From Halarcobacter anaerophilus (GTDB taxonomy: Bacteria; Campylobacterota; Campylobacteria; Campylobacterales; Arcobacteraceae): a DNA stretch of 64,000 nucleotides. The position numbers and the translations under genes were made by a program. Below the pieces are notes generated by a model. That model had not been told where the DNA came from. It saw only the letters and a list, made by a program, of their open reading frames with translations, and made no database searches. This document shows, one piece after another, positions 1 to 64,000 of this stretch (positions within the stretch are counted from its first letter, which is position 1; each line of letters begins with the position of its first letter). The DNA is taken from NCBI RefSeq assembly GCF_006459125.1, contig NZ_CP041070.1, positions 2,418,001-2,482,000 on the forward strand. Direction: 5' to 3'.

Positions 1-209
1 ATTTTATTTTTGTCAAAACCACAAATCCACTGATTCTCTATTAAAACTACAGGCGCACCGCTGCAGCCATGCTTTTTACAATCATTTAAAGCTTTTTTGT
101 TTGTGGAAAGATCAATTAAATTGAATTTAATCTTTTTTGCTTTTAAATAAGCTTTTGCTTCATTGCACCACTTACATTTTGGTAGTGTAAATAGTGCAAC
201 TTGTTTCAT
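1..209 (-). CDS. Glutaredoxin-like thiol-disulfide protein (3' end outside window)
   Basis: The visible N-terminal 69 residues begin MKQVALFTLPKCKWCNEAKA, a thioredoxin-fold strand followed by a CxxC redox motif (CKWC) at about residues 12-15. A later GCSGAPVVLIENQW segment resembles the cis-Pro region of glutaredoxins. Members of this family reduce disulfides or glutathione-mixed disulfides in the cytoplasm. The start codon overlaps the purE stop (TAATG), so it is probably translationally coupled as the last visible gene of a trhP-glycosyltransferase-purE-grx run. The C-terminus lies left of base 1, so length and completeness cannot be judged. Confidence 0.8.
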   Translation of the reverse strand, partial: MKQVALFTLPKCKWCNEAKAYLKAKKIKFNLIDLSTNKKALNDCKKHGCSGAPVVLIENQWICGFDKNK

Positions 210-703
210 TATAGTCTTACTTCTATACTAGCTGAATCAGACTCTACAGCTTTAGCTTTAACTAATCTGTCTTCTCTTAATTTTACAGCCAACTCTTTAT
301 CTGTGATTGCCAAAATTTGCATTGCTAAATAAGCTGAGTTAACTGCCCCTGCTTTACCTAATGCAACTGTTGCAACAGGCATACCTGAAGGCATTTGAAC
401 AGTTGAAAGCATAGCATCCATACCATCCATTGCTCCACCTTTCATAGGAACTCCTATTACGGGTTTAGTTGTTGTCGCAGCCAAGGCACCTGCCAAGTGT
501 GCAGCCATACCTGCAGCTGCAATAAATGCAACAGCACCTCTCTCTTCAGCGTCTTTTACATAGTTTTTTGTTCTTTCAGGACTTCTATGAGCAGAAGAGA
601 CAATCATTTCATATTTTACATCAAATTTTTCAAAAGTATTTGCACAATTTTTCATAACTTCATAGTCAGATTTACTTCCCATGATAATAGATACAAAATT
701 CAT
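209..703 (-). CDS. purE: N5-carboxyaminoimidazole ribonucleotide mutase PurE
   Basis: Catalyses the mutase step converting N5-CAIR to CAIR in de novo purine synthesis. The 164-residue length is normal for class I (bacterial) PurE. Visible signature segments are IIMGSKSD near the N-terminus, SAHRSPERT at about 37-45 (catalytic His), AAAGMAAHLAGALAA and GVPMKGGAMDGMDAMLS. It is cytoplasmic and octameric in the known family. It follows the glycosyltransferase gene by 40 bases on the same strand and overlaps the next gene by one base. No PurK or other pur gene is nearby, so it sits outside a purine operon here. Confidence 0.97.
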   Translation of the reverse strand: MNFVSIIMGSKSDYEVMKNCANTFEKFDVKYEMIVSSAHRSPERTKNYVKDAEERGAVAFIAAAGMAAHLAGALAATTTKPVIGVPMKGGAMDGMDAMLSTVQMPSGMPVATVALGKAGAVNSAYLAMQILAITDKELAVKLREDRLVKAKAVESDSASIEVRL

Positions 704-743
704 TTTTATCCCTTATTCTATTTTTTTAAAATGGGTGATTATA

Positions 744-2048
744 TCAAAAAGTTTCTAACAGTTTTATAATCTTTGAAGCTTTAAGATTATTCCAGCCGTC
801 AAATTTATGGAAAATCAAAGCATCATTTTCAAATATAAACTGGCTGTAATTTTTTGATTTATCTTCTACATATATTGCTTTTGAAGTTTCATAGTTATGA
901 GGAGACTCTTTTTTATTGCTGTTTGTAAAAATAACAACTGTGGGTATAAAAAAAGCTTCGGCAATATGGTATGTAGCAGTATTTACCGTAATAATTTTCG
1001 TCATATTTGAAACAATATACGCAAAATCTAAAAATGATTTTGAAAAGTTTGATAAATCGATATATCGGTCTTCATCAATTTTTGAATCAATTTTTAATGT
1101 TGAGACGATTGTATAATCAGGAAGTTTTAAAATTAACTCTTTTAATAGTGAAATTGCAATCTCTTTTGGAATAGATTTTGTTATATTTGCCGAAAAAGGA
1201 TGAAAAAGAATTGTTTTCCCTTTTGTTTTTAAAGAGTCCAGTCTCTTTTTTAATTCATCTTTTGGTCTATACATTTGAAGATTGATAATATTATATTTTT
1301 CTGTTTTAGGAATACTTTTATAATCAATTCCAAATTTATATAGCCAGGCATCTATATGAGGGAGCTGTTCATAATAACTTCTTTTTGTAACAGAACTAGC
1401 ATCAATAAAAAAATCATATTCACAAATTTTTTTTACGTCAATACTTAAAGCCCCTACTTTGTTTATAAAAGTTTGATTTGCAAAAATTAATTTATCTCTT
1501 GAAAAATATTTGTTTTCAGAGGCATTTAAGTAGATATCAATTTTTACATTTTTAAATTTTGCTTTCAATTTTTTATGTAAAATTCTTAAAGCCGTACAAG
1601 CACAAATCATTTCAGATATCGTAAGTCCTAAATTACCTAAGATTGCAAGAGTGATGTCTTGTTTAAAGAAACCTTCTAACTGTTTATTTATATCTGTTTT
1701 TTTCTCATTTAGATACAAAGATTTAATCTCTTCTTTAATACCTGCAAAAGAGAATTGTTTATATTTAAAATCTAAATTATGAGTTATGGAATACTCATTT
1801 AAGTTTGATATTCCTAACTCTTTGGGAAATTGACTTAAGTATCTAACTCTTGCTTCGTCAATAACTTTTGCTTTGTATTTTTTACCGACGCTAGAAAATA
1901 CATTTTTTAAGTCCTGAAAATCTTCAAGAGTAGTTATATAAATATTTTCATTAAACAGGTTTGATGGATTTTTTAATTTGCTATATTTTATTAAAGTTCC
2001 GTCAGTTGTTTTAATATTTATATTTTCTGCTGCTCTAAAAATAACCAT
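744..2048 (-). CDS. Family 9-like glycosyltransferase (heptosyltransferase-type), divergent
   Basis: A 434-residue soluble protein. The region from about 130 (ITLAILGNLGLTISEM) begins a GT-B-like nucleotide-binding fold. The C-terminal half contains KTILFHPFSANITKSIP at about 280-296, which resembles the donor-binding segment of ADP-heptose:LPS heptosyltransferases, and TVNTATYHIAEAFFIPTVVIF, which resembles the GT9 segment normally reading TPxxHxAxAxxxPxVxLF. The role in cell-envelope glycan assembly is inferred. It is directly abutted by trhP (stop/start adjacent at 2048/2049), so the two are probably co-transcribed. The first 120 residues are not recognised. A degenerate GT9 paralogue without canonical substrate residues is possible. 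Confidence 0.6.
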   Translation of the reverse strand: MVIFRAAENINIKTTDGTLIKYSKLKNPSNLFNENIYITTLEDFQDLKNVFSSVGKKYKAKVIDEARVRYLSQFPKELGISNLNEYSITHNLDFKYKQFSFAGIKEEIKSLYLNEKKTDINKQLEGFFKQDITLAILGNLGLTISEMICACTALRILHKKLKAKFKNVKIDIYLNASENKYFSRDKLIFANQTFINKVGALSIDVKKICEYDFFIDASSVTKRSYYEQLPHIDAWLYKFGIDYKSIPKTEKYNIINLQMYRPKDELKKRLDSLKTKGKTILFHPFSANITKSIPKEIAISLLKELILKLPDYTIVSTLKIDSKIDEDRYIDLSNFSKSFLDFAYIVSNMTKIITVNTATYHIAEAFFIPTVVIFTNSNKKESPHNYETSKAIYVEDKSKNYSQFIFENDALIFHKFDGWNNLKASKIIKLLETF

Positions 2049-3368
2049 TTAATCGCTACAACCGCCTGACATACAGCTTTCTTTTTGCTCAAATTCCATA
2101 TTTTCCACTCTTAACATAGTTAAATAAGGTAATTTTCCCGGAAGTTTTATTTTATTTGTATTTCCGCTGTGAACAGACTCTAACTCTTTGTTTGTTTCAG
2201 TTAGAATCTTTTTAAAACTTACATAATATTTTCCATCATCTTTTTTGTAAATTTTTCCTATTTCATTGTCTACTTCTTTTATTTCAGAGTTTAAAGGAGC
2301 AAAAATTTCTATCTCATCATTTGGATAGGTTTTGTATTTACAATAAAAATGTTCTTCATCTTCGGTTACTAAACCGCTTACTTCAAAACTTCCTTTACTT
2401 AAAGCATATTCATGGTTTTGAGTATCATTTTTTTCAAAAGGTCTGTGAATTAAATAAGCATCGGTAAAACCTCTGTTTTTGGTAGTTGCAAGTTCTTCTT
2501 GATATTTTTCTGCATCAAATTTGCCTGCATAAAAATCATCAATCGCTTCTCTGTAAGCATAAGCCGTGACAGCTGCATAATATGGAGATTTTGTTCTTCC
2601 TTCAATTTTTATAGAATCAACTGCACCTGAACTTAAAATTTCATCCACATGAGAGGCTAAATTCATATCTTTTGCATTAAAAATATATGTTCCGACTCCA
2701 GGCTCTTCTTCAAGTCTAAACAGTGTACTGTGATCTTCGTTTGCCGCATATAAAGTGTATTGGAATCGGCAATCGTTTGCACAACTTCCTCTGTTTGGAA
2801 CTCTTCCCATTTGAACTGCACTGACCAAACATCTTCCCGAATATGCAAAACACATTGAACCGTGTACAAATATCTCTATTTCCATATCAGGCAAATGTTT
2901 TTTTATCTCTTTTACATCTTTTAAACTGATTTCTCTTGCTGCAATTATTCTTCTAACACCCATATCATAATATACTTGTGCATCTAAATAGTTCATTACG
3001 TTTGCTTGTGTTGATAGATGAATCGGAATATTAGGAGCCAATTCTCTACAAAGTCTTACAACACCGGGGGCTGCTACAATTAAAGCATCAGGTTTTAATT
3101 CAGCCATTTTGATAATATGTTTTTTTAATAATTCTATTTGCGAGTTAAAAGGGAAACCGTTTATTGTTGCATAAACTTTTTTACCCAAAGAGTGCGCATA
3201 GTCTATTCCCTCTTTAAAAGATTCATAGCTAAACTCTTTACCGCTTCTAATTCTAAGGCTAAAGTGACTGACTCCGCCGTAGACTGCATCTGCACCATAC
3301 TTAAAAGCAATTTTTAATTTTTCTAAATTTCCGGCAGGTGACAGTAATTCGATTTTTTTATTACCCAT
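2049..3368 (-). CDS. trhP: Peptidase U32 family tRNA hydroxylation protein (TrhP/YegQ-like)
   Basis: Starts KIELLSPAGNLEKLK and contains the U32 hallmark EIEIFVHGSMCFAYSGRC at about residues 167-184, followed by NRGSCANDCRF, which supplies the Cys ligands thought to hold an iron-sulfur cluster. The later KIEGRTKSPYYAAVTAYAYR segment is typical of the YegQ subgroup. In E. coli TrhP makes 5-hydroxyuridine at the wobble position of tRNAs in a prephenate-dependent reaction. The 439-residue length matches E. coli YegQ (about 450). The C-terminus ends in an extra Cys-containing tail (CMSGGCSD). The historical label collagenase-like protease is not supported by that newer role. Confidence 0.85.
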   Translation of the reverse strand: MGNKKIELLSPAGNLEKLKIAFKYGADAVYGGVSHFSLRIRSGKEFSYESFKEGIDYAHSLGKKVYATINGFPFNSQIELLKKHIIKMAELKPDALIVAAPGVVRLCRELAPNIPIHLSTQANVMNYLDAQVYYDMGVRRIIAAREISLKDVKEIKKHLPDMEIEIFVHGSMCFAYSGRCLVSAVQMGRVPNRGSCANDCRFQYTLYAANEDHSTLFRLEEEPGVGTYIFNAKDMNLASHVDEILSSGAVDSIKIEGRTKSPYYAAVTAYAYREAIDDFYAGKFDAEKYQEELATTKNRGFTDAYLIHRPFEKNDTQNHEYALSKGSFEVSGLVTEDEEHFYCKYKTYPNDEIEIFAPLNSEIKEVDNEIGKIYKKDDGKYYVSFKKILTETNKELESVHSGNTNKIKLPGKLPYLTMLRVENMEFEQKESCMSGGCSD

Positions 3369-3474
3369 TATTTTCCTTTAAAATCGCAATTATATCAAAT
3401 TTTTTTATAAAAGAGTTTTTCATAAAAGTTAGTTAATTTTTATTAAGAAAAGTTTAGCTTAAAAAGAAGAGCTT

Positions 3475-6363
3475 TTAAAAGCTCTCCCATTCATCATCTC
3501 CCTCTTGATTTGAAGATATCTCTTCTTTATTTTTTATCTCCTGTTTTGAGGTATTATCTTTTTTTACTTTAACAACGTTTTGTTTTTCTTTATTTGAGCT
3601 GCTTTTTTTATTCTCTTCTTGTTCTTGTTTTAAATTTTTGCATCTTTCTACTTTTACTTTATCCATTACTTCAAAAAGTTTTTTCGTTGAATCTTCTATC
3701 TCTCTTGATACTCTTTCAAGTTCGCTATTTGATGCTTTTTGTGCATTTAAGTTAACATAAACTCCAACTGTATTATGAACTTTTGCATGTAACTCTTTCA
3801 TATTTTGCCAAATTGAAGCTTTAGTAAAATCTTTTTCTTCTCTCTCTTGTGCAGCAATCCATTTTCCGAAATTACAATCTTTTGAACTAGATATTTCCCA
3901 TTTCTCAAAAGTTCCTACTTTTGCAAAGTTCTCATTTTTAAATCTTATATGATCATTTTTTAGCTCTGTTATTTTAAAAACCAAATCAATATCGCAAATC
4001 TCTTTTCTTTTATCCAAATTAAATTTTGCTCTGTCTGCAATATTTAAAAGATTTGTTGAAAGACTAGAAACCTCATTTGCCAAAGTACTTATTTGTGTTG
4101 AAGATGACGCATTTACTTGAGTTGCCTGATCTAAAGAGTTCACCGCATCGTTAATTTGCACGATTCCTGTTTCTTGCTCTTTACTTGCACTTGTTACATC
4201 TGATATAAGCCCTATTGTTTCATTTACTTTACTGTTTAAGTCTGAATAACCGCTAATCATATTATCGGCAATTGCTTTACCTTCATTTGCCTTACTTGTT
4301 GCATTTTCAACTAAATCTTTAATCTCTTTTGCAGCTTCAGCACTTCTGCTTGCAAGATTTCTTACTTCTTGTGCAACTACAGCGAAGCCTTTTCCTGCTT
4401 CACCCGCCGTTGCCGCTTCCACTGCTGCATTTAGTGAAAGAATATTTGTTTGGAAGGCTATTTGGTCAATTACCGTTATTGCTTCATTGATTGAGTTTAC
4501 CTGCTCATCAATATCTTCCATAGCTTTTGTAGTTTTAGAAGCTAAGTTCTCACCCTCTTTTGCAGAATTACTTAAATCATTTGCCAAAATTGACATTCTA
4601 TTTACTTTTTCATTACTTGATTTGATAATAGAAGTAATCTCTTCAACAGCGGCTGCCGTCTCTTCTAATGAAGCTGCCTGTTCATTTGCCGAAGTTGATA
4701 ATTTAGATGAAGAAGAAGATAATACTCCCGTATCGCTATCTAATTTTTCTCCCGTATTAGTAATCATTGCCAAGAATTCAGATACAGTACCTCCTAAAAG
4801 TCTGCTGCTTGTATAAATTGATCCTATTATTCCGTTTGAATTTGAGTGATCCACATTTGCAGGTTTATAGTCAAAATTGCTGTTTCCGTACTCGATTAAT
4901 ATTTTGTTTATCTCTTCTAGTTTTTGGTTTGTTCCTTCAATCATTGTATTTATTGAAGTTTTTAACTGTTGAACTAAAGGATTAGAAGAGTTTTTTTGTA
5001 CTTTATATACATAGAATCCATTATTTACTTTTTGAATAACATCTTCAACCTCTTCTATAACTTTGGCATCCTCTTCAAAGCCGTCTTGAAGTTTTTTAAT
5101 ATATCCGTTGAAGCTGTCAACTACTTTACCTATCTCATCATCAGATTTTTTCTCTATTTGTTTATTGCTTGAAGAATCCGAAGATACCGCTTTAATAGCA
5201 CTGTTTAGGTCATCTAAAGGAGCAATAATAGCTCTTTTTACTAAGAATGAATAAATCAAATATATGATTAAAATCGAAATAAGTGTATAAACAGAAATAA
5301 AAACTATAATATCGTTTATCTCTTCATTTGTTTGTTCTTGCATTTTTAAAATATTATCTTCAATATCATCTACGTATGCACCTGTTCCTATAATCCAATC
5401 CCACGGAGCGAATCTATGTACATATGAAAACTTTTTTTGAGGTTTATCTTTGCCCGGTTTTTCCCACATATATTCTACTAATCCGCCTTTTTTGTCGGTG
5501 TTGCTAATTTTTGCCATCTCTACGAAAAGATGTTTGCCTTCAGGGTCTGCTACACCTGAGATATCTTTTCCGTCAAGTTGCGGTTTAAAAGGATGCATAA
5601 TCATATTCGGATGAGAATCATTTATCCAGAAATATCCGTTTTTCCCGTATCTCATATTTGAAATTGATCTTAATGCCTCTTTTTTCAAACTTGCCGAAAC
5701 ATCAGATACATATTCTCCTGTTCCGATTACCCAGCCAAAAGGTTCAAACAATTTTACGAAAGAGACTTTAGGCTGCGGTTTTTCAAAACCGGGTTTAGGC
5801 CAAACATAATCAACAAAACCTTCACCGCTGCTTTTTGCTACATTTGCAAATTCCGTAAATATTTTTTTGCCGCCTTTATCTTTATATTCAGATAAATCTT
5901 TCCCGTTTAATTGGGGTTTTATAGGATGAATAACAATAACCGCATTTATATCATTAACCCAAAAATAACCGTGGTTACCGTATCTTGTACCGTTAATAAT
6001 ATCAATAAGTTTTGCTTTTAATTCATTTGTACTCAAAATATCTTTATTTTTATTATATTCATAAGTTAAAATAGAAAATAAAAATTTTGACTGAGATTTT
6101 AAATCTTCTTGAACTTCAAGCTTTATTTTATCAATAGCAGTTCTTGCATAATATGATTCAACAGTTTTTAGAGCTAAAGAGACGTAATTTTGTAACTCTT
6201 TTTCTTTATTAGCATATGCTTCTTCTTTAAAGTTCTCTATTTTCTCTTTTGATAGTTTCTTAATAGAGTAAATTGATTCCACTGAAATCAAAATTGAGAC
6301 TACTAAAATTGCCATAAGAGAAATTAGCAGTATCTTAGCTTTTATAGACATATTCTTAAACAT
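3475..6363 (-). CDS. Methyl-accepting chemotaxis protein: double Cache_2, HAMP, signalling domain, CZB domain and CheR-docking tail
   Basis: A 962-residue inner-membrane chemoreceptor. One TM helix lies at about 8-28. Two tandem Cache_2-type sensor repeats follow, with near-identical hallmarks ([12 protein letters not shown] then [13 protein letters not shown] at about 126-160; [16 protein letters not shown] then [13 protein letters not shown] at about 238-275). A second TM is at about 350-372, then HAMP, and the conserved hairpin tip [18 protein letters not shown]. Residues of about 795-870 form a chemoreceptor zinc-binding (CZB) domain with DHIRFKN and the HxC-type motif CNFGKW. A charged linker ends in DDEWESF, where the last five residues fit the xWxxF CheR-binding pentapeptide. 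Monocistronic by spacing. The ligand is unknown; small organic acids are common for this sensor class. Confidence 0.95.
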
Positions 6364-6500
6364 AAACCAACCCCGCTTTATTATTTTGTATATATTATAT
6401 ACTGTATATATGCCAAAGTCAAGATTCTTTAAAGAAATGCAACTATTATTTTTTCTTTCTTAATTTTGTGTAAAAAGGGAAATTAAATGAAAAAAAAGAG

Positions 6501-8042
6501 TTAAACCTTTTTTTCATTTAGAAGATTTTTTGCAAAAGTGTAAGCATCCTCCGTAATATTTTCACCGCTTATCATTCTTGCTATTTCATCTACTCTTGAT
6601 TTTTCATCAAGTTTTTTTACTGTTGATAAACCGTTCTTTTTATCAACTAAAAAGTGTAAATCTGCCGTAGAAGTTAATTGGGGTTGGTGAGAGATTGCAA
6701 AAATCTGATAATTTTCAGAGAGTTTGCTTAATACTTTTGCAATAGCCGAACTCTCTTTACCGCTTAGGTTTGCATCAATCTCATCTAAAAACAAAATACC
6801 GTTTCCTATAATATCAAATTCGCTAATTGAAGTTAAAAGAGCAAGTCTTAATCTGTTGAACTCTCCTGAACTTATAGTTTCCAGATTTACGCCGTTTAAT
6901 TCAAATACCACTTCATCTATTCCTGATTTATCAAGTTTTTTCTCTTTTAATTTGATTTTTGCATTTGATAAATAAAGATATGTTAGATAGTGGTTGATTC
7001 TTCCTTCTAAAATTTGACTGTACTCTTTTCTATAAGAGCTTATTTTTAAAGCTTCTTCTTTTACGCTTTGTGAAAGTTTTTCTATATTTTTTTCCAATGC
7101 AGCTTTTTCAAAAGAGATATTTTCATAAGAGTCCAGTTCTTTTTGTTTCTCTTCCTTATAGTCCAAAGCTTCTTGTATAGAGCCGAATCTTTTTTGTAAA
7201 GAGGAAAGTTTTTCTATTCTGTCAAGTACATTTTCTATATCTAACTCTTCAAGTTCTAATAAAGAGTCGTTAAACTTTTCAAAGATATTATTTAGTTCAT
7301 TTACCGTTTCATCAAAAAAGGTACTTTCTTCATTTAAAAGTTCTAAAGCTGTGTTTACAGAAGAGGTGTAATTGAAGATTTCACTTGCATTTTCTATTAC
7401 TTCTTGGATTTTCTCTTTTTTCGACAATCTTTTTTTTATCTCGCTTAGCTCTTCATATTCACCTACTTGAGGATTCACAGAAGCAATCTTTTCAATCTCA
7501 AATTTGGCAAACTCTTTTAAATCTTCTAATTTTGTTTCATCCTCTTTTATTTTTTGTAGCTCTTTTTCCATATTAAAAAGTTTTTGGATATTTTCATCAA
7601 ATGAAGTTTTAATTTCATTAAACTCTTTTTTCTCTTTAGAGCAAAGAGAATCTAAAAAGCCTATTAGTTTTGAAGATTCAAAATCACTTGTATCTTTTAG
7701 ATGCAGATGTTTTATCAAGCTTTTTGAAAAAGCATTTAAATTCTTTTTAGAAATAGTTTGAGAGTTCAAAAAATATCTTACTTTATCTTTTTTTATCTCT
7801 TTTATGGTTATTTCATCACCTTTATCAATTCCGTAACTATCTTCTTGAATATCTAGATTGCTAAGCGTTACTTCACCTAAACTTGCTTTACATTCGGTAA
7901 TTGCAAAAAGAGATAAAATCGATTGCATCAAAACTGATTTACCGGCACCAGAAGGTCCTGTAAAAACGATTAGACCTTTATCTAACTCTAAATCTACCTC
8001 TTTAAAGGATAAGAACTCTTTTAAATATATTCTGTTTATCAA
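6501..8042 (-). CDS. recN: DNA repair ATPase RecN
   Basis: SMC-like cytoplasmic ATPase that acts in double-strand break repair with RecA. The N-terminal Walker A is GPSGAGKSVLMQS at about 29-41. Two long coiled-coil arms (about 150-225 and 285-350, rich in E, K and L) flank the middle. The C-terminal half has the ABC signature region ISSGEFNRLRLALL and Walker B GILFLDEIDANLSGKES, followed by the H-loop IFAISHQPQ. At 513 residues it is somewhat shorter than E. coli RecN (553), with shorter arms, as is common in Campylobacterota. It starts directly after the nadK stop, forming a SPOR protein-nadK-recN run. Confidence 0.95.
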   Translation of the reverse strand: MINRIYLKEFLSFKEVDLELDKGLIVFTGPSGAGKSVLMQSILSLFAITECKASLGEVTLSNLDIQEDSYGIDKGDEITIKEIKKDKVRYFLNSQTISKKNLNAFSKSLIKHLHLKDTSDFESSKLIGFLDSLCSKEKKEFNEIKTSFDENIQKLFNMEKELQKIKEDETKLEDLKEFAKFEIEKIASVNPQVGEYEELSEIKKRLSKKEKIQEVIENASEIFNYTSSVNTALELLNEESTFFDETVNELNNIFEKFNDSLLELEELDIENVLDRIEKLSSLQKRFGSIQEALDYKEEKQKELDSYENISFEKAALEKNIEKLSQSVKEEALKISSYRKEYSQILEGRINHYLTYLYLSNAKIKLKEKKLDKSGIDEVVFELNGVNLETISSGEFNRLRLALLTSISEFDIIGNGILFLDEIDANLSGKESSAIAKVLSKLSENYQIFAISHQPQLTSTADLHFLVDKKNGLSTVKKLDEKSRVDEIARMISGENITEDAYTFAKNLLNEKKV

Positions 8043-8912
8043 CTAATTTCCCCAACCTAATTTATCGTTTAATACTCTAAAAAAATCTCTTTTTGTTTGA
8101 TGTATTAATTTAGCTTTTTTATTTGCTATTTTAAATTTTACTATAGTTTCATTGTCAACTTCATAAGTATCTTGTCCGTCTATTAATAAAACTGCTCCTT
8201 GAGAATCTTTTATCTTAAACTCTATTTCTATATCAGCAGGCATAACAAGAGGTCTTTGAGTCAAAGAGTGAGAAGCTACGGGAGTTATAATAAAAGCTTC
8301 GGTTAGAGGATAAACAATAGGTCCTCCAACTGAAAGATTATAAGCCGTTGAACCTGTAGGAGTTGAAATAATAACTCCGTCTCCGTAATAGGTATTAAAA
8401 GAGATATCATCAATTTTGGCTCTGATTTTTATCATTGAAGAGACGGTTTTTCTTGATATTACTATATCATTGAAAGCTACAAAACATTTGTCGTTTACAT
8501 GGCATTCAACCAGCATTCTGCTGTCCATTTTATAATTGCCTTTTATAAAATCGTTTAGAAAATTATCCACTTCTTCGACTAAAACATCAGTCAGGAATCC
8601 CAAAGTTCCCATATGAATACCAAGAATAGGCAATGAAAATTCAAAAGAGTTTCTTACAACGGAGAGTAAAGTTCCATCTCCTCCTATAGATACTAAAAAA
8701 TCTACTTTTTTGCACAACTCTTTTAGTTCTACTCCTTTTTTTGAACCAATCATTAAAGCACTGTTTTTTTCTAAAATAAAATCGATTTTGTGAGAAGAAA
8801 AAGAGTCTCTTATTTTTAGAAACTCCTCTTTTAGTTCAGGAGAATCAGGTTTTAATATTATTCCGGCTTTTTTTATTGTTTTTAGTTTTTCAGCACTTTT
8901 TGTAAGCTTCAA
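8043..8912 (-). CDS. nadK: NAD kinase
   Basis: Phosphorylates NAD to NADP in the cytoplasm. The 289-residue protein shows the diagnostic SIGGDGTLLSVVR motif at about 92-104, LGIHMGTLGFLTD, and the glycine/threonine-rich GDGVIISTPTGSTAYNLSVG segment that binds NAD. It lies between the four-repeat SPOR-like gene (8-base gap) and recN (no gap). The nadK-recN pairing is a conserved bacterial neighbourhood, which supports both calls. Confidence 0.97.
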   Translation of the reverse strand: MKLTKSAEKLKTIKKAGIILKPDSPELKEEFLKIRDSFSSHKIDFILEKNSALMIGSKKGVELKELCKKVDFLVSIGGDGTLLSVVRNSFEFSLPILGIHMGTLGFLTDVLVEEVDNFLNDFIKGNYKMDSRMLVECHVNDKCFVAFNDIVISRKTVSSMIKIRAKIDDISFNTYYGDGVIISTPTGSTAYNLSVGGPIVYPLTEAFIITPVASHSLTQRPLVMPADIEIEFKIKDSQGAVLLIDGQDTYEVDNETIVKFKIANKKAKLIHQTKRDFFRVLNDKLGWGN

Positions 8913-8920
8913 TTCTTCTC

Positions 8921-10636
8921 CTACTTAAACTTTATTTCAGAAGCATTGTTAATATAATCTTCTATTTTTCTATCATTATAACTTTCAAACTTCTCTTGAT
9001 TTGTCTTGATTTTTGAGACATAAGGTCTATTCTTTTTTAAGTTTGTATTTAATGTTTTTAAATTATCTTTTGCTTTTGTAAAATTATCATAAACTCCGTA
9101 AAGAAATCTATAAAATCCGTTATCGCTTCCTATTGCATAAACAAGTGTATTATTATCTAAACCGTTAGTTGCAAGAAATTGATCTAATTCAATATCTTTT
9201 TTAGGCAGTGTTACTAAAGTAATCGTATATTTATCGGTTTTTTTATCAAAAAACTCTTTTTTCAGTATATTCTTTTTTCCGTTTTGAGTATAAAAAATTT
9301 GTTCTTCTAAATCTTTAGCACTCTTTTTCATCTCAACTTTATCTCCTATTGGCTGATTATGTTGTATTTTATAAAGAATCTGATGATTTTTTATGCTAAT
9401 TACTCTTAAACCTCTATCGGGAAAATTTAATTTTTCTATTGCATCATTTGAAGCTTCTCTTGTTTCGTAAGCTCCGTAGAGTACTCTGGCATACTCATTT
9501 TTGTTTCCGTATTTATAGGCTAAAACATTGTTTTTCAAACCGTTTTTATTTAAAAAATCTTTTATTGAGACTTCTGATAAATCCAATTCTCCGAAATCTA
9601 TCGTATAAAAAGTTGTTTTATCGTTTAAAAACTCTTTTTTAATGCTGTGTTTGTTTTTTTTAGTTTCAAAAAAATACAAGTCTTTGTATATAGAAGATTT
9701 TGCTTGAAGATTTTTATCTTCTTTTTCCGGTTGTTCTTCTTCGTTTTTATCTTCTATAAGCATTTGCATACCTATTTGATGTTTAATCTCTATAGGCTTC
9801 TTAGACTCTTTTTTTTGTATAACTTTTTTTTCTTTCTCTTTCTCTAAATCTTTAGGAAGACTCTTTTTATAAAAGCTTTGGAATTTTGCCATTTTCATAG
9901 CAAAAGGTTTATTTGCCCTTAATGCTTTGTTTAAACTTTTTATTGCTTCCGTTGCCTCTTTTCTTGTTTTGTAAAGACCGTAAATAATTCTTGCTTTGTC
10001 TCTGTTCTTCCCATAAATATGTGCAAGACCTTTATCTTCTATTCCATTTTTTTTAAAAAAGTTTTTTATGGTGTTGCTTTTTAAATTTACTGTTGCGATT
10101 GATAAAGAGAAATATTTTGAATTTTCATTAAAAAACTCGGATTTTAAATCTTTGGCATCTTTTGTGTTTGAGATATAAATTAACTCGTCAAGCTTTTTTA
10201 AATTACTATTTTCACTCTTTGTTTGGGCATCTTTCAAACTTTTATTAAAAAAATTCTGCTGTCTTGATATTTTTGAAACATAAGGGGAATTCCTCTTTAT
10301 ATTTGAAGGCAATTTGTTGATTGAAGCTTTTGCCTCTTCTTGACTTTTAAATACTCCAAAAAGAACTTTTGCATATTTTCTGTTTTTCCCGTATTTATAT
10401 GCCAATACGTTTTTAAGATTATTTTTTTTGAAATATTCATATGGATTTGTAGAATCAAGATTTAAAGTAGCAATTGAAAGAGTATATGCTTTGCTCTTTG
10501 GATTCAAAAATTCATCTTCCAAGGTCTGCTTTTGAATATTATTTGCACCCTCTACAAAAAATATATCATCTTTTGCAGATGCCAATAGTACAGTTGCAGT
10601 AAGAATTAAAATAGATAGAGTTTTAATTATTTGCAT
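8921..10636 (-). CDS. Exported protein with four SPOR-like repeats
   Basis: A 571-residue protein with a signal peptide (MQIIKTLSILILTATVLLAS). It is built of four copies of a roughly 105-residue unit at about 26-132, 151-257, 318-421 and 447-555. Each copy runs (K/D)xEFxxxxxxxYTLSIATL, then a FFKKNGL-like helix and a YGKNxxYARVLYGxYxTxxEA segment, ending near PYVSKI. The YGxYxTxxEAxxAI pattern is the second half of the SPOR fold, which binds peptidoglycan denuded of stem peptides at septa. A Lys/Glu-rich linker (about 262-315) separates repeats 2 and 3. Periplasmic or envelope location is inferred. No enzymatic motif is seen. It may serve division or cell-wall scaffolding. Confidence 0.7.
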   Translation of the reverse strand: MQIIKTLSILILTATVLLASAKDDIFFVEGANNIQKQTLEDEFLNPKSKAYTLSIATLNLDSTNPYEYFKKNNLKNVLAYKYGKNRKYAKVLFGVFKSQEEAKASINKLPSNIKRNSPYVSKISRQQNFFNKSLKDAQTKSENSNLKKLDELIYISNTKDAKDLKSEFFNENSKYFSLSIATVNLKSNTIKNFFKKNGIEDKGLAHIYGKNRDKARIIYGLYKTRKEATEAIKSLNKALRANKPFAMKMAKFQSFYKKSLPKDLEKEKEKKVIQKKESKKPIEIKHQIGMQMLIEDKNEEEQPEKEDKNLQAKSSIYKDLYFFETKKNKHSIKKEFLNDKTTFYTIDFGELDLSEVSIKDFLNKNGLKNNVLAYKYGNKNEYARVLYGAYETREASNDAIEKLNFPDRGLRVISIKNHQILYKIQHNQPIGDKVEMKKSAKDLEEQIFYTQNGKKNILKKEFFDKKTDKYTITLVTLPKKDIELDQFLATNGLDNNTLVYAIGSDNGFYRFLYGVYDNFTKAKDNLKTLNTNLKKNRPYVSKIKTNQEKFESYNDRKIEDYINNASEIKFK

Positions 10637-10718
10637 TAATTTCTCTTAAATTGATATAAGCAAGATTTTATCAAATAGTAATTTAAAAAAGGATTTAAAA
10701 ATTTATCTAAATATAATA

Positions 10719-10750
10719 AAAAGAGATATACTTCAAAGTATATCTCTTTT
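10719..10750 (-). terminator. Intrinsic terminator of the str operon
   Basis: A perfect 15-bp inverted repeat (AAAAGAGATATACTT and its complement) with a 2-base centre lies just after the fusA stop. On the minus strand the stem is followed by a U-rich run (CTCTTTTTATTAT), fitting a rho-independent terminator at the end of rpsL-rpsG-fusA. Confidence 0.9.
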
Positions 10751-10771
10751 GAGTTAGTTAATTTTATTTAA

Positions 10772-12880
10772 TTAACCGTTTCTTTTTTTGATAATTTCAT
10801 CAGAAACATTTTTTGGTACTTCTTGATATGAATCAAAAAGCATAGAATAAGTTGCTCTACCTTGAGACATAGATCTTAAGTCTGTAGAGTATCCGAACAT
10901 TTCAGATAATGGAATCATTGCAGTAACTAGTTTAACACCTGCTCTGTCATCCATAGATTGAACTTGTCCTCTTCTTTTGTTAACGTCACCGATAACATCT
11001 CCCATATATTCTTCAGGAGTTTCAATTTCAACTTTCATAATAGGTTCTAAGATAACTGCTTGTGCTTCAGCTTTTCTACAAGCCTCTTTGAAACCCATTG
11101 AAGCTGCAAGTTTAAACGCCATTTCAGATGAGTCAACGTCGTGGTAAGAACCATCAAAAAGCGTAACTTCAATATCAACCATTGGATATCCGGCTAAGAT
11201 ACCTCCAGCCATTGCTTCTTCACAACCTTTTTGAACAGCAGGAATATACTCTTTTGGTACAACCCCACCTTTAATTTCGTTGTTGAATTTAAAGTTATCT
11301 TCAGATCCTGCAGGTAATGGTTTAATATCTAAGAATACGTGACCGTATTGACCTTTACCACCTGATTGTTTAGCATATTTGTACTCGTTTTTAATCTCGT
11401 TTTTAATAGTTTCTCTATATGCAACTTGAGGAGCACCAACTTCTGCTTCAACTTTAAATTCTCTTTTCATTCTATCAACAAGAATTTCAAGGTGTAACTC
11501 ACCCATTCCTGAAATAATAGTTTGTCCAGACTCTTCATCAGTTGCAACTCTAAATGATGGATCTTCTTCTGCTAGTTTTCCTAAAGCAATACCCATTTTT
11601 TCTTGGTCAGCTTTAGTTTTTGGTTCAACTGCAACAGAGATAACAGGATCCGGGAAGTCCATTCTTTCTAGAATTACAGGATCTTTTTCAGATGCTAATG
11701 TATCCCCTGTGATTGTTGATTTAAGACCAACAACTGCACCGATTTCACCAGCATAAAGTGCTTTTACTTCTTCTCTGTTATTTGAGTGCATTCTAAGAAG
11801 TCTACCGATTCTCTCTTTTTTCATTTTTGTAGAGTTCATCACGTAAGTTCCAGACTCTAATTGTCCTCTATATACTCTTACGAATGTTAACTGTCCAACA
11901 AAAGGGTCAGTCATAATTTTAAACGCTAGTGCAGCAACTTCACCCTCATCACTTGAAGGAACAATTACAGCTTCACCGTCTTGAGTTTCACCTTTAATAT
12001 CAGCAACTTCTGTTGGAGCAGGTAAATACATAGCAACAGCGTCAAGTAATGTTTGAACACCTTTGTTTTTAAATGCAGTACCGCAAGTCATAGGAGTGAT
12101 TGTCATAGATAAACATCCTGCTTTTAATCCAGCAACGATTTCATCTTCACTTAAGTCACCCTCTTCAAAGTATTTTTCCATTAACTCTTCAGAAGATTCA
12201 GCAGCAGCTTCAATCATTTTTTCTCTATACTCTTCAGCTTTTTCCAACATATCAGCAGGAATCTCTTCTACGTGATAGTGAGAACCCATTGCAGCATCTT
12301 CATCCCAAACGATAGCTTTCATTTTTACTAAATCAACTACACCTTGGAAATCTTCTTCTGCACCGATTGGTAATTGAATTGGAACAGGATTAGCTTTTAA
12401 TCTTTCAGTAACTTGTTTTTCAACCATATAAAAATCTGCACCTGTTCTATCCATTTTATTAACGAATATCATTCTTGGTACTCTATATTTATTTGCTTGT
12501 CTCCAAACAGTTTCAGATTGAGGTTGAACTCCACCTACTGAACAAAATACAGCTACTGCACCGTCAAGAACTCTCATTGATCTTTCAACTTCAATAGTGA
12601 AGTCAACGTGTCCCGGAGTGTCAATTATATTTATTTGTAGATCTTCATTTGTTTTTGGGTGAGGCCAGTGGCAAGTTGTAGCAGCAGAAGTAATTGTAAT
12701 ACCTCTTTCTTGCTCTTGCTCCATCCAGTCCATTGTTGCAGCACCGTCATGAACCTCACCGATTTTGTGAGATACACCTGTATAAAACAAAATTCTTTCT
12801 GTAGTTGTTGTTTTACCGGCGTCAATGTGTGCAGCAATACCAATGTTTCTAACTCTGTTAAGTGGTGTTTTTCTTGCCAT
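10772..12880 (-). CDS. fusA: Translation elongation factor G
   Basis: The 702-residue GTPase drives ribosomal translocation and, with RRF, recycling. G1 is [15 protein letters not shown] at about 17-31, G2 lies in [12 protein letters not shown]3 is [15 protein letters not shown] and G4 is NKMDRTGAD. The C-terminal domains IV and V contain [16 protein letters not shown] and the [20 protein letters not shown] hallmark. It follows rpsG by 15 bases, in the classical str order, and is closed by a strong terminator. Codon use is more regular than in nearby accessory genes, as expected for a highly expressed gene. Confidence 0.99.
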
Positions 12881-12895
12881 ATTATTAGTTTCCTA

Positions 12896-13375
<480 letters not shown>

Positions 13376-13379
13376 CTAC

Positions 13380-13754
13380 TTATTTCTTAGGTCTTTTAGT
13401 ACCATATTTAGATCTTGCAACAGTTCTGTTTGCAACACCAGCAGTATCTAAAGCACCTCTAACGATGTGATACTTAACCCCAGGTAAATCCTTAACTCTT
13501 CCCCCTCTAACTAATACAATAGAGTGTTCTTGTAAGTTGTGACCCTCACCACCGATATATGAGATAACCTCAAATCCTGTAGTTAATCTAACTTTAGCAA
13601 CTTTTCTTAAAGCCGAGTTAGGTTTTTTTGGAGTTGTTGTATATACTCTTGTACATACACCTCTTCTTTGTGGACATTCTTTTAATGCTGGTGATTTAGA
13701 TTTTTTAATCACCTTTTTTCGCTCTTTTCTAACAAGCTGATTGATTGTAGGCAT
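13380..13754 (-). CDS. rpsL: 30S ribosomal protein S12
   Basis: The 124-residue protein sits at the decoding centre. [40 protein letters not shown] and [16 protein letters not shown] are canonical. The two classical streptomycin-resistance positions (Lys in TPKKPNSA and Lys in LPGVKYH) are both the sensitive wild-type Lys. It is first in the operon and preceded by an AAAGGG ribosome-binding site and a long leader. Confidence 0.99.
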
Positions 13755-13949
13755 TCTTTCCCTTTATTTTTTTTATAGAGAGTCTATTTGTTATAATAAA
13801 TGAATCATATAGATTCTCTAATACGTGGTTTGAGCTTTAAAGCGGCTCAGGCTTCTCGTTACGTCCCAATGACGCCATGACATATGCAAAGTTGCATAAT
13901 CAAAACGATACTACCATTCTAGAGAAACGTTGAGTGTTTTCTAAAAAAG
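13755..13949 (-). ncRNA. Structured 5' leader of the str operon (candidate regulatory RNA)
   Basis: Between the predicted transcription start (near 13949) and the rpsL start lie about 190 nt whose middle (13818-13890) is far more GC-rich than flanking DNA. Read on the minus strand it contains several short stems: ATGCAA-CT-TTGCAT, CGTC-ATTGG-GACG, TGAGC-N9-GCTCA and GAATC-TATAT-GATTC. It also holds an unsupported 21-codon ORF (13818-13883) with no ribosome-binding site. A leader that senses ribosomal protein or growth state is inferred. A stand-alone small RNA is the alternative. Confidence 0.45.
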
Positions 13950-13955
13950 TTCGTG

Positions 13956-13983
13956 ATTATACTTAGTTTAAACTTAAATACAA
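13956..13983 (-). promoter_or_regulatory. Sigma-70-type promoter for rpsL-rpsG-fusA
   Basis: On the minus strand TTGTAT (-35, 13978-13983) is followed after 16 bases by a perfect TATAAT (-10, 13956-13961). Transcription would begin about 195 bases upstream of rpsL. The independent promoter fits the separation of this operon from rpoC. Confidence 0.75.
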
Positions 13984-14036
13984 CTTATTATTATACATAC
14001 CTTTTTATATAATTATAAATCTTTATTATCATAAAA

Positions 14037-15851
14037 TCATGGTTTACACAATATTCTAGGCTTTATTTCATTAATCTTACAAGCATTCACATAAGATGCG
14101 AGGAACCATATCAACTGCGATAAATGTTTCTGTTTATTTTTTCCATCTCTAAAATCAATTAATTCTTGTTTCAATTGTTTATATGACAATAATGTAGTCA
14201 CAACACATAGTGTTCTAACAGTTTTAGGATTAACTATTAATTTTTCTACATCATCTAGCACTTTATTCCAATCTTTTTCATCCGAACGTAATCTATTTAT
14301 CTTAGTTCCAGACCAATTATTATTCCAAGTTTTAATTTTATCTTCAAATTTTTCTTTATCAAATTTTATATTACCTATATTCTTACTAACCTGACCTAAT
14401 ACATCATGTAAACTTGATGCCTTAGTAGATGTTTCACCATGTTTTGAAATATAAAATAAAATTTCTGGTGATGTATCATGTATTTTACAGTGTATATGGT
14501 CAGCCCATTCATCTCCCAAATCATCACAGATAAGATGTCCTTCATCATAGACTTTTTTCTCTACCATATTAAACAATGTTTTTTCATCAAAACACGTTAT
14601 TGTTTTATCAATTTTCTTCTTTTCATTATCTGAGTATAACTTTTCGTTAATAACATCCTCAAGGTAATCTTTTGGTTCAACTATTTGTAATAAAGATTCA
14701 ATATTATTTAATATTCCCTTATCAAAATATAGTTGATGTTTATTATAAATATATTTAGGGTCTTGAAAGATTATTGAAAAATCTCCTTTTGAATTGAAAT
14801 AACTTTCAATATTTTGAGGTCTTTTAGAATTTACATTAAAAAGATAAATTTTTCTAAAATCATCAGACTTTAATTTCAGTTTATTATCCAGTGCTTTTAT
14901 TTCAATGGTTGATTTATTTAATTCAAATTGATTATTACTAATTGTAAAAGAATATTTTGCTTCATTTATAACTTTTCTAAATCTACTGTGTTTAATAGTA
15001 AGATATTTTTTATCAGATTTTTTATATTTTAATTCATAATTTCCATCTCCATTATAAATTTTATCTTCCAATGATTCAGTTCTTAATAAAACTCCAACTG
15101 GTGATAGTTTATTTTTTTTAATTTGTTCATAATCAATTGGTGCAGCAAATGAATCTAAAAATGTACTTTTCTTAGTTTGGTTCATTTTAACAATAATTTT
15201 TTCTGCCCATTCAATAAAACTTCTTATATCAGTTCTTTTTCCTTTTGTTTTAATTCTTCTAGTGTTAGGATTAACTGAATTATCATCAAATTCAGAGCTT
15301 TTCGTTTTAACATTATATGAATTTGCAATTGATTGTTGAACTCCATAAGAATTTAAAGCACTTTTTAAATCATTACCTTCATAATTAGCAGTTCTAACAC
15401 CTATATCAACTAATGATGTTGATGATGTATTAAGTTTATTAAAAACTGGTTCATCATTAGAAAATACTGTATTTATTTCCTCATGAGCTAAATATTTTAT
15501 ATGTTTAGGAAAATACTTTCCCATATCAGGTGCATTTAATTTAGAGACAACAAGCATATTATTCATTTCTACTAAAACTATATACGAATACTTCTTTTCT
15601 CTATAACCAGAAACATTTTTAATAAAGGAAGGGCTTTTTTCAGTTGAATATACTAATGCAGAAACATATACATCTTTTCTTCTAATATTATTTCTAATAT
15701 TTTTATTGATTGGAACATTAGTAAGTGATGTTTTTTTTTCATTTTTAATTTGTTTAAAAACCTTACTAACTAAATTATTTGATAGACTTTTATTTAATGC
15801 ATAAAATTGTGCATTATACGTTAATTCTATATTATCAAGTTCAATAGCCAT
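14037..15851 (-). CDS. Uncharacterised 604-residue accessory protein, possibly TIGR04141/DUF6119-like
   Basis: Not firmly recognised. It is a large, basic, Asn/Lys-rich cytoplasmic protein with no signal peptide or TM segment. The segment ICDDLGDEWADHIHCKIH at about 450-467, followed about 20 residues later by a Ser/His patch (TKASSLHDVLGQVSKNIG), is reminiscent of the core of the sporadically distributed TIGR04141/DUF6119 proteins, where an acidic CD motif precedes an IHxK and a SxLxHLxxQ motif. That link is only by eye. Proteins of that kind occur in defence islands. It is a single gene upstream of the str promoter, and low GC and isolation suggest horizontal transfer. Confidence 0.5.
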   Translation of the reverse strand: MAIELDNIELTYNAQFYALNKSLSNNLVSKVFKQIKNEKKTSLTNVPINKNIRNNIRRKDVYVSALVYSTEKSPSFIKNVSGYREKKYSYIVLVEMNNMLVVSKLNAPDMGKYFPKHIKYLAHEEINTVFSNDEPVFNKLNTSSTSLVDIGVRTANYEGNDLKSALNSYGVQQSIANSYNVKTKSSEFDDNSVNPNTRRIKTKGKRTDIRSFIEWAEKIIVKMNQTKKSTFLDSFAAPIDYEQIKKNKLSPVGVLLRTESLEDKIYNGDGNYELKYKKSDKKYLTIKHSRFRKVINEAKYSFTISNNQFELNKSTIEIKALDNKLKLKSDDFRKIYLFNVNSKRPQNIESYFNSKGDFSIIFQDPKYIYNKHQLYFDKGILNNIESLLQIVEPKDYLEDVINEKLYSDNEKKKIDKTITCFDEKTLFNMVEKKVYDEGHLICDDLGDEWADHIHCKIHDTSPEILFYISKHGETSTKASSLHDVLGQVSKNIGNIKFDKEKFEDKIKTWNNNWSGTKINRLRSDEKDWNKVLDDVEKLIVNPKTVRTLCVVTTLLSYKQLKQELIDFRDGKNKQKHLSQLIWFLASYVNACKINEIKPRILCKP

Positions 15852-16030
15852 TTACATTTTCCTTTATTAACTCAATTATAATATCAAACTATTAGTATTT
15901 TATAATTATATTTCTTACTAAAATATTAAGATAAAAACTAGCTTTTAGGTATCTCGAGTGATGGGTGATTTCTTAAAGAGAGTGTACTCATGTAATAAGA
16001 AGAAAAGTAAGTTTAAATTAACACAAACAA

Positions 16031-16546
16031 TTAAACAAATCCTATCTTTTTAGTATCCTCTTTAGCCTCATCTTGTATTTCTTGCATATTATTAATAACT
16101 TGTACAATTTTACTTAATAACTCTTTAGTTTGATTATCACTTATCTCTAGTTTTTCAATTCTTTTTACAATATCAAAATATGGCACTGATTGATTTTTTA
16201 ATTTAGTAAAAGTTCTCATTATAGATATATTTACTTCCCTTGCAATTTTACTTTTTAATACTGTTGCCAACATGTAAACACCTTGCTCTGTAAAAACTTT
16301 GATTTTAGAAGGATTAAATTTTAATGATTTAAGGTTATCACATTTTGTGATAAGCTCATTTTTCTCATCATTGTTTAATTCAAACATAAAATCATTTGGA
16401 AAACTTTCACTATTTCTTTTAACAGCTTGGTTTAATGCCCTTGTCTCAACCTCATAAAGCTCTGCCAAGTCTCTATCAATCATCACTTGAATACCTCTTA
16501 TTATAAAAATCTTATCGTCTACTATTATATTTTTAAGCTGTTTCAT
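16031..16546 (-). CDS. ORF6N domain protein
   Basis: The 171-residue protein begins with an ORF6N DNA-binding-type domain: an N-terminal strand pair, then VMIDRDLAELYEVETRALNQ, KRNSESFPNDFMFELN and a VFTEQGVYMLATVL segment at about 95-108. A C-terminal coiled coil follows. ORF6N domains (with KilA-N and BRO) are typical of phages and integrated elements, where they act as accessory or anti-repressor proteins, though stand-alone chromosomal copies are frequent in Campylobacterota. It is isolated on the minus strand with an AGAAGAG-type ribosome-binding site. Confidence 0.85.
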   Translation of the reverse strand: MKQLKNIIVDDKIFIIRGIQVMIDRDLAELYEVETRALNQAVKRNSESFPNDFMFELNNDEKNELITKCDNLKSLKFNPSKIKVFTEQGVYMLATVLKSKIAREVNISIMRTFTKLKNQSVPYFDIVKRIEKLEISDNQTKELLSKIVQVINNMQEIQDEAKEDTKKIGFV

Positions 16547-16667
16547 ACTCTTCTCTTAAATAAATTTTCCATATTATAATCAGAAAAAATATTTTTATTC
16601 GAAAAGATTGCATAATGTAATATTTATTAAGTTACCATAATAAGTGTACTAATATTCAACAAGATAT

Positions 16668-17402
16668 TTATAAAACAAGCCCCTTTAAACTTTTTACAGT
16701 AAAGAGTCTAAGTCCTTGACCTTTTTGCCCTTTTAATTCATTTGTAAAACCGTTTTTTGAAAATAATACTACCTCATCAGGTACTATTTCGAGTTTCTTA
16801 CAAAGCTCTTGTAGTCTGTGAAGTTCTGTTTTTTTCATTTTTGAGTTTGTATATTTACAAGAGCCTACTATGATTTTTCCGTTTTTAGCTTGAGCTAGGA
16901 GATTTATCTCGTTTTTATCTTCATCCCAATATCTTCCGATTTCTTCAATTTCATCATCTTTGAATACTATTTTTACATATTCATGGCAAAGTTGTTCAAA
17001 GATTAAATCCATAAACTCATTTTGGTAGTTATTAAACTTTTTAAAACACTCATCATACTCTTGTCTTGCTATTCCTCTGTACAAGGGTGAAACAAAAGCA
17101 AACCAAAATCTTAAAAAAGCAGCGGTAAAAAGTAGTTTGTCTGCGACTTCATTTTCTTCAAATCTATTTGTCAAAAAATCCATCGAAGTTTCAGTTTGAA
17201 TTATATTTAACTCTTCAAGTTCATAAATACTTTTGATTCCCTCATCATACTCAATATCCGCTCTTTTAAATGCAGAGTTTACTCTTCTGTCTCCTAACGC
17301 TATTCCTGTTAAGATTTTATGATAGGGTGCAGAATTTTTTGTAAGTTTTGATATATAATCTTGTATTTCATAATATTCATCCAAGATATGTCTTATTATC
17401 AA
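16668..17402 (-). CDS. DUF234-type protein (C-terminal part of archaeal-type ATPases), start uncertain
   Basis: The C-terminal region (FEQLCHEYVKIVF, IGRYWDEDKNEINLLAQ, GKIIVGSCKY, VVLFSKNGFT) matches the DUF234 nuclease-like domain usually fused to AAA-type ATPases; here there is no ATPase part. The boundary given uses a TTG codon. The same frame stays open with good coding character up to about 17558 (for example DIQTALNYFAVFGGLDVKI just upstream), but no ATG, GTG or TTG occurs there. An AAAAAGG ribosome-binding site stands 7 bases before two ATA codons at 17544-17549. The true start is therefore probably ATA or a mutated ATG, giving about 293 residues. It may be weakly expressed or decaying. 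Confidence 0.6.
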   Translation of the reverse strand: MIIRHILDEYYEIQDYISKLTKNSAPYHKILTGIALGDRRVNSAFKRADIEYDEGIKSIYELEELNIIQTETSMDFLTNRFEENEVADKLLFTAAFLRFWFAFVSPLYRGIARQEYDECFKKFNNYQNEFMDLIFEQLCHEYVKIVFKDDEIEEIGRYWDEDKNEINLLAQAKNGKIIVGSCKYTNSKMKKTELHRLQELCKKLEIVPDEVVLFSKNGFTNELKGQKGQGLRLFTVKSLKGLVL

Positions 17403-17598
17403 AGTTCTTAAGGGTTTGTTTATATCAATTTTAACATCAAGCCCGCCAAATACGGCAAAATAATTTAATGCTGTTTGAATATCTTTAGGATTATTTGTTT
17501 CACAAAATATTTGAAACTGTTCTATTAGGGATTTATCGTTTAGTATTATAGTAAAGCCTTTTTATCTGTTTTCGGAAGTATATCATAAATGCAGTATA

Positions 17599-18054
17599 TT
17601 ATTGAACCTTACAATATTTTTGCAAAAACATATTTAATTGATTTGCAAACTTTTGGACATCGTTTTTTGAAAAAGGTTTCGGTCCTTTTGTTATTTCTCC
17701 GCTGTCTCTTAACTCCTGCATTAAATTTCTCATTGCTAAATACTCTTTGATATTATCTTCGGTAAAAAGTTCACCTCGGTGATCTATTGCATGAGCCTTT
17801 TTTTCAATTATTCTATTTGCCAAAGGTATATCGGCTGTTATTGCCAAATCATTTTCTTTGATTAACTCAACTATTTTATTATCTGCCTCATCGGCACCTA
17901 ATTCAACAATTATATAATTTATCAAAGAAGAGTTGCCGATAGTTACTTTTTTATTTGAGATTACTACTGTTTTTAAATTTAATCTTTTTATAGCTTTAAA
18001 AAGTATAGGTTTTAAAAGGTTAGGAAAAGCATCTGCATCAACATATAAAGTCAT
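17599..18054 (-). CDS. YaiI/YqxD family protein (DUF188)
   Basis: The 151-residue protein opens with MTLYVDADAFPN, the invariant acidic motif of the DUF188 family, and continues with NDLAITADIPLANRII and AHAIDHRGELFTEDNIKEYL, all family hallmarks. The fold is PIN-like with conserved acidic residues, so nuclease activity has been proposed, but no function is proven. It overlaps the following YwbE-like gene by one base and forms a short run with 18054-18739. Confidence 0.9.
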   Translation of the reverse strand: MTLYVDADAFPNLLKPILFKAIKRLNLKTVVISNKKVTIGNSSLINYIIVELGADEADNKIVELIKENDLAITADIPLANRIIEKKAHAIDHRGELFTEDNIKEYLAMRNLMQELRDSGEITKGPKPFSKNDVQKFANQLNMFLQKYCKVQ

Positions 18055-18251
18055 TATAAAATCTCTTGTACCCGCCCTACTTGACCGTCTTGAAGTCTTA
18101 CTTTTATTCCTCTTGGATGCATTGAAGAGTTTGTTAAAATATCTTTAACAACTCCTAAAGTCAGTTTTCCTGTTTTTTGATCTTTTTTAAGAACAATCTT
18201 TACTTTAAGTCCCGGTTTTATATCAGCTCTATCTTTAGGATCTCTTATCAT
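18054..18251 (-). CDS. YwbE family protein (DUF2196)
   Basis: A 65-residue basic protein. The whole length fits the YwbE family: DIKPGLKVKIVLKKDQKTG, then TLGVVKDILTNSSMHPRGIK and VRLQDGQVGRVQEIL, a small beta-barrel reminiscent of nucleic-acid-binding KOW-like domains. The function is unknown. It overlaps both neighbours by one base (ends share TAATG/ATGA-type junctions), so translational coupling is likely. Confidence 0.9.
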   Translation of the reverse strand: MIRDPKDRADIKPGLKVKIVLKKDQKTGKLTLGVVKDILTNSSMHPRGIKVRLQDGQVGRVQEIL

Positions 18252-18739
18252 CAGGTTCCTTTATAAAACAAAACTTTTTTAAGTTCATCTAAATGATAAA
18301 AGAAGATAGTTTTAAAGGCAAAAGTTACTCTTGTCTTTTTCTCTACACTTGTATCCAATATGTTAAAAGTGAAGGTTTTTCCTTCTTCACTTTTAGTTTC
18401 AAAAGTTATTTGAACGGGTTTTAACGTTCTTATCATATTCATTGCTGCTTTATACTCTTTTGGAGTAACTCCGTCAAGCATATCACCGTTTTTTTCTTCT
18501 CTTCTAATAGCTTCAAAAAGTGCCGTCAAAGTATCTTTGTATATTGACTTGCTTAAAACAACTCTTGCTTTTGAAGTATGAAATGCTCCACTTTGATTAA
18601 GCAGTGGATTTGGTTTTTGTTCTCTTATCTCTTCAACCATAGTCAAAAAAAAGTTGCTGCCTCCCAAAATTTCAGAATATTGGATAAACTGCTCATGTAA
18701 ATCTTTTTTTGACTCTTTATCTAATTTATTAAAATCCAT
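18251..18739 (-). CDS. Conserved hypothetical protein, 162 residues
   Basis: Not recognised by name. It is a soluble alpha/beta protein without signal peptide or TM helices. The N-terminal half is helical (HEQFIQYSEILGGSNFFLTM, then EAIRREEKNGD). The C-terminal half has alternating beta strands (PVQITFETKSEEGKTFTFNI, TRVTFAFKTIFFYHLDELKK). Its position in a tightly packed run with YwbE and YaiI homologues suggests a housekeeping role in this group. No catalytic motif is visible. Confidence 0.7.
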   Translation of the reverse strand: MDFNKLDKESKKDLHEQFIQYSEILGGSNFFLTMVEEIREQKPNPLLNQSGAFHTSKARVVLSKSIYKDTLTALFEAIRREEKNGDMLDGVTPKEYKAAMNMIRTLKPVQITFETKSEEGKTFTFNILDTSVEKKTRVTFAFKTIFFYHLDELKKVLFYKGT

Positions 18740-18750
18740 AAAACTCCGTT

Positions 18751-19410
18751 CTATTTTCTTGTATATTTTATCAATTGACCTTTGAAAACTTTAGATAAAT
18801 ACTCTTCGGTTTTTTTAGGTTTAAACTGCATAAATGAAAAACCTAAAGATACCATTGTTTTGCTAAACTTTGCATGATTTCCTCTTCCTGGATCCGAAAT
18901 TATAATTTCACATTTGTCTTTTGCATGTTTGTTAATAAAATTTGACAACTCTTTTATATGCCATCTCTCATATAAAATATCACTTCCCACTATCAAATCA
19001 AACTTTCCTAAATGGTCAGTGTTGTCAGTCCAGCTTGTTCGTTCAAAAGGAATTTTTTTTAAATGGTTTAATTTGGTGTTTTCATTTAAAAAACTCTCCA
19101 CATCAGGGTTATAATCAGTTGCTGTGATATCCGCTTTTTTACTGTTTAAAAGATGGCTTGTTAAAGCAATCCCACATCCTATTTCTAGTATTCTTTTACT
19201 CTCCACATCATAATTTTCCATATAATGAGCTAAAACTTTTGAAGCAGGCCAAACTACACCAAATAAAGACCAAGTTGCCGATGATATTCCATACTCATTT
19301 AACTCCTGCTCTTTTTCACTATCATATTGTTGTCTATCACGAAGGGTTTTTAAGTGAATATCAATATTATTAAATTCATACGTATTGTATTTTACACGAA
19401 TTGTGCTCAT
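18751..19410 (-). CDS. Class I SAM-dependent methyltransferase (protein-lysine methyltransferase-like)
   Basis: The 219-residue protein contains the SAM-binding motif I RILEIGCGIALTSHLL at about 94-109, an acidic motif II ADITATDYNPDV, and a motif IV region FDLIVGSDILYER at about 145-157. VWPASKVLAHYM just before motif I resembles the W-[PA]-[AG] entry of the METTL21/nicotinamide N-methylase-like group. That group methylates lysines in proteins; the substrate here is unknown. It begins a minus-strand run with the following small genes. Confidence 0.75.
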   Translation of the reverse strand: MSTIRVKYNTYEFNNIDIHLKTLRDRQQYDSEKEQELNEYGISSATWSLFGVVWPASKVLAHYMENYDVESKRILEIGCGIALTSHLLNSKKADITATDYNPDVESFLNENTKLNHLKKIPFERTSWTDNTDHLGKFDLIVGSDILYERWHIKELSNFINKHAKDKCEIIISDPGRGNHAKFSKTMVSLGFSFMQFKPKKTEEYLSKVFKGQLIKYTRK

Positions 19411-19680
19411 TTTTAAATCCTTTATTTAATCAATAAATAAAGTTAAATTGTTCTATTAAGAAGAATAAAAAATCAAAAGATATTAATTAAAGTTTTACCC
19501 ATTATATATTTAATAACTTAATTTAACTTGACTTAAGTAAAAGATATAGATTTAAAGAGATTAAAAAGCAGAAAAACTCTCAATTAAACTATTTAGTGCA
19601 AAAAATACATAAGTAATAGAAAGTTTTATCTACTATTTATCAAAGAAGAAATAGACTTTTATAAAACTTTGGAGTAATTT

Positions 19681-20682
19681 ATGAGATTAGTTTTACTTAT
19701 AATACTTTTTACATTTAGTCTAAATGCAACTACATTTACCGATATGTATAAAAGAGATATTCAGATTAAAGATAATAAAAAAATCGTATGTTTAGGTCCC
19801 GGTACTTTAAGACTTGTAACTTATATGCAACTACAAAACAGACTTTTAGGCATTGAAAAAAGTGAATTTAGATTTAGTGTTAATTCTCCTTATAGTTTAG
19901 CTTTAGATAAAGATTTTATAAAAACTCTTCCCGTAATAGGTCAAGGAGGTCCCGGAAAAATGCCCAACCTTGAAACACTTATTACTTTAAAACCTGATAT
20001 TATTTTCAGTTCTTTATTATCAAAAGAGCAAATTCAGCTAATCCAAGAGAAAACAAAAGTTCCCGTCGTGGCACTAAGTTACGGTTCAACTTACGGAGGG
20101 AATAATAAAAACCAAAGTAAACTTGAAGCAGTAAAAGACTCTTTGAAACTTATCGGGAAAATCATGAATAAAGAAAAAAGAGCCAAAGAGTTAATCTCTT
20201 TTATGAAGGAAGAGGAGAATAAACTAGCAAAAATTTCGATTGACGATAAAGCAATTTATGTAGGCGGTGTAGCATACAAAGGACTTCACGGCATTACAAG
20301 TACAGAGAGTGATTATCCCGCTTTTTTGCTTTTAAATATTAAAAACAGAGTATTAAAAGATCATATCGGACACGCTTTTATAAATAAAGAGACTCTTCTT
20401 GAATTTAATCCCGAAGTTGTTTTTTTAGACTCTATTAGTAAAAAAATCGTTTTAGAAGAGATAAAAAAGGATAGTGTAATTTTTAATCATATAAAAGCTT
20501 TTAAAAAGAAAAATATTTATTGGTTATATCCAAGCAATTTTTATAATACTAATATTGAAAATATCTATATAAACAGTTGGCTAATTGCCTCATATTTTGG
20601 AAATAACATAAATATGGATTTGGTTAAAAAAAGAGTTTACAAAGCATTTTTAGGAAAAGATATAGATTCACATGTACAGTAA
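19681..20682 (+). CDS. ABC transporter substrate-binding protein for a metal chelate
   Basis: A periplasmic binding protein of the Fe3+-siderophore/cobalamin (type III) class. A signal peptide (MRLVLLIILFTFSLNA) has no lipobox Cys. The first lobe contains KKIVCLGPGTLRLVTYMQLQ and PNLETLITLKPDIIFSS, and the second lobe ends KKNIYWLYPSN. The PGTLRL variant is shared with binding proteins that have been linked to molybdate/tungstate or unusual metal chelates rather than classical hydroxamates. It is the first gene of a four-gene operon with permease, ATPase and DUF364 protein. GGAG precedes the ATG by about 6 bases. Confidence 0.88.
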   Translation: MRLVLLIILFTFSLNATTFTDMYKRDIQIKDNKKIVCLGPGTLRLVTYMQLQNRLLGIEKSEFRFSVNSPYSLALDKDFIKTLPVIGQGGPGKMPNLETLITLKPDIIFSSLLSKEQIQLIQEKTKVPVVALSYGSTYGGNNKNQSKLEAVKDSLKLIGKIMNKEKRAKELISFMKEEENKLAKISIDDKAIYVGGVAYKGLHGITSTESDYPAFLLLNIKNRVLKDHIGHAFINKETLLEFNPEVVFLDSISKKIVLEEIKKDSVIFNHIKAFKKKNIYWLYPSNFYNTNIENIYINSWLIASYFGNNINMDLVKKRVYKAFLGKDIDSHVQ

Positions 20683-21694
20683 AAAGTTATATTCAAAAGA
20701 GAAATTATCGGCAATATTTTTTTTATTTTTATTTTCACTTCTTTTAATCTGGGTTTCACTTATAAGTGGGAATGACGGTGTTGTTTTTAGCGATACCCTT
20801 AAACTTTTTGAAGCAAAAGGAAGTTTTTCAATAATAGTTTTTGAGATAAGAGTTCCAAGAACTTTGGCAGCTTTTTTTGTGGGTGCGGCACTTGGCCTTT
20901 CAGGAGCTATGATGCAAGCTGTTTTAAAAAATCCTTTGGCTTCTCCTTTTACTTTGGGTATTTCTCAAGCTAGTGCTTTCGGAGCTAGTTTTGCAATAAT
21001 TGTTTTACAGTCTTATTCCGTATCATCTTCATACGGTGCCGGTTTTTTAACTGCCATTTTCGCTTTTGCTTCAAGTATGATAAGTACTTTATTAATAGTC
21101 TCTTTGGGTAAAAGAGCTAATATGAGTGCCGAATCTTTGATTTTATTCGGTGTTGCTTTAGGGGCTTTTTTCTCTGCTTTTACTATGTTATTACAATATT
21201 TTGCAGATGATACGGATGCGGCTGCTACACTTTTTTGGACTTTTGGAGATTTATCAAAAGCCGATGCAAATTCTATTTTACTTATCTCTTCTGTTTTACT
21301 TATTGCTTTGCTTTTATATTTTAAAATATTTTGGAAATTTGATGCTTTGATGTTAGGTGAAGAGAGCGCAAAATCTCTTGGAATAAATACCCAGAATTTA
21401 CGTTTAAGCTCTATGATTATAGCTTCTCTTTTAAGTGCTATTAGCGTATGTTTCTTTGGTATAATCGGTTTTGTAGGACTTATTGCTCCGCATATTATAA
21501 GACTTTTGATAGGAAATTCCCATAAATATATTCTTCCTTTTTCTGCTTTAAGCGGTGGAGCCTTACTTCTTTTAGCCGATATTGTCTCAAGAACTATTAT
21601 GCTTCCCGTAACTATTCCTGTGGGAATTATTACTTCTATGCTAGGAGCTCCTCTATTTTTGTACTTCTTATATAAAAGGAGTTCTAAATGTTAG
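20672..21694 (+). CDS. FecCD/BtuC-type ABC permease
   Basis: A polytopic inner-membrane protein of 340 residues with about nine to ten TM helices. FecCD hallmarks are RVPRTLAAFFVGAALGLSGA, QAVLKNPLASPFTLGISQ, the GEESAKSLGINTQNLR cytoplasmic coupling loop and FVGLIAPHIIRLLIG. It overlaps the binding-protein gene by 11 bases and the ATPase gene by 7 bases, so the three subunits are tightly coupled. It forms the dimeric channel for the imported metal chelate. Confidence 0.95.
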   Translation: MYSKKLYSKEKLSAIFFLFLFSLLLIWVSLISGNDGVVFSDTLKLFEAKGSFSIIVFEIRVPRTLAAFFVGAALGLSGAMMQAVLKNPLASPFTLGISQASAFGASFAIIVLQSYSVSSSYGAGFLTAIFAFASSMISTLLIVSLGKRANMSAESLILFGVALGAFFSAFTMLLQYFADDTDAAATLFWTFGDLSKADANSILLISSVLLIALLLYFKIFWKFDALMLGEESAKSLGINTQNLRLSSMIIASLLSAISVCFFGIIGFVGLIAPHIIRLLIGNSHKYILPFSALSGGALLLLADIVSRTIMLPVTIPVGIITSMLGAPLFLYFLYKRSSKC

Positions 21695-22497
21695 AGATAA
21701 AAGATTTAAACGTAAAACTAAAAAAAGAGACTCTTTTAGAAGATATAAATTTAAAACTTCTTTCAGGTGAATTAAATATTATAATAGGACCAAACGGTGC
21801 CGGGAAAAGTACTTTTTTAAAATCTCTTATAAAGATAGTCGATATTTATAAAGGAGAGATTTTTTTAGATAATAGAAACCTAACAAAAAGTTCTATAAAT
21901 GAACTTTCCAAAGATATAGCTTATATGGCTCAGTTTAATCAAAACTCAAATTTAAATACTATAGATGTTTTGGAAATTTCAAGAAGAAAACACAGTGGAT
22001 TTACGCTAAAAAACAAAGACCATGATTTAATAGAAGAGATTATAAAAGAGTTTGAACTTCAAAAGTTTTTACATAGAAATATTGATACTTTAAGCGGTGG
22101 AGAAAGACAAAAAATTTTTTTGGCAGCTGCTATTATACAAGAACCCAAAGTTCTCCTTTTGGACGAACCCATTTCACATCTTGATCCTAAAAATCAAATT
22201 GAGATGTTGGAAATTATAAAAAGAAAAACAAAAGAGAACAACTTTATTACTATTACTGTTTTACATGATTTACAAAATGCTTTGCACTATGCAAATAAAA
22301 TTATAATGCTGAAAAACAAAAGAATTATAGATTTTCAAGACTCTTTAAATGTAGATGAGAAGATGGTCTCCAAACTTTTTGAGATACCTTGCAAACTTTT
22401 TTGGCAAGAAGGGCATCCTTTTTCATTTTTCGGTCACAGCCATGATGAACTTCATAAAAACAGACATTCACATAAAAAGGAAAATAATGATACTTGA
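21688..22497 (+). CDS. ABC importer ATP-binding protein (FecE/BtuD type) with His-rich tail
   Basis: A 269-residue cytoplasmic ATPase. Walker A is IGPNGAGKSTFLKS at about 34-47, the signature is LSGGERQKIFLAAA, Walker B is VLLLDEPISHLDP and the H-loop is TVLHDLQNA. The last 30 residues are unusual: FFGHSHDELHKNRHSHKKE carries five His residues and could bind transition metal, possibly as a feedback sensor. It overlaps the DUF364 gene by 11 bases. Confidence 0.94.
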   Translation: MLEIKDLNVKLKKETLLEDINLKLLSGELNIIIGPNGAGKSTFLKSLIKIVDIYKGEIFLDNRNLTKSSINELSKDIAYMAQFNQNSNLNTIDVLEISRRKHSGFTLKNKDHDLIEEIIKEFELQKFLHRNIDTLSGGERQKIFLAAAIIQEPKVLLLDEPISHLDPKNQIEMLEIIKRKTKENNFITITVLHDLQNALHYANKIIMLKNKRIIDFQDSLNVDEKMVSKLFEIPCKLFWQEGHPFSFFGHSHDELHKNRHSHKKENNDT

Positions 22498-23236
22498 TGA
22501 ATTAAAAGAAAAAGCACTTAAAAGTATAGAAAAAAACAAATTGACTTTAGAGAGTTTTCATTTAGGAGAACTGTTTACTTATGTTTTGGTAAAAAATCAA
22601 AACAGAAGCGCAAAAGGAGTCGCTCTTACTCCACTTAACGAAGGAGAACTTTTAGAAAAAGATTTTAACTCTTTAGAAGAGATATTAGAAGAGAAAAGTT
22701 TCAATCCTGCTTCAAGGGCAATTGCCTTAGCAGCTATAAATGCCGTGGGACAATATGAGTTACAAGAACAAAATCTAGATTTAAAGAAAGATCTAAGAGA
22801 AGAAGGATTTAAACTTATTTTAAAGAACAGCCAAGAAAAAGATAAAATAGTTTTTATCGGAAATTTAAGACCTTTGGTTAAAAAATTAAGAGAAAATTCA
22901 AGAGATGTAACTGTATTTTGTAGAATGAAAGTTGAACCTCAAAACGGTGTTTACAATGATATTTTTGAATATGAAGCCGTAAACAACGCCGATATAGTGA
23001 TTATAACCGGAGCAGCCTTGATAGGTTCAACTATTGATGCTTTGCTAAAATTTACTTCAAAAGCAAAAATGGTGATGATTTCAGGATTCTCCGTAGGTCT
23101 AAATCCTGTTTGGCTAAAAGGTACGGGAATAACCCATGTGGCAAGTCTATATCTGGATGATTCTTCAAAAGAAGAGATTGAGAAAGATGAATTAGAAAAT
23201 ATTTTTGAAAACAGATGTTATATTCAAAAAATATAG
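22487..23236 (+). CDS. DUF364 family protein, putative metal-chelate handling
   Basis: The 249-residue protein matches DUF364 (heavy-metal chelation family). An N-terminal TYVLVKN and a C-terminal Rossmann-like half contain IVFIGNLRPLVKKLRE, DIVIITGAALIGSTIDALL and MVMISGFSVGLNPVWLKG. Family members sit beside siderophore- or molybdate-type ABC importers and may process the imported complex. The start chosen (ATG at 22487) has an AAAAGG ribosome-binding site 8 bases upstream. A longer in-frame reading from 22355 would overlap the ATPase gene deeply and is rejected. It is the last gene of the operon. Confidence 0.85.
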   Translation: MILDELKEKALKSIEKNKLTLESFHLGELFTYVLVKNQNRSAKGVALTPLNEGELLEKDFNSLEEILEEKSFNPASRAIALAAINAVGQYELQEQNLDLKKDLREEGFKLILKNSQEKDKIVFIGNLRPLVKKLRENSRDVTVFCRMKVEPQNGVYNDIFEYEAVNNADIVIITGAALIGSTIDALLKFTSKAKMVMISGFSVGLNPVWLKGTGITHVASLYLDDSSKEEIEKDELENIFENRCYIQKI

Positions 23237-23265
23237 AGAGTAAAAAGGGAAAACCTTTCTACTCT
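23237..23265. terminator. Bidirectional terminator between convergent operons
   Basis: AGAGTAAAAAGG and CCTTTCTACTCT form a 12-bp stem with one mismatch and a 5-base loop, with T-rich sequence on the plus side and A/T sequence on the minus side. It overlaps the last codons of the minus-strand chemoreceptor gene and closes the metal-chelate ABC operon. Confidence 0.7.
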
Positions 23266-25382
23266 TTTCTAAATTTTTTCTGATTTACATTATCTATAAT
23301 ATTTTTTGCAATATTAGAAGTATCAATCGAAACTTGGTGCGTATGAGTTGCTACACTAGCATTTTCCTGTGTTCTTCTATCTAGATTTGCAACTGCGTCA
23401 TTTATCTGTTCTATTCCTTGTTGTTGCTCTTTTGAAGCACTTTCAACATGAGAGATAAGCTCTGTTGTTTTATTTATATTTTCATTTAATTTTGTATAAC
23501 CTTCAATCATTTCATCGGCATTCTTTTTACCTGTATCGGCTTTAAGCGTAGCATTTTCAACTAAAGCTTTAATCTCTTTTGCAGCTTCCGCACTTCTTGC
23601 TGCTAGGTTTCTTACTTCTTGGGCTACTACTGCAAAACCTTTTCCTGCTTCTCCTGCCGTTGCCGCTTCTACTGCCGCATTTAAAGATAATATATTTGTT
23701 TGAAAAGCTATTTGGTCGATTACCGTTATTGCTTCTGCAATAGCTGTTGTTTGTTCATTTATCTCATTCATTGATTCTACTGTTAGTTTCGCAAGATTTT
23801 GTCCTTGGTTAATTGATTGAAGAAGAGTATTTGAATATCCCGCCATTTTTGAAATATTTTCTGTAGTTTCGGCTATTGTTGACGTAATCTCTTCAATTGA
23901 AGCAGAGGTCTCTTCCAAAGAAGCAGCTGTTTCATTAGATGATTTATTAAGTATATCTACATTTTCCAAAAGCTGTTTTGCATTGTTTTCCAAGGTAGTT
24001 CCCAATTTATAGTTTTCCCTTAACATTTCATTGATTATATCGCATAAACCGTTTAATCCTTTTGAAATTTTACCTTTTGGATTTTCTATATCATTTACAA
24101 AGTCAAATTTTGAGTAGTTGTCAAGTGCTAGAAGAATAGTATTTATATTGTTATGAACATTTCCTCTTATTACTGTAATCATCTCATTTAATATATTTCT
24201 TAACTCATTAAGAGAAGCGTTTGAGGATTCTTTTACCACTTGTACATCAAGATTCCCCTCTTTTATCTCATTTACTACTTTTTTTACATCTTCAATTAGT
24301 ATTCTATCTTGGTCAATTCCTTTTTCAACACTTTGAATCTCCGTATTAATTTTTGAAGCCATATTTCCAAATTCATCGTTTGTTTTTATACTCAATAGTT
24401 GAACACTCTTTTTCTCACCTTTTAAGTATTCAAAAAATGCAAAAAGCCCTCTTTCAAGTTCACTTAAAGGAGTCAATAATTTTCTTAATACAAAATATAT
24501 AAAACCTAATATGGCTGCAAGAAGAACAATATAAAGAAAAATATCAAAAATAATACTTTTTTTAATATTTGCAAAAATAGTATCTTTTTCTATTTCAACA
24601 ATCAAATACCATGAAGACAGAGGAATTTTACTGTATGAAATAAGTTTAACCACTCCGTTATCTTTTGCTTCTGAAAATTTTGTATTCTCTTTTGTTTTGA
24701 TTGCTTTAAAAATTTCACTATCTTTATTTATAAGTTTTTTGTTTTTATGTATTAAAATTTTTCCTTCATTTGATAGAAGGTAAGCAAAACCTCCTTCTCC
24801 TAATTTTAGGTTTAATACCTCGTTTACTACCGTATCCAAAAAGATATTTGCTCCCACAACTCCTATTAATTTTCCTTCTTTTTCAACAGGAGCAAAAAGA
24901 GTTATTACTAATCTTTTCGTATTACTATCGGCAAAAGGTTCGGTAACGCCTTTTTCTTTAATTTTTAAAGCTTTTTTATACCAAGGTCTGAGTCTTGCAT
25001 CATAATTCATTGTTGCAACACTTTTAAAAGTACCGTCAAATCTTATTAAATCTCCGCTGTCTTGTAAACCGAAATACATACTTGCAAAATTACCCGATTG
25101 TTTTCCTGCCATTAATTTATCGACTAAAACCTTATTTTCTATGGTTAGATTGTTATTTTCAATCATATTTGCAACAGAAGATACTACTTGCATTTTAGAT
25201 GTTAAATATTCATTGATAAACTTTGACGTTTGTTGAGATATTTGTAACTGGTCGTGTTTGACCAAATCATACTGTGCTTCGAACTCATTTGTTGCATTAT
25301 AAAAACCCAAAATAAAAAATGAGCAAGAGATACCAATAAGCAAAGGTATTAAAAGTTTTGATTTTAAACTTACTACTTTCAT
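23259..25382 (-). CDS. Methyl-accepting chemotaxis protein with dCache_1 sensor
   Basis: The 707-residue receptor has a TM helix at about 10-28, a periplasmic double-Cache domain to about 275, a second TM at about 278-300, a HAMP-like region, and the signalling hairpin with [18 protein letters not shown] at about 555-572. The sensor has [12 protein letters not shown], matching the amino-acid-binding dCache_1 motif (Y/R/W-Y), followed by [10 protein letters not shown]. The later position usually occupied by the amine-binding Asp appears as Asn (GVVGANIF), so ligand preference may differ. There is no C-terminal CheR pentapeptide. The neighbour at 25465 is a sensor kinase on the same strand. Confidence 0.94.
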
Positions 25383-25464
25383 AACAATCCTTTAAATTTT
25401 TTTTGTTATTTTAGTATTATAAAATGTCATTAAGATGTTAAAATTAAAAAATTTAATTATTTTT

Positions 25465-28218
25465 TTAACTTTCAAACAATTTTATAGAAAAACAGGCTCC
25501 TTTATATTTCTCTTTTTCATATTCAAACTCTTCATTATAAGCTTGAATAGAACCTTGATGTCTTTCTCTGATAATCTTATCACTCATTGAAAGTCCCAAC
25601 CCTGTACCTACGGATTGATGTTTCGTAGTAAAATAAGGTTCAAAAATTCTATTTATTACCGCTTCTTCTATTCCTCCTCCGTTATCAAAAATTTTTATCT
25701 CAATAGCTTTATTCTCTATTTTCTTTGTAGAGATAAAAATAAGACGTCGCTGTTTTGCCTCTTCTATCTCTTTTAATTTATCTTTTGCATTATTTATTAT
25801 ATTTATAAAAGCTTGACTTAATTCATTTTTATTTCCCTTAATTGTAAGATCCTCATCAAGCTGTTCAATAATTTCAATATAATTACTTTTTATAGCGGCT
25901 TTTGTCAAAGTTATTGCACTTAAAATAGAGTCTTTAATACTCATCGGCAGATAATGTATATCGACTTTTATAAAATTTCTAAAATCATCAATTGTTTTTG
26001 AAAGATAATCTGCTTGTTGAACTACTTGATTTGAGAACTCTTTTATTTCACTTTCAGTGATTTCCATTTTCATATCGGCTTTTAAAGATAATCCCGTAGC
26101 ACTTGTCGTAATTATACTTAAAGGTTGTCTCCATTGATGGGCAATATTTCCAAGCATCTCTCCCATTGCCGCAAGTTTAGATTGAGACTCCAAAAGTTTA
26201 ATAGATGTTATATCTTTGGAAGTTAAAAGAAGCTGTGTTTTATCGGGCATTAACGTTACAGTCATTTTTGTTGAAAGTTTTTTATCGTCTTTTCCTATAC
26301 ACAGTTTTTCAAAATGGTCGATAAAACCTTTTTTAAATATTTTTTTAAAAAGTTTCTGCATCTCTTCTTGATTCTCTTTAGGAATAAGTATTAAAAAAGA
26401 TTTAGCTAAGAGCTCTTTTTTTTCATATCCCAGCATATTAAGATATGCACTGTTTATATCTATAAAATTTAAATCCTTATCTAAAATTGCAATTCCGTCT
26501 TTACTGTACATAAAAACTGCTTCAAACTCTTCCTTTTTTTTCAATATCTCTTTTTTTGAAGCATATAACTCTTTATTTATTCGATTTATCTCTCTGTTTT
26601 TATTTTTTAGTACGCTATATCTCCATACTCCTAAAAAAATTATAGCCGCTATTGCTATTAAGACTTTATAAACAAAATCATAATTTATAACTTTTTTTAT
26701 TTTTACTTCTGTCCAGTTATTCAAAATCGAGTCTATTTTAACTTGTGAAAGGGTATTTATTGATTTTTGTAAAACAGAAAAGAGTAAGAAGTCCTCTTTT
26801 ACTGAAGCAACGCTAAGCTGTAAAGGTTTTAACAATCTTCCGATTATTTTCAAATCACTATTTGAAGCTTTGGCAATATAAAATTTTGCAATAGGATATA
26901 AAGTCAAGTGTACGTAAACTTTGTTTTGTTTTACTAATTCAAGCCCTTCGTCTATACTATTTACGCTTATTATTTGTATTGAAGGATATTTCTTTTTAAG
27001 CTGCTTTACTAAAGAAGTGTATGAAACTATTGATACTTTTTTCCCTTTCAGTTCGGAAATATCAGAAAAAAACTCTTTATCTTTTTTACCTATTGCCACG
27101 TAAGGAATACTTAAATAGGGTTTTGTAAGATTATAAATTTTTTTATTTTTTTCAGAATATTCAACTGTAGGAATAAACTCGCAGTGTTTGGTCTGTAAAG
27201 CTTCAAAAGTCTCTTTTAAATTTTTTGTTTTTACTAATTGAAAATCTAAATTCGTCTTATATTTTAATTCATTGATAATATCAGAGACTATTCCTTGGGG
27301 TTGATTATTTTCAATTCCGCTTAGAGGAATAAAATTAGGAAATAGACACATTTTTATTATCTCTTTTTGATCTAAATATTTTTGTTCTTGAAAATTAAAT
27401 ATTGATTTGCCTATTATCCCGCTTCCAAACCATTTTTTCTGTAAATTTTCAATATCTTCAATATTTGTATTAAGATAGGCTTTGTTTAAAATAGAAATTA
27501 GTATTGAGTTTTTTTTCAAAGTCGCAAAATAGTATTTATCTAAATGTTCGTCATTCTCTTCAATTATGTCGTTAGCAACTTTTATATTTCTAAAGCCATA
27601 CTTTTTTATATAATACCTTGCTATATTTTTATCACTAATAATTGCATCTATTTTACCTAAAGACAGAGCATTTAATTTCTCTTCCAAGTTTTTAAAATAG
27701 AGCTTCTTTATATCCTTATATTTATTTGCTAAATTCTCTTCCAGCCACCCTTTTGATACACCTATTTTTTTGTTTTTCAAATCACTAAAAGTTATTGTAT
27801 CTTTATTTGTTTTTCTTACAACAAAAGCATTTTCACCTACTAAATAAGGAAAAGAGAATTTAAAAACCTCTTCTCTTTTTGAGTTTTTATAGATTGTATG
27901 CATCAAATCTAACTTGCCGTTTTTAAAATCTTTTAATAACTGCGTCCAAGGTCTTGTTACATACTCAACTTGCAAATCTAAACTTTTTGCCAAGATATTT
28001 AACAAATCTATAGAGTATCCAATAGCAATTCCTTCAACATTAAAATCCATAGGTTCATAATCAAATTCATTTGAAGCAGTAATTATTTTTTTATTTTTTA
28101 TATATGAAATTTCTTCTTTAGTTAAATATTTTTTTATATTTGGATTTATTTTCAAATCAACTTGATTTGATGCAAAAGAGAAAGATAAGAGCAGACTCAA
28201 AAGTAAAAATTTAGCCAT
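25465..28218 (-). CDS. Hybrid-sensing histidine kinase with two SBP_bac_3 domains and PAS
   Basis: A 917-residue inner-membrane kinase. A signal peptide (MAKFLLLSLLLSFSFAS) is followed by two periplasmic solute-binding type 3 domains (about 30-268 and 285-505; the first has FDYEPMDF and YSIDLLNILA, the second GIVSDIINELK). One TM is at about 515-535, then a coiled coil, a PAS domain (about 565-680), the phosphoacceptor GEMLGNIAHQWRQPLS, an N-box NIINNAKD and G-boxes FDNGGGIEEA and GTGLGLSMS. The BvgS/EvgS-like architecture lacks receiver and Hpt domains. No response regulator gene lies nearby, so the partner is elsewhere. The HQWRQP H-box variant is common in Campylobacterota. Confidence 0.93.
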   Translation of the reverse strand: MAKFLLLSLLLSFSFASNQVDLKINPNIKKYLTKEEISYIKNKKIITASNEFDYEPMDFNVEGIAIGYSIDLLNILAKSLDLQVEYVTRPWTQLLKDFKNGKLDLMHTIYKNSKREEVFKFSFPYLVGENAFVVRKTNKDTITFSDLKNKKIGVSKGWLEENLANKYKDIKKLYFKNLEEKLNALSLGKIDAIISDKNIARYYIKKYGFRNIKVANDIIEENDEHLDKYYFATLKKNSILISILNKAYLNTNIEDIENLQKKWFGSGIIGKSIFNFQEQKYLDQKEIIKMCLFPNFIPLSGIENNQPQGIVSDIINELKYKTNLDFQLVKTKNLKETFEALQTKHCEFIPTVEYSEKNKKIYNLTKPYLSIPYVAIGKKDKEFFSDISELKGKKVSIVSYTSLVKQLKKKYPSIQIISVNSIDEGLELVKQNKVYVHLTLYPIAKFYIAKASNSDLKIIGRLLKPLQLSVASVKEDFLLFSVLQKSINTLSQVKIDSILNNWTEVKIKKVINYDFVYKVLIAIAAIIFLGVWRYSVLKNKNREINRINKELYASKKEILKKKEEFEAVFMYSKDGIAILDKDLNFIDINSAYLNMLGYEKKELLAKSFLILIPKENQEEMQKLFKKIFKKGFIDHFEKLCIGKDDKKLSTKMTVTLMPDKTQLLLTSKDITSIKLLESQSKLAAMGEMLGNIAHQWRQPLSIITTSATGLSLKADMKMEITESEIKEFSNQVVQQADYLSKTIDDFRNFIKVDIHYLPMSIKDSILSAITLTKAAIKSNYIEIIEQLDEDLTIKGNKNELSQAFINIINNAKDKLKEIEEAKQRRLIFISTKKIENKAIEIKIFDNGGGIEEAVINRIFEPYFTTKHQSVGTGLGLSMSDKIIRERHQGSIQAYNEEFEYEKEKYKGACFSIKLFES

Positions 28219-28413
28219 CTTAAATCCATTTTAATATAAAGATATATGCTTCTCTTGGTATTACACCGTTAATTATTATACTACAGAAACATACTTAATT
28301 TACAAATTAAGTGAAAAAACTAATTTGTTGAAAAACTCCTTTTATTTTTATAATCAAAATAGAAATAAAAGGATTCTTCCAATAAAATTATTAAAAACTA
28401 AAGAGGTTTTAAT

Positions 28414-29172
28414 ATGACAATGTTAGGATATAAAATTATAGGAGAAGGAGAAAAAAAAGTAATAATTCTTCATGAGTTAATGGGAGACCACAGAAATTAT
28501 GATTCTTCTGTCTTTTATTTTGATAAAAAAAACTTTAGTTATATCTTTATTGATTTAAGAGGTTACGGATTGTCAAAGAATATAAAAGGAGAGTATAGCT
28601 GCGATGAAGCTTCAAATGATGTTAAAAATCTTCTTTTAAAACTAGATATTAAAGAGTATTTTCTAGTAGCCCACTCTATGTCGACAATGATTGCCCAGAA
28701 AATTGCTTTAATTGATAAAAGAGTAAAGAAACTGCTTCTTATCACTCCTATTTCAGCTGCGGGAATAAAAATGAAAGAGAGTGCAAAAAACAAACTTTTG
28801 GAAGAGATGCAAGAGAATAGAGGGAAAATAGAAGAGATTGTAAACAGTTCAAGTAAAAGATATAATCAAACATGGAGAGATTACAGAATCAAGCTGGCTT
28901 ACGAATCCTCAACGTTAGAAGCAAGGGTAGGATATATGAAAATGTATTTAAATACCGACTTTTTAGAAGAAGCTTATGAAAATATTGATATTCCTATAAA
29001 AATTATTATAGGAGATTACGACTTCCCCGTATTTTCTATGAATCAAGTAAAAAAAAGTTTTTCAAAATATAAAGATGTACAAATAGAAGAGTGTAAAGAA
29101 TCGGGACACTATGCAATGCTTGAAACGCCTGTACTTTTTGCTTCAAAACTTGAAACTCTTTTAAAAAGCTGA
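28414..29172 (+). CDS. Alpha/beta hydrolase
   Basis: A 252-residue cytoplasmic alpha/beta-hydrolase fold enzyme. An oxyanion-type VIILHELMGDHRN lies at about 20-32 and YIFIDLRGYGLSKN at about 50-63. The nucleophile elbow is YFLVAHSMSTMIAQ, with Ser in the HSMST context (Gly replaced by Thr at the last position). Asp lies in IIIGDYDFPV, and the catalytic His is ESGHYAMLETP. The substrate is unknown; esterases, haloperoxidase-like and MhpC-like enzymes share this pattern. It stands alone between divergent and same-strand neighbours, with an AGAGG ribosome-binding site. Confidence 0.88.
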   Translation: MTMLGYKIIGEGEKKVIILHELMGDHRNYDSSVFYFDKKNFSYIFIDLRGYGLSKNIKGEYSCDEASNDVKNLLLKLDIKEYFLVAHSMSTMIAQKIALIDKRVKKLLLITPISAAGIKMKESAKNKLLEEMQENRGKIEEIVNSSSKRYNQTWRDYRIKLAYESSTLEARVGYMKMYLNTDFLEEAYENIDIPIKIIIGDYDFPVFSMNQVKKSFSKYKDVQIEECKESGHYAMLETPVLFASKLETLLKS

Positions 29173-29241
29173 TATTGCTTATTATAAGTGCCAAAAGAAT
29201 ATAATTCTGCAAAAAATTTAATTTTTAGGATTTAATACAAT

Positions 29242-30387
29242 ATGACAAAACAACTTTTCCCTTTAGCCTTGGGAGGCTTAGGAATAGGTACGACAGAGTT
29301 TGTTGTTATGGGACTTTTACCTGATATAGCAAATAATATTGACGTTACTATCCCTGTAGCAGGTCACCTAATTTCATCTTATGCTCTAGGAGTAGTAATA
29401 GGAGCGCCTGTTTTAGTAGCTCTTAGTGCAAAGTTTGCACCCAAACATATTTTAATAGCTTTAATGATTTTATTTACAGTTTTTAATTTTCTCTCTACTA
29501 TTGCACCTGATTATTATACTCTTATACTTTCAAGATTTTTAAGCGGTCTTCCTCACGGTGCCTTTTTCGGAGTAGGAACCGTAGTTGCCGCAAAACTTGC
29601 AAAAGAGGGAAAATCCGCCCAGGCAATAGCCTCAATGTTCACGGGGCTTACTTTGGCAAACCTGGCAATGGTTCCCGTAGTTACTTTTGTAGGTCATCAT
29701 CTTCACTGGAGATACGCCTTTGCTATAGTCTCTCTTATAGGAATATTCACTATTTTCTTTTTATATAAATGGCTGCCCGAACAAAAACCTCTTAGAACAA
29801 TAACCTTTAAAGAGGAGTTGGAATTTTTTAAAACCATCAAAGCTTGGCATATTTTAACTATCGTTGCAATAGGTTTTGCAGGACTTTTTTCCTGGTTTAG
29901 TTATATTGCTCCTCTTTTAATTCATGTAACGAATTTTGAAGCAGGTAGTGTCTCTTATTTGATGGTTGTTGCAGGAGCTGGAATGGTTGTAGGAAATGTT
30001 ATAGGAGGATATTTAGCCGATAGAAAAAGTCCCGTTAAAACCTTGATTTTTCTTTTATCTATGATGACAATATCTTTATTGTTAATATTTTTTCTATCAC
30101 AGAGTAAAAGTATTTCCGTATTTCTTACTTTTATTTGCGGAACTTTAGCTATGGCTTTAAGTTCTCCTATAAATATGGTTATGTTAAAAAGTGCAAAACA
30201 CTCTGCAATGCTTGCAGCTGCTTTTTTACAAGCGGCATTTAATGTATCAAATACTTTAGGAGCATTTTTCGGAGGTTTGCCTTTGGTTTTCGGATTAAAT
30301 TACAATTATCCGGCACTTGTAGGAGCTTCTATGGCTATGATCGGTGTAGTTTTATGTGTTTTATTTTTAAAAAGATATAATGAATAG
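29242..30387 (+). CDS. MFS drug/sugar efflux transporter (DHA1, AraJ/YdhP-like)
   Basis: A 381-residue inner-membrane protein with twelve predicted TM helices. The N-terminal LALGGLGIGTTEFVVMGLLP is the signature of the AraJ/YdhP/Ydh-type DHA1 subfamily. SRFLSGLPHGAFFGVG at about 96-111 corresponds to the motif in TM4. It probably exports sugars, arabinose-like compounds or drugs. It directly abuts the downstream nuclease/phosphatase-family gene (stop then ATG with one base between), suggesting co-expression. Confidence 0.9.
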   Translation: MTKQLFPLALGGLGIGTTEFVVMGLLPDIANNIDVTIPVAGHLISSYALGVVIGAPVLVALSAKFAPKHILIALMILFTVFNFLSTIAPDYYTLILSRFLSGLPHGAFFGVGTVVAAKLAKEGKSAQAIASMFTGLTLANLAMVPVVTFVGHHLHWRYAFAIVSLIGIFTIFFLYKWLPEQKPLRTITFKEELEFFKTIKAWHILTIVAIGFAGLFSWFSYIAPLLIHVTNFEAGSVSYLMVVAGAGMVVGNVIGGYLADRKSPVKTLIFLLSMMTISLLLIFFLSQSKSISVFLTFICGTLAMALSSPINMVMLKSAKHSAMLAAAFLQAAFNVSNTLGAFFGGLPLVFGLNYNYPALVGASMAMIGVVLCVLFLKRYNE

Positions 30388-31380
30388 ATGATTTTAAGAG
30401 TAGGAACCTTTAACCTTTTTCAGTTTTGTGCCCCTCCTTATGCTTGGTATATAAAAAAAGATAAATTTGACAAGCAGCAGTGGGAAGAGAAAAAAGAATG
30501 GATAAAAAATAAAATCCAAAAAATGAATTGTGAAATAATCGGTTTTCAAGAGATTTTTTCCCAAGATGAATTAGAAAAATTGGTAAAAGAGTTAGGCTTT
30601 GAATATTTTGCAACAGTTGACAAACCTAAAGTTGACGAAAAAAGAAAAGTTTTTACCTCAACAACGCTAGCTTTAGCTTCAAAATATCCTATAAAAGAGA
30701 TTCAAAAAGTAAAACCTCACGGACAAAGTATTATCAAACACAGATTTGAAGGTCATTTTAGATTTTCAAGATTTCCTATAAAAGCTTTGATTACTCTGCC
30801 GAATAACTTAAATATAACCGTTTACGTAAACCATTTTAAATCAAACAGGTTAAATGAGTTTGAATATATATTTAATAAAAAAAGCACTTTAAAGCAGAAA
30901 AAACTAAAAGTAAAAGAGGCTTTGGAAAAGAATTACTCGCCCTCTCTTAAACAAAGACTTTGTGAGACTTCATCTTTATATTATGATTTTAAAAAAACTA
31001 AAAGTGCAATAATCTGTTTATGTGATTTAAACGATAAAGAATACTCTTTGTCAATTGAGGCTTTAACAAACAGTGCTTATCATCAAAATTTGGATAAAAA
31101 CTTCTATTTGCTCTATGACAGTTACTATTTATGGGATAAAAAAGTTTATAATCCTCATCCCGAAAAAAAGCAGCAAAGAGTTCCAACAAGTTATTACCAA
31201 GGTTTTGGAAATGTAATTGATTATATTTTTGTTTCAAAACATTTTAATAAAAAAAGCAAAAGTTCTATCGGTGAAATTGAGTCTTATGAGGTATTTGATG
31301 AACACTTAAGAAATACTCCCGACGGAAGTTTACTTCAAAGCGATCACGCAGCCGTTGTTTGCCAGATTGCGTTTAAATAA
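30388..31380 (+). CDS. Endonuclease/exonuclease/phosphatase family protein
   Basis: The 330-residue protein has the metal-dependent EEP fold: LRVGTFNLFQF at the start, EIIGFQEIF (catalytic Glu), TVYVNHFKSNR, IICLCDLNDKEYS (Asp/Asn pair) and the C-terminal LLQSDHAAVVCQI. The family includes DNases, sphingomyelinases and phosphatases; the substrate cannot be told. No signal peptide is seen. It starts 1 base after the MFS gene and its last 8 bases overlap the convergent SGNH hydrolase gene. Confidence 0.88.
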   Translation: MILRVGTFNLFQFCAPPYAWYIKKDKFDKQQWEEKKEWIKNKIQKMNCEIIGFQEIFSQDELEKLVKELGFEYFATVDKPKVDEKRKVFTSTTLALASKYPIKEIQKVKPHGQSIIKHRFEGHFRFSRFPIKALITLPNNLNITVYVNHFKSNRLNEFEYIFNKKSTLKQKKLKVKEALEKNYSPSLKQRLCETSSLYYDFKKTKSAIICLCDLNDKEYSLSIEALTNSAYHQNLDKNFYLLYDSYYLWDKKVYNPHPEKKQQRVPTSYYQGFGNVIDYIFVSKHFNKKSKSSIGEIESYEVFDEHLRNTPDGSLLQSDHAAVVCQIAFK

Positions 31381-31894
31381 TCTCTTTTAAAGATTTATTC
31401 AATTTATACGCCCAGACTTTATAGGCTTTTTGCCCTAAATGAAGTCCGTCTGTAGTAAGTTCCTCTTTTAAAAGCTTTTTTTCATTTTCAAAAGCTTCAT
31501 TTATATCAAGGAAAAGAATATTTTGTTTTTTACAATACTCTTTCAAAAGTTTATTAAAAGTAAGAACTTTTTTATTTACTGAAGGCATTTGCGTTATGAA
31601 AATTGCATTTACGACTATTTTTATATGGGAAGTTTCCAGTTTTTTTAATATCTTTTTATAATTTTCATAAACATCTTCCATAGGAGTTGAAATACATAAA
31701 TCATTTACACCTATCATCAAAACTACGACTTTGGGTTCTATTTCCAAAACAGCATCTACTCTTTTTAAAACACTGCTTGTTAAGTCTGCTTCTACGCCTA
31801 AATTTACTATATGTTCTTCTTTTAAAAGAGTTTTCCAGTCTCCTCTGTTTATTAAAGAGTCTCCAAGGAAAACAATATCTATATTTTTTTTCAT
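31373..31894 (-). CDS. SGNH/GDSL-type hydrolase
   Basis: The 173-residue protein has the four GDSL blocks: IVFLGDSLINRGDW (catalytic Ser), a Gly in NLGVEADLTS, VVLMIGVNDLC (Asn) and TDGLHLGQKAY (Asp-x-x-His dyad). It is similar in size to TesA-type esterases and platelet-activating-factor acetylhydrolase-like enzymes but lacks a signal peptide. It overlaps the upstream racemase-family gene by 4 bases (ATGA), so the two are coupled. Confidence 0.9.
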   Translation of the reverse strand: MKKNIDIVFLGDSLINRGDWKTLLKEEHIVNLGVEADLTSSVLKRVDAVLEIEPKVVVLMIGVNDLCISTPMEDVYENYKKILKKLETSHIKIVVNAIFITQMPSVNKKVLTFNKLLKEYCKKQNILFLDINEAFENEKKLLKEELTTDGLHLGQKAYKVWAYKLNKSLKEII

Positions 31895-32586
31895 GAAAGT
31901 GCTTTTAAAACTGCTGCATTGGCATGAATTTCTGTTGTATCAAAAATAGGGATATCCACATAACCTTGTTTTATAAGCATTGATATTTCCGTACAACCTA
32001 AAATTACACCTTCACACTCTTCCTCTTCTTCTAATCTTTTTATTATCTTTATGTACTCATCTCTTGAATCTTTGTTACAAATTCCCAAACAAAGCTCTTT
32101 ATATATTACTTTATGAATAATATCTTGCTCTTTTTCATTTGGAATTACGACTTCTATATCAAATTTTTCTTCAATTCTATTTTTGTAAAAATCTTCCGTC
32201 ATCGTAAATTTAGTTCCTAAAAGAGCAACTTTTTTTATCTCTTTTTCAACTAAAACTTCACCTGTAGCATCTGCAATATGAAGAATCGGTATATCAATAT
32301 TTTTTTCTATTTGGGGAACGACTTTGTGCATTGTATTTGTACAAATAATCAAAAAATCCGCTTTTGCATCTTGAATTGCTTTTGCTTCATTTGATAAGAT
32401 AACAGCAGTTTCATCCCACAAAGAGCTATGCTGAAACTTCTCAATCTCTTCAAAATCTACACTTGAAAGAATAATTTTAGCACTATGCAGACCGCCAAGT
32501 TTCTCTTTTATTCCTTCATTTAACAGTTTATAATATGTAGCAGTACTCTCCCAACTCATACCGCCTAACATTCCAATTTTTTTCAT
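31891..32586 (-). CDS. Aspartate/glutamate racemase family protein
   Basis: The 231-residue cytoplasmic enzyme starts MKKIGMLGGMSWESTATYYK. It has the two catalytic Cys regions DFLIICTNTMHKV at about 78-90 and GVILGCTEISMLI at about 193-205. The GGMSWEST opening is typical of the YgeA/RacX broad-specificity amino-acid racemase branch rather than cell-wall MurI. It is coupled by a 4-base overlap to the SGNH hydrolase. Confidence 0.93.
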   Translation of the reverse strand: MKKIGMLGGMSWESTATYYKLLNEGIKEKLGGLHSAKIILSSVDFEEIEKFQHSSLWDETAVILSNEAKAIQDAKADFLIICTNTMHKVVPQIEKNIDIPILHIADATGEVLVEKEIKKVALLGTKFTMTEDFYKNRIEEKFDIEVVIPNEKEQDIIHKVIYKELCLGICNKDSRDEYIKIIKRLEEEEECEGVILGCTEISMLIKQGYVDIPIFDTTEIHANAAVLKALS

Positions 32587-32741
32587 AATCTCTCCAATAT
32601 ATAGTTTAATCCTAGATTCTAGAATTATTATATCTTCTTAATAAATCTTGCGGAAAATTGGCTTAATTGCAGGTTTAGAGCAGGAGATAAAATAACAAAA
32701 AAGATTAAGATGTTAATTATCGTCCCAAAAAATAAATAAAT

Positions 32742-33305
32742 TTATTGTGCTACAGCTTTTGAAGTATCATAAACTAACTCGTAAAAATTGTTATTATTGA
32801 ATTCAAACTCGGTAATAACTTCAAGTCCTAGTTTTCTTACATGTGCTTCATATGATCTTTTATTTATTTTATTGATAAAAGTTACAAGTATAGGATATCT
32901 TTTGTTCATCTCTTTTCTTGCGAATTCAAAAATATCTTTAAAAAGTCCTGTTCCTCTGTACTCTTTATCTATACATATGGGTCCGTATTGATATGAATTT
33001 TCAAAAGTTAATTTTTTGCCTTTGTACTCTAAAGTATCTAAAAAACTTGCCATATATTCAAACATAGGCCACTGAATCCAATATTGCCATGAAGCACACA
33101 TTACGTAAGAGACGACTTTTTTATCATCAAGAGCTATAAATACACCTTGCAATTCAATCAAATCTCTTATTTGATCAATTGAAAAAGGAGTAGTCACAAA
33201 ACCGTCTTCTTTTTCATCATCATTTAAATTTGTCACTAGATTTTTTGCTTGTAATTCTAAAATTCCGTCTATATTTTCTTCTGTTGCTAAAGTATACTCT
33301 ATCAC
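32742..33305 (-). CDS. GNAT family N-acetyltransferase
   Basis: The 187-residue protein has an N-terminal IEYTLATEENIDGILELQ strand-helix of the GNAT fold. The acetyl-CoA pyrophosphate-binding segment, with an R/Q-x-x-G-x-G/A pattern, appears as DKEYRGTGLFKDIFEFARKE at about 114-133. The later SYEAHVRKLGLEVITEF fits the C-terminal strand/helix. The substrate is unknown. It is monocistronic; the 155 bases to the racemase-family gene hold no recognised gene. Confidence 0.85.
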   Translation of the reverse strand: MIEYTLATEENIDGILELQAKNLVTNLNDDEKEDGFVTTPFSIDQIRDLIELQGVFIALDDKKVVSYVMCASWQYWIQWPMFEYMASFLDTLEYKGKKLTFENSYQYGPICIDKEYRGTGLFKDIFEFARKEMNKRYPILVTFINKINKRSYEAHVRKLGLEVITEFEFNNNNFYELVYDTSKAVAQ

Positions 33306-33377
33306 TATATAATCCTTAAAAAATAATATAATAATAGCTAAAAAGAGCCTAAAAAGATAAAACTTTTTGTTTAGTTT

Positions 33378-34028
33378 TTATATTCTGTTTAAGCCCTCTT
33401 TTGTCAACTTATAGACTGTAGGAGCTAGTTTTTCTATAAAAGTTTTATGGTGAGAAACTATAATCATAGATTTTTTTATTGAGTTTAAAATATCTATAAT
33501 TCTTTTTTCTGCATCTTCATCCAAAGCATTTGTAGGTTCATCTAAAAGTAAAATTCTGGGTTTTGTAATCAAAATTCCCGCAAGAGCAACTATTTTTTGT
33601 TCTCCTCCGCTTAGATCATAAATATTTCTGTTTTCCAAATGGGAAATTCCAAGCTCTTCTAGCATAGAACAGGCTTTTAAATAAGCTTCATCTTTTTTTT
33701 CACCCTTTGCCCTAAGAGCAAACATCACATCTTCAATTACCGTAGGACATAAAAAATGATCATTTACGTCTTGGGGCAAATATCCTATATCACTTCTATA
33801 AATTTTAAAATCTTTTAAAGAGTTCATTTTTTCATGGAAAAGAGAAATCTCTCCCGAACTTTGTTTCATAAGTCCTACTATAATTTTAAGCAGTGAACTT
33901 TTTCCGCTTCCGTTTGCACCTATTATTGCGACTTTTTCTTCATGGGAAACATCCAAAGTTACATTTTTAAAAACCTCTTTTGAAGAATTACTGTAAGTAA
34001 GCTCTTTTAGATTTATTGAACAACTCAA
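33378..34028 (-). CDS. nikO: Nickel/cobalt ECF transporter ATPase (NikO/CbiO-like)
   Basis: An ABC ATPase with Walker A IGANGSGKSSLLK, Q-loop YLPQDVND, signature LSGGEQKIVALAG, Walker B ILLLDEPTNALD and H-loop IVSHHKT. The chosen start is TTG at 34026-34028, which overlaps the cbiQ-type stop (TTGA) and has GAGG 7 bases upstream. An ATG 30 bases further upstream at 34058 is in frame but would overlap more and lacks a good ribosome-binding site. It is the last gene of a five-gene NikKMLQO-like operon importing Ni2+, presumably for hydrogenase or urease. Confidence 0.9.
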   Translation of the reverse strand: MSCSINLKELTYSNSSKEVFKNVTLDVSHEEKVAIIGANGSGKSSLLKIIVGLMKQSSGEISLFHEKMNSLKDFKIYRSDIGYLPQDVNDHFLCPTVIEDVMFALRAKGEKKDEAYLKACSMLEELGISHLENRNIYDLSGGEQKIVALAGILITKPRILLLDEPTNALDEDAEKRIIDILNSIKKSMIIVSHHKTFIEKLAPTVYKLTKEGLNRI

Positions 34029-34672
34029 ACTACTACCTCTTTTACATATAAAACACATACCAAAAATATCAAACCCACATCATGCAGACTTAAACTTGAG
34101 CTGCTGATTAAATAGATTTTTCCGTTAAATCCTCTGAGTTTAAAAGAGTCTTGCAAGGCTTGCGCTTTTTTTATTGATTTTACAAAAATATGCCCAAACA
34201 GATTTCCATAAGTTTCATAAGCAAAAAGAGAAGAGTTTGCTCTAAAACCTCTGGCTCTTAAAGTCTGTTTTATTTTTTTAAACTCGTCAGTTAAAGTCTG
34301 TATCATTTTTAAAGAAAAATAGACAGAACTTACAAACTCTTTTGGAAATTTTAATTCATTTAATGCTCTTACTATATCATAACCACTTGATTTTGAAAAG
34401 AGTAAAAGATTAAAAAGAATAATCATATTCGTACGAATATAGATATTTATACCGTTTTGAACATCGCCTTGCAGTATCAAAAAAACAAACAACATTCCTA
34501 TAAAAAAGTTTAGGAAAAAAAGTTTTTTTAGAATAGTTAAAATATTTTTATATTCATAAAAAGCGGCAAAAATAATCGGAAGCAAAAAAAGCAGTTCTGC
34601 TTTATTGAAACTTACGATTATAGAGTATAAAAGCGCTGATATTAGAATAATTGAAGAGTTAAATCTGCTCAC
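34025..34672 (-). CDS. nikQ: ECF transporter transmembrane protein (NikQ/CbiQ-like)
   Basis: The 215-residue integral membrane T-component has about four to five TM helices. The conserved cytoplasmic coupling region carries an Ala-Arg-Gly motif (TLRARGFRAN at about 134-143) and a second Arg-Gly motif (FKLRGFNGK at about 182-190), as in CbiQ proteins. It couples the ATPase NikO to the substrate unit NikM. It overlaps nikL and nikO by 4 bases each. Confidence 0.9.
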   Translation of the reverse strand: MSRFNSSIILISALLYSIIVSFNKAELLFLLPIIFAAFYEYKNILTILKKLFFLNFFIGMLFVFLILQGDVQNGINIYIRTNMIILFNLLLFSKSSGYDIVRALNELKFPKEFVSSVYFSLKMIQTLTDEFKKIKQTLRARGFRANSSLFAYETYGNLFGHIFVKSIKKAQALQDSFKLRGFNGKIYLISSSSLSLHDVGLIFLVCVLYVKEVVV

Positions 34673-35067
34673 TTTTTAATTCTCTTTAATCCTAAAAATA
34701 TAAGTGCCAGAAGAAAAGCTGCAAACAAGCCTTCCAAAAGATTATGTGACTGGATTTTCTCTTTTTCATGTTTTAGATTTTTTACTTCAAACTCACTTTG
34801 TGCAGCATGACCTCCCAAAGCTTCAACTTTTATAAGAAGTTTAGCTTTAGGATTTTTTACTATATATTCACCCTCTTTGTTTGTAAGTCCCTCTTCAATT
34901 AGATTATTTTTATCATCAAAAACGGTAACTTTACACTCATTACAATAACTTCCCGAAGCAAAATAAGCCGAAGCTATAACTTTTGAATCTTCATCATAAA
35001 CAAAAAGATTTAGTTTATGGGCAAAAAGCGAACTAAAAAGAAAAAAACTTAGAATAAATATTCTCAT
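34669..35067 (-). CDS. nikL: NikL-like nickel ECF accessory protein
   Basis: The 132-residue protein has a signal sequence (MRIFILSFFLFSSLFA), an Ig/carboxypeptidase-regulatory-like extracytoplasmic beta domain with two Cys (SYCNECKV) and the GEYIVKNPKAKLLIKVEALG pattern, and a single C-terminal TM helix (LLEGLFAAFLLALIFLGL). It replaces CbiN in NikMLQO-type systems. Its position between nikM and nikQ, with 4-base overlaps on both sides, supports the call. The symbol rests on context and architecture. Confidence 0.75.
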   Translation of the reverse strand: MRIFILSFFLFSSLFAHKLNLFVYDEDSKVIASAYFASGSYCNECKVTVFDDKNNLIEEGLTNKEGEYIVKNPKAKLLIKVEALGGHAAQSEFEVKNLKHEKEKIQSHNLLEGLFAAFLLALIFLGLKRIKK

Positions 35068-35666
35068 AAATTAACCTCTTTTAACAATTCAGGGCTGGAT
35101 TTTTTTAAATAATTTATTAAAAACAGTGTAATAACACCCTCTATAAACATAGCAGGTACATTTGCCAAAAATATCGTAACAGAAGCATATAAATACTCTT
35201 TTTTCGACAAACTTAAAATCAATGCCAAAAGAAAAGTCGATAATAAAACAGGAAAAAATCCAATAGCAAAATATTTTATTTTTTCACTCAATCTATCAAA
35301 CCAACCTTTTTTTACGACTAAATACGTAATATATGCAGGCAAAGACATTATTATAACATTTGCACCAAGAGAGGTTATCCCTCCGTATCCAAGAAGTACA
35401 GCTTGAAATAAAAGTGCTATTAAAATACTTAAAAAAACACAAGGTCCTATTAATATTCCTATTATTCCTATTAAAATAAGATGAATCTGGGTGGGTCCTA
35501 AAGGAATATGAATAAAGGAAGCTATAAAAAATACCGCACTCATAGCAGATACAAGCGCAATATTTTTACTCTTTAAATTTTTAAGTGAGTATATTACCAA
35601 ACCTGCTGTTATAACAGCAGTGGTAATAGCTACTTCACTTGATAAAATTCCATCAGAAATATGCAT
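35064..35666 (-). CDS. nikM: Nickel-specific ECF substrate-binding membrane protein NikM/CbiM
   Basis: The 200-residue, six-to-seven-TM protein begins MHISDGILSSEV. The N-terminal Met-His (His2), together with a later His in SFIHIPLGPTQIHL, forms the Ni/Co site in the CbiM/NikM family. PLGPTQIHLILIGIIGILIG is a strong family signature. Metal preference (Ni over Co) is inferred from the NikK/NikL neighbours. Confidence 0.93.
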   Translation of the reverse strand: MHISDGILSSEVAITTAVITAGLVIYSLKNLKSKNIALVSAMSAVFFIASFIHIPLGPTQIHLILIGIIGILIGPCVFLSILIALLFQAVLLGYGGITSLGANVIIMSLPAYITYLVVKKGWFDRLSEKIKYFAIGFFPVLLSTFLLALILSLSKKEYLYASVTIFLANVPAMFIEGVITLFLINYLKKSSPELLKEVNL

Positions 35667-35669
35667 TTT

Positions 35670-36392
35670 TTAATAAGCCTTTACCCAAATCAACGCACCG
35701 TTTTCAATCGGGTATTTTTTACCTTTATACTCTTTTTCACCGTTTTCAATAAGTGCTGCAAATCCCCACCAACCTTTGTGATTCATTACAAAAGAGAAAA
35801 CACCGTTGTCATCTGTTTTTACAACTTGTGTTATATGAGCATCCGTCGGTGCTTTTAATCCAAAATCATTGTAAAGTTCAACTTCAACTTCAGTATTTGG
35901 AACCGGTTTACCATTATATACAACTTTTCCTTGAAAAAGATTTCCTGCATACAAACCAAAAGGTTTTGTCAAAGGAATTATTTCATAAGTTAAACCTATT
36001 GGCTCATCCCAACCGTCTTCTAAACCGTATGCTGAAACAATAACTTTAGGAACATGAGAGATATATTTGCTCTCTGCGGGTTCAAAATACGGTTGCGGTT
36101 GAACATAAAATTTATATACACCCGGTTTTTTTATTTGATAACTGCTTTTCCAAGCTTTATGATCAAATTTTTTTGTCTCTTCAAGGGGAAGAACAGCTTT
36201 TTTGTTCTCATAATAGATCCCTTCAGGTTTTTCCATTGTCATACCGTTTTGTTCAAAAGGGTGAATAAACATCGCATTTAAGGTGATTTTTGAGTTTTCC
36301 TTTGATGTTACATTGTCTGTTGACGGTAAAAACGTCAAAAAGTGTGCATTTGCAAGTACTGCAAAAATTGCTACAAAGATTAATTTTTTCAT
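35670..36392 (-). CDS. nikK: Periplasmic DUF4198 protein, NikK-like nickel-uptake component
   Basis: The protein has signal peptide [16 protein letters not shown] followed by [10 protein letters not shown]. Early mature histidine, an Ig-like fold with [15 protein letters not shown] and the tail [14 protein letters not shown] are typical of DUF4198 proteins that accompany CbiM/NikM permeases and present metal to them. The start chosen is the second ATG (36390-36392), because GGAGGAT lies 5 bases before it and overlaps the first in-frame ATG (36402-36404). It is the first gene of nikKMLQO; the next gene starts 3 bases after its end. Confidence 0.85.
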
Positions 36393-36504
36393 GATATCCT
36401 CCATTAAAATTGCATTGATTATAAAGGCTTACTTTTTAATATGAAATAAATTATTTTTCTACTTATGCAGTTTTTGCACAAAATAGTAAAGTTTTTTTTA
36501 CAAA

Positions 36505-36528
36505 AAATAAAAATAATAATTTTTATTT
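36505..36528. promoter_or_regulatory. Perfect AT-rich palindrome in the nikK-ldh intergenic region
   Basis: AAATAAAAAT and ATTTTTATTT form a perfect 10-bp inverted repeat around a 4-base centre (AATA). It lies between divergent nikK and the lactate dehydrogenase gene. It could be a metalloregulator site (Fur or NikR type) for the nickel operon, but AT content makes chance palindromes more likely and no exact known consensus is met. Confidence 0.35.
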
Positions 36529-36574
36529 AATTTTCAAACAGCTAAAATCAACAAACTAAACTTAAAGGTTTTAT

Positions 36575-37522
36575 ATGTCTGATTTAACAAAAATAGGTGT
36601 AATCGGTGCAGGAAATGTTGGAGCTGCTATTGTAAATGCCCTTGTTTTAAGAAATATAGGAAAAGAGATTATATTTTTTAACAGAGATTTAAATAAAGCA
36701 ATAGGTGAAGCTATGGATATCGATGATACTATCCCTTTAGTTTCAGAGATGCAAATCAAAGCAACAAATACTTATAAAGACTTAAGTTCTTGCAAAATTA
36801 TAGCTATAACAGTCGGTGCCAGACAAAAAGAAAACGAAACTAGATTAGAACTTTTAGGAAGAAATGCAAAAATAATAGAAGATGTCGTAAAAAATCTTGA
36901 TATTTACGCTCCAAAAGCTATTTTGCTTATGGTTTCAAATCCTGTTGATATTTTAACAAGAGTAGCTCAAGAAATAAGTACAAGAGAAAATAATAAAATT
37001 TTTGCTTCCGGAACTGTTTTAGATACTTCAAGATTAAAATTTCAATTAGGAAAAGAGTTAAATGTAAATAGAAAGAATGTTCATGTTCATGTTGTAGGAG
37101 AACATGGAGACAGCGAATTTGCCGTTTGGTCAAATGCAATTATAGGTTCAATAAAACTTGAAAAATTTCCTTTAAACAAAAATACGAATTTGGAAAAATT
37201 AAAAACCAAAATTATGGATATCGTAAAAAAAAGAGCTTATGAAATAATCCAAAGAAAAGGTTATACAAATTTTGGAGTTGCAATGGCAGTTGCAAAACTA
37301 ATTCAATGTGTAATAAGAGACGAGAAAAAAATATTTTCAGTTTCAGTTGAAGCAAATAAAGAATACAACTTAATAAAAGATACCGTTTTAAGTCTTCCTT
37401 GCGTAATAGGGAATGAAGGAATAGAACTTAAACTAAGTTTATCTTTTGACAAACAAGAAGAAGAAAAACTAAAAGCCGCCGCAAAAAATCTTGATTTTGC
37501 TTATTCTCAAATAAAAAATTAG
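36575..37522 (+). CDS. ldh: L-lactate dehydrogenase
   Basis: The 315-residue NAD-dependent dehydrogenase has dinucleotide motif IGVIGAGNVGAAIV at about 7-20. The substrate-loop signature is GARQKENETRLELLGRN: Gln84 marks lactate rather than malate dehydrogenase (malate enzymes have Arg here). R90 and an Arg in LDTSRLKF bind pyruvate, and the catalytic His is in VVGEHGDSEFAVWS. It interconverts pyruvate and L-lactate in the cytoplasm. Monocistronic, with a strong terminator on its stop codon. Confidence 0.93.
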   Translation: MSDLTKIGVIGAGNVGAAIVNALVLRNIGKEIIFFNRDLNKAIGEAMDIDDTIPLVSEMQIKATNTYKDLSSCKIIAITVGARQKENETRLELLGRNAKIIEDVVKNLDIYAPKAILLMVSNPVDILTRVAQEISTRENNKIFASGTVLDTSRLKFQLGKELNVNRKNVHVHVVGEHGDSEFAVWSNAIIGSIKLEKFPLNKNTNLEKLKTKIMDIVKKRAYEIIQRKGYTNFGVAMAVAKLIQCVIRDEKKIFSVSVEANKEYNLIKDTVLSLPCVIGNEGIELKLSLSFDKQEEEKLKAAAKNLDFAYSQIKN

Positions 37523-37550
37523 AGAAAGCAGTAATTAAACTGCTTTCTCT
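37521..37550 (+). terminator. Intrinsic terminator after ldh
   Basis: AGAGAAAGCAGT and ACTGCTTTCTCT form a perfect 12-bp stem with a 6-base loop that begins inside the stop codon, followed by CTTTGT. It separates ldh from the AT-rich region upstream of the ParA cassette. Confidence 0.85.
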
Positions 37551-37601
37551 CTTTGTAAAAATTTTTCAATTTTTTATATATCTTTATATTTTAATATATA
37601 G

Positions 37602-37631
37602 TTTTATATAACTCTATATATTTATATAAAA
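37602..37631. repeat. Inverted repeat upstream of parA
   Basis: TTTTATATAA and TTATATAAAA form a perfect 10-bp inverted repeat around 10 bases, within a 150-bp stretch (37560-37700) that is nearly pure A/T with many TATATAG/CTATATA steps. It may be an operator or centromere-like site for the adjacent ParA cassette, or simply a promoter region. Confidence 0.4.
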
Positions 37632-37714
37632 AAAGTTTAATATAGTTTTGATATAATAATCATCTATAAAATATAATATTATATAAAAATATATAGAAAA
37701 AAGTAGGTAAAGCC

Positions 37715-38311
37715 ATGTCATACGTAGTTTATAGTATCAAAGGAGGTGTTGGCAAAACAACACTATCTGTACAAATATCACAGATGTTGGATTTCACATA
37801 TGTAACAAACGATTCTCACTCCTCTGCACACAATCTAATGCCCGAAGAGAAAGGATTTTTAGTTTCTAAAGAAGAGTATAATGAAATACCGTATGATGAA
37901 AATGTAGTTTATGATTTCGGTGGATTTAAAGATACAAGAATAAATGATATCGTAAAACAAGCACAAAAAATAATCATCCCAACTCTTACTTCAATAGTCG
38001 ATTTACAAGCTACCCTTGCAACATTAAAAGATGTTATTGAGATAAACAAAAATATTCTGATTGTAGTAAACAGAGCAAAAAACAACAATAAAGCAAATGA
38101 ATTAAAAGAGTACCTCAAAGAAGAGATAAGTAAAGAGTATAAAGATATAAATATTCCTATAATATTTGTAAGAGAATCTTCTGTTTTGGAAGACTCTTTG
38201 TTTGATTGTGAATATATAGAAACAAAAGCGGGAAATAACAGATTTAAAAGGCATATATATAGAAATGCCATTGAAGATATGCAAAACTTAAAAAAAGAGC
38301 TGGAACTTTAA
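37715..38311 (+). CDS. Small ParA-family ATPase
   Basis: The 198-residue protein starts MSYVVYSIKGGVGKTTLSVQ, the deviant Walker A of ParA/MinD proteins. It has VVYDFGGFKDTRI (Walker A' region, Asp) and a later IIIPTLTSIVDLQATL and IVVNRAKNN. It is the short type used by plasmids and integrated elements without a DNA-binding N-terminal domain. It is followed after one base by an 89-residue basic protein, the likely site-binding partner. It lies on the chromosome side of the left island junction. Role: DNA or protein positioning; partner and cargo unproven. Confidence 0.9.
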   Translation: MSYVVYSIKGGVGKTTLSVQISQMLDFTYVTNDSHSSAHNLMPEEKGFLVSKEEYNEIPYDENVVYDFGGFKDTRINDIVKQAQKIIIPTLTSIVDLQATLATLKDVIEINKNILIVVNRAKNNNKANELKEYLKEEISKEYKDINIPIIFVRESSVLEDSLFDCEYIETKAGNNRFKRHIYRNAIEDMQNLKKELEL

Positions 38312-38312
38312 A

Positions 38313-38582
38313 ATGAGTTATGCAGACAAACTAAAGAAAAACTCTTCAAAAATAAAAACCCATGAAAAAGTCTTAGATGAAAAAGCCATACCTAAAAAAA
38401 GAATGGGAAGACCAAAAAAAGCAAAAGAAGAAGTAAGAAATACGGCAATACCCGTAGCACTTAGTCAAAATGAAAAAGAGTGGATTGAAAAACAAGCTAA
38501 AAATATGTCAAAAGAGATAGGAGTAAAAATCACAACATCAGCATGGATGAGAATGACACTTTTAAAAAATATGCCAAACTAA
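38313..38582 (+). CDS. Small basic ParA partner protein, probably DNA-binding
   Basis: The 89-residue Lys-rich protein has PKKRMGRPKKAKEEVRN (an AT-hook-like GRPKK core) in the first half and a C-terminal region VALSQNEKEWIEKQAKNMSK that resembles a ribbon-helix-helix/CopG-like dimerisation unit. It starts one base after parA. By context it could be the ParB-like component that recognises the AT-rich repeats upstream. No homologue is named with confidence. Confidence 0.6.
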   Translation: MSYADKLKKNSSKIKTHEKVLDEKAIPKKRMGRPKKAKEEVRNTAIPVALSQNEKEWIEKQAKNMSKEIGVKITTSAWMRMTLLKNMPN

Positions 38583-38592
38583 TAAAATATGA

Positions 38593-38624
38593 TAATCTAT
38601 CAGTCCTCTTGGACCGGTAGATTA
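38593..38624. terminator. Bidirectional terminator between the ParA cassette and the original yciI end
   Basis: TAATCTATCAGTCC and GGACCGGTAGATTA pair over 14 positions with one mismatch and one wobble, around TCTT. On the plus strand ATTAGTTTTTT follows. On the minus strand it lies just after the displaced yciI stop. It was probably the native terminator of yciI before the island inserted. Confidence 0.8.
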
Positions 38625-38625
38625 A

Positions 38626-38664
38626 TTAGTTTTTTGGAAGTAGTTTTACTGGAACGATTTGGAA
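38626..38664 (-). pseudogene. Displaced original 3' end of yciI (last 12 codons)
   Basis: On the minus strand these 39 bases read FQIVPVKLLPKN plus stop, identical in protein to the C-terminus of yciI at 59272-59310 but with five synonymous codon differences (for example CCA/CCT, GTA/GTT, CTA/TTA, CTT/TTG, AAC/AAT). A stop lies just upstream in frame. This is the part of yciI cut off when the island integrated. Confidence 0.9.
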
Positions 38665-38666
38665 CT
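38651..38666. repeat. Left attachment site of the island (core)
   Basis: GGAACGATTTGGAACT, identical to 59297-59312. It is the left boundary of the integrated element and lies in the displaced yciI 3' end. The distance between copies is 20,646 bases. Confidence 0.9.
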
Positions 38667-38750
38667 AAAAGTATTAATTTTATCCCCATTAAATAGATAC
38701 TTTAAAAGAATTATTAATATATTTACCTGAAAAATTACCTGAAAAGAAAT

Positions 38751-39221
38751 TTATAAAATGCAATATAATTCTCTTTTTAAAATTTTAAATTCTAATTCAC
38801 TTAAAATACTTAAAGATGAAATATATGCACATCTAATTATTTCGTCTTTGATATTTAAAAAATTATCGTCATTTTTATCAACTAAAAGTTTAATCATTTC
38901 CAACTGTGTAACTTCTTTACCTCTTTTGGTGAGTAATGCATCAATTGAATTAAAGCACATATCTACATCAGTTGAAGAAAAGTTTTTGACATACTTTCCT
39001 ATCTGTTTTCTAATTTTTTTACAAATTTCAGCATGCATCATATCAAGATCATACAGTAACTCAAATTTTAATATTTCACCAGTTTCAAAAAATTCTTCTA
39101 GATCTTCTTTTGCCAAATATTTATCCAAAAGTTTAATAATAGGTCTATCTTCTTTTTTCCATTTATAATATGTCCCTTCAGAAGTAGAAAATAGTTTTGC
39201 CATTGTTTCTTTAAATGTCAC
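38751..39221 (-). CDS. Probable island repressor with N-terminal HTH
   Basis: The 156-residue protein has an N-terminal helix-turn-helix pattern (TFKETMAKLFSTSEGTYYKW, about 2-21), in which KETMAKLF is followed by a turn and GTYYKWKKE. The rest is helical. The family is not recognised by name; small CI-like or DUF-type regulators look like this. It is divergent from the excisionase-like genes, and the 190-bp gap between them holds two AGTAT-N7-ATACT palindromes, the arrangement expected of a lysogeny-type switch. Role as repressor is inferred from this layout. Confidence 0.6.
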   Translation of the reverse strand: MTFKETMAKLFSTSEGTYYKWKKEDRPIIKLLDKYLAKEDLEEFFETGEILKFELLYDLDMMHAEICKKIRKQIGKYVKNFSSTDVDMCFNSIDALLTKRGKEVTQLEMIKLLVDKNDDNFLNIKDEIIRCAYISSLSILSELEFKILKRELYCIL

Positions 39222-39306
39222 TTCAAACCCTTTAGTTCATAATGTATACTTTATTGATAACTGATTATAACTGAGTATATATAAAAGACTTATTAAGTTT
39301 TTGTTA

Positions 39307-39375
39307 AGTATTATATAGATACTATTTTGCTGATAAAGTATCAAAAAGTATATAATAAATACTTTTTGATACTTT
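39307..39375. promoter_or_regulatory. Paired operator palindromes in the divergent control region
   Basis: AGTAT-N7-ATACT occurs twice, at 39307-39323 and 39347-39363, with centres 40 bases apart. The second copy is the core of a perfect 17-bp inverted repeat (39335-39351 and 39359-39375). They lie between the divergent repressor-like gene and the excisionase-like genes and are likely repressor binding sites. Confidence 0.7.
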
Positions 39376-39431
39376 AAATTGATTCTAATTATTTTCAACC
39401 ATTAGAATTAATGAAAAATAAAAGGATTAAG

Positions 39432-39635
39432 ATGAAAGAAAAATATTACACAAAATCAGACCTTACTAGAGGAATTGACGGATTACCAGTTTTTTCTAAA
39501 ATAACTTTGAAAAATGCAAGACAACAAAAAAAAATTAAATACACAAAAGTAGGTAGAGACTGCGTGTATAGAAGAGACTGGGTTTTAGAATATTTAAAAA
39601 ATAATGAACAAGGGATAGAAAATGAGTGCAAATGA
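39432..39635 (+). CDS. Small HTH-type DNA-binding protein (excisionase-like)
   Basis: A 67-residue protein from the ATG at 39432, which has AAAGGA 6 bases upstream; an earlier in-frame ATG at 39411 lacks one. The sequence YTKSDLTRGIDGLPVFSKIT then TKVGRDCVYRRDWVLEYLKN fits a winged-helix excisionase/DNA-binding module where the last strand and helix set the W/Y-L-x-x-N wing. It overlaps the following HTH gene by 14 bases. It may control excision or early transcription. Confidence 0.6.
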   Translation: MKEKYYTKSDLTRGIDGLPVFSKITLKNARQQKKIKYTKVGRDCVYRRDWVLEYLKNNEQGIENECK

Positions 39636-39837
39636 CAGATTTTTACAAATTGAAGAAGTAGCAAAAATTATGGGTATAGGAAAGACAAAAGCAAATGAAT
39701 TAGTAGATGATACTGATTTTATAAAACCAATTATAATTGATGGTTTTGCACGTAGGTTATTTTCTCACCTTGAACTACAAGAATGGATGAAAGCCCGAAG
39801 AGAGGATAGAAATAAAAATAAGGATACTTTGAAATGA
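39622..39837 (+). CDS. AlpA/MerR-like excisionase-type HTH protein
   Basis: The 71-residue protein reads RFLQIEEVAKIMGIGKTKAN, a HTH_17 (AlpA/excisionase) motif, followed by PIIIDGFARRLFSHLELQEW, where the Arg and the L-x-E-W helix are typical of the wing and final helix. Proteins of this class direct excision of integrated elements by bending attachment-site DNA. It starts within the previous gene and its stop overlaps the next gene start by 4 bases. Confidence 0.75.
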   Translation: MSANDRFLQIEEVAKIMGIGKTKANELVDDTDFIKPIIIDGFARRLFSHLELQEWMKARREDRNKNKDTLK

Positions 39838-40175
39838 ACAAAAAAAATAAAAAAATTGAATTAGCAGATTTTACAACAATTAAACATCACCCACGTGTAA
39901 AATATAATTTGTCTAACAACGATTACTGTATTGCAAATGCAATATACCACTTATCAAATAATCCTGAAAGCAAATTTAAGGGTTGGTATTATGGAAAAGT
40001 TGAAACACTTGGACAAATGTTTAATTTTGGGAGAAGTGCCACTTATGAATCAATTAAAAAGCTTATAGAAAAAAATCTAGTTGAGAAAGATCCTGAAAGT
40101 AATTTTTTAAAAACTACTAATATCTGGTGGGATGAATTTGTTAATTTTGAAATTGGACAGCTGTCCGGAAAGTGA
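39834..40175 (+). CDS. Winged-helix protein, possible replication initiator
   Basis: The 113-residue protein has a wHTH: NLSNNDYCIANAIYHLSNNP (first helices), KVETLGQMFNFGRSATYESI (HTH), KKLIEKNLVEKDPESNFLKT (wing). This resembles N-terminal domains of phage/plasmid replication organisers. It is followed immediately by TCCGGAAAG-type repeats (40164-40240), which could be iterons. The short length means it would lack a catalytic or DnaA-interacting C-terminal part. The function is inferred from fold and context only. Confidence 0.55.
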   Translation: MNKKNKKIELADFTTIKHHPRVKYNLSNNDYCIANAIYHLSNNPESKFKGWYYGKVETLGQMFNFGRSATYESIKKLIEKNLVEKDPESNFLKTTNIWWDEFVNFEIGQLSGK

Positions 40176-40240
40176 ACTGTAATCCAGAAAGCAAATTGTA
40201 ATAATCCGGAAAGCGTATTATAGTCATCCGGAATCCGGAC
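40164..40240. repeat. Iteron-like TCCGGAAAG direct repeats
   Basis: TCCGGA-type units start at 40164, 40183 (TCCAGA), 40205, 40227 and 40234. The first four share TCCRGAAAGYRNAYTRTA-like bodies at 19-22 base spacing. They begin in the last codons of the wHTH gene and fill the gap to the next gene. Either an origin/operator array or a decayed coding repeat at the 3' end of the gene. Confidence 0.55.
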
Positions 40241-40292
40241 ACATATAAATATATTATATAACAATATCCATATAGAAGAAGAGGAAGAAGAA

Positions 40293-40679
40293 ATGAGTAC
40301 TAATGAAAATCAAAAGATTGAATTATTTGAAGAATTTTATGAATGGCTAAAAACTGATGGATTAAAACCTAAAAAAAGTGAAAGACTTCATAAAAGAAAA
40401 ATCTTTGCATCACTTCTAGCAAGTGATAAAATGACAATTGACAATTTTAATGACTTCTTAAAAGATAGGAATAGCACAGCATACATAAAACAAGTAAAAG
40501 AAGATGAGATTACTTTAATTGGCGAATTAATTGGAAAAAAAATCAAATATAAATCAGCTGAATATGAAATTAAAAATATGGAATTCTTAGAGAACGAATT
40601 TTTAATAATTACAGAAAAAATTAAAATGAAAATTCCATATGAGAAGTTTGAAGAAATTAAAAAAGAAATAATTATATGA
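40293..40679 (+). CDS. Hypothetical island protein, 128 residues
   Basis: Not recognised. It is an acidic-basic, soluble protein with predicted helices in the first half (IELFEEFYEWLKTDGLKPKK) and a beta-rich second half (EITLIGELIGKKIKYKSAEY, then KNMEFLENEFLIITEKIKMK). The strands around 75-120 could form a small barrel. It sits in the rightward control-gene run, 16 bases before the next gene. An AGAAGAGGAAGAAG purine stretch upstream gives a strong ribosome-binding site. Confidence 0.55.
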   Translation: MSTNENQKIELFEEFYEWLKTDGLKPKKSERLHKRKIFASLLASDKMTIDNFNDFLKDRNSTAYIKQVKEDEITLIGELIGKKIKYKSAEYEIKNMEFLENEFLIITEKIKMKIPYEKFEEIKKEIII

Positions 40680-40694
40680 ACATGGAGAATAATT

Positions 40695-41150
40695 ATGAAT
40701 AACTTAGCAGATTTTCTTTTTCTAAGACAAAATGAATTAGAAAAGATAAAAACAAAAAGCCAAAAAGCATATCTTATGATTGAAAATAAAAGTTTTGTTT
40801 TAAAATTATTGGAAGATGAGACATCTATTAAAAACCAGGTTCAAAAATTTAATGACAAAGTAAAAAAAGAAAAATTATCAAGCGTAACTTATATTAAATA
40901 TTTAAATTTGTATTTCAATGATGCATATTTAGAATATCAGAACAAAAATTCTTTTATGAAATACCAATTTCATGCTATTGCAATGATTGTAAATGAGGAT
41001 AAAAATATAAAAGAAGTTTATGAATACATGATAAAAAAAGGAAAGCTTCGACACTCTCCAAATAGCAATATTTATTGTAATTTTGAATATTTTAATAAAA
41101 ATATGAAAAAGTTAATTAGTGAATTAAAAGTAACTAAAAAAGGTGCATAA
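40695..41150 (+). CDS. Hypothetical island protein, 151 residues
   Basis: Not recognised. It is a highly basic, all-helical protein (Lys about 20%) without membrane segments: EKIKTKSQKAYLMIENKSFV, QFHAIAMIVNEDKNIKEVYE and FEYFNKNMKKLISELKVTKK. Charge and helical content suggest a nucleic-acid- or protein-binding role. It is the last gene before a pair of strong hairpins at 41152-41239 that separates it from the next run. Confidence 0.5.
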   Translation: MNNLADFLFLRQNELEKIKTKSQKAYLMIENKSFVLKLLEDETSIKNQVQKFNDKVKKEKLSSVTYIKYLNLYFNDAYLEYQNKNSFMKYQFHAIAMIVNEDKNIKEVYEYMIKKGKLRHSPNSNIYCNFEYFNKNMKKLISELKVTKKGA

Positions 41151-41151
41151 A

Positions 41152-41179
41152 ATAGAACTTGGTTGCAGCCAAGTTCTAT
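41152..41179. repeat. Perfect 11-bp hairpin, role uncertain
   Basis: ATAGAACTTGG and CCAAGTTCTAT form a perfect stem with loop TTGCAG, starting next to the stop codon of the preceding gene. No T-run follows on the plus strand, so it is more likely an RNA-stabilising hairpin or a minus-strand terminator. Confidence 0.6.
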
Positions 41180-41194
41180 AAAAAGCAAACGATT

Positions 41195-41239
41195 AAAATA
41201 GAGTATATAACCGCATAACAACAAATTATACTCTATTTT
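41195..41239 (+). terminator. Long-stem terminator
   Basis: AAAATAGAGTATA and TATACTCTATTTT form a perfect 13-bp stem with a 19-base loop, followed by TCTTAAATT. Together with the hairpin at 41152 it isolates the early control genes from the later run. Confidence 0.6.
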
Positions 41240-41271
41240 TCTTAAATTAGAAATATGAAAGGAAAATAGAA

Positions 41272-41793
41272 ATGAAACCTATACTAAAAAAGATAATGCA
41301 TGATGATTTTTATGTAAAAATCATTGAATTAACTGCATTTTCTCAAGAAATAAAAGTGCCACTCAACAGAGCAGATATTTACCATATGCGTGATTATGGG
41401 CTTGTTACTAAAAAAATTAATAACTACCAGACTATTAACTATGAGAATTTATGCCAATCAATGGAAATAGCACAAAATGCACATGAATATAAACCCACAA
41501 AATGGACGAAAACTGCTTTAAAAAGATTTAGAAGATGGGTGAAAGTATTCAGATTACAAAGAGAACTTTCAGATTTTGAAACTGATGAAAAAGTTGAGAA
41601 GATTCTAAATATAAAAAAGAAAACAGTTAAAAGAAGAATAACTTTTCAAGTTGCTTTAGAAAAATTTAGGAAAGCCAATAAAATAGGCGATTTGGAGCAA
41701 TTAAATTTTGATGATTTTATGTTTTTTTTAGAAGACAATCATTTTATTTTAGATGAGTACACATTCCTTAAAACATTAAATAATGATGATTAA
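41272..41793 (+). CDS. Hypothetical island protein, 173 residues
   Basis: Not recognised. It is a soluble helical protein. The first third has VPLNRADIYHMRDYGLVTKK, which looks like a short wHTH entry. The middle (KWTKTALKRFRRWVKVFRLQ) is strongly basic, and the C-terminus is acidic (DLEQLNFDDFMFFLEDNHF). It begins a second rightward run that leads into the envelope genes, with AAAGGA upstream. It may be a regulator of that run. Confidence 0.5.
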   Translation: MKPILKKIMHDDFYVKIIELTAFSQEIKVPLNRADIYHMRDYGLVTKKINNYQTINYENLCQSMEIAQNAHEYKPTKWTKTALKRFRRWVKVFRLQRELSDFETDEKVEKILNIKKKTVKRRITFQVALEKFRKANKIGDLEQLNFDDFMFFLEDNHFILDEYTFLKTLNNDD

Positions 41794-41840
41794 ACTCCTT
41801 TTAATATTTAATTCATAGCATAAAAACAAAAGGCAAAAAA

Positions 41841-42149
41841 ATGAAAACAAAAATTTTAATATCACTACTTACTGCATATACTTTTACAAGTACAGCAACA
41901 GCAAATGGATGGCCAAGATTGGCTAAATCTGACTTTCCGATTAGTTGTAAAACAAAAACAATTTCTCTCAATTTTGAAGATGTCGAAAATCTAAAAAAGG
42001 TTAATAGTCAAATAGTGTATCTATCAGAAATATACTATTCAAAGAAATCAAATGAAGAAACTAAAAAAAGAGTCCTTGAACGTTTAAAGTTTTTTACTTT
42101 TTTAACATCTGATAAACATGGTGAATATTTCCAAGTTTGCGTCAAATAA
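41841..42149 (+). CDS. Small secreted protein with two cysteines
   Basis: The 102-residue protein has a Sec signal peptide (MKTKILISLLTAYTFTSTAT, cleavage likely after ATA-N). The mature part of about 80 residues has one Cys near each end (FPISCKTK and YFQVCVK), so a disulfide is possible. The family is not recognised. It lies 11 bases before the polytopic 239-residue gene, suggesting a periplasmic subunit of the same envelope module. Confidence 0.6.
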   Translation: MKTKILISLLTAYTFTSTATANGWPRLAKSDFPISCKTKTISLNFEDVENLKKVNSQIVYLSEIYYSKKSNEETKKRVLERLKFFTFLTSDKHGEYFQVCVK

Positions 42150-42159
42150 AGGAATTAAT

Positions 42160-42879
42160 ATGTATAAAAATAGAATACAATTTTTACCGTTTTTTTTAAA
42201 GAAAAACGAAGAGTTTAAGGAAAAAGATTTATCGAAGATTACATTTTTTAATTTCGATAAAATTTTTCAAAAAGACAAGAAGAAAAAAAGTATGTTTCAC
42301 CTACTAAGCTCTTCTTTTTGGCTAAGTTATATTTTTATAATGAGATATCTTCCAGCTATTTTCTTGTTATTGTTTACAAGTTATTTACAATTGTTTTGGA
42401 AGTTCACTGATGTTGATTATTTTGCAGGAGCAATAGCAATTATATTAGCTTTTTTATTTCTGCTTTTTTTCTCTAAATTGAATAAATCAAAACAAAATCT
42501 TGTTTTATTGATTGCTTTACTCTTATCAGTACCGGCATATCAACTTGATATTAGATATCATATTTTTGATATTTCAAGATTTTTTTCATCCCTTTTTATA
42601 AATTTTAGTTTTTTCTATTTATTATTTTGGTTAATTAAAGACATGATGATTGATACTAATTTTATGAGATACTATCGAATAATTGGCAATAAGAGTGGTT
42701 TTTTTATATTTAAACCTAGAACAATACCACTTAAGCCAGTGAAAAAGCTTTTTGTTCTGATTATATTTTTATTTTTTACAATACTTTCATATCAATATCT
42801 CATGATAGGCATTAAAGTTGTAGAAAATAAAAATCAAGCATTAATTATTCTAAAAGGCCTTAGTGATGGGGAAAAGTAA
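42160..42879 (+). CDS. Polytopic membrane protein of the island envelope module
   Basis: A 239-residue protein from the ATG at 42160, which has AAAGGA 6 bases upstream; an ATG at 42118 in frame would overlap the preceding gene. It has about five hydrophobic helices between 60 and 225 (for example LPAIFLLLFTSYLQLFWKF, IAIILAFLFLLFFSKLN, LVLLIALLLSVPAYQL, FVLIIFLFFTILSYQYLMIG), with short basic loops. The family is not recognised. It overlaps the 948-residue gene by 17 bases, so the two are translationally linked and probably form one complex. Confidence 0.6.
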   Translation: MYKNRIQFLPFFLKKNEEFKEKDLSKITFFNFDKIFQKDKKKKSMFHLLSSSFWLSYIFIMRYLPAIFLLLFTSYLQLFWKFTDVDYFAGAIAIILAFLFLLFFSKLNKSKQNLVLLIALLLSVPAYQLDIRYHIFDISRFFSSLFINFSFFYLLFWLIKDMMIDTNFMRYYRIIGNKSGFFIFKPRTIPLKPVKKLFVLIIFLFFTILSYQYLMIGIKVVENKNQALIILKGLSDGEK

Positions 42880-45709
42880 CATTATTTTAAGGTTTTTCAT
42901 TTTCTTTATAATGTTGTTCGCAAGTGCGAACGCTTATAATCCAGCAGAAAATGTAGAGGATAATTGGGAAAGTACTTATTCCACTGCATTGGTAGATCAG
43001 CGTGTAAATAACCCAAAAATTGATACTGAAGTTGAGGAATATGGTGCAAATGATGATAGTTATAGAAAAAGATGGGAAGATAATCGTGCTGGAAAGGTTA
43101 GGGAAAAAGAAACTTGGTTCGTAGATGTTGAGTTTTTAGGTTGTAGCGAACCCCGTGACTATGTATGTCCACCCCTAAAAGATATGTTTTTAAATCAAGG
43201 GTATAGAAGTAGAATAAATTATATTGATTTAAAAAATGGAAAGATTTCTTGTTCAGTTTTACCTCCTTTAGATGAGAATCAGTTTCTAACAACAAGAAGT
43301 GAAACATCTTTATATACAAATGTTTATGAAAATAAAGGTTGTATTGAGAAATATTCAACTTCATCAAATGTTGATACTAGTGAGGAAGTAGAAAATTTAA
43401 AAAAAGAGAATGAAGATTTTATAGAAAGTTTAAATCAGCAAGAATATAAATACACAGTTGATTATAAAAAAAGTGGAGATGAAGAATTTTTAGATTTTGC
43501 GGATATACTTGACAATTTAGTAACCTTTAATCCAAATATTTTTGATTTAGAAAGCACTTTATTAACTAGAGATTTAAAAACTATGCCAGGTTATACCACT
43601 TTGCCTAATGAAACTATAATCACAAAACTTGAGCAGCAATTGAAAAGTTTTACTGATATTATAAGTGGTAATGGTTTTAGCTCTGATAGATTTTTTGAAG
43701 AAGCTGATAAACAAGCTAAGATTAGAGACTTATCTAATGTTGCTGCAAATTCATCTTTTTTGATGTTACTTGATTATTATATTAAAGCAAATGATGCAAT
43801 GGTTTTATTAGCACAAAGTCTAGCATTTATATTTATTGTTTATAATGGTATTTTCACATGGATAATACCTACACTTACAAATAAAATGCAAAAAAAAGAT
43901 AGTGGAGAAAATTCACCACAAAGGGGCTTATTTGGTATTATTGCACTTATAATGCTTTTTGCAGGTGACATTGAAAGATTTGATATTCAGTATGAGAGTA
44001 AAACAGATGGAACAATAAAATCTGAGTTAGTATTACAACAAACAAATATTCAAGCAGCTATACAGTTTTTAGCAAGTGAGACTAATTACTGGGCTGATTA
44101 TTTTGCAGAAATAGGAATTAGATCTGCATTATCAGGACTAAGTGAGTCTACAGGCTTTTTAACTGGAAATCAAGTACAAGCTTTAGCTACAGAGAGAATG
44201 ATCTTAAAAAAAGAGAAAGAAGCTTTATCTAGAATTGAAACAGATATGTGCTATGCAAATTATGATGTTAAACTTATTAAAGATAAGTTAGCTGAGTATA
44301 GAACAAAAACATTAAATGAAAACACTGATACAGAAACTTCTATAAATGTTGCTGGATTTATTTCAGTTCCATTTTTTTCTACGTCTGTTTCTGAATTAAA
44401 ACAAAATCCATTTCCAAAAACAGAGCGTGAAGCTAATGCAATGCTATTTTATTCTAAGGATAAAAAAAAGCTAAATACAAGTCCATATAATCCTAATTAT
44501 GGAAGTATCGATAGTGGTGTGGTAAAATTCAATGAAAAAGATAAATTTAGGACGGGATATTATAGTCCTTTAAGTTTAAGTGGTTGTTATAATAACAATA
44601 AAAAAATGACTGCAAATGATCAAAGACTCAGAGAAATTGAAACTCAATTTGAACAATTCAGTAGTATTTCTCAAAAAAATGCAAAAGCAGAATATCTAAG
44701 AGTAATTAGTGAGATTCAATGGGGTTTATTTGCAAAGCAAGGATATATGGCAATGGCATATGTTCCAGTTACACAGATGCTAGTTGAAAATTTGGGTATT
44801 GTAGGAGATTTAAAATCTCAACAAGATGCTTTAGAAGAAGCAACAGGCTCGAGTGAGGGAGTTGCAAATGATATAATGGTTGGTACTATACAAGGGATTG
44901 CTGAAGATATTCCATTTCTTGCAATTATGGGTGGATATAATATCGCAAGGGTTATTCATCCAATAAAAGAGTTTTTAATTGATGGTTTCGTAAATGGAAT
45001 TGATACATTAGGGAATTTTTTAGGACCAATTGGAAAAGGCATGACTTTTGCTTTAACAAGCTTCCTTGATATAAAAAACGCTATTCCTTTTGGTGAAGAT
45101 GAAAACCAAATTGATATTTTTGATTTAAAAATAGCTGCATTTTTAATTAAAAATCTATTTACAACTTTAATTACTGTTACGCTAGTAACTGGCTCAGTGT
45201 TATTGTTTACATTACTTGTTATAGAAAAACTATTTGCTTTTATTTCAAGTATGTTCTTGCTTATTTATGCTTTTGCTAAAAATCAAGAAGAGAGAATGAG
45301 TACTGCATTTGCTAAAATTATTGCAGTTTATGCAAAGACTATTTTAATTGTCGTGTGTATCTTTTTAAGTATGTATAGTTTAAATCTAGTTAATACTTTG
45401 GAAATGTTGTTTATTGAGTCGTTTTTTAAATCTATGGATATGATTGAAAATGCTAGTTGGGATTATGCTTACAAAGAGTTAAATTTAAAATTAGCTTTTA
45501 ATCTGATAATATTATTTTTTAAGAAATATATCTTTTTTGGTGTTTCAAAATTTGCGTTTATGGTTTTAAAGCTTGTTTTAGTTGTACAAATGATTTGGAA
45601 AATGCCAGGATATATGTATGAATTAATTTATGAAAAGGTTCATAGTGTAAGTGATAGTGTAAGTGAAACACTACAAAATGCTAATGAAGCACAAACAATG
45701 AGAGTTTAA
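42863..45709 (+). CDS. 948-residue polytopic membrane protein, type IV secretion channel-like
   Basis: Signal peptide (IILRFFIFFIMLFASANA). A Cys-containing first ectodomain runs to about 300 (VEFLGCSEPRDYVCPPLKDM, KISCSVLPP). Two TM helices lie at about 308-330 and 353-367, then a second ectodomain to about 725 (DMCYANYD, LSGCYNNN). A C-terminal cluster has four to five TM helices (LFTTLITVTLVTGSVLLFTL, LFAFISSMFLLIYAFAK, YAKTILIVVCIFLSMYSL, FAFMVLKLVLVVQMIWKM). This topology, with a large periplasmic part between TM groups, resembles DotA/TraY, TraG-N or VirB6/TrbL proteins that form the inner-membrane channel of conjugation systems. No other secretion gene is on the island. Identity by topology only. 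Confidence 0.55.
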   Translation: MMGKSNIILRFFIFFIMLFASANAYNPAENVEDNWESTYSTALVDQRVNNPKIDTEVEEYGANDDSYRKRWEDNRAGKVREKETWFVDVEFLGCSEPRDYVCPPLKDMFLNQGYRSRINYIDLKNGKISCSVLPPLDENQFLTTRSETSLYTNVYENKGCIEKYSTSSNVDTSEEVENLKKENEDFIESLNQQEYKYTVDYKKSGDEEFLDFADILDNLVTFNPNIFDLESTLLTRDLKTMPGYTTLPNETIITKLEQQLKSFTDIISGNGFSSDRFFEEADKQAKIRDLSNVAANSSFLMLLDYYIKANDAMVLLAQSLAFIFIVYNGIFTWIIPTLTNKMQKKDSGENSPQRGLFGIIALIMLFAGDIERFDIQYESKTDGTIKSELVLQQTNIQAAIQFLASETNYWADYFAEIGIRSALSGLSESTGFLTGNQVQALATERMILKKEKEALSRIETDMCYANYDVKLIKDKLAEYRTKTLNENTDTETSINVAGFISVPFFSTSVSELKQNPFPKTEREANAMLFYSKDKKKLNTSPYNPNYGSIDSGVVKFNEKDKFRTGYYSPLSLSGCYNNNKKMTANDQRLREIETQFEQFSSISQKNAKAEYLRVISEIQWGLFAKQGYMAMAYVPVTQMLVENLGIVGDLKSQQDALEEATGSSEGVANDIMVGTIQGIAEDIPFLAIMGGYNIARVIHPIKEFLIDGFVNGIDTLGNFLGPIGKGMTFALTSFLDIKNAIPFGEDENQIDIFDLKIAAFLIKNLFTTLITVTLVTGSVLLFTLLVIEKLFAFISSMFLLIYAFAKNQEERMSTAFAKIIAVYAKTILIVVCIFLSMYSLNLVNTLEMLFIESFFKSMDMIENASWDYAYKELNLKLAFNLIILFFKKYIFFGVSKFAFMVLKLVLVVQMIWKMPGYMYELIYEKVHSVSDSVSETLQNANEAQTMRV
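42915..42932. repeat. TGTTCGC-N4-GCGAACG palindrome (copy 1)
   Basis: This lies inside the signal-peptide codons of the 948-residue gene. The same arm and flank (TGTTCGCA, TGCGAACGCTT) recur on the opposite strand at 48898-48917, and a close variant TGTTCAC-N4-GTGAACA lies at 48818-48837. Because the palindrome is inside codons, chance is possible. Confidence 0.4.
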
Positions 45710-45735
45710 AACTCTTATTGTTTTTTTGTGTAAAA

Positions 45736-45996
45736 CTAAATGTAATATGTAATAATTGGGGAAATAGTTAAAATTCCAAATAAAAACAAAAAAACTCTTG
45801 TTTTTCTTGGTAGTTTTTTATTAAAACTTGTAAGAAAAACTAGACACATTGGAATAGCAACAATAAAATATGCATACTCTAGATCACTAAAAAATACTAT
45901 AGTTACACCTAAAAGTATTACAAAAACCCAAATTGCACTTGATATTAGATTTTTTGCAGATTCTTTTTCAACCATTGTCATTTCATTTTTATTCAT
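45736..45996 (-). CDS. Small membrane protein, 86 residues
   Basis: Not recognised by family. It has a short polar N-terminus (MNKNEMTMVEKESAKN) followed by three hydrophobic helices (WVFVILLGVTIVFFSDL, YAYFIVAIPMCLVFLTSF, VFLFLFGILTISPIITYYI). It is the last gene of the leftward HTH/metallophosphoesterase operon and overlaps the 125-residue gene by 8 bases. It may anchor or be the membrane target of that operon. Confidence 0.55.
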   Translation of the reverse strand: MNKNEMTMVEKESAKNLISSAIWVFVILLGVTIVFFSDLEYAYFIVAIPMCLVFLTSFNKKLPRKTRVFLFLFGILTISPIITYYI

Positions 45997-46366
45997 AGTT
46001 TTCCTTTTTTATATATTTCTCATACCAATCATATGAGTAAAAAATTTCTAAATTTTCTTCCTTATCTAAAGATTTTAAAAATTCATCATTAGGATATTTT
46101 TCAATCAGTTCATCATGTATCTTCTGCACGAAATTATTGTGTTTTTCAATTTCACTAGGAAGTGGAATATAAGGCTCAAAATTGGTAATACCTTTAGTTC
46201 TTAACTCTTTAAGATTATCATCACTTATATAATCAATAGGTGTAAATGTCTCTTCACTACCAGTTCTTACTTTTTTTGAATGTAGCTCATTCATTACTTT
46301 TTTATAATTATAAATTTGTCTCACTTCTATACTTTCTAAACTAAAATTTGTTTTATTTTTACCCAA
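45989..46366 (-). CDS. Hypothetical protein, 125 residues, start uncertain
   Basis: Not recognised. It is a soluble, charged protein (SEETFTPIDYISDDNLKEL, PYIPLPSEIEKHNNFVQKI, YPNDEFLKSLDKEENLEIFY). The longest reading begins at a TTG 31 bases inside the metallophosphoesterase gene. A GTG or the ATG at 46292-46294 (101 residues), beyond the upstream stop, is equally plausible. It is the middle gene of a five-gene leftward operon. Confidence 0.5.
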   Translation of the reverse strand: MGKNKTNFSLESIEVRQIYNYKKVMNELHSKKVRTGSEETFTPIDYISDDNLKELRTKGITNFEPYIPLPSEIEKHNNFVQKIHDELIEKYPNDEFLKSLDKEENLEIFYSYDWYEKYIKKENYE

Positions 46367-47160
46367 GAGCCATTACCACTTTCATTAAAGTAGCCCAGTG
46401 GATTGCAAATACATTTAACATGATGTTCTATATATTCAAGTTCTTCATGAGTATGACCAAATATCCAATATTTCATATTCCCATTTTTTAAATATTTCTC
46501 TCCATCAAAACAAAAAAAGGAGCTTGAAGGATTGTTTTGAAATTTTATACTTATATTATCTTTTTTTGCAGATGGATTTACATGAGTAATCATGACATCA
46601 CAATCTTTATAAACTGCTTCTATCTTAGGCTTTTCAATTTCAAATATATCATCAAAATTTTCAATTTCAAATATAAATTTTGCATCTGGAGTACAGTTAG
46701 ACCACATAGCATTTGTAGATTTTTTAGTAAAATCTCCATTAGAGTAGTTTACTCTTAAAAAGCCATCATTATACCAACTATCACATCCACCAAATCTAAC
46801 CCCATCTATTTCAATAACATTTCCATTTAAACAATACATACCCTCTTTTGAGTTAATTAATTCTCTCATATTGTCAACTCTTTCAAAAGAGTCTTTGAAT
46901 AGTTTTTTGTTTGTTTTGCCCATTAAGTAATAATCATGGTTGCCAAGAACACAAATTATATTTTTATAATGCTCTTTTAAAATCTTTAATATTTTTATAT
47001 TTTGTTCATTATCATGACCTAAATCACCTGCAATAATTAATACATCACCAAGATTTTTAAAATCAATAATTTGGCTATAAAATTTGATTACATCATCTTT
47101 TTTATATTTATTAAAAAAATAATTGTCAAAATGAACATCACTTAAAATATCAATTTTCAT
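46336..47160 (-). CDS. Calcineurin-like metallophosphoesterase
   Basis: The 274-residue cytoplasmic protein has all five motifs of the superfamily: ILSDVHFDNYF (D-x-H), IIAGDLGHD (G-D), VLGNHDYY (G-N-H-D), MITHVNPSAK (H) and WIFGHTHEE (G-H-x-H). It hydrolyses phosphomono- or phosphodiesters using two metals; the substrate may be a nucleotide or nucleic acid. It starts directly after the 76-residue gene and is part of a leftward operon led by an HTH protein. Metallophosphoesterases are common in phage and island cargo. Confidence 0.9.
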   Translation of the reverse strand: MKIDILSDVHFDNYFFNKYKKDDVIKFYSQIIDFKNLGDVLIIAGDLGHDNEQNIKILKILKEHYKNIICVLGNHDYYLMGKTNKKLFKDSFERVDNMRELINSKEGMYCLNGNVIEIDGVRFGGCDSWYNDGFLRVNYSNGDFTKKSTNAMWSNCTPDAKFIFEIENFDDIFEIEKPKIEAVYKDCDVMITHVNPSAKKDNISIKFQNNPSSSFFCFDGEKYLKNGNMKYWIFGHTHEELEYIEHHVKCICNPLGYFNESGNGSWVKIKQILV

Positions 47161-47391
47161 CTATAAAAGAATCCCTTCATTTCCACTTAGCTCATTTGTG
47201 TAAACTTGTCTTAAATCATCTTCAGTAACTTCTAATATTTCTCCTGTAGCAGGGTCAATTTTTTCTAGTTTAAAACCTTGTACATATAAAGATTCATACC
47301 CCTCAACATTTATTATCGAACTGCATTCTTTAGGTTGATTATAAAATTTTTTGTATTTGATAAAGCCCTCTTCAAAACTATCTTTACTCAT
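47161..47391 (-). CDS. Small hypothetical protein, 76 residues
   Basis: Not recognised. It is acidic and soluble. It contains IDPATGEILEVTEDDLRQVY, a T-G-E-I beta-hairpin pattern seen in many small phage proteins. It abuts the metallophosphoesterase gene and overlaps the HTH gene by one base (TAATG), so all are translated together. Confidence 0.55.
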   Translation of the reverse strand: MSKDSFEEGFIKYKKFYNQPKECSSIINVEGYESLYVQGFKLEKIDPATGEILEVTEDDLRQVYTNELSGNEGILL

Positions 47392-48140
47392 TAATTATAT
47401 CCCATTTCATTATATTTATTGTAAAACCTTTCTCTTGATCTTAACCTTAAATCTTTTAGACTTATAATAAGATAACTAGCACTCTTTTCACATATTTTAA
47501 ATAATTCACCATCTATTAATCTATAAATATGAGCTTTATTATCTATATCTGAATTATTATGGATAATAAGTGAATAATTTTTGATAAATGCCTTTTCTTT
47601 AACTAATAAGCTTAATTTTTCAATATTCATTTCAATATCTTTATAATTATTATCAAAAGAATATATATTTTTTTCAAGTATTTTTTGTGAATCACCAATT
47701 CCTCTATCTTTAATATATGCACATTTTAAATATTTGGGTTTATATCTTTCAATTGTACCATCGATAAGTTCAATTGTTATTGGCTCTTCTTTTTTATTGT
47801 CCTTTTTAACATCAATCTTTTCTTTACGTACAACTACTTCATTTGAAGAAATTTCATTTGGCATTTCTATATTTTTATCACTATAATTTTTCTTTGCTAA
47901 TACATAATCACTTTCTACTTGATTTAGTCTTTTTTCATTTCTTTGAATCCAGTTGTAAAGATTTGAATATGAAGTTTCATATTGATATTCTTCCTTTAAA
48001 AATTCCAATATTTTTAAGATTGGTATTTTTTCTAATCGCAGATAAAAAATATCATCTTTATATTTCTCTAAATTTGATACTCTTTTTTTTTGATTTTTAT
48101 ATTTTAAGCTAAACTCTTCTGCTTTTTTTGAAAATTTCAT
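47391..48140 (-). CDS. HTH protein, probable operon regulator or relaxosome-like DNA-binding protein
   Basis: The 249-residue basic protein has a helix-turn-helix near residues 25-65: FYLRLEKIPILKILEFLKEE then TSYSNLYNWIQRNEKRL, a pattern (start of one helix, then S-x-S-x-L-Y-x-W-I-x-R) like TraK-type and MobC-type accessory proteins and some phage regulators. The rest is charged, ending LISLKDLRLRSRERFYNKYN. It starts 49 bases from an array of six ATCTTAT-type repeats phased on the DNA helix, so autoregulation or origin binding is likely. Leads a five-gene leftward operon. Confidence 0.6.
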   Translation of the reverse strand: MKFSKKAEEFSLKYKNQKKRVSNLEKYKDDIFYLRLEKIPILKILEFLKEEYQYETSYSNLYNWIQRNEKRLNQVESDYVLAKKNYSDKNIEMPNEISSNEVVVRKEKIDVKKDNKKEEPITIELIDGTIERYKPKYLKCAYIKDRGIGDSQKILEKNIYSFDNNYKDIEMNIEKLSLLVKEKAFIKNYSLIIHNNSDIDNKAHIYRLIDGELFKICEKSASYLIISLKDLRLRSRERFYNKYNEMGYN

Positions 48141-48188
48141 ATTATAGCCTCTATATCATACAAATTATATTTAATTATATTATTAAAT

Positions 48189-48269
48189 ATCTTATAATTA
48201 TCTTATTGGTTTATGTAATTATCTCATTTATTTTTATATTTATCTATATTTATCTTATAATTATCTTAT
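48189..48269. promoter_or_regulatory. Six helically phased ATCTTAT repeats
   Basis: Units (ATCTTAT, with one ATCTCAT and one ATCTATA) start at 48189, 48200, 48221, 48242, 48252 and 48263: spacings 11, 21, 21, 10 and 11, all near whole multiples of the 10.5-bp helical turn. They lie just upstream of the HTH gene, consistent with a cooperative operator or origin/oriT binding array. Confidence 0.7.
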
Positions 48270-48358
48270 GATTAAGTATTTGATATTAATAATATTTAAA
48301 AAAATCTATTATAATTTTTTCATCTAAAAGCCTATAGTTTTAAATCAACATTTTGAAA

Positions 48359-48467
48359 GCGAGTCAGCCATTTGTAATACAATTTATGCCGAAGGCAAAA
48401 TATGTTTACAAACCGAATTAAAAAATATTCATTTCATTCAATTTTATTAATATCTTGGCAGACTCGC
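48359..48467. repeat. 109-bp element closed by an imperfect 12-bp inverted repeat
   Basis: GCGAGTCAGCCA (48359-48370) and TGGCAGACTCGC (48456-48467) pair with one mismatch over 12 positions, enclosing small hairpins (TGCC-GAA-GGCA, TTGTAATACAA). The arms are GC-rich in an AT-rich gap. It may be a folded RNA, an origin of transfer or a replication-origin structure. Confidence 0.5.
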
Positions 48468-48492
48468 CTCATTTCACGCACTTCATTTGTTC

Positions 48493-48594
48493 CATATCGG
48501 ATGACATTCCAATCATTCACATTCGTTCATATCTTTTCATTATTATGTGATATAATTTTAGTAACAATAAGTTAAAGTAATTGTTTCCGATATG
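48493..48594. repeat. 102-bp element closed by a perfect 9-bp inverted repeat
   Basis: CATATCGGA (48493-48501) and TCCGATATG (48586-48594) enclose 84 bases, almost the same spacing as the 85 bases of the element 25 bases to its left. A TATAAT box lies within. Confidence 0.4.
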
Positions 48595-48600
48595 TGAACA

Positions 48601-48816
48601 CCCTCTTTTTTTGTTCTGAATTTATATTCCTCTATTACTTTTTAAATGATTACATTTTTTATCAAACTTAATAAATATATTAAAAAAATAATACATTAAA
48701 AACTTATATATGTTAAATCTTATTCAAATTGATTTAGAACTGAACCACTTCAAAGAAATCTAAATATGTTGCTGATGAAGCAAGTATTCCTGCCGTAGAG
48801 TTTGATTAATTAATAC
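48601..48816. other. Gap with a short coding relic
   Basis: Mostly structureless A/T sequence. Bases of about 48742-48810 (plus strand) read as an open frame without start codon ending SKYVADEASIPAVEFD and stop. The codon quality is higher than in surrounding DNA, so it could be the tail of a lost gene; no family is identified. Confidence 0.25.
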
Positions 48817-48838
48817 TATGTTCACAATAGTGAACATA
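48817..48838. repeat. TATGTTCAC-AATA-GTGAACATA palindrome
   Basis: A perfect 9-bp inverted repeat with a 4-base centre, without T-run on either side. It is related in sequence to the TGTTCGC-N4-GCGAACG palindromes at 42915 and 48898. Confidence 0.6.
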
Positions 48839-48897
48839 ACTAAGCTCTTTTATTTTTAATACTAAGACCAAAATGTATAAAAGGTAGAATTTAAATG

Positions 48898-48919
48898 AAG
48901 CGTTCGCATCTGCGAACAC
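48898..48919. repeat. GTTCGCA-TC-TGCGAAC palindrome (copy 2)
   Basis: A perfect 7-bp arm palindrome (48902-48917) with AG and CT extending it beyond a mismatch. The plus strand continues CCTTTTATAAT, which could also act as a terminator. The minus-strand reading TGTTCGCANNTGCGAACGCTT matches 42915-42935 except for the two centre bases. Confidence 0.6.
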
Positions 48920-48970
48920 TCCTTTTATAATTTAATTGAATAATCAATATAGTTGCCATAAAAATTATCT

Positions 48971-50749
48971 TTATAAAAAACTTGAATCTACTATTTCATT
49001 ATTCACTATTAGTACATTTGTTTTAGTACTATTAATCTTTTGTAATAATATATTTGACTTATCTAACTCTTCTTTATTTCTAAAGCTAAATAAACAATTT
49101 TCAAATTTTGTATTCTTAAAAGTTACATTAATAAAAATCACATCTTCAATTTTACAATTTTTAAAGGTACTATCTGCAAAGGTACTATCTACGAAAGTAA
49201 CCCTATCAAAAATTTCTTCTTTTAAATTCAACTTTAACCTATTAATTCTTTCATATCTCTCTTTATCAGAAAAATCTTTATTTTTTAGAAATTTCTTATA
49301 AAATTCTTGATTTTCTAATTCTTTAATTTTTTCGAAATACTTCTTATCATCTAATCCAAATGTATTTGAATTAAATCTTGTAGAGACAACAGTTCCTCCA
49401 AAAATAAAAAAATTTTCATATTCATTATTATTAAACTCACTATAAATTATATTTGTTGAATAAAAATTCACTAATCCAAAATTGATGTATTGGAATTTGC
49501 TATTAATTATATTAGTTTTATTGAAATTACTATTCAGAACTTTAGAATCATCTCTTCTTTTTCCTAACATATAATAGTCAGAATATTCACCAATTATATT
49601 TATTTGATCTAAAAAAGAATCATTGAAATTTACAAAATTAAAATAGGTATTATAAAACCTATTATTAATTAAAATAGCTTTATTAAATTCCACGCTATTG
49701 AAGTCTGTATTGGAAAATACTGAATTTCCCAATTTAATTCGACTTAATACTATTCTTCTTATGTCTCTATTATTTACATATAATCCTTTTGCATCTTTTG
49801 CATAATCTCCATCATGAATAAGAGGATTCATCGGTGTTAAATCAATATCATTAATATATTTAAGAGGAAATAGTTTTTGAGAATATGTATATTTTGAATC
49901 TTTTCCACTAGTTCCTTTCAAGTTCTGTATTTCTATAGGGCTAAGAATCTCAAAAGCTGCATAAATTACAAAGAAAACCATCAAAAAGTATTGAGGAATA
50001 AAAGTTAATGCATTTGAATAAATACGAAAAGATAAAATAATATTAACTATTCCGATAATAAGTATAAAAAACAATGGTACTATTGGATATGAAGAAATAA
50101 AACATACTTGAATTAATAAAATAATTGGTAAAAACATAAGAATTTGAAAAAAAGTAAGAAGTCTGAAACTTAAATTATTTGAATTACGTTTACTATATAA
50201 AGAAATATGATTAAAACTGAATGGATTCAGATATAGTAATTTTTCCTGAATTTTTTTAGACTTAAAAGAATATTTAGTGAATGAATATACCTTTATATAA
50301 TGTCCCAATAAACTTTCAACAACAAAAATATGTGCAAACACAACCAATATTGAAGTATATAAAGTGAATTCATATGTAGTTAATGAAATATCAAAAGTAA
50401 AAAATTTAAACCCTGTATTAACAAAAATATCTTTTGCAGAAATACTTGCAATAGTTACTATACAGAACAATAAAAAAGTTATATAAGTATTTAACAAAAT
50501 CTGACTTTTATTAGATGAATTGTTTAGAGAGTTTAAAAGAAGCTCATGTTCTATATCAGAGAGGGAAGTAATTTTTATATATTTACGTCTAAAAAACCGG
50601 AGTATTTTCCGTGAATACTTCAATGGCAATAATTTTATAATACCTCTAACATATCCCTTATTAGTAAGAAAATAATTTCGCCAAAACTTATTAAGAATAC
50701 CTATAAAAAAGAGAATCAAGGACCATAATTTTTTTAATTTATTTATCAT
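48971..50749 (-). CDS. Membrane pentapeptide-repeat protein
   Basis: A 592-residue protein. The N-terminal half has about six TM helices between 85 and 275 (for example TYITFLLFCIVTIASISAKD, TLYTSILVVFAHIFVVES, PLFFILIIGIVNIILSF, YFLMVFFVIYAAFEIL). From about 330 the protein carries pentapeptide-type repeats with F or I at every fifth position (SNTDFNSVEFNKAILINNRF, FNKTNIINSKFQYINF, FVDSTFADSTFKNCKIEDVI, FKNTKFENCLFSF), forming a right-handed beta-helix, interrupted by a helical insert (about 470-515). The function is unknown. It lies downstream of the AAA/subtilase defence pair and two small genes; a membrane-acting effector is one possibility. Confidence 0.75.
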   Translation of the reverse strand: MINKLKKLWSLILFFIGILNKFWRNYFLTNKGYVRGIIKLLPLKYSRKILRFFRRKYIKITSLSDIEHELLLNSLNNSSNKSQILLNTYITFLLFCIVTIASISAKDIFVNTGFKFFTFDISLTTYEFTLYTSILVVFAHIFVVESLLGHYIKVYSFTKYSFKSKKIQEKLLYLNPFSFNHISLYSKRNSNNLSFRLLTFFQILMFLPIILLIQVCFISSYPIVPLFFILIIGIVNIILSFRIYSNALTFIPQYFLMVFFVIYAAFEILSPIEIQNLKGTSGKDSKYTYSQKLFPLKYINDIDLTPMNPLIHDGDYAKDAKGLYVNNRDIRRIVLSRIKLGNSVFSNTDFNSVEFNKAILINNRFYNTYFNFVNFNDSFLDQINIIGEYSDYYMLGKRRDDSKVLNSNFNKTNIINSKFQYINFGLVNFYSTNIIYSEFNNNEYENFFIFGGTVVSTRFNSNTFGLDDKKYFEKIKELENQEFYKKFLKNKDFSDKERYERINRLKLNLKEEIFDRVTFVDSTFADSTFKNCKIEDVIFINVTFKNTKFENCLFSFRNKEELDKSNILLQKINSTKTNVLIVNNEIVDSSFL

Positions 50750-50807
50750 AATGTTTTATTAATCAAGGAGAGGATGTGATAACTATTTAGTTACCACATA
50801 TCCTTAA

Positions 50808-51098
50808 TTATGCCCTCCCCAATTTTATTTCAAGAAGAGATATTAGTTCATCTCTCATTACAATCTTAGAGAAACTAGGTAAATGTAATGCATCCTCTAT
50901 ACTATGAACATCAGATATATATTTCATACCATGTTTGTTCATGAAAACTTCTATAAAGTAAAGCACTTCATACCCTTCATCTTTATCAATTCTAATTTTA
51001 TCTTGTATACCAGTATACTCACCATCTCCCTTGTCTCGATTCCATATATACTTATATTTGTCTTTTTGTAAGTTTGATCTTTTAACTACTACGGCCAT
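50808..51098 (-). CDS. Hypothetical protein, 96 residues
   Basis: Not recognised. It is a soluble basic protein. The beginning VVKRSNLQKDKYKYIWNRDK is followed by a beta-strand and helix rich region (GYEVLYFIEVFMNKHGMKYI, then DALHLPSFSKIVMRDELISL). It lies 4 bases after the 70-residue gene, so the two form a pair. Possibly an immunity or regulatory component of the block. Confidence 0.5.
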   Translation of the reverse strand: MAVVVKRSNLQKDKYKYIWNRDKGDGEYTGIQDKIRIDKDEGYEVLYFIEVFMNKHGMKYISDVHSIEDALHLPSFSKIVMRDELISLLEIKLGRA

Positions 51099-51102
51099 AA
51101 CA

Positions 51103-51315
51103 TCATCCTAAATTATTATCTCTATGAGGATCAGGGTTACTAACAGGTGTCTTAATATCATTAATTACACGAATATGATAATTACTATAATTGCCTTTTT
51201 CTATTTGATTAACAAATTGACTTCTTGTCATATTTGCACCTGAATAATTGTCATGAAACATTGTATTTCTTCCAGTACTACTTTCACTAATTGTACTTAC
51301 TTTTTTTCTTGCCAT
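51103..51315 (-). CDS. Small protein with a DUF3892-like C-terminus
   Basis: The 70-residue protein starts MARKKVSTISESSTGRNTMF and contains FVNQIEKGNYSNYHIRVIND and KTPVSNPDPHRDNNLG. The segment R-V-I-N-x-I-K-T-P-V-S-N-P-D with a terminal N-N-L-G resembles small DUF3892-type proteins that are found widely in bacteria and elements. The match is by eye. It is coupled to the 96-residue gene. Confidence 0.5.
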   Translation of the reverse strand: MARKKVSTISESSTGRNTMFHDNYSGANMTRSQFVNQIEKGNYSNYHIRVINDIKTPVSNPDPHRDNNLG

Positions 51316-51481
51316 TTTATTTCCTTAAAAATGTTACAAAATGGATAAAAAAATATGGTTAATACCTATAAAATTAAATTTTATTGATATTTAATATACA
51401 AAAAACTATAATCACTTTGAAACCTTATAGAGAATTGTATTATCTTATTTTAATACCATTTATTTATATTTTGAATAACAA

Positions 51482-51505
51482 ATAACCTGATTGCCGTCAG
51501 GTTAT
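51482..51505 (-). terminator. Hairpin after the subtilase gene
   Basis: ATAACCTGA and TCAGGTTAT form a perfect 9-bp stem with loop TTGCCG. On the minus strand TTGTTATTC follows, a modest T-rich tail. It lies about 80 bases past the stop codon of the subtilase gene. Confidence 0.55.
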
Positions 51506-51584
51506 ACATAAAGCCCGTTATATAATCAAAAAATATTTATTTCCATCGCACTCCTTATAATTAATTTATTATTACTTTAAACAC

Positions 51585-53801
51585 TTATTCAAATTCAATT
51601 TCTTCTTCCGCAATATTATAAATATCAACTCTTGTATCAACATCAATTCTATTAACTAGCCATCCCCTAAGCATGGCATTCCTAATAAATTCTTCTATTC
51701 TATTAATTCCATTAATTTCTTTAAGAGTTATTACAATACCAAACTTTAGCCCCTCTCCAAATTTTTCTTCAAGTCTTTCTTTTGTTTTAAGACTTATTCC
51801 CCATAAAGCATTTTCATATGCTTTCTTATCACGATTTCTTCCAGTTGAAACTTCTCTTAGATGTTTTACATTATCCCATTTTCTAAAAAATTTACGTGCA
51901 TCCTCTTCCCATGTATAATGATCATAAGCATGGGTTTGATAATTATTATCTATTGTTTTAATAGTTCTACCATTTAATCTCCCAAAAGAAATATCTAATT
52001 CTGTATTAGTATAGTCAACACCTTGATTTCTTGAGCATGCAGGGAAATAACATAATGTAGCTTTTGCAATAAAAGGGTGTTTCTCATTGGATACAGGAAT
52101 AGGAATATTGTAATTATAAGTATTATATAGTTCTGATGTTCCTTGAATTATAAATTGTATTTCATCATTTGCACAATATACAATATCTTCTATTCTTTTC
52201 GGAACAATACCATGACCAACTAACGCTGGATCATTTTGTTCCACACTCCATCCTGTTGCAGAATTTATAAGTAATGCTTTTGCAATATTTCTATTTAAAC
52301 CTAAAACATTTACTAAATAAGCTAACTTTCTTGAAATCCAAGGTGCTGCAAAGGAAGTTCCTTTAACAAGTGCTTCTCCTGTTGGAGTACAAACCTTCAT
52401 AGGATTTCTAGAATCACCTCCATAATAACTAATATCAGGTTTTATAAAAAAAGATAATACAGGACCCTTTCGACTATAAGAAGATGGGTTTCCATTAGAA
52501 TCTACTGAATTAACGACAATTGAGTTAATTGAATCAGCAGGAGCACCTATTGGCCTAGTTTCAATTTCTCCTGAAGATAGGTTTGTTCCTGCGATTACAA
52601 ATATAACATCATTTTCGTATTGAATTTTGTCTAAAATTGCAGCTTCAGGAGAGATAAAATTAGAGTGTACACTAAGTTTTGATCCTAAAGATAAATTCCA
52701 AACTTTTATATCTCTATTTTGAGCTACTATTTCACTAATATTTCGTAATATTGTAAATGAATTAAAACTATTACCACTAGCTACAGCAAAGTGTTTTACT
52801 TTAAAATTACCACAACCATCATCTAAATGAGGATTAAAAGTTGGACCATCTACAATTATAGAAGAAACTGCCGTACCATGTTCGAAATCTCTTCCTGTTG
52901 TAGGAATATCAGTATGTAACATATTTGTATATTCTACCCATTCTGAAAAATATACACTATCATCAAATAAGGTATCAATTACGCCTATAGTAGGTTCATT
53001 TTCCGGTGGTCTTATAGTTAATACTTCATCATCAAAAAACTCAAAATCATCTCTTGTTATTTCAGATAGATTAGTTACAGCCATTGAAATTAAAAATGGA
53101 GCTCTTGTTTTTAAAATTTCTAATTCATCAGGTTGTAATAATATAGTTGTTTCATCCATTATACGATTAGATAAAATATTAATACCTAACCTATTTAATA
53201 GTTCTGTAGTATTTACATTAGTTTTATATATAGTAATAATGGCATCATTAATAGTTTCATCTATCGAATCTAGTACATCAAATCTATCAACAAAGTAAGC
53301 ATCTATAATTACTAAAAGAAAATTAGTTTTAGCAATTGTAGAATGAGAATATGAAATTACACCACTATTTATCTGTTTAATAGTTTCATGATCTATTTCA
53401 CCATTAAACTGTGAGTTTAATATATTTATACAGTTTTTCAAACGCGAAATAGATTCATTTAAAATTCCAAGTGACACATAATGTGTTATTATGTGCTTTG
53501 GAGAAGTATCAGGTGAAAACTTTGCACCTACTATTGTACTATTAGGACTGATTGAACTATTTCCTAAAAGTGCTCGAAGTCTATTACTCTTAGCAGCAAT
53601 TTTATTATAATGCGCAGTAATTAAAGCTCCTGGTAATAAATCTTGATTTCGCCAATAGCTTTGCAATTCATTTAAATTCACTAATAAATTTTCTAGTCTT
53701 GATACTTCTACAGATTTACCTGCAGGTAAATTTGGTGCTCCTGGTCTATTTGGACTTGTAGCTTGTTCAAATCTTCCTTTTAATTGTAATAAATTATTCA
53801 A
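51585..53801 (-). CDS. ietS: Cytosolic subtilisin-like (S8) serine protease, IetS-like
   Basis: A 738-residue protein with the full S8 triad: Asp276 in IGVIDTLFD, His308 in FEHGTAVSS and Ser483 in VKGTSFAAP, with oxyanion Asn407 in VIAGTNLSS. There is no signal peptide and the first 260 residues form a helical extension, so it acts inside the cell. The C-terminal part (about 540-738) is beta-rich. It starts 5 bases after the AAA ATPase gene. A cytosolic subtilase paired with an AAA ATPase is the architecture of IetAS, first described as a plasmid stability/toxin-antitoxin pair and later as an anti-phage system, in which the protease is the toxic effector. Confidence 0.85.
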   Translation of the reverse strand: MNNLLQLKGRFEQATSPNRPGAPNLPAGKSVEVSRLENLLVNLNELQSYWRNQDLLPGALITAHYNKIAAKSNRLRALLGNSSISPNSTIVGAKFSPDTSPKHIITHYVSLGILNESISRLKNCINILNSQFNGEIDHETIKQINSGVISYSHSTIAKTNFLLVIIDAYFVDRFDVLDSIDETINDAIITIYKTNVNTTELLNRLGINILSNRIMDETTILLQPDELEILKTRAPFLISMAVTNLSEITRDDFEFFDDEVLTIRPPENEPTIGVIDTLFDDSVYFSEWVEYTNMLHTDIPTTGRDFEHGTAVSSIIVDGPTFNPHLDDGCGNFKVKHFAVASGNSFNSFTILRNISEIVAQNRDIKVWNLSLGSKLSVHSNFISPEAAILDKIQYENDVIFVIAGTNLSSGEIETRPIGAPADSINSIVVNSVDSNGNPSSYSRKGPVLSFFIKPDISYYGGDSRNPMKVCTPTGEALVKGTSFAAPWISRKLAYLVNVLGLNRNIAKALLINSATGWSVEQNDPALVGHGIVPKRIEDIVYCANDEIQFIIQGTSELYNTYNYNIPIPVSNEKHPFIAKATLCYFPACSRNQGVDYTNTELDISFGRLNGRTIKTIDNNYQTHAYDHYTWEEDARKFFRKWDNVKHLREVSTGRNRDKKAYENALWGISLKTKERLEEKFGEGLKFGIVITLKEINGINRIEEFIRNAMLRGWLVNRIDVDTRVDIYNIAEEEIEFE

Positions 53802-53806
53802 TAGAC

Positions 53807-54844
53807 TTACTCCCTTAATTCTCTAGATACTTGACTTTTTGAGATACCTGTTAAAATTTCTATTTCTCTAACTGTAAATCCTTTAGCATTCAAATATTTT
53901 GGATTCATATTTTCTTCATTCTTATGTATACTTATATACAATTTTTTTAAATAATCATACTCATTACTTGAGTCACTAAAAGCTATAGAAGTCTTAATAA
54001 AATTTTTTAACTCACCAGGATATGGAATCACATCCAAAGAATTAAGTATCTTTTTAAATAACCTGACATTTTTTCCAGCAAATTTAAATTTTAATAGCAA
54101 TTCATTTAAAATAGATTCTCCTACTTCAATTAAATCTTCTTTTGTATAATTACTAAAGTCGATTATTGCATCAAATCTTCTGAGTAATGCTTTATCAAAT
54201 GATTTATATAAATTTGTAGTTGCAATTAAAATAATATTATCATCTAGCGTATCTAATCCTTTTAGAACTGAAGATGTTGCTCTTCCCATTTCTCTCAAAT
54301 CATTAGAATTAATTCTATCAATTGCAATAGCATCTATTTCATCAAATAATACAATCACTTTATTGGGATTAGATACAGAACAAATTTCATTAAAAAGAGA
54401 TGCTATATTTTTAGAAGTTTGACCTAACTTACTGTCAATTACAGAATCGAAATCTACTATAAATAATTCCCTTTCAAGTATTCTTGCAATTTGTTTTGCT
54501 GACTCAGTTTTTCCAGTGCCAGGAGGTCCTTCAAATAGAAATTTATTTACACCCGCATTATGACCTATTGCATTTATAATGCCAACTATGTTATCTTTAA
54601 TTGAATTTGGCAATGGCAATGGATTACTTGATGTTTCAACTCGTTTAACAAATTTTTTTTCATTTGAATCAATTTGAGGAGAAAATGTATTTGCATCTGA
54701 TAATAAAGCCATAATATATTCTGAAAGTTGATAATCATCATTTTTATCAAAATATTTTGCAATTTCATATGCTTCATTTCTAAATGCTGAATCATTCTTT
54801 TCAGCATAATATTTTATTAAGTTTAATATATTCTTTTTTTTCAT
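53807..54844 (-). CDS. ietA: AAA ATPase with C-terminal HTH, IetA-like
   Basis: A 345-residue protein from the ATG at 54842-54844, which has AGAGGAT 5 bases upstream; the longer reading to 54901 would run through the promoter. Walker A is GPPGTGKT (106-113), Walker B is VLFDEIDA (165-172), sensor 1 is ATTN (208-211) and the arginine finger region is LRRFD (221-225): a classical AAA fold of the type that remodels proteins. The last 28 residues (GFTVREIEILTGISKSQVSR) form a helix-turn-helix, not expected in an AAA protein. The promoter overlaps two TTGGGACA repeats, suggesting autoregulation. It probably restrains or triggers the downstream subtilase. Confidence 0.85.
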   Translation of the reverse strand: MKKKNILNLIKYYAEKNDSAFRNEAYEIAKYFDKNDDYQLSEYIMALLSDANTFSPQIDSNEKKFVKRVETSSNPLPLPNSIKDNIVGIINAIGHNAGVNKFLFEGPPGTGKTESAKQIARILERELFIVDFDSVIDSKLGQTSKNIASLFNEICSVSNPNKVIVLFDEIDAIAIDRINSNDLREMGRATSSVLKGLDTLDDNIILIATTNLYKSFDKALLRRFDAIIDFSNYTKEDLIEVGESILNELLLKFKFAGKNVRLFKKILNSLDVIPYPGELKNFIKTSIAFSDSSNEYDYLKKLYISIHKNEENMNPKYLNAKGFTVREIEILTGISKSQVSRELRE

Positions 54845-54860
54845 TTTATCCTCTTTTCGT

Positions 54861-54900
54861 ATTATAACCAACTTGGGACATAAAGTCAATAGTTGGGACA
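54861..54900 (-). promoter_or_regulatory. Promoter and twin operator repeats of the ietAS-like pair
   Basis: On the minus strand, TTGACT (54884-54889) and TATAAT (54861-54866) are separated by exactly 17 bases. Two direct repeats of TTGGGACA on the plus strand (54873-54880 and 54893-54900), 20 bases apart (two helical turns), overlap and flank the -35 box. They would block RNA polymerase when bound. Confidence 0.85.
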
Positions 54901-55240
54901 ATATTTTTAAAACTTTCTTTAAAAGTTAATTCTTTTTGTTTTCTAACAAGTATTAACTGAAACTTTTATTATTTATAAATTTTACCTTGATTTATTGCTC
55001 CTTATTTCATATAAAATTTTAAAAATAAACTTCATTAACTTCATCAATTACATTTTAATTAAAAATTTGCTAAAATTTTTTTGGTTATTTAGATTTCCAG
55101 ACCGCTCTAAACATAATGTATGGCTAAAATCTATTTTTAAAACCTAAGCCCTTGTTATTAATATAGTAATTCGGAGCAAAACTAGAGCATTGTAACTTTT
55201 ATTATTAAAGATGAATTACTTATATAATAAGGAAATACTT
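54901..55240. other. Gap between divergent genes
   Basis: About 340 bases between the ietAS-like promoter and the 220-residue gene. No tRNA, repeat or clear ORF was seen. It presumably contains the promoter of the rightward gene; no good -35/-10 pair stands out. Confidence 0.4.
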
Positions 55241-55903
55241 ATGCCTACTACATTACATACAAACGTGTCAAATATCAAATCAGTTGCTAAAAATTTAGCT
55301 AAAAATCTAGAAAAAATGGATTTTAAACTTTCTCATTCTGCTTCATTAAATTTAGCTGCTAAATCTTTAGGTTATGAGAATTATAATACATATAAAGCTT
55401 TAGAAAATTCAAAATCATCAACATTTGGTTTTCTTAACAGTATGAGTCTTGAAGATTTAGATAAAGAACATGAAGAGAAATACCCATCTATTGATTATAA
55501 TTTCGTCTACGTAGAATCAATTAAAAATTTTGATATTTTAATTCATATGGAATTAGCTGCGGGAGAAGAAAATTATTATATTCTTGTCAGAATGAAAAAA
55601 AACTTAACTAAAAGAGTCCTTTTCTCTCCAACTTATAATACTTGTTCTTTTTTTGTTTATCCTGATGTAAAAAAAGCTACAAGTGATTATCATATTGAGT
55701 TTAATATTAACTCTATGACTGATTTTTTAGATACATTATCTCACATTAGTTGGAAAGGTTGGTATAATACAGATATACATATAGATTTTGTTCAACTAAT
55801 GCATAGTGTTATAATTAACAAAACTTTTCTAAGAAATTATTCAAATAAATATACACAAGAAGATTTAGAAAAAATTTATAAGAAAAATAAAGAAGAAAAT
55901 TAA
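55241..55903 (+). CDS. Hypothetical protein with a short N-terminal helical domain found in toxin/glyoxalase-like proteins
   Basis: A 220-residue protein from the ATG at 55241, which has AAGGAA 7 bases upstream; the 10-codon longer reading lacks one. The N-terminal part has a KLSHSASLNLAAKSLGYENYNTYKALENS motif at about 32-60, a helical pattern (L-x-x-S-x-x-L-x-x-A-x-x-L-G-Y-x-x-W/Y-x-x) also seen at the start of plasmid/phage glyoxalase-superfamily-like proteins. The rest is beta-rich without a recognised fold. It is divergent from the AAA/subtilase operon and may be island cargo. Function unknown. Confidence 0.5.
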   Translation: MPTTLHTNVSNIKSVAKNLAKNLEKMDFKLSHSASLNLAAKSLGYENYNTYKALENSKSSTFGFLNSMSLEDLDKEHEEKYPSIDYNFVYVESIKNFDILIHMELAAGEENYYILVRMKKNLTKRVLFSPTYNTCSFFVYPDVKKATSDYHIEFNINSMTDFLDTLSHISWKGWYNTDIHIDFVQLMHSVIINKTFLRNYSNKYTQEDLEKIYKKNKEEN

Positions 55904-56000
55904 TATTAAAGAATAAAGATAGATTATTATTTTTTATCTTGATTGGAAGTGTTAGAAATTTTGTATCAGTCTGATAGAATTTATTCTAAAGGATTGAACA

Positions 56001-56277
56001 ATGAATCAAACACTTGATTTAACAGATACCCTTGAACAAATTAAGTTGGTGAAATAGATGGTAAGGATGGAGTTTTAACTCCCCTTATCAAACAACTTAC
56101 TGAAGCTACATTACAATCAGAACTTGAATCTCATCTAACTTCTTAGATAAATTAAAACAGCAAGAATGGGCAATCGAAAAGTAGTATTGAAGAATTTGAA
56201 CTTATGACTTAAAAAGTGATTTTTATTGTTCAAATATTCCTAAGGGTTTGAGAGAATCTATTAATCCAACTTCTTGA
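56001..56277 (+). pseudogene. Degraded IS256-family (mutator-type) transposase fragment
   Basis: Three frame-shifted pieces match IS256-type transposases in order: MNQTLDLTDTLEQIK, then (new frame) VLTPLIKQLTEATLQSELES, then SKSSIEEFEL, and a final PKGLRESINPTS. Several stops and shifts and loss of the catalytic core show that it is a dead remnant. It is on the plus strand in the 586-base gap at 55904-56489. Confidence 0.8.
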
Positions 56278-56489
56278 ATACTTTGGGGAACACGAAAAAC
56301 TCATTTTAATATTTTGTGTTCCCAAAATAAGAGGGTGAGGAATAGCCTGTCAAAAATTTTTGTTCTATTTTCTGTTGTCAGATAAAGTTAACTTTGAATA
56401 AATATATTTTAACTTAGTCTTATTAAAATTGTTAGTTAATGTAATGTTTTAAATTTATTATAGTATTATTATATTTTATAAGGGTATTA
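56278..56489. other. Gap, partly IS remnant
   Basis: The remainder of the 55904-56489 gap. Sequence near 56340-56390 could be the outer end of the dead IS element, but no clear inverted repeat pair or target duplication was found. No gene is supported. Confidence 0.3.
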
Positions 56490-57011
56490 ATGATTAAAAA
56501 AATTGTTTATTTCTTTTTAATTTATGCATTTTTTGGGTTTATAATATTTGTATTTACTAATTTTCTTATGGACAAAGAATTAGGAAACTTAATTTTTATT
56601 TTTGAATTTGCTTTAGCAATTTATTTTTCTATATGGCTATTTAAAAATATTAAGAATAAAAAAATCAAGTTTTCTCTTTGTGGAGTGAAATCTTATATAG
56701 CTTTTTTAACTATATCTGGCATTTTTATTGTTTTGTTGCATGGAGTAATAGTTTATCCTACATCATTTTATATTCATAAGATAATTTCAAAAGATGATGT
56801 TAAAGAATTTATAGTTATTAGGAAAAATGTTATTCGTAATCAAGGTAGCTTTTTATGTCCTGTACAATTGGAGTTAGAGAATAATAACTTAAGTTTTTTA
56901 TATTGTTCTACAATAGATTTCTATAATAATGTTAAAACTGGAGAAAAAGTATCTTTAAATATTGAAGAATCTTTTTTAGGAATCAGTATTAAAGATAAGT
57001 TTTTTGATTGA
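56490..57011 (+). CDS. Small membrane protein, 173 residues
   Basis: Three TM helices in the first half (VYFFLIYAFFGFIIFVFTN, LIFIFEFALAIYFSIWLF, IAFLTISGIFIVLLHGVIVY) are followed by an 85-residue soluble C-terminal part with two Cys (SFLCPVQLE, LYCSTID), probably an exported beta domain. The family is not recognised. AAGG lies upstream of the ATG. It is isolated between an IS remnant and the integrase operon. Confidence 0.55.
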   Translation: MIKKIVYFFLIYAFFGFIIFVFTNFLMDKELGNLIFIFEFALAIYFSIWLFKNIKNKKIKFSLCGVKSYIAFLTISGIFIVLLHGVIVYPTSFYIHKIISKDDVKEFIVIRKNVIRNQGSFLCPVQLELENNNLSFLYCSTIDFYNNVKTGEKVSLNIEESFLGISIKDKFFD

Positions 57012-57092
57012 TAAGTAATATAATATGTAGATTAAACTTATAATAGTGTTCTATAAACACTAACTAATACATAAAAGTAAGTCATAAAAACA

Positions 57093-57158
57093 AGTTCCAA
57101 AATCTGTAATATTTGGCACAAATTAGGTTAAGTTTACCTATGCCAAAATTTTAGGAAC
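57093..57158. repeat. Imperfect inverted repeat downstream of the membrane gene
   Basis: AGTTCC...TTTGGCA and TGCCAAA...GGAACT pair partly across about 20 bases. It may be a terminator, an IS end or an attachment-site arm. Weak evidence. Confidence 0.3.
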
Positions 57159-57232
57159 TATCTGTTGCTGACACAAAACTCTGAGCAGTCTCTCTTGATT
57201 CATTTTTGGCAAGAATTTTAGTTATAATTATT

Positions 57233-57856
57233 TTAATTAAAAATAAAAGTGCAATTATTAAAATTAATACTTGTATTGTTTTCTCTTTCTTTAATTGAGT
57301 CTGGTTTTCTAATTTTTTTATAACCTCTGTTCTTTTTCTTATAGTTACTCTTTTTAGTTAACCATTTTTCAAATTCTTTTATTTTTGGTCTCCTTTTAGT
57401 AATTTTTTCATTATTTTCTAACCATTCAATAGCTTCATCAATAAGTTTTTCATTGTCATTTGCCATTCTATCTAAAAGGATAATCTCACTTAAACTAATT
57501 GCTCTCACTCTTTCATAATCATTTTTAATATACTTTTTAATTTTTTCAGATACATCAAGAATTTTAAGTTTATCTGCAAATGTAGAAATTTTATTGTTTG
57601 TAACTTTCAAAATTAGTTCTGCAAATTGTTTTGACGCATAATGCTCTTTTATGTCAAAAGATGATTTACTTTTAATAATTTCTTCATACTCTTCTTTTGA
57701 TGGATTATTGATATTCCTCAAAATTGAGTTTTCTCTCTTAATAACATTTGTTGCTCTGTGAATTTTTCTTTTAGTAAATTCTATAGATTCATGTTCTAAA
57801 GTATTCATTAAATAAATTGTATATTCTAATATTTCATCATATATATTTTTTTTCAT
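57233..57856 (-). CDS. Hypothetical protein coupled to the integrase
   Basis: A 207-residue protein. The ATG at 57854-57856 lies one base after the integrase stop (57858), with GGATAGG upstream, so it is translated with the integrase; a longer overlapping start at 57883 is less likely. It is a helical protein, rich in Lys and Glu (EYTIYLMNTLEHESIEFTKR, AEWLENN-like segments, KIREFEKWLTKK-like). The C-terminus ends TSINFNNCTFIF. Not recognised by name. Co-expression suggests an accessory recombination or excision role. Confidence 0.5.
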   Translation of the reverse strand: MKKNIYDEILEYTIYLMNTLEHESIEFTKRKIHRATNVIKRENSILRNINNPSKEEYEEIIKSKSSFDIKEHYASKQFAELILKVTNNKISTFADKLKILDVSEKIKKYIKNDYERVRAISLSEIILLDRMANDNEKLIDEAIEWLENNEKITKRRPKIKEFEKWLTKKSNYKKKNRGYKKIRKPDSIKERENNTSINFNNCTFIFN

Positions 57857-57857
57857 A

Positions 57858-59117
57858 CTAAAGCCTATCCAACCAATCCGCATACCATTGGATTAATTCT
57901 TTTTTTTCTTCAAAATATTTATATTTTGATTCTCTGTTATAAGCTGCTTTTACTTTATTCTTTTCTTTATGAGCTAAACATGATTCAATAATATCTGAAT
58001 GAAAGGCATGCTCTTTATATAATTCATGTGCAATAGTAGAAAACATACTTCTAAAACCATGGAAAGTGTGTTTATTTTGATAACCTAACTTATTTAATGT
58101 ATCAGACAGGGTAGCACCTGAAACTCCTCTATCGTTCTTATATGGAGAAGGAAATACAAATCTACTTCTATGTCTTGAGAAAGGTTCTATTTGTTTTAAA
58201 ATAGCAATTGCCTGTTTTGGTAGAGGACAAACAAAGTCTACTTTCATTTTCATTTTTTCTTTTGGTATTTCCCAAACACCTTTTTCCAGATTGATATCAT
58301 CCCAACACATAAGCCTTATATTTTCACTTCTTACAAACACATAAGGTATAAGTTTAAATATAAATATAGTACTTATATCACTCTTTAACTTCTCACCAAT
58401 TGAGTTAATATCTAGTAAAAGTTGTTTTATATCTTTAGGTTCTGTAATTGCTGCTAAATGAGTATCTTTTTGATTAGGAATTAAAACTGATTTTTTATCA
58501 ATATTTGCAACTATATTATGCTCAACATATTCTTTTGTAACAGCGAACATGTATATTTTATTAATTAAGGATAATAATCTATGAGCAGTTTCTATAACTC
58601 CTCTACTTTGTAGTTTTTCCAATGCACTAATTATATCAACTCTTTTTATATCTTTAATTGCAATATTGCCTAACCAATCAGTTATATTTTTTAATATTCT
58701 TTTGTTTTGTGTTATAGTCGCAGTACTTGAGCTTTTTTTTCTAAGGTCAATCCATTCATCAATTACATTTTGTAAAGTTAGTGATTCTGAAGCTTTTTTA
58801 ATTCTTTTTTCTGATATTGGATTTATATTTTTTGATAATAGTTCTCTTGCTGCTTCTCTTTTTTCTCTAGCTTCTTTTAATCCTATTTCAGGATAAATAC
58901 CAAAAGACATACTAAGATTTTTTCCACCATACCTAAAATCAAAACGCCACATTTTAGAATTAGGTTTTAATAGTAGATATAATCCTTTTCCATCGGCAAG
59001 CTTATTATTTAGTTTTGCATTAGGGTCTTTTAATTTTAATTCTTTGTATTCATCTTTTGATGTGTATTTTGCATTTTTAATTTCTGTAGTTGTAAGAGGC
59101 TTTGATATTTTTGGCAT
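57858..59117 (-). CDS. P4-type tyrosine integrase
   Basis: The 419-residue protein has an N-terminal DUF4102 arm-binding domain (DGKGLYLLLKPNSKMWRFDF, MSFGIYPEIGLKEAREKREA), a SAM-like core-binding domain (about 115-200) and a catalytic domain. The catalytic residues visible are Arg263 (YVFVRSENIRL), His353/Arg356 (HTFHGFRSMF), His383 (CLAHKEKN) and the nucleophile Tyr393 (KAAYNRESKYK). It inserts and excises the island at the yciI site, 180 bases from the attachment core. It is upstream of the coupled 207-residue gene on the same strand. No frameshift or missing catalytic residue, so it is probably active. Confidence 0.95.
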   Translation of the reverse strand: MPKISKPLTTTEIKNAKYTSKDEYKELKLKDPNAKLNNKLADGKGLYLLLKPNSKMWRFDFRYGGKNLSMSFGIYPEIGLKEAREKREAARELLSKNINPISEKRIKKASESLTLQNVIDEWIDLRKKSSSTATITQNKRILKNITDWLGNIAIKDIKRVDIISALEKLQSRGVIETAHRLLSLINKIYMFAVTKEYVEHNIVANIDKKSVLIPNQKDTHLAAITEPKDIKQLLLDINSIGEKLKSDISTIFIFKLIPYVFVRSENIRLMCWDDINLEKGVWEIPKEKMKMKVDFVCPLPKQAIAILKQIEPFSRHRSRFVFPSPYKNDRGVSGATLSDTLNKLGYQNKHTFHGFRSMFSTIAHELYKEHAFHSDIIESCLAHKEKNKVKAAYNRESKYKYFEEKKELIQWYADWLDRL

Positions 59118-59238
59118 TTTTCAGGTACTCACTTTTTTAAAATGTATCATTACCTTAAATAATACCTAAAAAAAACTTGATTTGTTCTGATTTAATATGA
59201 TACGATATGATGAGTTATGAAAGAGTCTAGTTGTCAAA

Positions 59239-59258
59239 AGCCCTATAGAAAGGGCTTA
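59239..59258 (-). terminator. Terminator of yciI at the island edge
   Basis: AAGCCC and GGGCTT form a 6-bp stem with an 8-base loop, followed on the minus strand by TTTTG. It is supplied by the island end and follows the recoded yciI tail. Confidence 0.6.
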
Positions 59259-59271
59259 TTTGAGTAGATAA

Positions 59272-59559
59272 TTAATTTTTTGGCAATAATTTAACAGGAA
59301 CGATTTGGAACTCGTCCATATTCCAAACACCGTTTACCACATAGGGTTCATTTTCAAGCCAATTGTTTATTTCATCATCATTTTCAAAATCTACAAAAAG
59401 TGTTGAACCTACCATTTGATCTTCTTCCGTAAGAGCACCTGCATCAATTATTTTGCCTTCTGCCATTAATTTTCTAGTACCTTCAACATGGGCATCTCTT
59501 ACTTCAATTCTTTTTTCTAAAGCACCTTCATTGTCATAAGCTATAACAAGATATTGCAT
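59272..59559 (-). CDS. yciI: YciI family protein, island integration target
   Basis: The 95-residue protein starts MQYLVIAYDNEGALEKRIEV and contains the family segments HVEGTRKLMAEGKIIDAGAL and VGSTLFVDFENDDEINNWL, ferredoxin-like YciI fold with a conserved His and Asp. The function in cells is unknown (some relatives are muconolactone-isomerase-like). The last 12 codons are derived from the island and encode the same residues as the displaced original end at 38626-38664, so the protein is unchanged. It follows a conserved membrane gene and rpoC on the same strand. Confidence 0.95.
   Translation of the reverse strand: MQYLVIAYDNEGALEKRIEVRDAHVEGTRKLMAEGKIIDAGALTEEDQMVGSTLFVDFENDDEINNWLENEPYVVNGVWNMDEFQIVPVKLLPKN
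59297..59312. repeat. Right attachment site of the island (core)
   Basis: GGAACGATTTGGAACT, identical to 38651-38666. It lies inside yciI and is followed by the island-supplied synonymous last codons. Confidence 0.9.
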
Positions 59560-59649
59560 GGTAACTCTCCTCTAATTTAAAATATAGTATTTTAGCATTT
59601 AATAATTACAGTTTAATTAATAATTGCTTTTATCAAAAACAAAATAAGA

Positions 59650-60039
59650 TTAAAAATTAAAATAATTTTCTGAAAGAACAAAACTGAGTGGATAGATAAG
59701 GACATTTATATATCTAAAAACAAATCCCATTTTTATATTTGGCATAACCTCTTCAAGAGCAATCTCTTCATCAATTTTTTTCATTATATTTAACTTTAAA
59801 GAGATATCCAAAAATTTTATACCTACTATGCTAAGCATCAAAAAACTGTTATTGTGAAGATAGATAATCAAAAAAATTGCGTAAATAAACCCGGGATTTA
59901 AAAGGAAGAAAAAAATTATATTTTTTTTATATACTGCGTAGTTATTATAAATTAACCCATATAATGAGTCAGATTTCTGCCAATTCGATTCAAAAATCTC
60001 TATGGCTACAAAGATGAAGAAAAGAGTTAATATATCCAT
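59650..60039 (-). CDS. Conserved small inner-membrane protein
   Basis: A 129-residue hydrophobic protein. About four TM helices (LTLFFIFVAIEIFESNW, IIFFFLLNPGFIYAIFLIIY, FLMLSIVGIKFLDISL, FRYINVLIYPLSFVLSENY) have charged short loops. The family is not recognised by name. It lies 29 bases after rpoC and before yciI on the same strand, so it is probably co-transcribed with the rpoC end. Confidence 0.65.
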   Translation of the reverse strand: MDILTLFFIFVAIEIFESNWQKSDSLYGLIYNNYAVYKKNIIFFFLLNPGFIYAIFLIIYLHNNSFLMLSIVGIKFLDISLKLNIMKKIDEEIALEEVMPNIKMGFVFRYINVLIYPLSFVLSENYFNF

Positions 60040-60068
60040 CTTATCAAATTAGGGACCAAGCCCTAATT

Positions 60069-64000
<3,932 letters not shown>

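Follow-up and report, generated by a model that had tools for sequence, protein, structure and literature searches.

We found that a lone channel gene on a small chromosomal island in the window, meaning the whole 64-kb stretch of DNA analysed, encodes a 948-aa protein that sequence comparison and structure modelling support well as a divergent DotA/TraY-type secretion-channel subunit (VirB6-class, inner membrane). By analogy with TraG of SGI1, the island probably puts this DotA-type subunit of its own into the mating channel of a helper, a reading to which we give a probability of about 0.6. The island spans ~21 kb, is bounded by att repeats and carries an integrase. The features discussed below are as follows.

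38651..38666, + strand: left attachment repeat, 16 bp exact, embedded in an imperfect repeat of ~44 bp (flank alignment)
39834..40175, + strand: 113-aa protein similar to a portion of replication initiators (PHROG 428, E 2.7e-4)
41841..42149, + strand: 102-aa protein with two Cys, its N-terminus signal-like by eye (ORF list)
42118..42879 (start possibly 42160), + strand: five-TM partner, 253 aa, directly upstream of the channel gene (hydropathy)
42863..45709 (start possibly 42866), + strand: DotA/TraY-like channel protein, 948 aa (family collection, profile and structure comparison)
47391..48140, - strand: 249-aa protein of a small DNA-binding-like family (n = 17) with members close to relaxase genes in several related elements
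48141..48970: mostly noncoding gap containing two inverted TGGCNGACTCGC sites (48357, - strand; 48454, + strand), a candidate oriT or control region
51585..54901, - strand: cargo, an anti-phage pair of IetS-like subtilase and IetA-like AAA ATPase (PADLOC 4.3e-65 and 2.3e-43)
57858..59117, - strand: tyrosine integrase, 419 aa (Pfam Phage_integrase 8.1e-14, Arm-DNA-bind_3 1.6e-20)
59297..59312, + strand: right attachment repeat, in the 3' end of the YciI-like gene 59272-59559 (flank alignment)

The 16-bp att repeat matched twice in the 64-kb window, and none of 100 shuffles contained two or more copies. In another locus (L024), a 69%-identical integrase adjoins the same YciI-like gene; a second copy of the att repeat was searched for in that locus and not found. 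The 113-aa protein is 88% identical in two related islands, L016 and L018, as examined by BLAST. The 249-aa protein had no Pfam match over the cut-off and is possibly a relaxosome accessory. Across the whole window, the TGGCNGACTCGC pattern was found 7 times against 4.13 expected, which is not significant.

The first-pass annotation had described three overlapping or tightly spaced envelope genes at 41841-45709, and all three ORFs are present at these positions on the + strand. The five TM segments ascribed to the 253-aa protein agree with its hydropathy. Note that an ATG at 42160 is a possible start of this gene, the N-terminus from there resembling those of relatives (by eye), so that it may or may not overlap the 102-aa gene. 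For the 102-aa protein, BLAST at E 1e-4 among the compared loci returned no relative. An ATG at 42866 is likewise a possible start of the channel gene, giving 947 aa; residue 2 of the 948-aa protein is invariant in one alignment of relatives, and the alignment of 42 relatives also covers residue 1. Hydropathy gave eight hydrophobic segments in the 948-aa protein, namely one signal-like segment at the N-terminus, two starting at 313 and 355, and five from 765 on. Its cysteines lie at 94, 102, 130, 160, 463, 575 and 832, of which two (C463, C575) do not vary across the 42 relatives and two more (C102, C130) reach at least 90% conservation among them, indicating that the Cys-containing ectodomains, which had been noticed at first pass, are a conserved trait. 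A multi-TM gene (at least two segments) lies directly upstream of the channel gene in 14 of 32 loci, and the five-TM protein of the window matched F8, a 4-TM family of T4SS clusters, only at E 0.012.

The 948-aa protein belongs to an unnamed family of Campylobacterota, from which we collected 42 distinct long open genes. None of the 42 matched the DotA/TraY, TraG or VirB6 models of Pfam and NCBIfam (including TIGR04346 and Pfam DotA) at E 0.1, and family libraries searched with all three module genes gave no usable match. Sequence searches against solved structures returned nothing, a degenerate-pattern scan of genome contigs gave zero matches, and the window protein alone as query against plasmids gave one match, at E 0.2. 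In a limited survey of the open-licence literature (titles and abstract starts, among the matches listed), no description of the family was found.

Profile comparison was more informative. The family profile matched nine TraY proteins at E 8.9e-6 with a score of 57.8 over 126 columns (12% of the aligned positions identical to TraY); the highest score among 120 shuffles was 34.4, none thus reaching 57.8, and a reversed control was far lower too. A profile built from the first 11 relatives only gave a weak match to TraY (prob 12, E 0.0024). In a single-protein ranking (n = 92), TraY came first at 29.3 and F TraG scored 19.1, this one sequence being the whole TraG-N side of the comparison and the profile comparison covering TraY proteins. 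In addition, the best solved structure for a predicted model of the protein (mean pLDDT 67.7) was the Legionella DotA-IcmX protochannel 9ngy_FP1, with Z 14.4 and rmsd 7.3 over 354 aligned residues, the next row having Z 6.7. Foldseek alone gave nothing significant at E 0.001, and a first, weaker AlphaFold model (11 rows, pLDDT 54) yielded no sound structure match, DotA being absent from its list. The DotA/TraY identity rests on the TraY profile comparison together with the match of the predicted model to DotA. Of the DotA/TraY, TraG-N or VirB6 topology suggested at first pass, the DotA/TraY kind is supported, and the predicted structure, in one of two models, is not unrelated to secretion channels. 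Like DotA/TraY (TIGR04346; Dot/Icm and IncI1 conjugation), the channel subunit by which some bacteria export DNA or protein, the protein is large and polytopic and combines ectodomains with a TM bundle at the C-terminus. Unlike DotA/TraY, it escapes the curated models, and its gene lies on an island without its machine, a type IVB cluster being present only around some relatives.

Some of these relatives sit on plasmids of Campylobacter and Helicobacter (e.g., NZ_CP012550.1), within secretion clusters that are type-IVB-like and unannotated, and many have no such cluster. Specifically, the coupling protein of the clusters matched IncI TrbC (E 4.9e-23 over 389 columns), and their second ATPase matched IncI TraU (E 1.5e-6 over 365 columns); in Dot/Icm, DotL corresponds to TrbC and DotO to TraU. 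The other cluster families were mostly unmatched when compared with IncI or F proteins, the coupling protein, ATPase and transglycosylase being the better matches. Weak matches linked the lipoprotein to TraH/DotD (prob 21) and family F4 to TraI/DotC (prob 4.6, ranked second after F TraT), and F8 and the remaining families gave no match. Plasmid records with a relative of L047, a channel of the cluster type, numbered 13, and every one of them matched the cluster ATPase as well. These clusters share the channel family with the window island but have an ATPase, a coupling protein and lipoproteins, whereas on the island there is the channel gene, perhaps with a single partner. Since relatives occur in conjugation-type clusters and in small integrated elements, the family is not confined to unrelated chromosomal loci. 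According to a 2023 review (PMC9856085), Dot/Icm is not found in Campylobacter.

In a tree of the 42 channels, which has an arbitrary root and in which long branches meet, the window gene groups with those of G379 and G403, from another family, with support of 100/100, suggesting transfer between families. Well-supported branches of this tree force at least five changes between the labels "T4SS", given to 11 rows, and "orphan", given to 31, the latter label having been checked for part of the rows only.

No other conjugation gene had been noticed on the island, and our searches bore this out. Using phmmer with 17 relaxase-like, coupling-protein and ATPase queries against the six frames of 38001-59400, we obtained no match at E 1, and no second recognisable T4SS gene was found on the island. 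In the host genome, searches for the cluster ATPase and VirB4 gave no match, and no helper element was found. We infer that the island is mobile, that it uses a helper, and that it swaps a channel subunit to its own benefit. The 948-aa subunit would be made with the five-TM partner, and perhaps with the small exported protein, and the integrated island would depend on a type-IVB-like conjugation machine supplied by a helper. In the presence of the helper, the subunit would assemble into its apparatus to give hybrid or replaced channel rings, which could favour transfer of the island or evade the entry exclusion of the helper, as TraG of SGI1 does.

Precedents for islands with channel subunits are described for TraG of SGI1 (PMC5389848) and for GISul2 and an IncP island (PMC5704250). 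SGI1 and its relatives (TraG, TraH and TraN of IncC type) are similarly integrated islands that lack relaxase and coupling protein and carry a VirB6-class mating-pore subunit (PMC5389848, PMC5704250). However, SGI1 concerns an F-type T4SS in Gammaproteobacteria and was experimentally tested, whereas the window island is IVB-like, belongs to Campylobacterota and is known from sequence alone, with no TraH or TraN equivalent identified on it. GISul2 and the IncP island (TrbJ, TrbK, TrbL) resemble it in being putative mobilizable islands with a small module of a VirB6-class protein and one or two small envelope genes (PMC5704250), but both are related to IncP plasmids, and neither the 102-aa nor the five-TM protein is known to be related to TrbJ/TrbK.

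Alternatively, a larger conjugative or relaxase-bearing ancestor may have lost its other transfer genes and left the channel gene without a present role, which we consider unlikely. Relaxase and coupling protein do occur in close relatives and neither is here; the two closest relatives of the window channel are L075 (49%) and L057 (48%), and the L057 element carries an integrase-like gene, a MobF relaxase and a coupling protein. Broken or partial copies also exist: G042 contains stops, and the matches in G013 and G015 are short. However, 42 relatives are long, open and distinct, and the gene is open here, with an open multi-TM partner in several lineages. Furthermore, a channel without the cluster ATPase is the usual state in the host's family, Arcobacteraceae, in which 22 of 104 genomes matched the channel family and 21 of these 22 had no ATPase match; cluster genes were present in G043, of the same family. 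In a sample of the phylum, 36 of 50 genomes with the channel family had no strong ATPase match, and 34 had none at E 1e-3.

It is also rather improbable that the module is an anti-plasmid or exclusion device, in which the lone subunit and the five-TM partner would poison IVB-like conjugative elements or keep them out, whether these are incoming or already resident. TraY and TraG are donor-side partners of exclusion proteins. This pairing, with the SGI1 case (PMC5389848), would suit such a device, as would a subunit without its machine beside an IetAS-like anti-phage pair. However, of 22 sampled loci that lack a full cluster, 10 have a coupling-protein gene in the same stretch, which argues for transfer rather than blockade.

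We regard it as quite improbable that the subunit is of VirB6 or TraG-N type, with an ordinary VirB-type or F-type helper. DotA itself is regarded as the VirB6 counterpart (PMC12857230), and both TrwB/TraD-like coupling proteins and MobF relaxases occur on several related elements, but F TraG scored below TraY in the same single-sequence test, and the clusters with relatives have an IVB-like ATPase and coupling protein. It is very improbable that the protein is a pore acting alone, or a block to phage adsorption, without a tie to conjugation, as the family context is T4SS clusters and mobilization modules and the 948-aa protein has no PHROG match, despite the lone envelope genes, the anti-phage cargo and a chance-level PADLOC DrmC match of this protein (E 6e-4, 17 bits, 42 residues).

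Beyond this island, we tentatively suggest, at somewhat less than even odds, that Campylobacterota have an unrecognised type-IVB-like conjugation system and that small islands across the phylum parasitise it by means of a DotA-type protochannel of their own, so as to evade exclusion or redirect the channel to their DNA, which would be an independent evolution of the SGI1 strategy in another T4SS class. If true, the strategy of bringing an own channel subunit, as in SGI1, GISul2 and the IncP island, would extend to IVB-like T4SS and to a whole phylum, and the finding points to plasmids that are typed as non-mobilizable yet carry T4SS-like clusters.

The first-pass annotation had proposed three open reading frames, and all three were present in the window, the G+C content of which is 28.6% (the genome is a single contig of 3.02 Mb):

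41841-42149, + strand, 102-residue protein
42118-42879, + strand, 253-residue protein with five TM segments
42863-45709, + strand, 948-residue channel-like protein

Hydropathy fitted the proposed topology, in which one protein has five TM segments and another, large and polytopic, has two ectodomains. The presence of Cys residues in these ectodomains was borne out by C463 and C575 of the 948-residue protein, both of which were invariant when 42 relatives were aligned. When used alone as a query, the 948-residue protein had matches in 10 of the 104 genomes that represent the window's family, its own included. A profile of 41 relatives matched 22 of these 104 (G013, G015 and G042 by short or broken copies only), and in the phylum, Campylobacterota, a profile of 11 relatives matched 50 of 397 genomes; these counts may be low, as few candidates were scored per genome. 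Collection of ORFs of at least 600 residues yielded 43, one being a cut copy of another, and the resulting 42 distinct genes, scanned singly, had no meaningful match in Pfam or NCBIfam. The closest to the window's protein were those of loci L075 (49%) and L057 (48%). One genome has two channel genes with equal scores (G006:C1:1923705 and 1995211), and broken copies with stops lie at G042:C1:32062-35518.

The secretion-channel likeness claimed for the 948-residue protein was upheld by profile comparison and a predicted-structure match, and is of the DotA/TraY kind. Among 92 single proteins (transfer-region proteins of ColIb-P9 and F, and chromosomal proteins of the window), TraY ranked first with a score of 29.3 over 128 columns, which is weak alone (probability 3.9), followed by a runner-up at 23.6 over 45 columns; F TraG scored 19.1. 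When nine aligned TraY/DotA proteins served as the target, the score was 57.8 (E 8.9e-6, probability 83), the match covering 126 columns in the C-terminal TM region; restricting the family profile to the first 11 relatives gave a probability of 12 and E 0.0024. Reversed controls scored 19.3 and 20.0, and no score exceeded 20.8 in 60 column shuffles or 34.4 in 60 block shuffles; two subsets of the channel family scored 50.4 and 51.6 and two of TraY 39.9 and 49.3. A structural model from 41 sequences (pLDDT 67.7, pTM 0.60) was compared with 410 chains by VIA-align. The best of these was DotA of the Dot/Icm protochannel, with a Z of 14.4 over 354 residues spanning 208-923, a value that helical models can reach by chance according to the VIA-align warning; the runner-up had a Z of 6.7. 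Foldseek alone gave no significant match for this model, and DotA was not listed when an earlier model (pLDDT 54) was compared with structures. Given this warning and the earlier model's result, the fold match counts as strong only when combined with the profile match. The 948-residue protein is likely a DotA/TraY-like channel subunit.

Some relatives lie in T4SS-like clusters. At L063, L064, L066, L068 and L069, the channel gene is found among exported proteins, lipoprotein-like proteins and a transglycosylase; at most of these loci, a coupling protein is encoded close by, as is a second ATPase. For the coupling-protein family, IncI TrbC was a better match (E 4.9e-23) than F TraD; the second ATPase matched IncI TraU (E 1.5e-6). 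These matches indicate that the cluster system is IVB-like. In a plasmid collection, 13 records matched the channel of L047 and 14 the ATPase, 13 being common to both and Campylobacter plasmids being among them; all were typed non-mobilizable, and nearly all cluster genes in one record examined were annotated as 'hypothetical protein'. Two T4SS-like plasmids, on which no relaxase was identified, carry very large SNF2-related genes (L014:23578-31794 and L084:18602-25735) that might hold a DNA-processing function. Counterparts of the five-TM gene share one family with cluster genes in several elements; the window's protein reached that family only at E 0.012, and the counterparts of L016-L019, L021 and L073 did not match it. 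The five-TM protein may be a further T4SS part. In some relatives, small exported or single-TM genes lie upstream of the five-TM/channel pair.

At E 1e-3, the ATPase profile matched 35 of the 397 phylum genomes. The match was strong (below 1e-30) in 16, of which 14 also have the channel family. Of the 50 genomes with this family, 36 were without a strong match and 34 without any; detection limits may inflate such counts of lone channels, as may incomplete assemblies. Seven of the 104 genomes of the window's family matched at E 1e-3. The only strong match was in G043, on whose contigs there are cluster genes as well as genes for a coupling protein and a TraI-like helicase; the other six do not overlap with the 22 that matched the channel profile. 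Neither the cluster ATPase nor VirB4 had a match in the window's genome.

We also compared 22 loci without a full cluster (the window and stretches of up to 20 kb: L015-L021, L023, L024, L057-L062 and L070-L075). A small DNA-binding-like protein was present in 16 (window copy, 47391-48140), ParA in 15 (that of the window lying outside its island), a coupling protein in 10 and a MobF relaxase in 5; large proteins of L058 and L075, which fall short of the Pfam cut-off, and of L017 (LPD7) are possible relaxases only. On three islands, a conserved noncoding block (L016:3795-4152, L018:16987-17315 and L021:3925-4270) lies upstream of the gene for the small DNA-binding-like protein and is a possible oriT.

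The island of the window is marked by the following features:

38651 and 59297, two copies of an exact 16-bp repeat (0 of 100 shuffles had two matches)
48971-50749, - strand, 592-residue pentapeptide-repeat protein
51585-54901, - strand, cargo resembling the IetAS anti-phage pair (PADLOC, IetS 4.3e-65 and IetA 2.3e-43)
57858-59117, integrase gene adjoining the YciI-like gene
59272-59559, YciI-like gene, the 3' end of which is a longer imperfect repeat containing the 16-bp repeat

In L024, an integrase 69% identical to that of the window lies beside the same YciI-like gene, and a second repeat copy looked for there was not found. Given the repeat copies at both ends and the integrase beside the YciI-like gene, the island extends over about 38651-59312, which leaves out the two genes (ParA and RHH-like) at 37715-38582. 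Integration of the island is well supported, and we infer that it is mobilized. The ParA gene and its small neighbour recur at L017:2333-3194 and L072:1608-2481 (ParA 83-86% and neighbour 74% identical), near such islands in differing chromosomal contexts and, in the window, outside the att repeat; the pair may be a mobile unit of its own. The first-pass annotation had stated that the island has no other conjugation gene, and indeed none was recognised by phmmer or family clustering: 17 relaxase-like, coupling-protein and ATPase queries gave nothing at E 1 in six frames of 38001-59400, and none of the 16 gene families derived from the T4SS-like cluster took in an ORF of the window.

PMC12857230 and PMC12981334 treat DotA as the equivalent of VirB6 and describe for Dot/Icm a pentameric protochannel made up of DotA and IcmX, which on opening spans the envelope. 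PMC5389848 describes a TraG encoded by SGI1 itself that can take the place of the helper's subunit; this TraG disables entry exclusion and is required for optimal transfer. PMC5704250 describes a VirB6-class gene with small partners in GISul2 and an IncP island. By analogy with SGI1, GISul2 and the IncP island, the module of the window most likely remodels the channel of an IVB-like helper, for which a subunit swap would be the leading mechanism. Relaxase-less islands with their own mating-pore subunit are a known kind, and the island of the window would be a variant of it.
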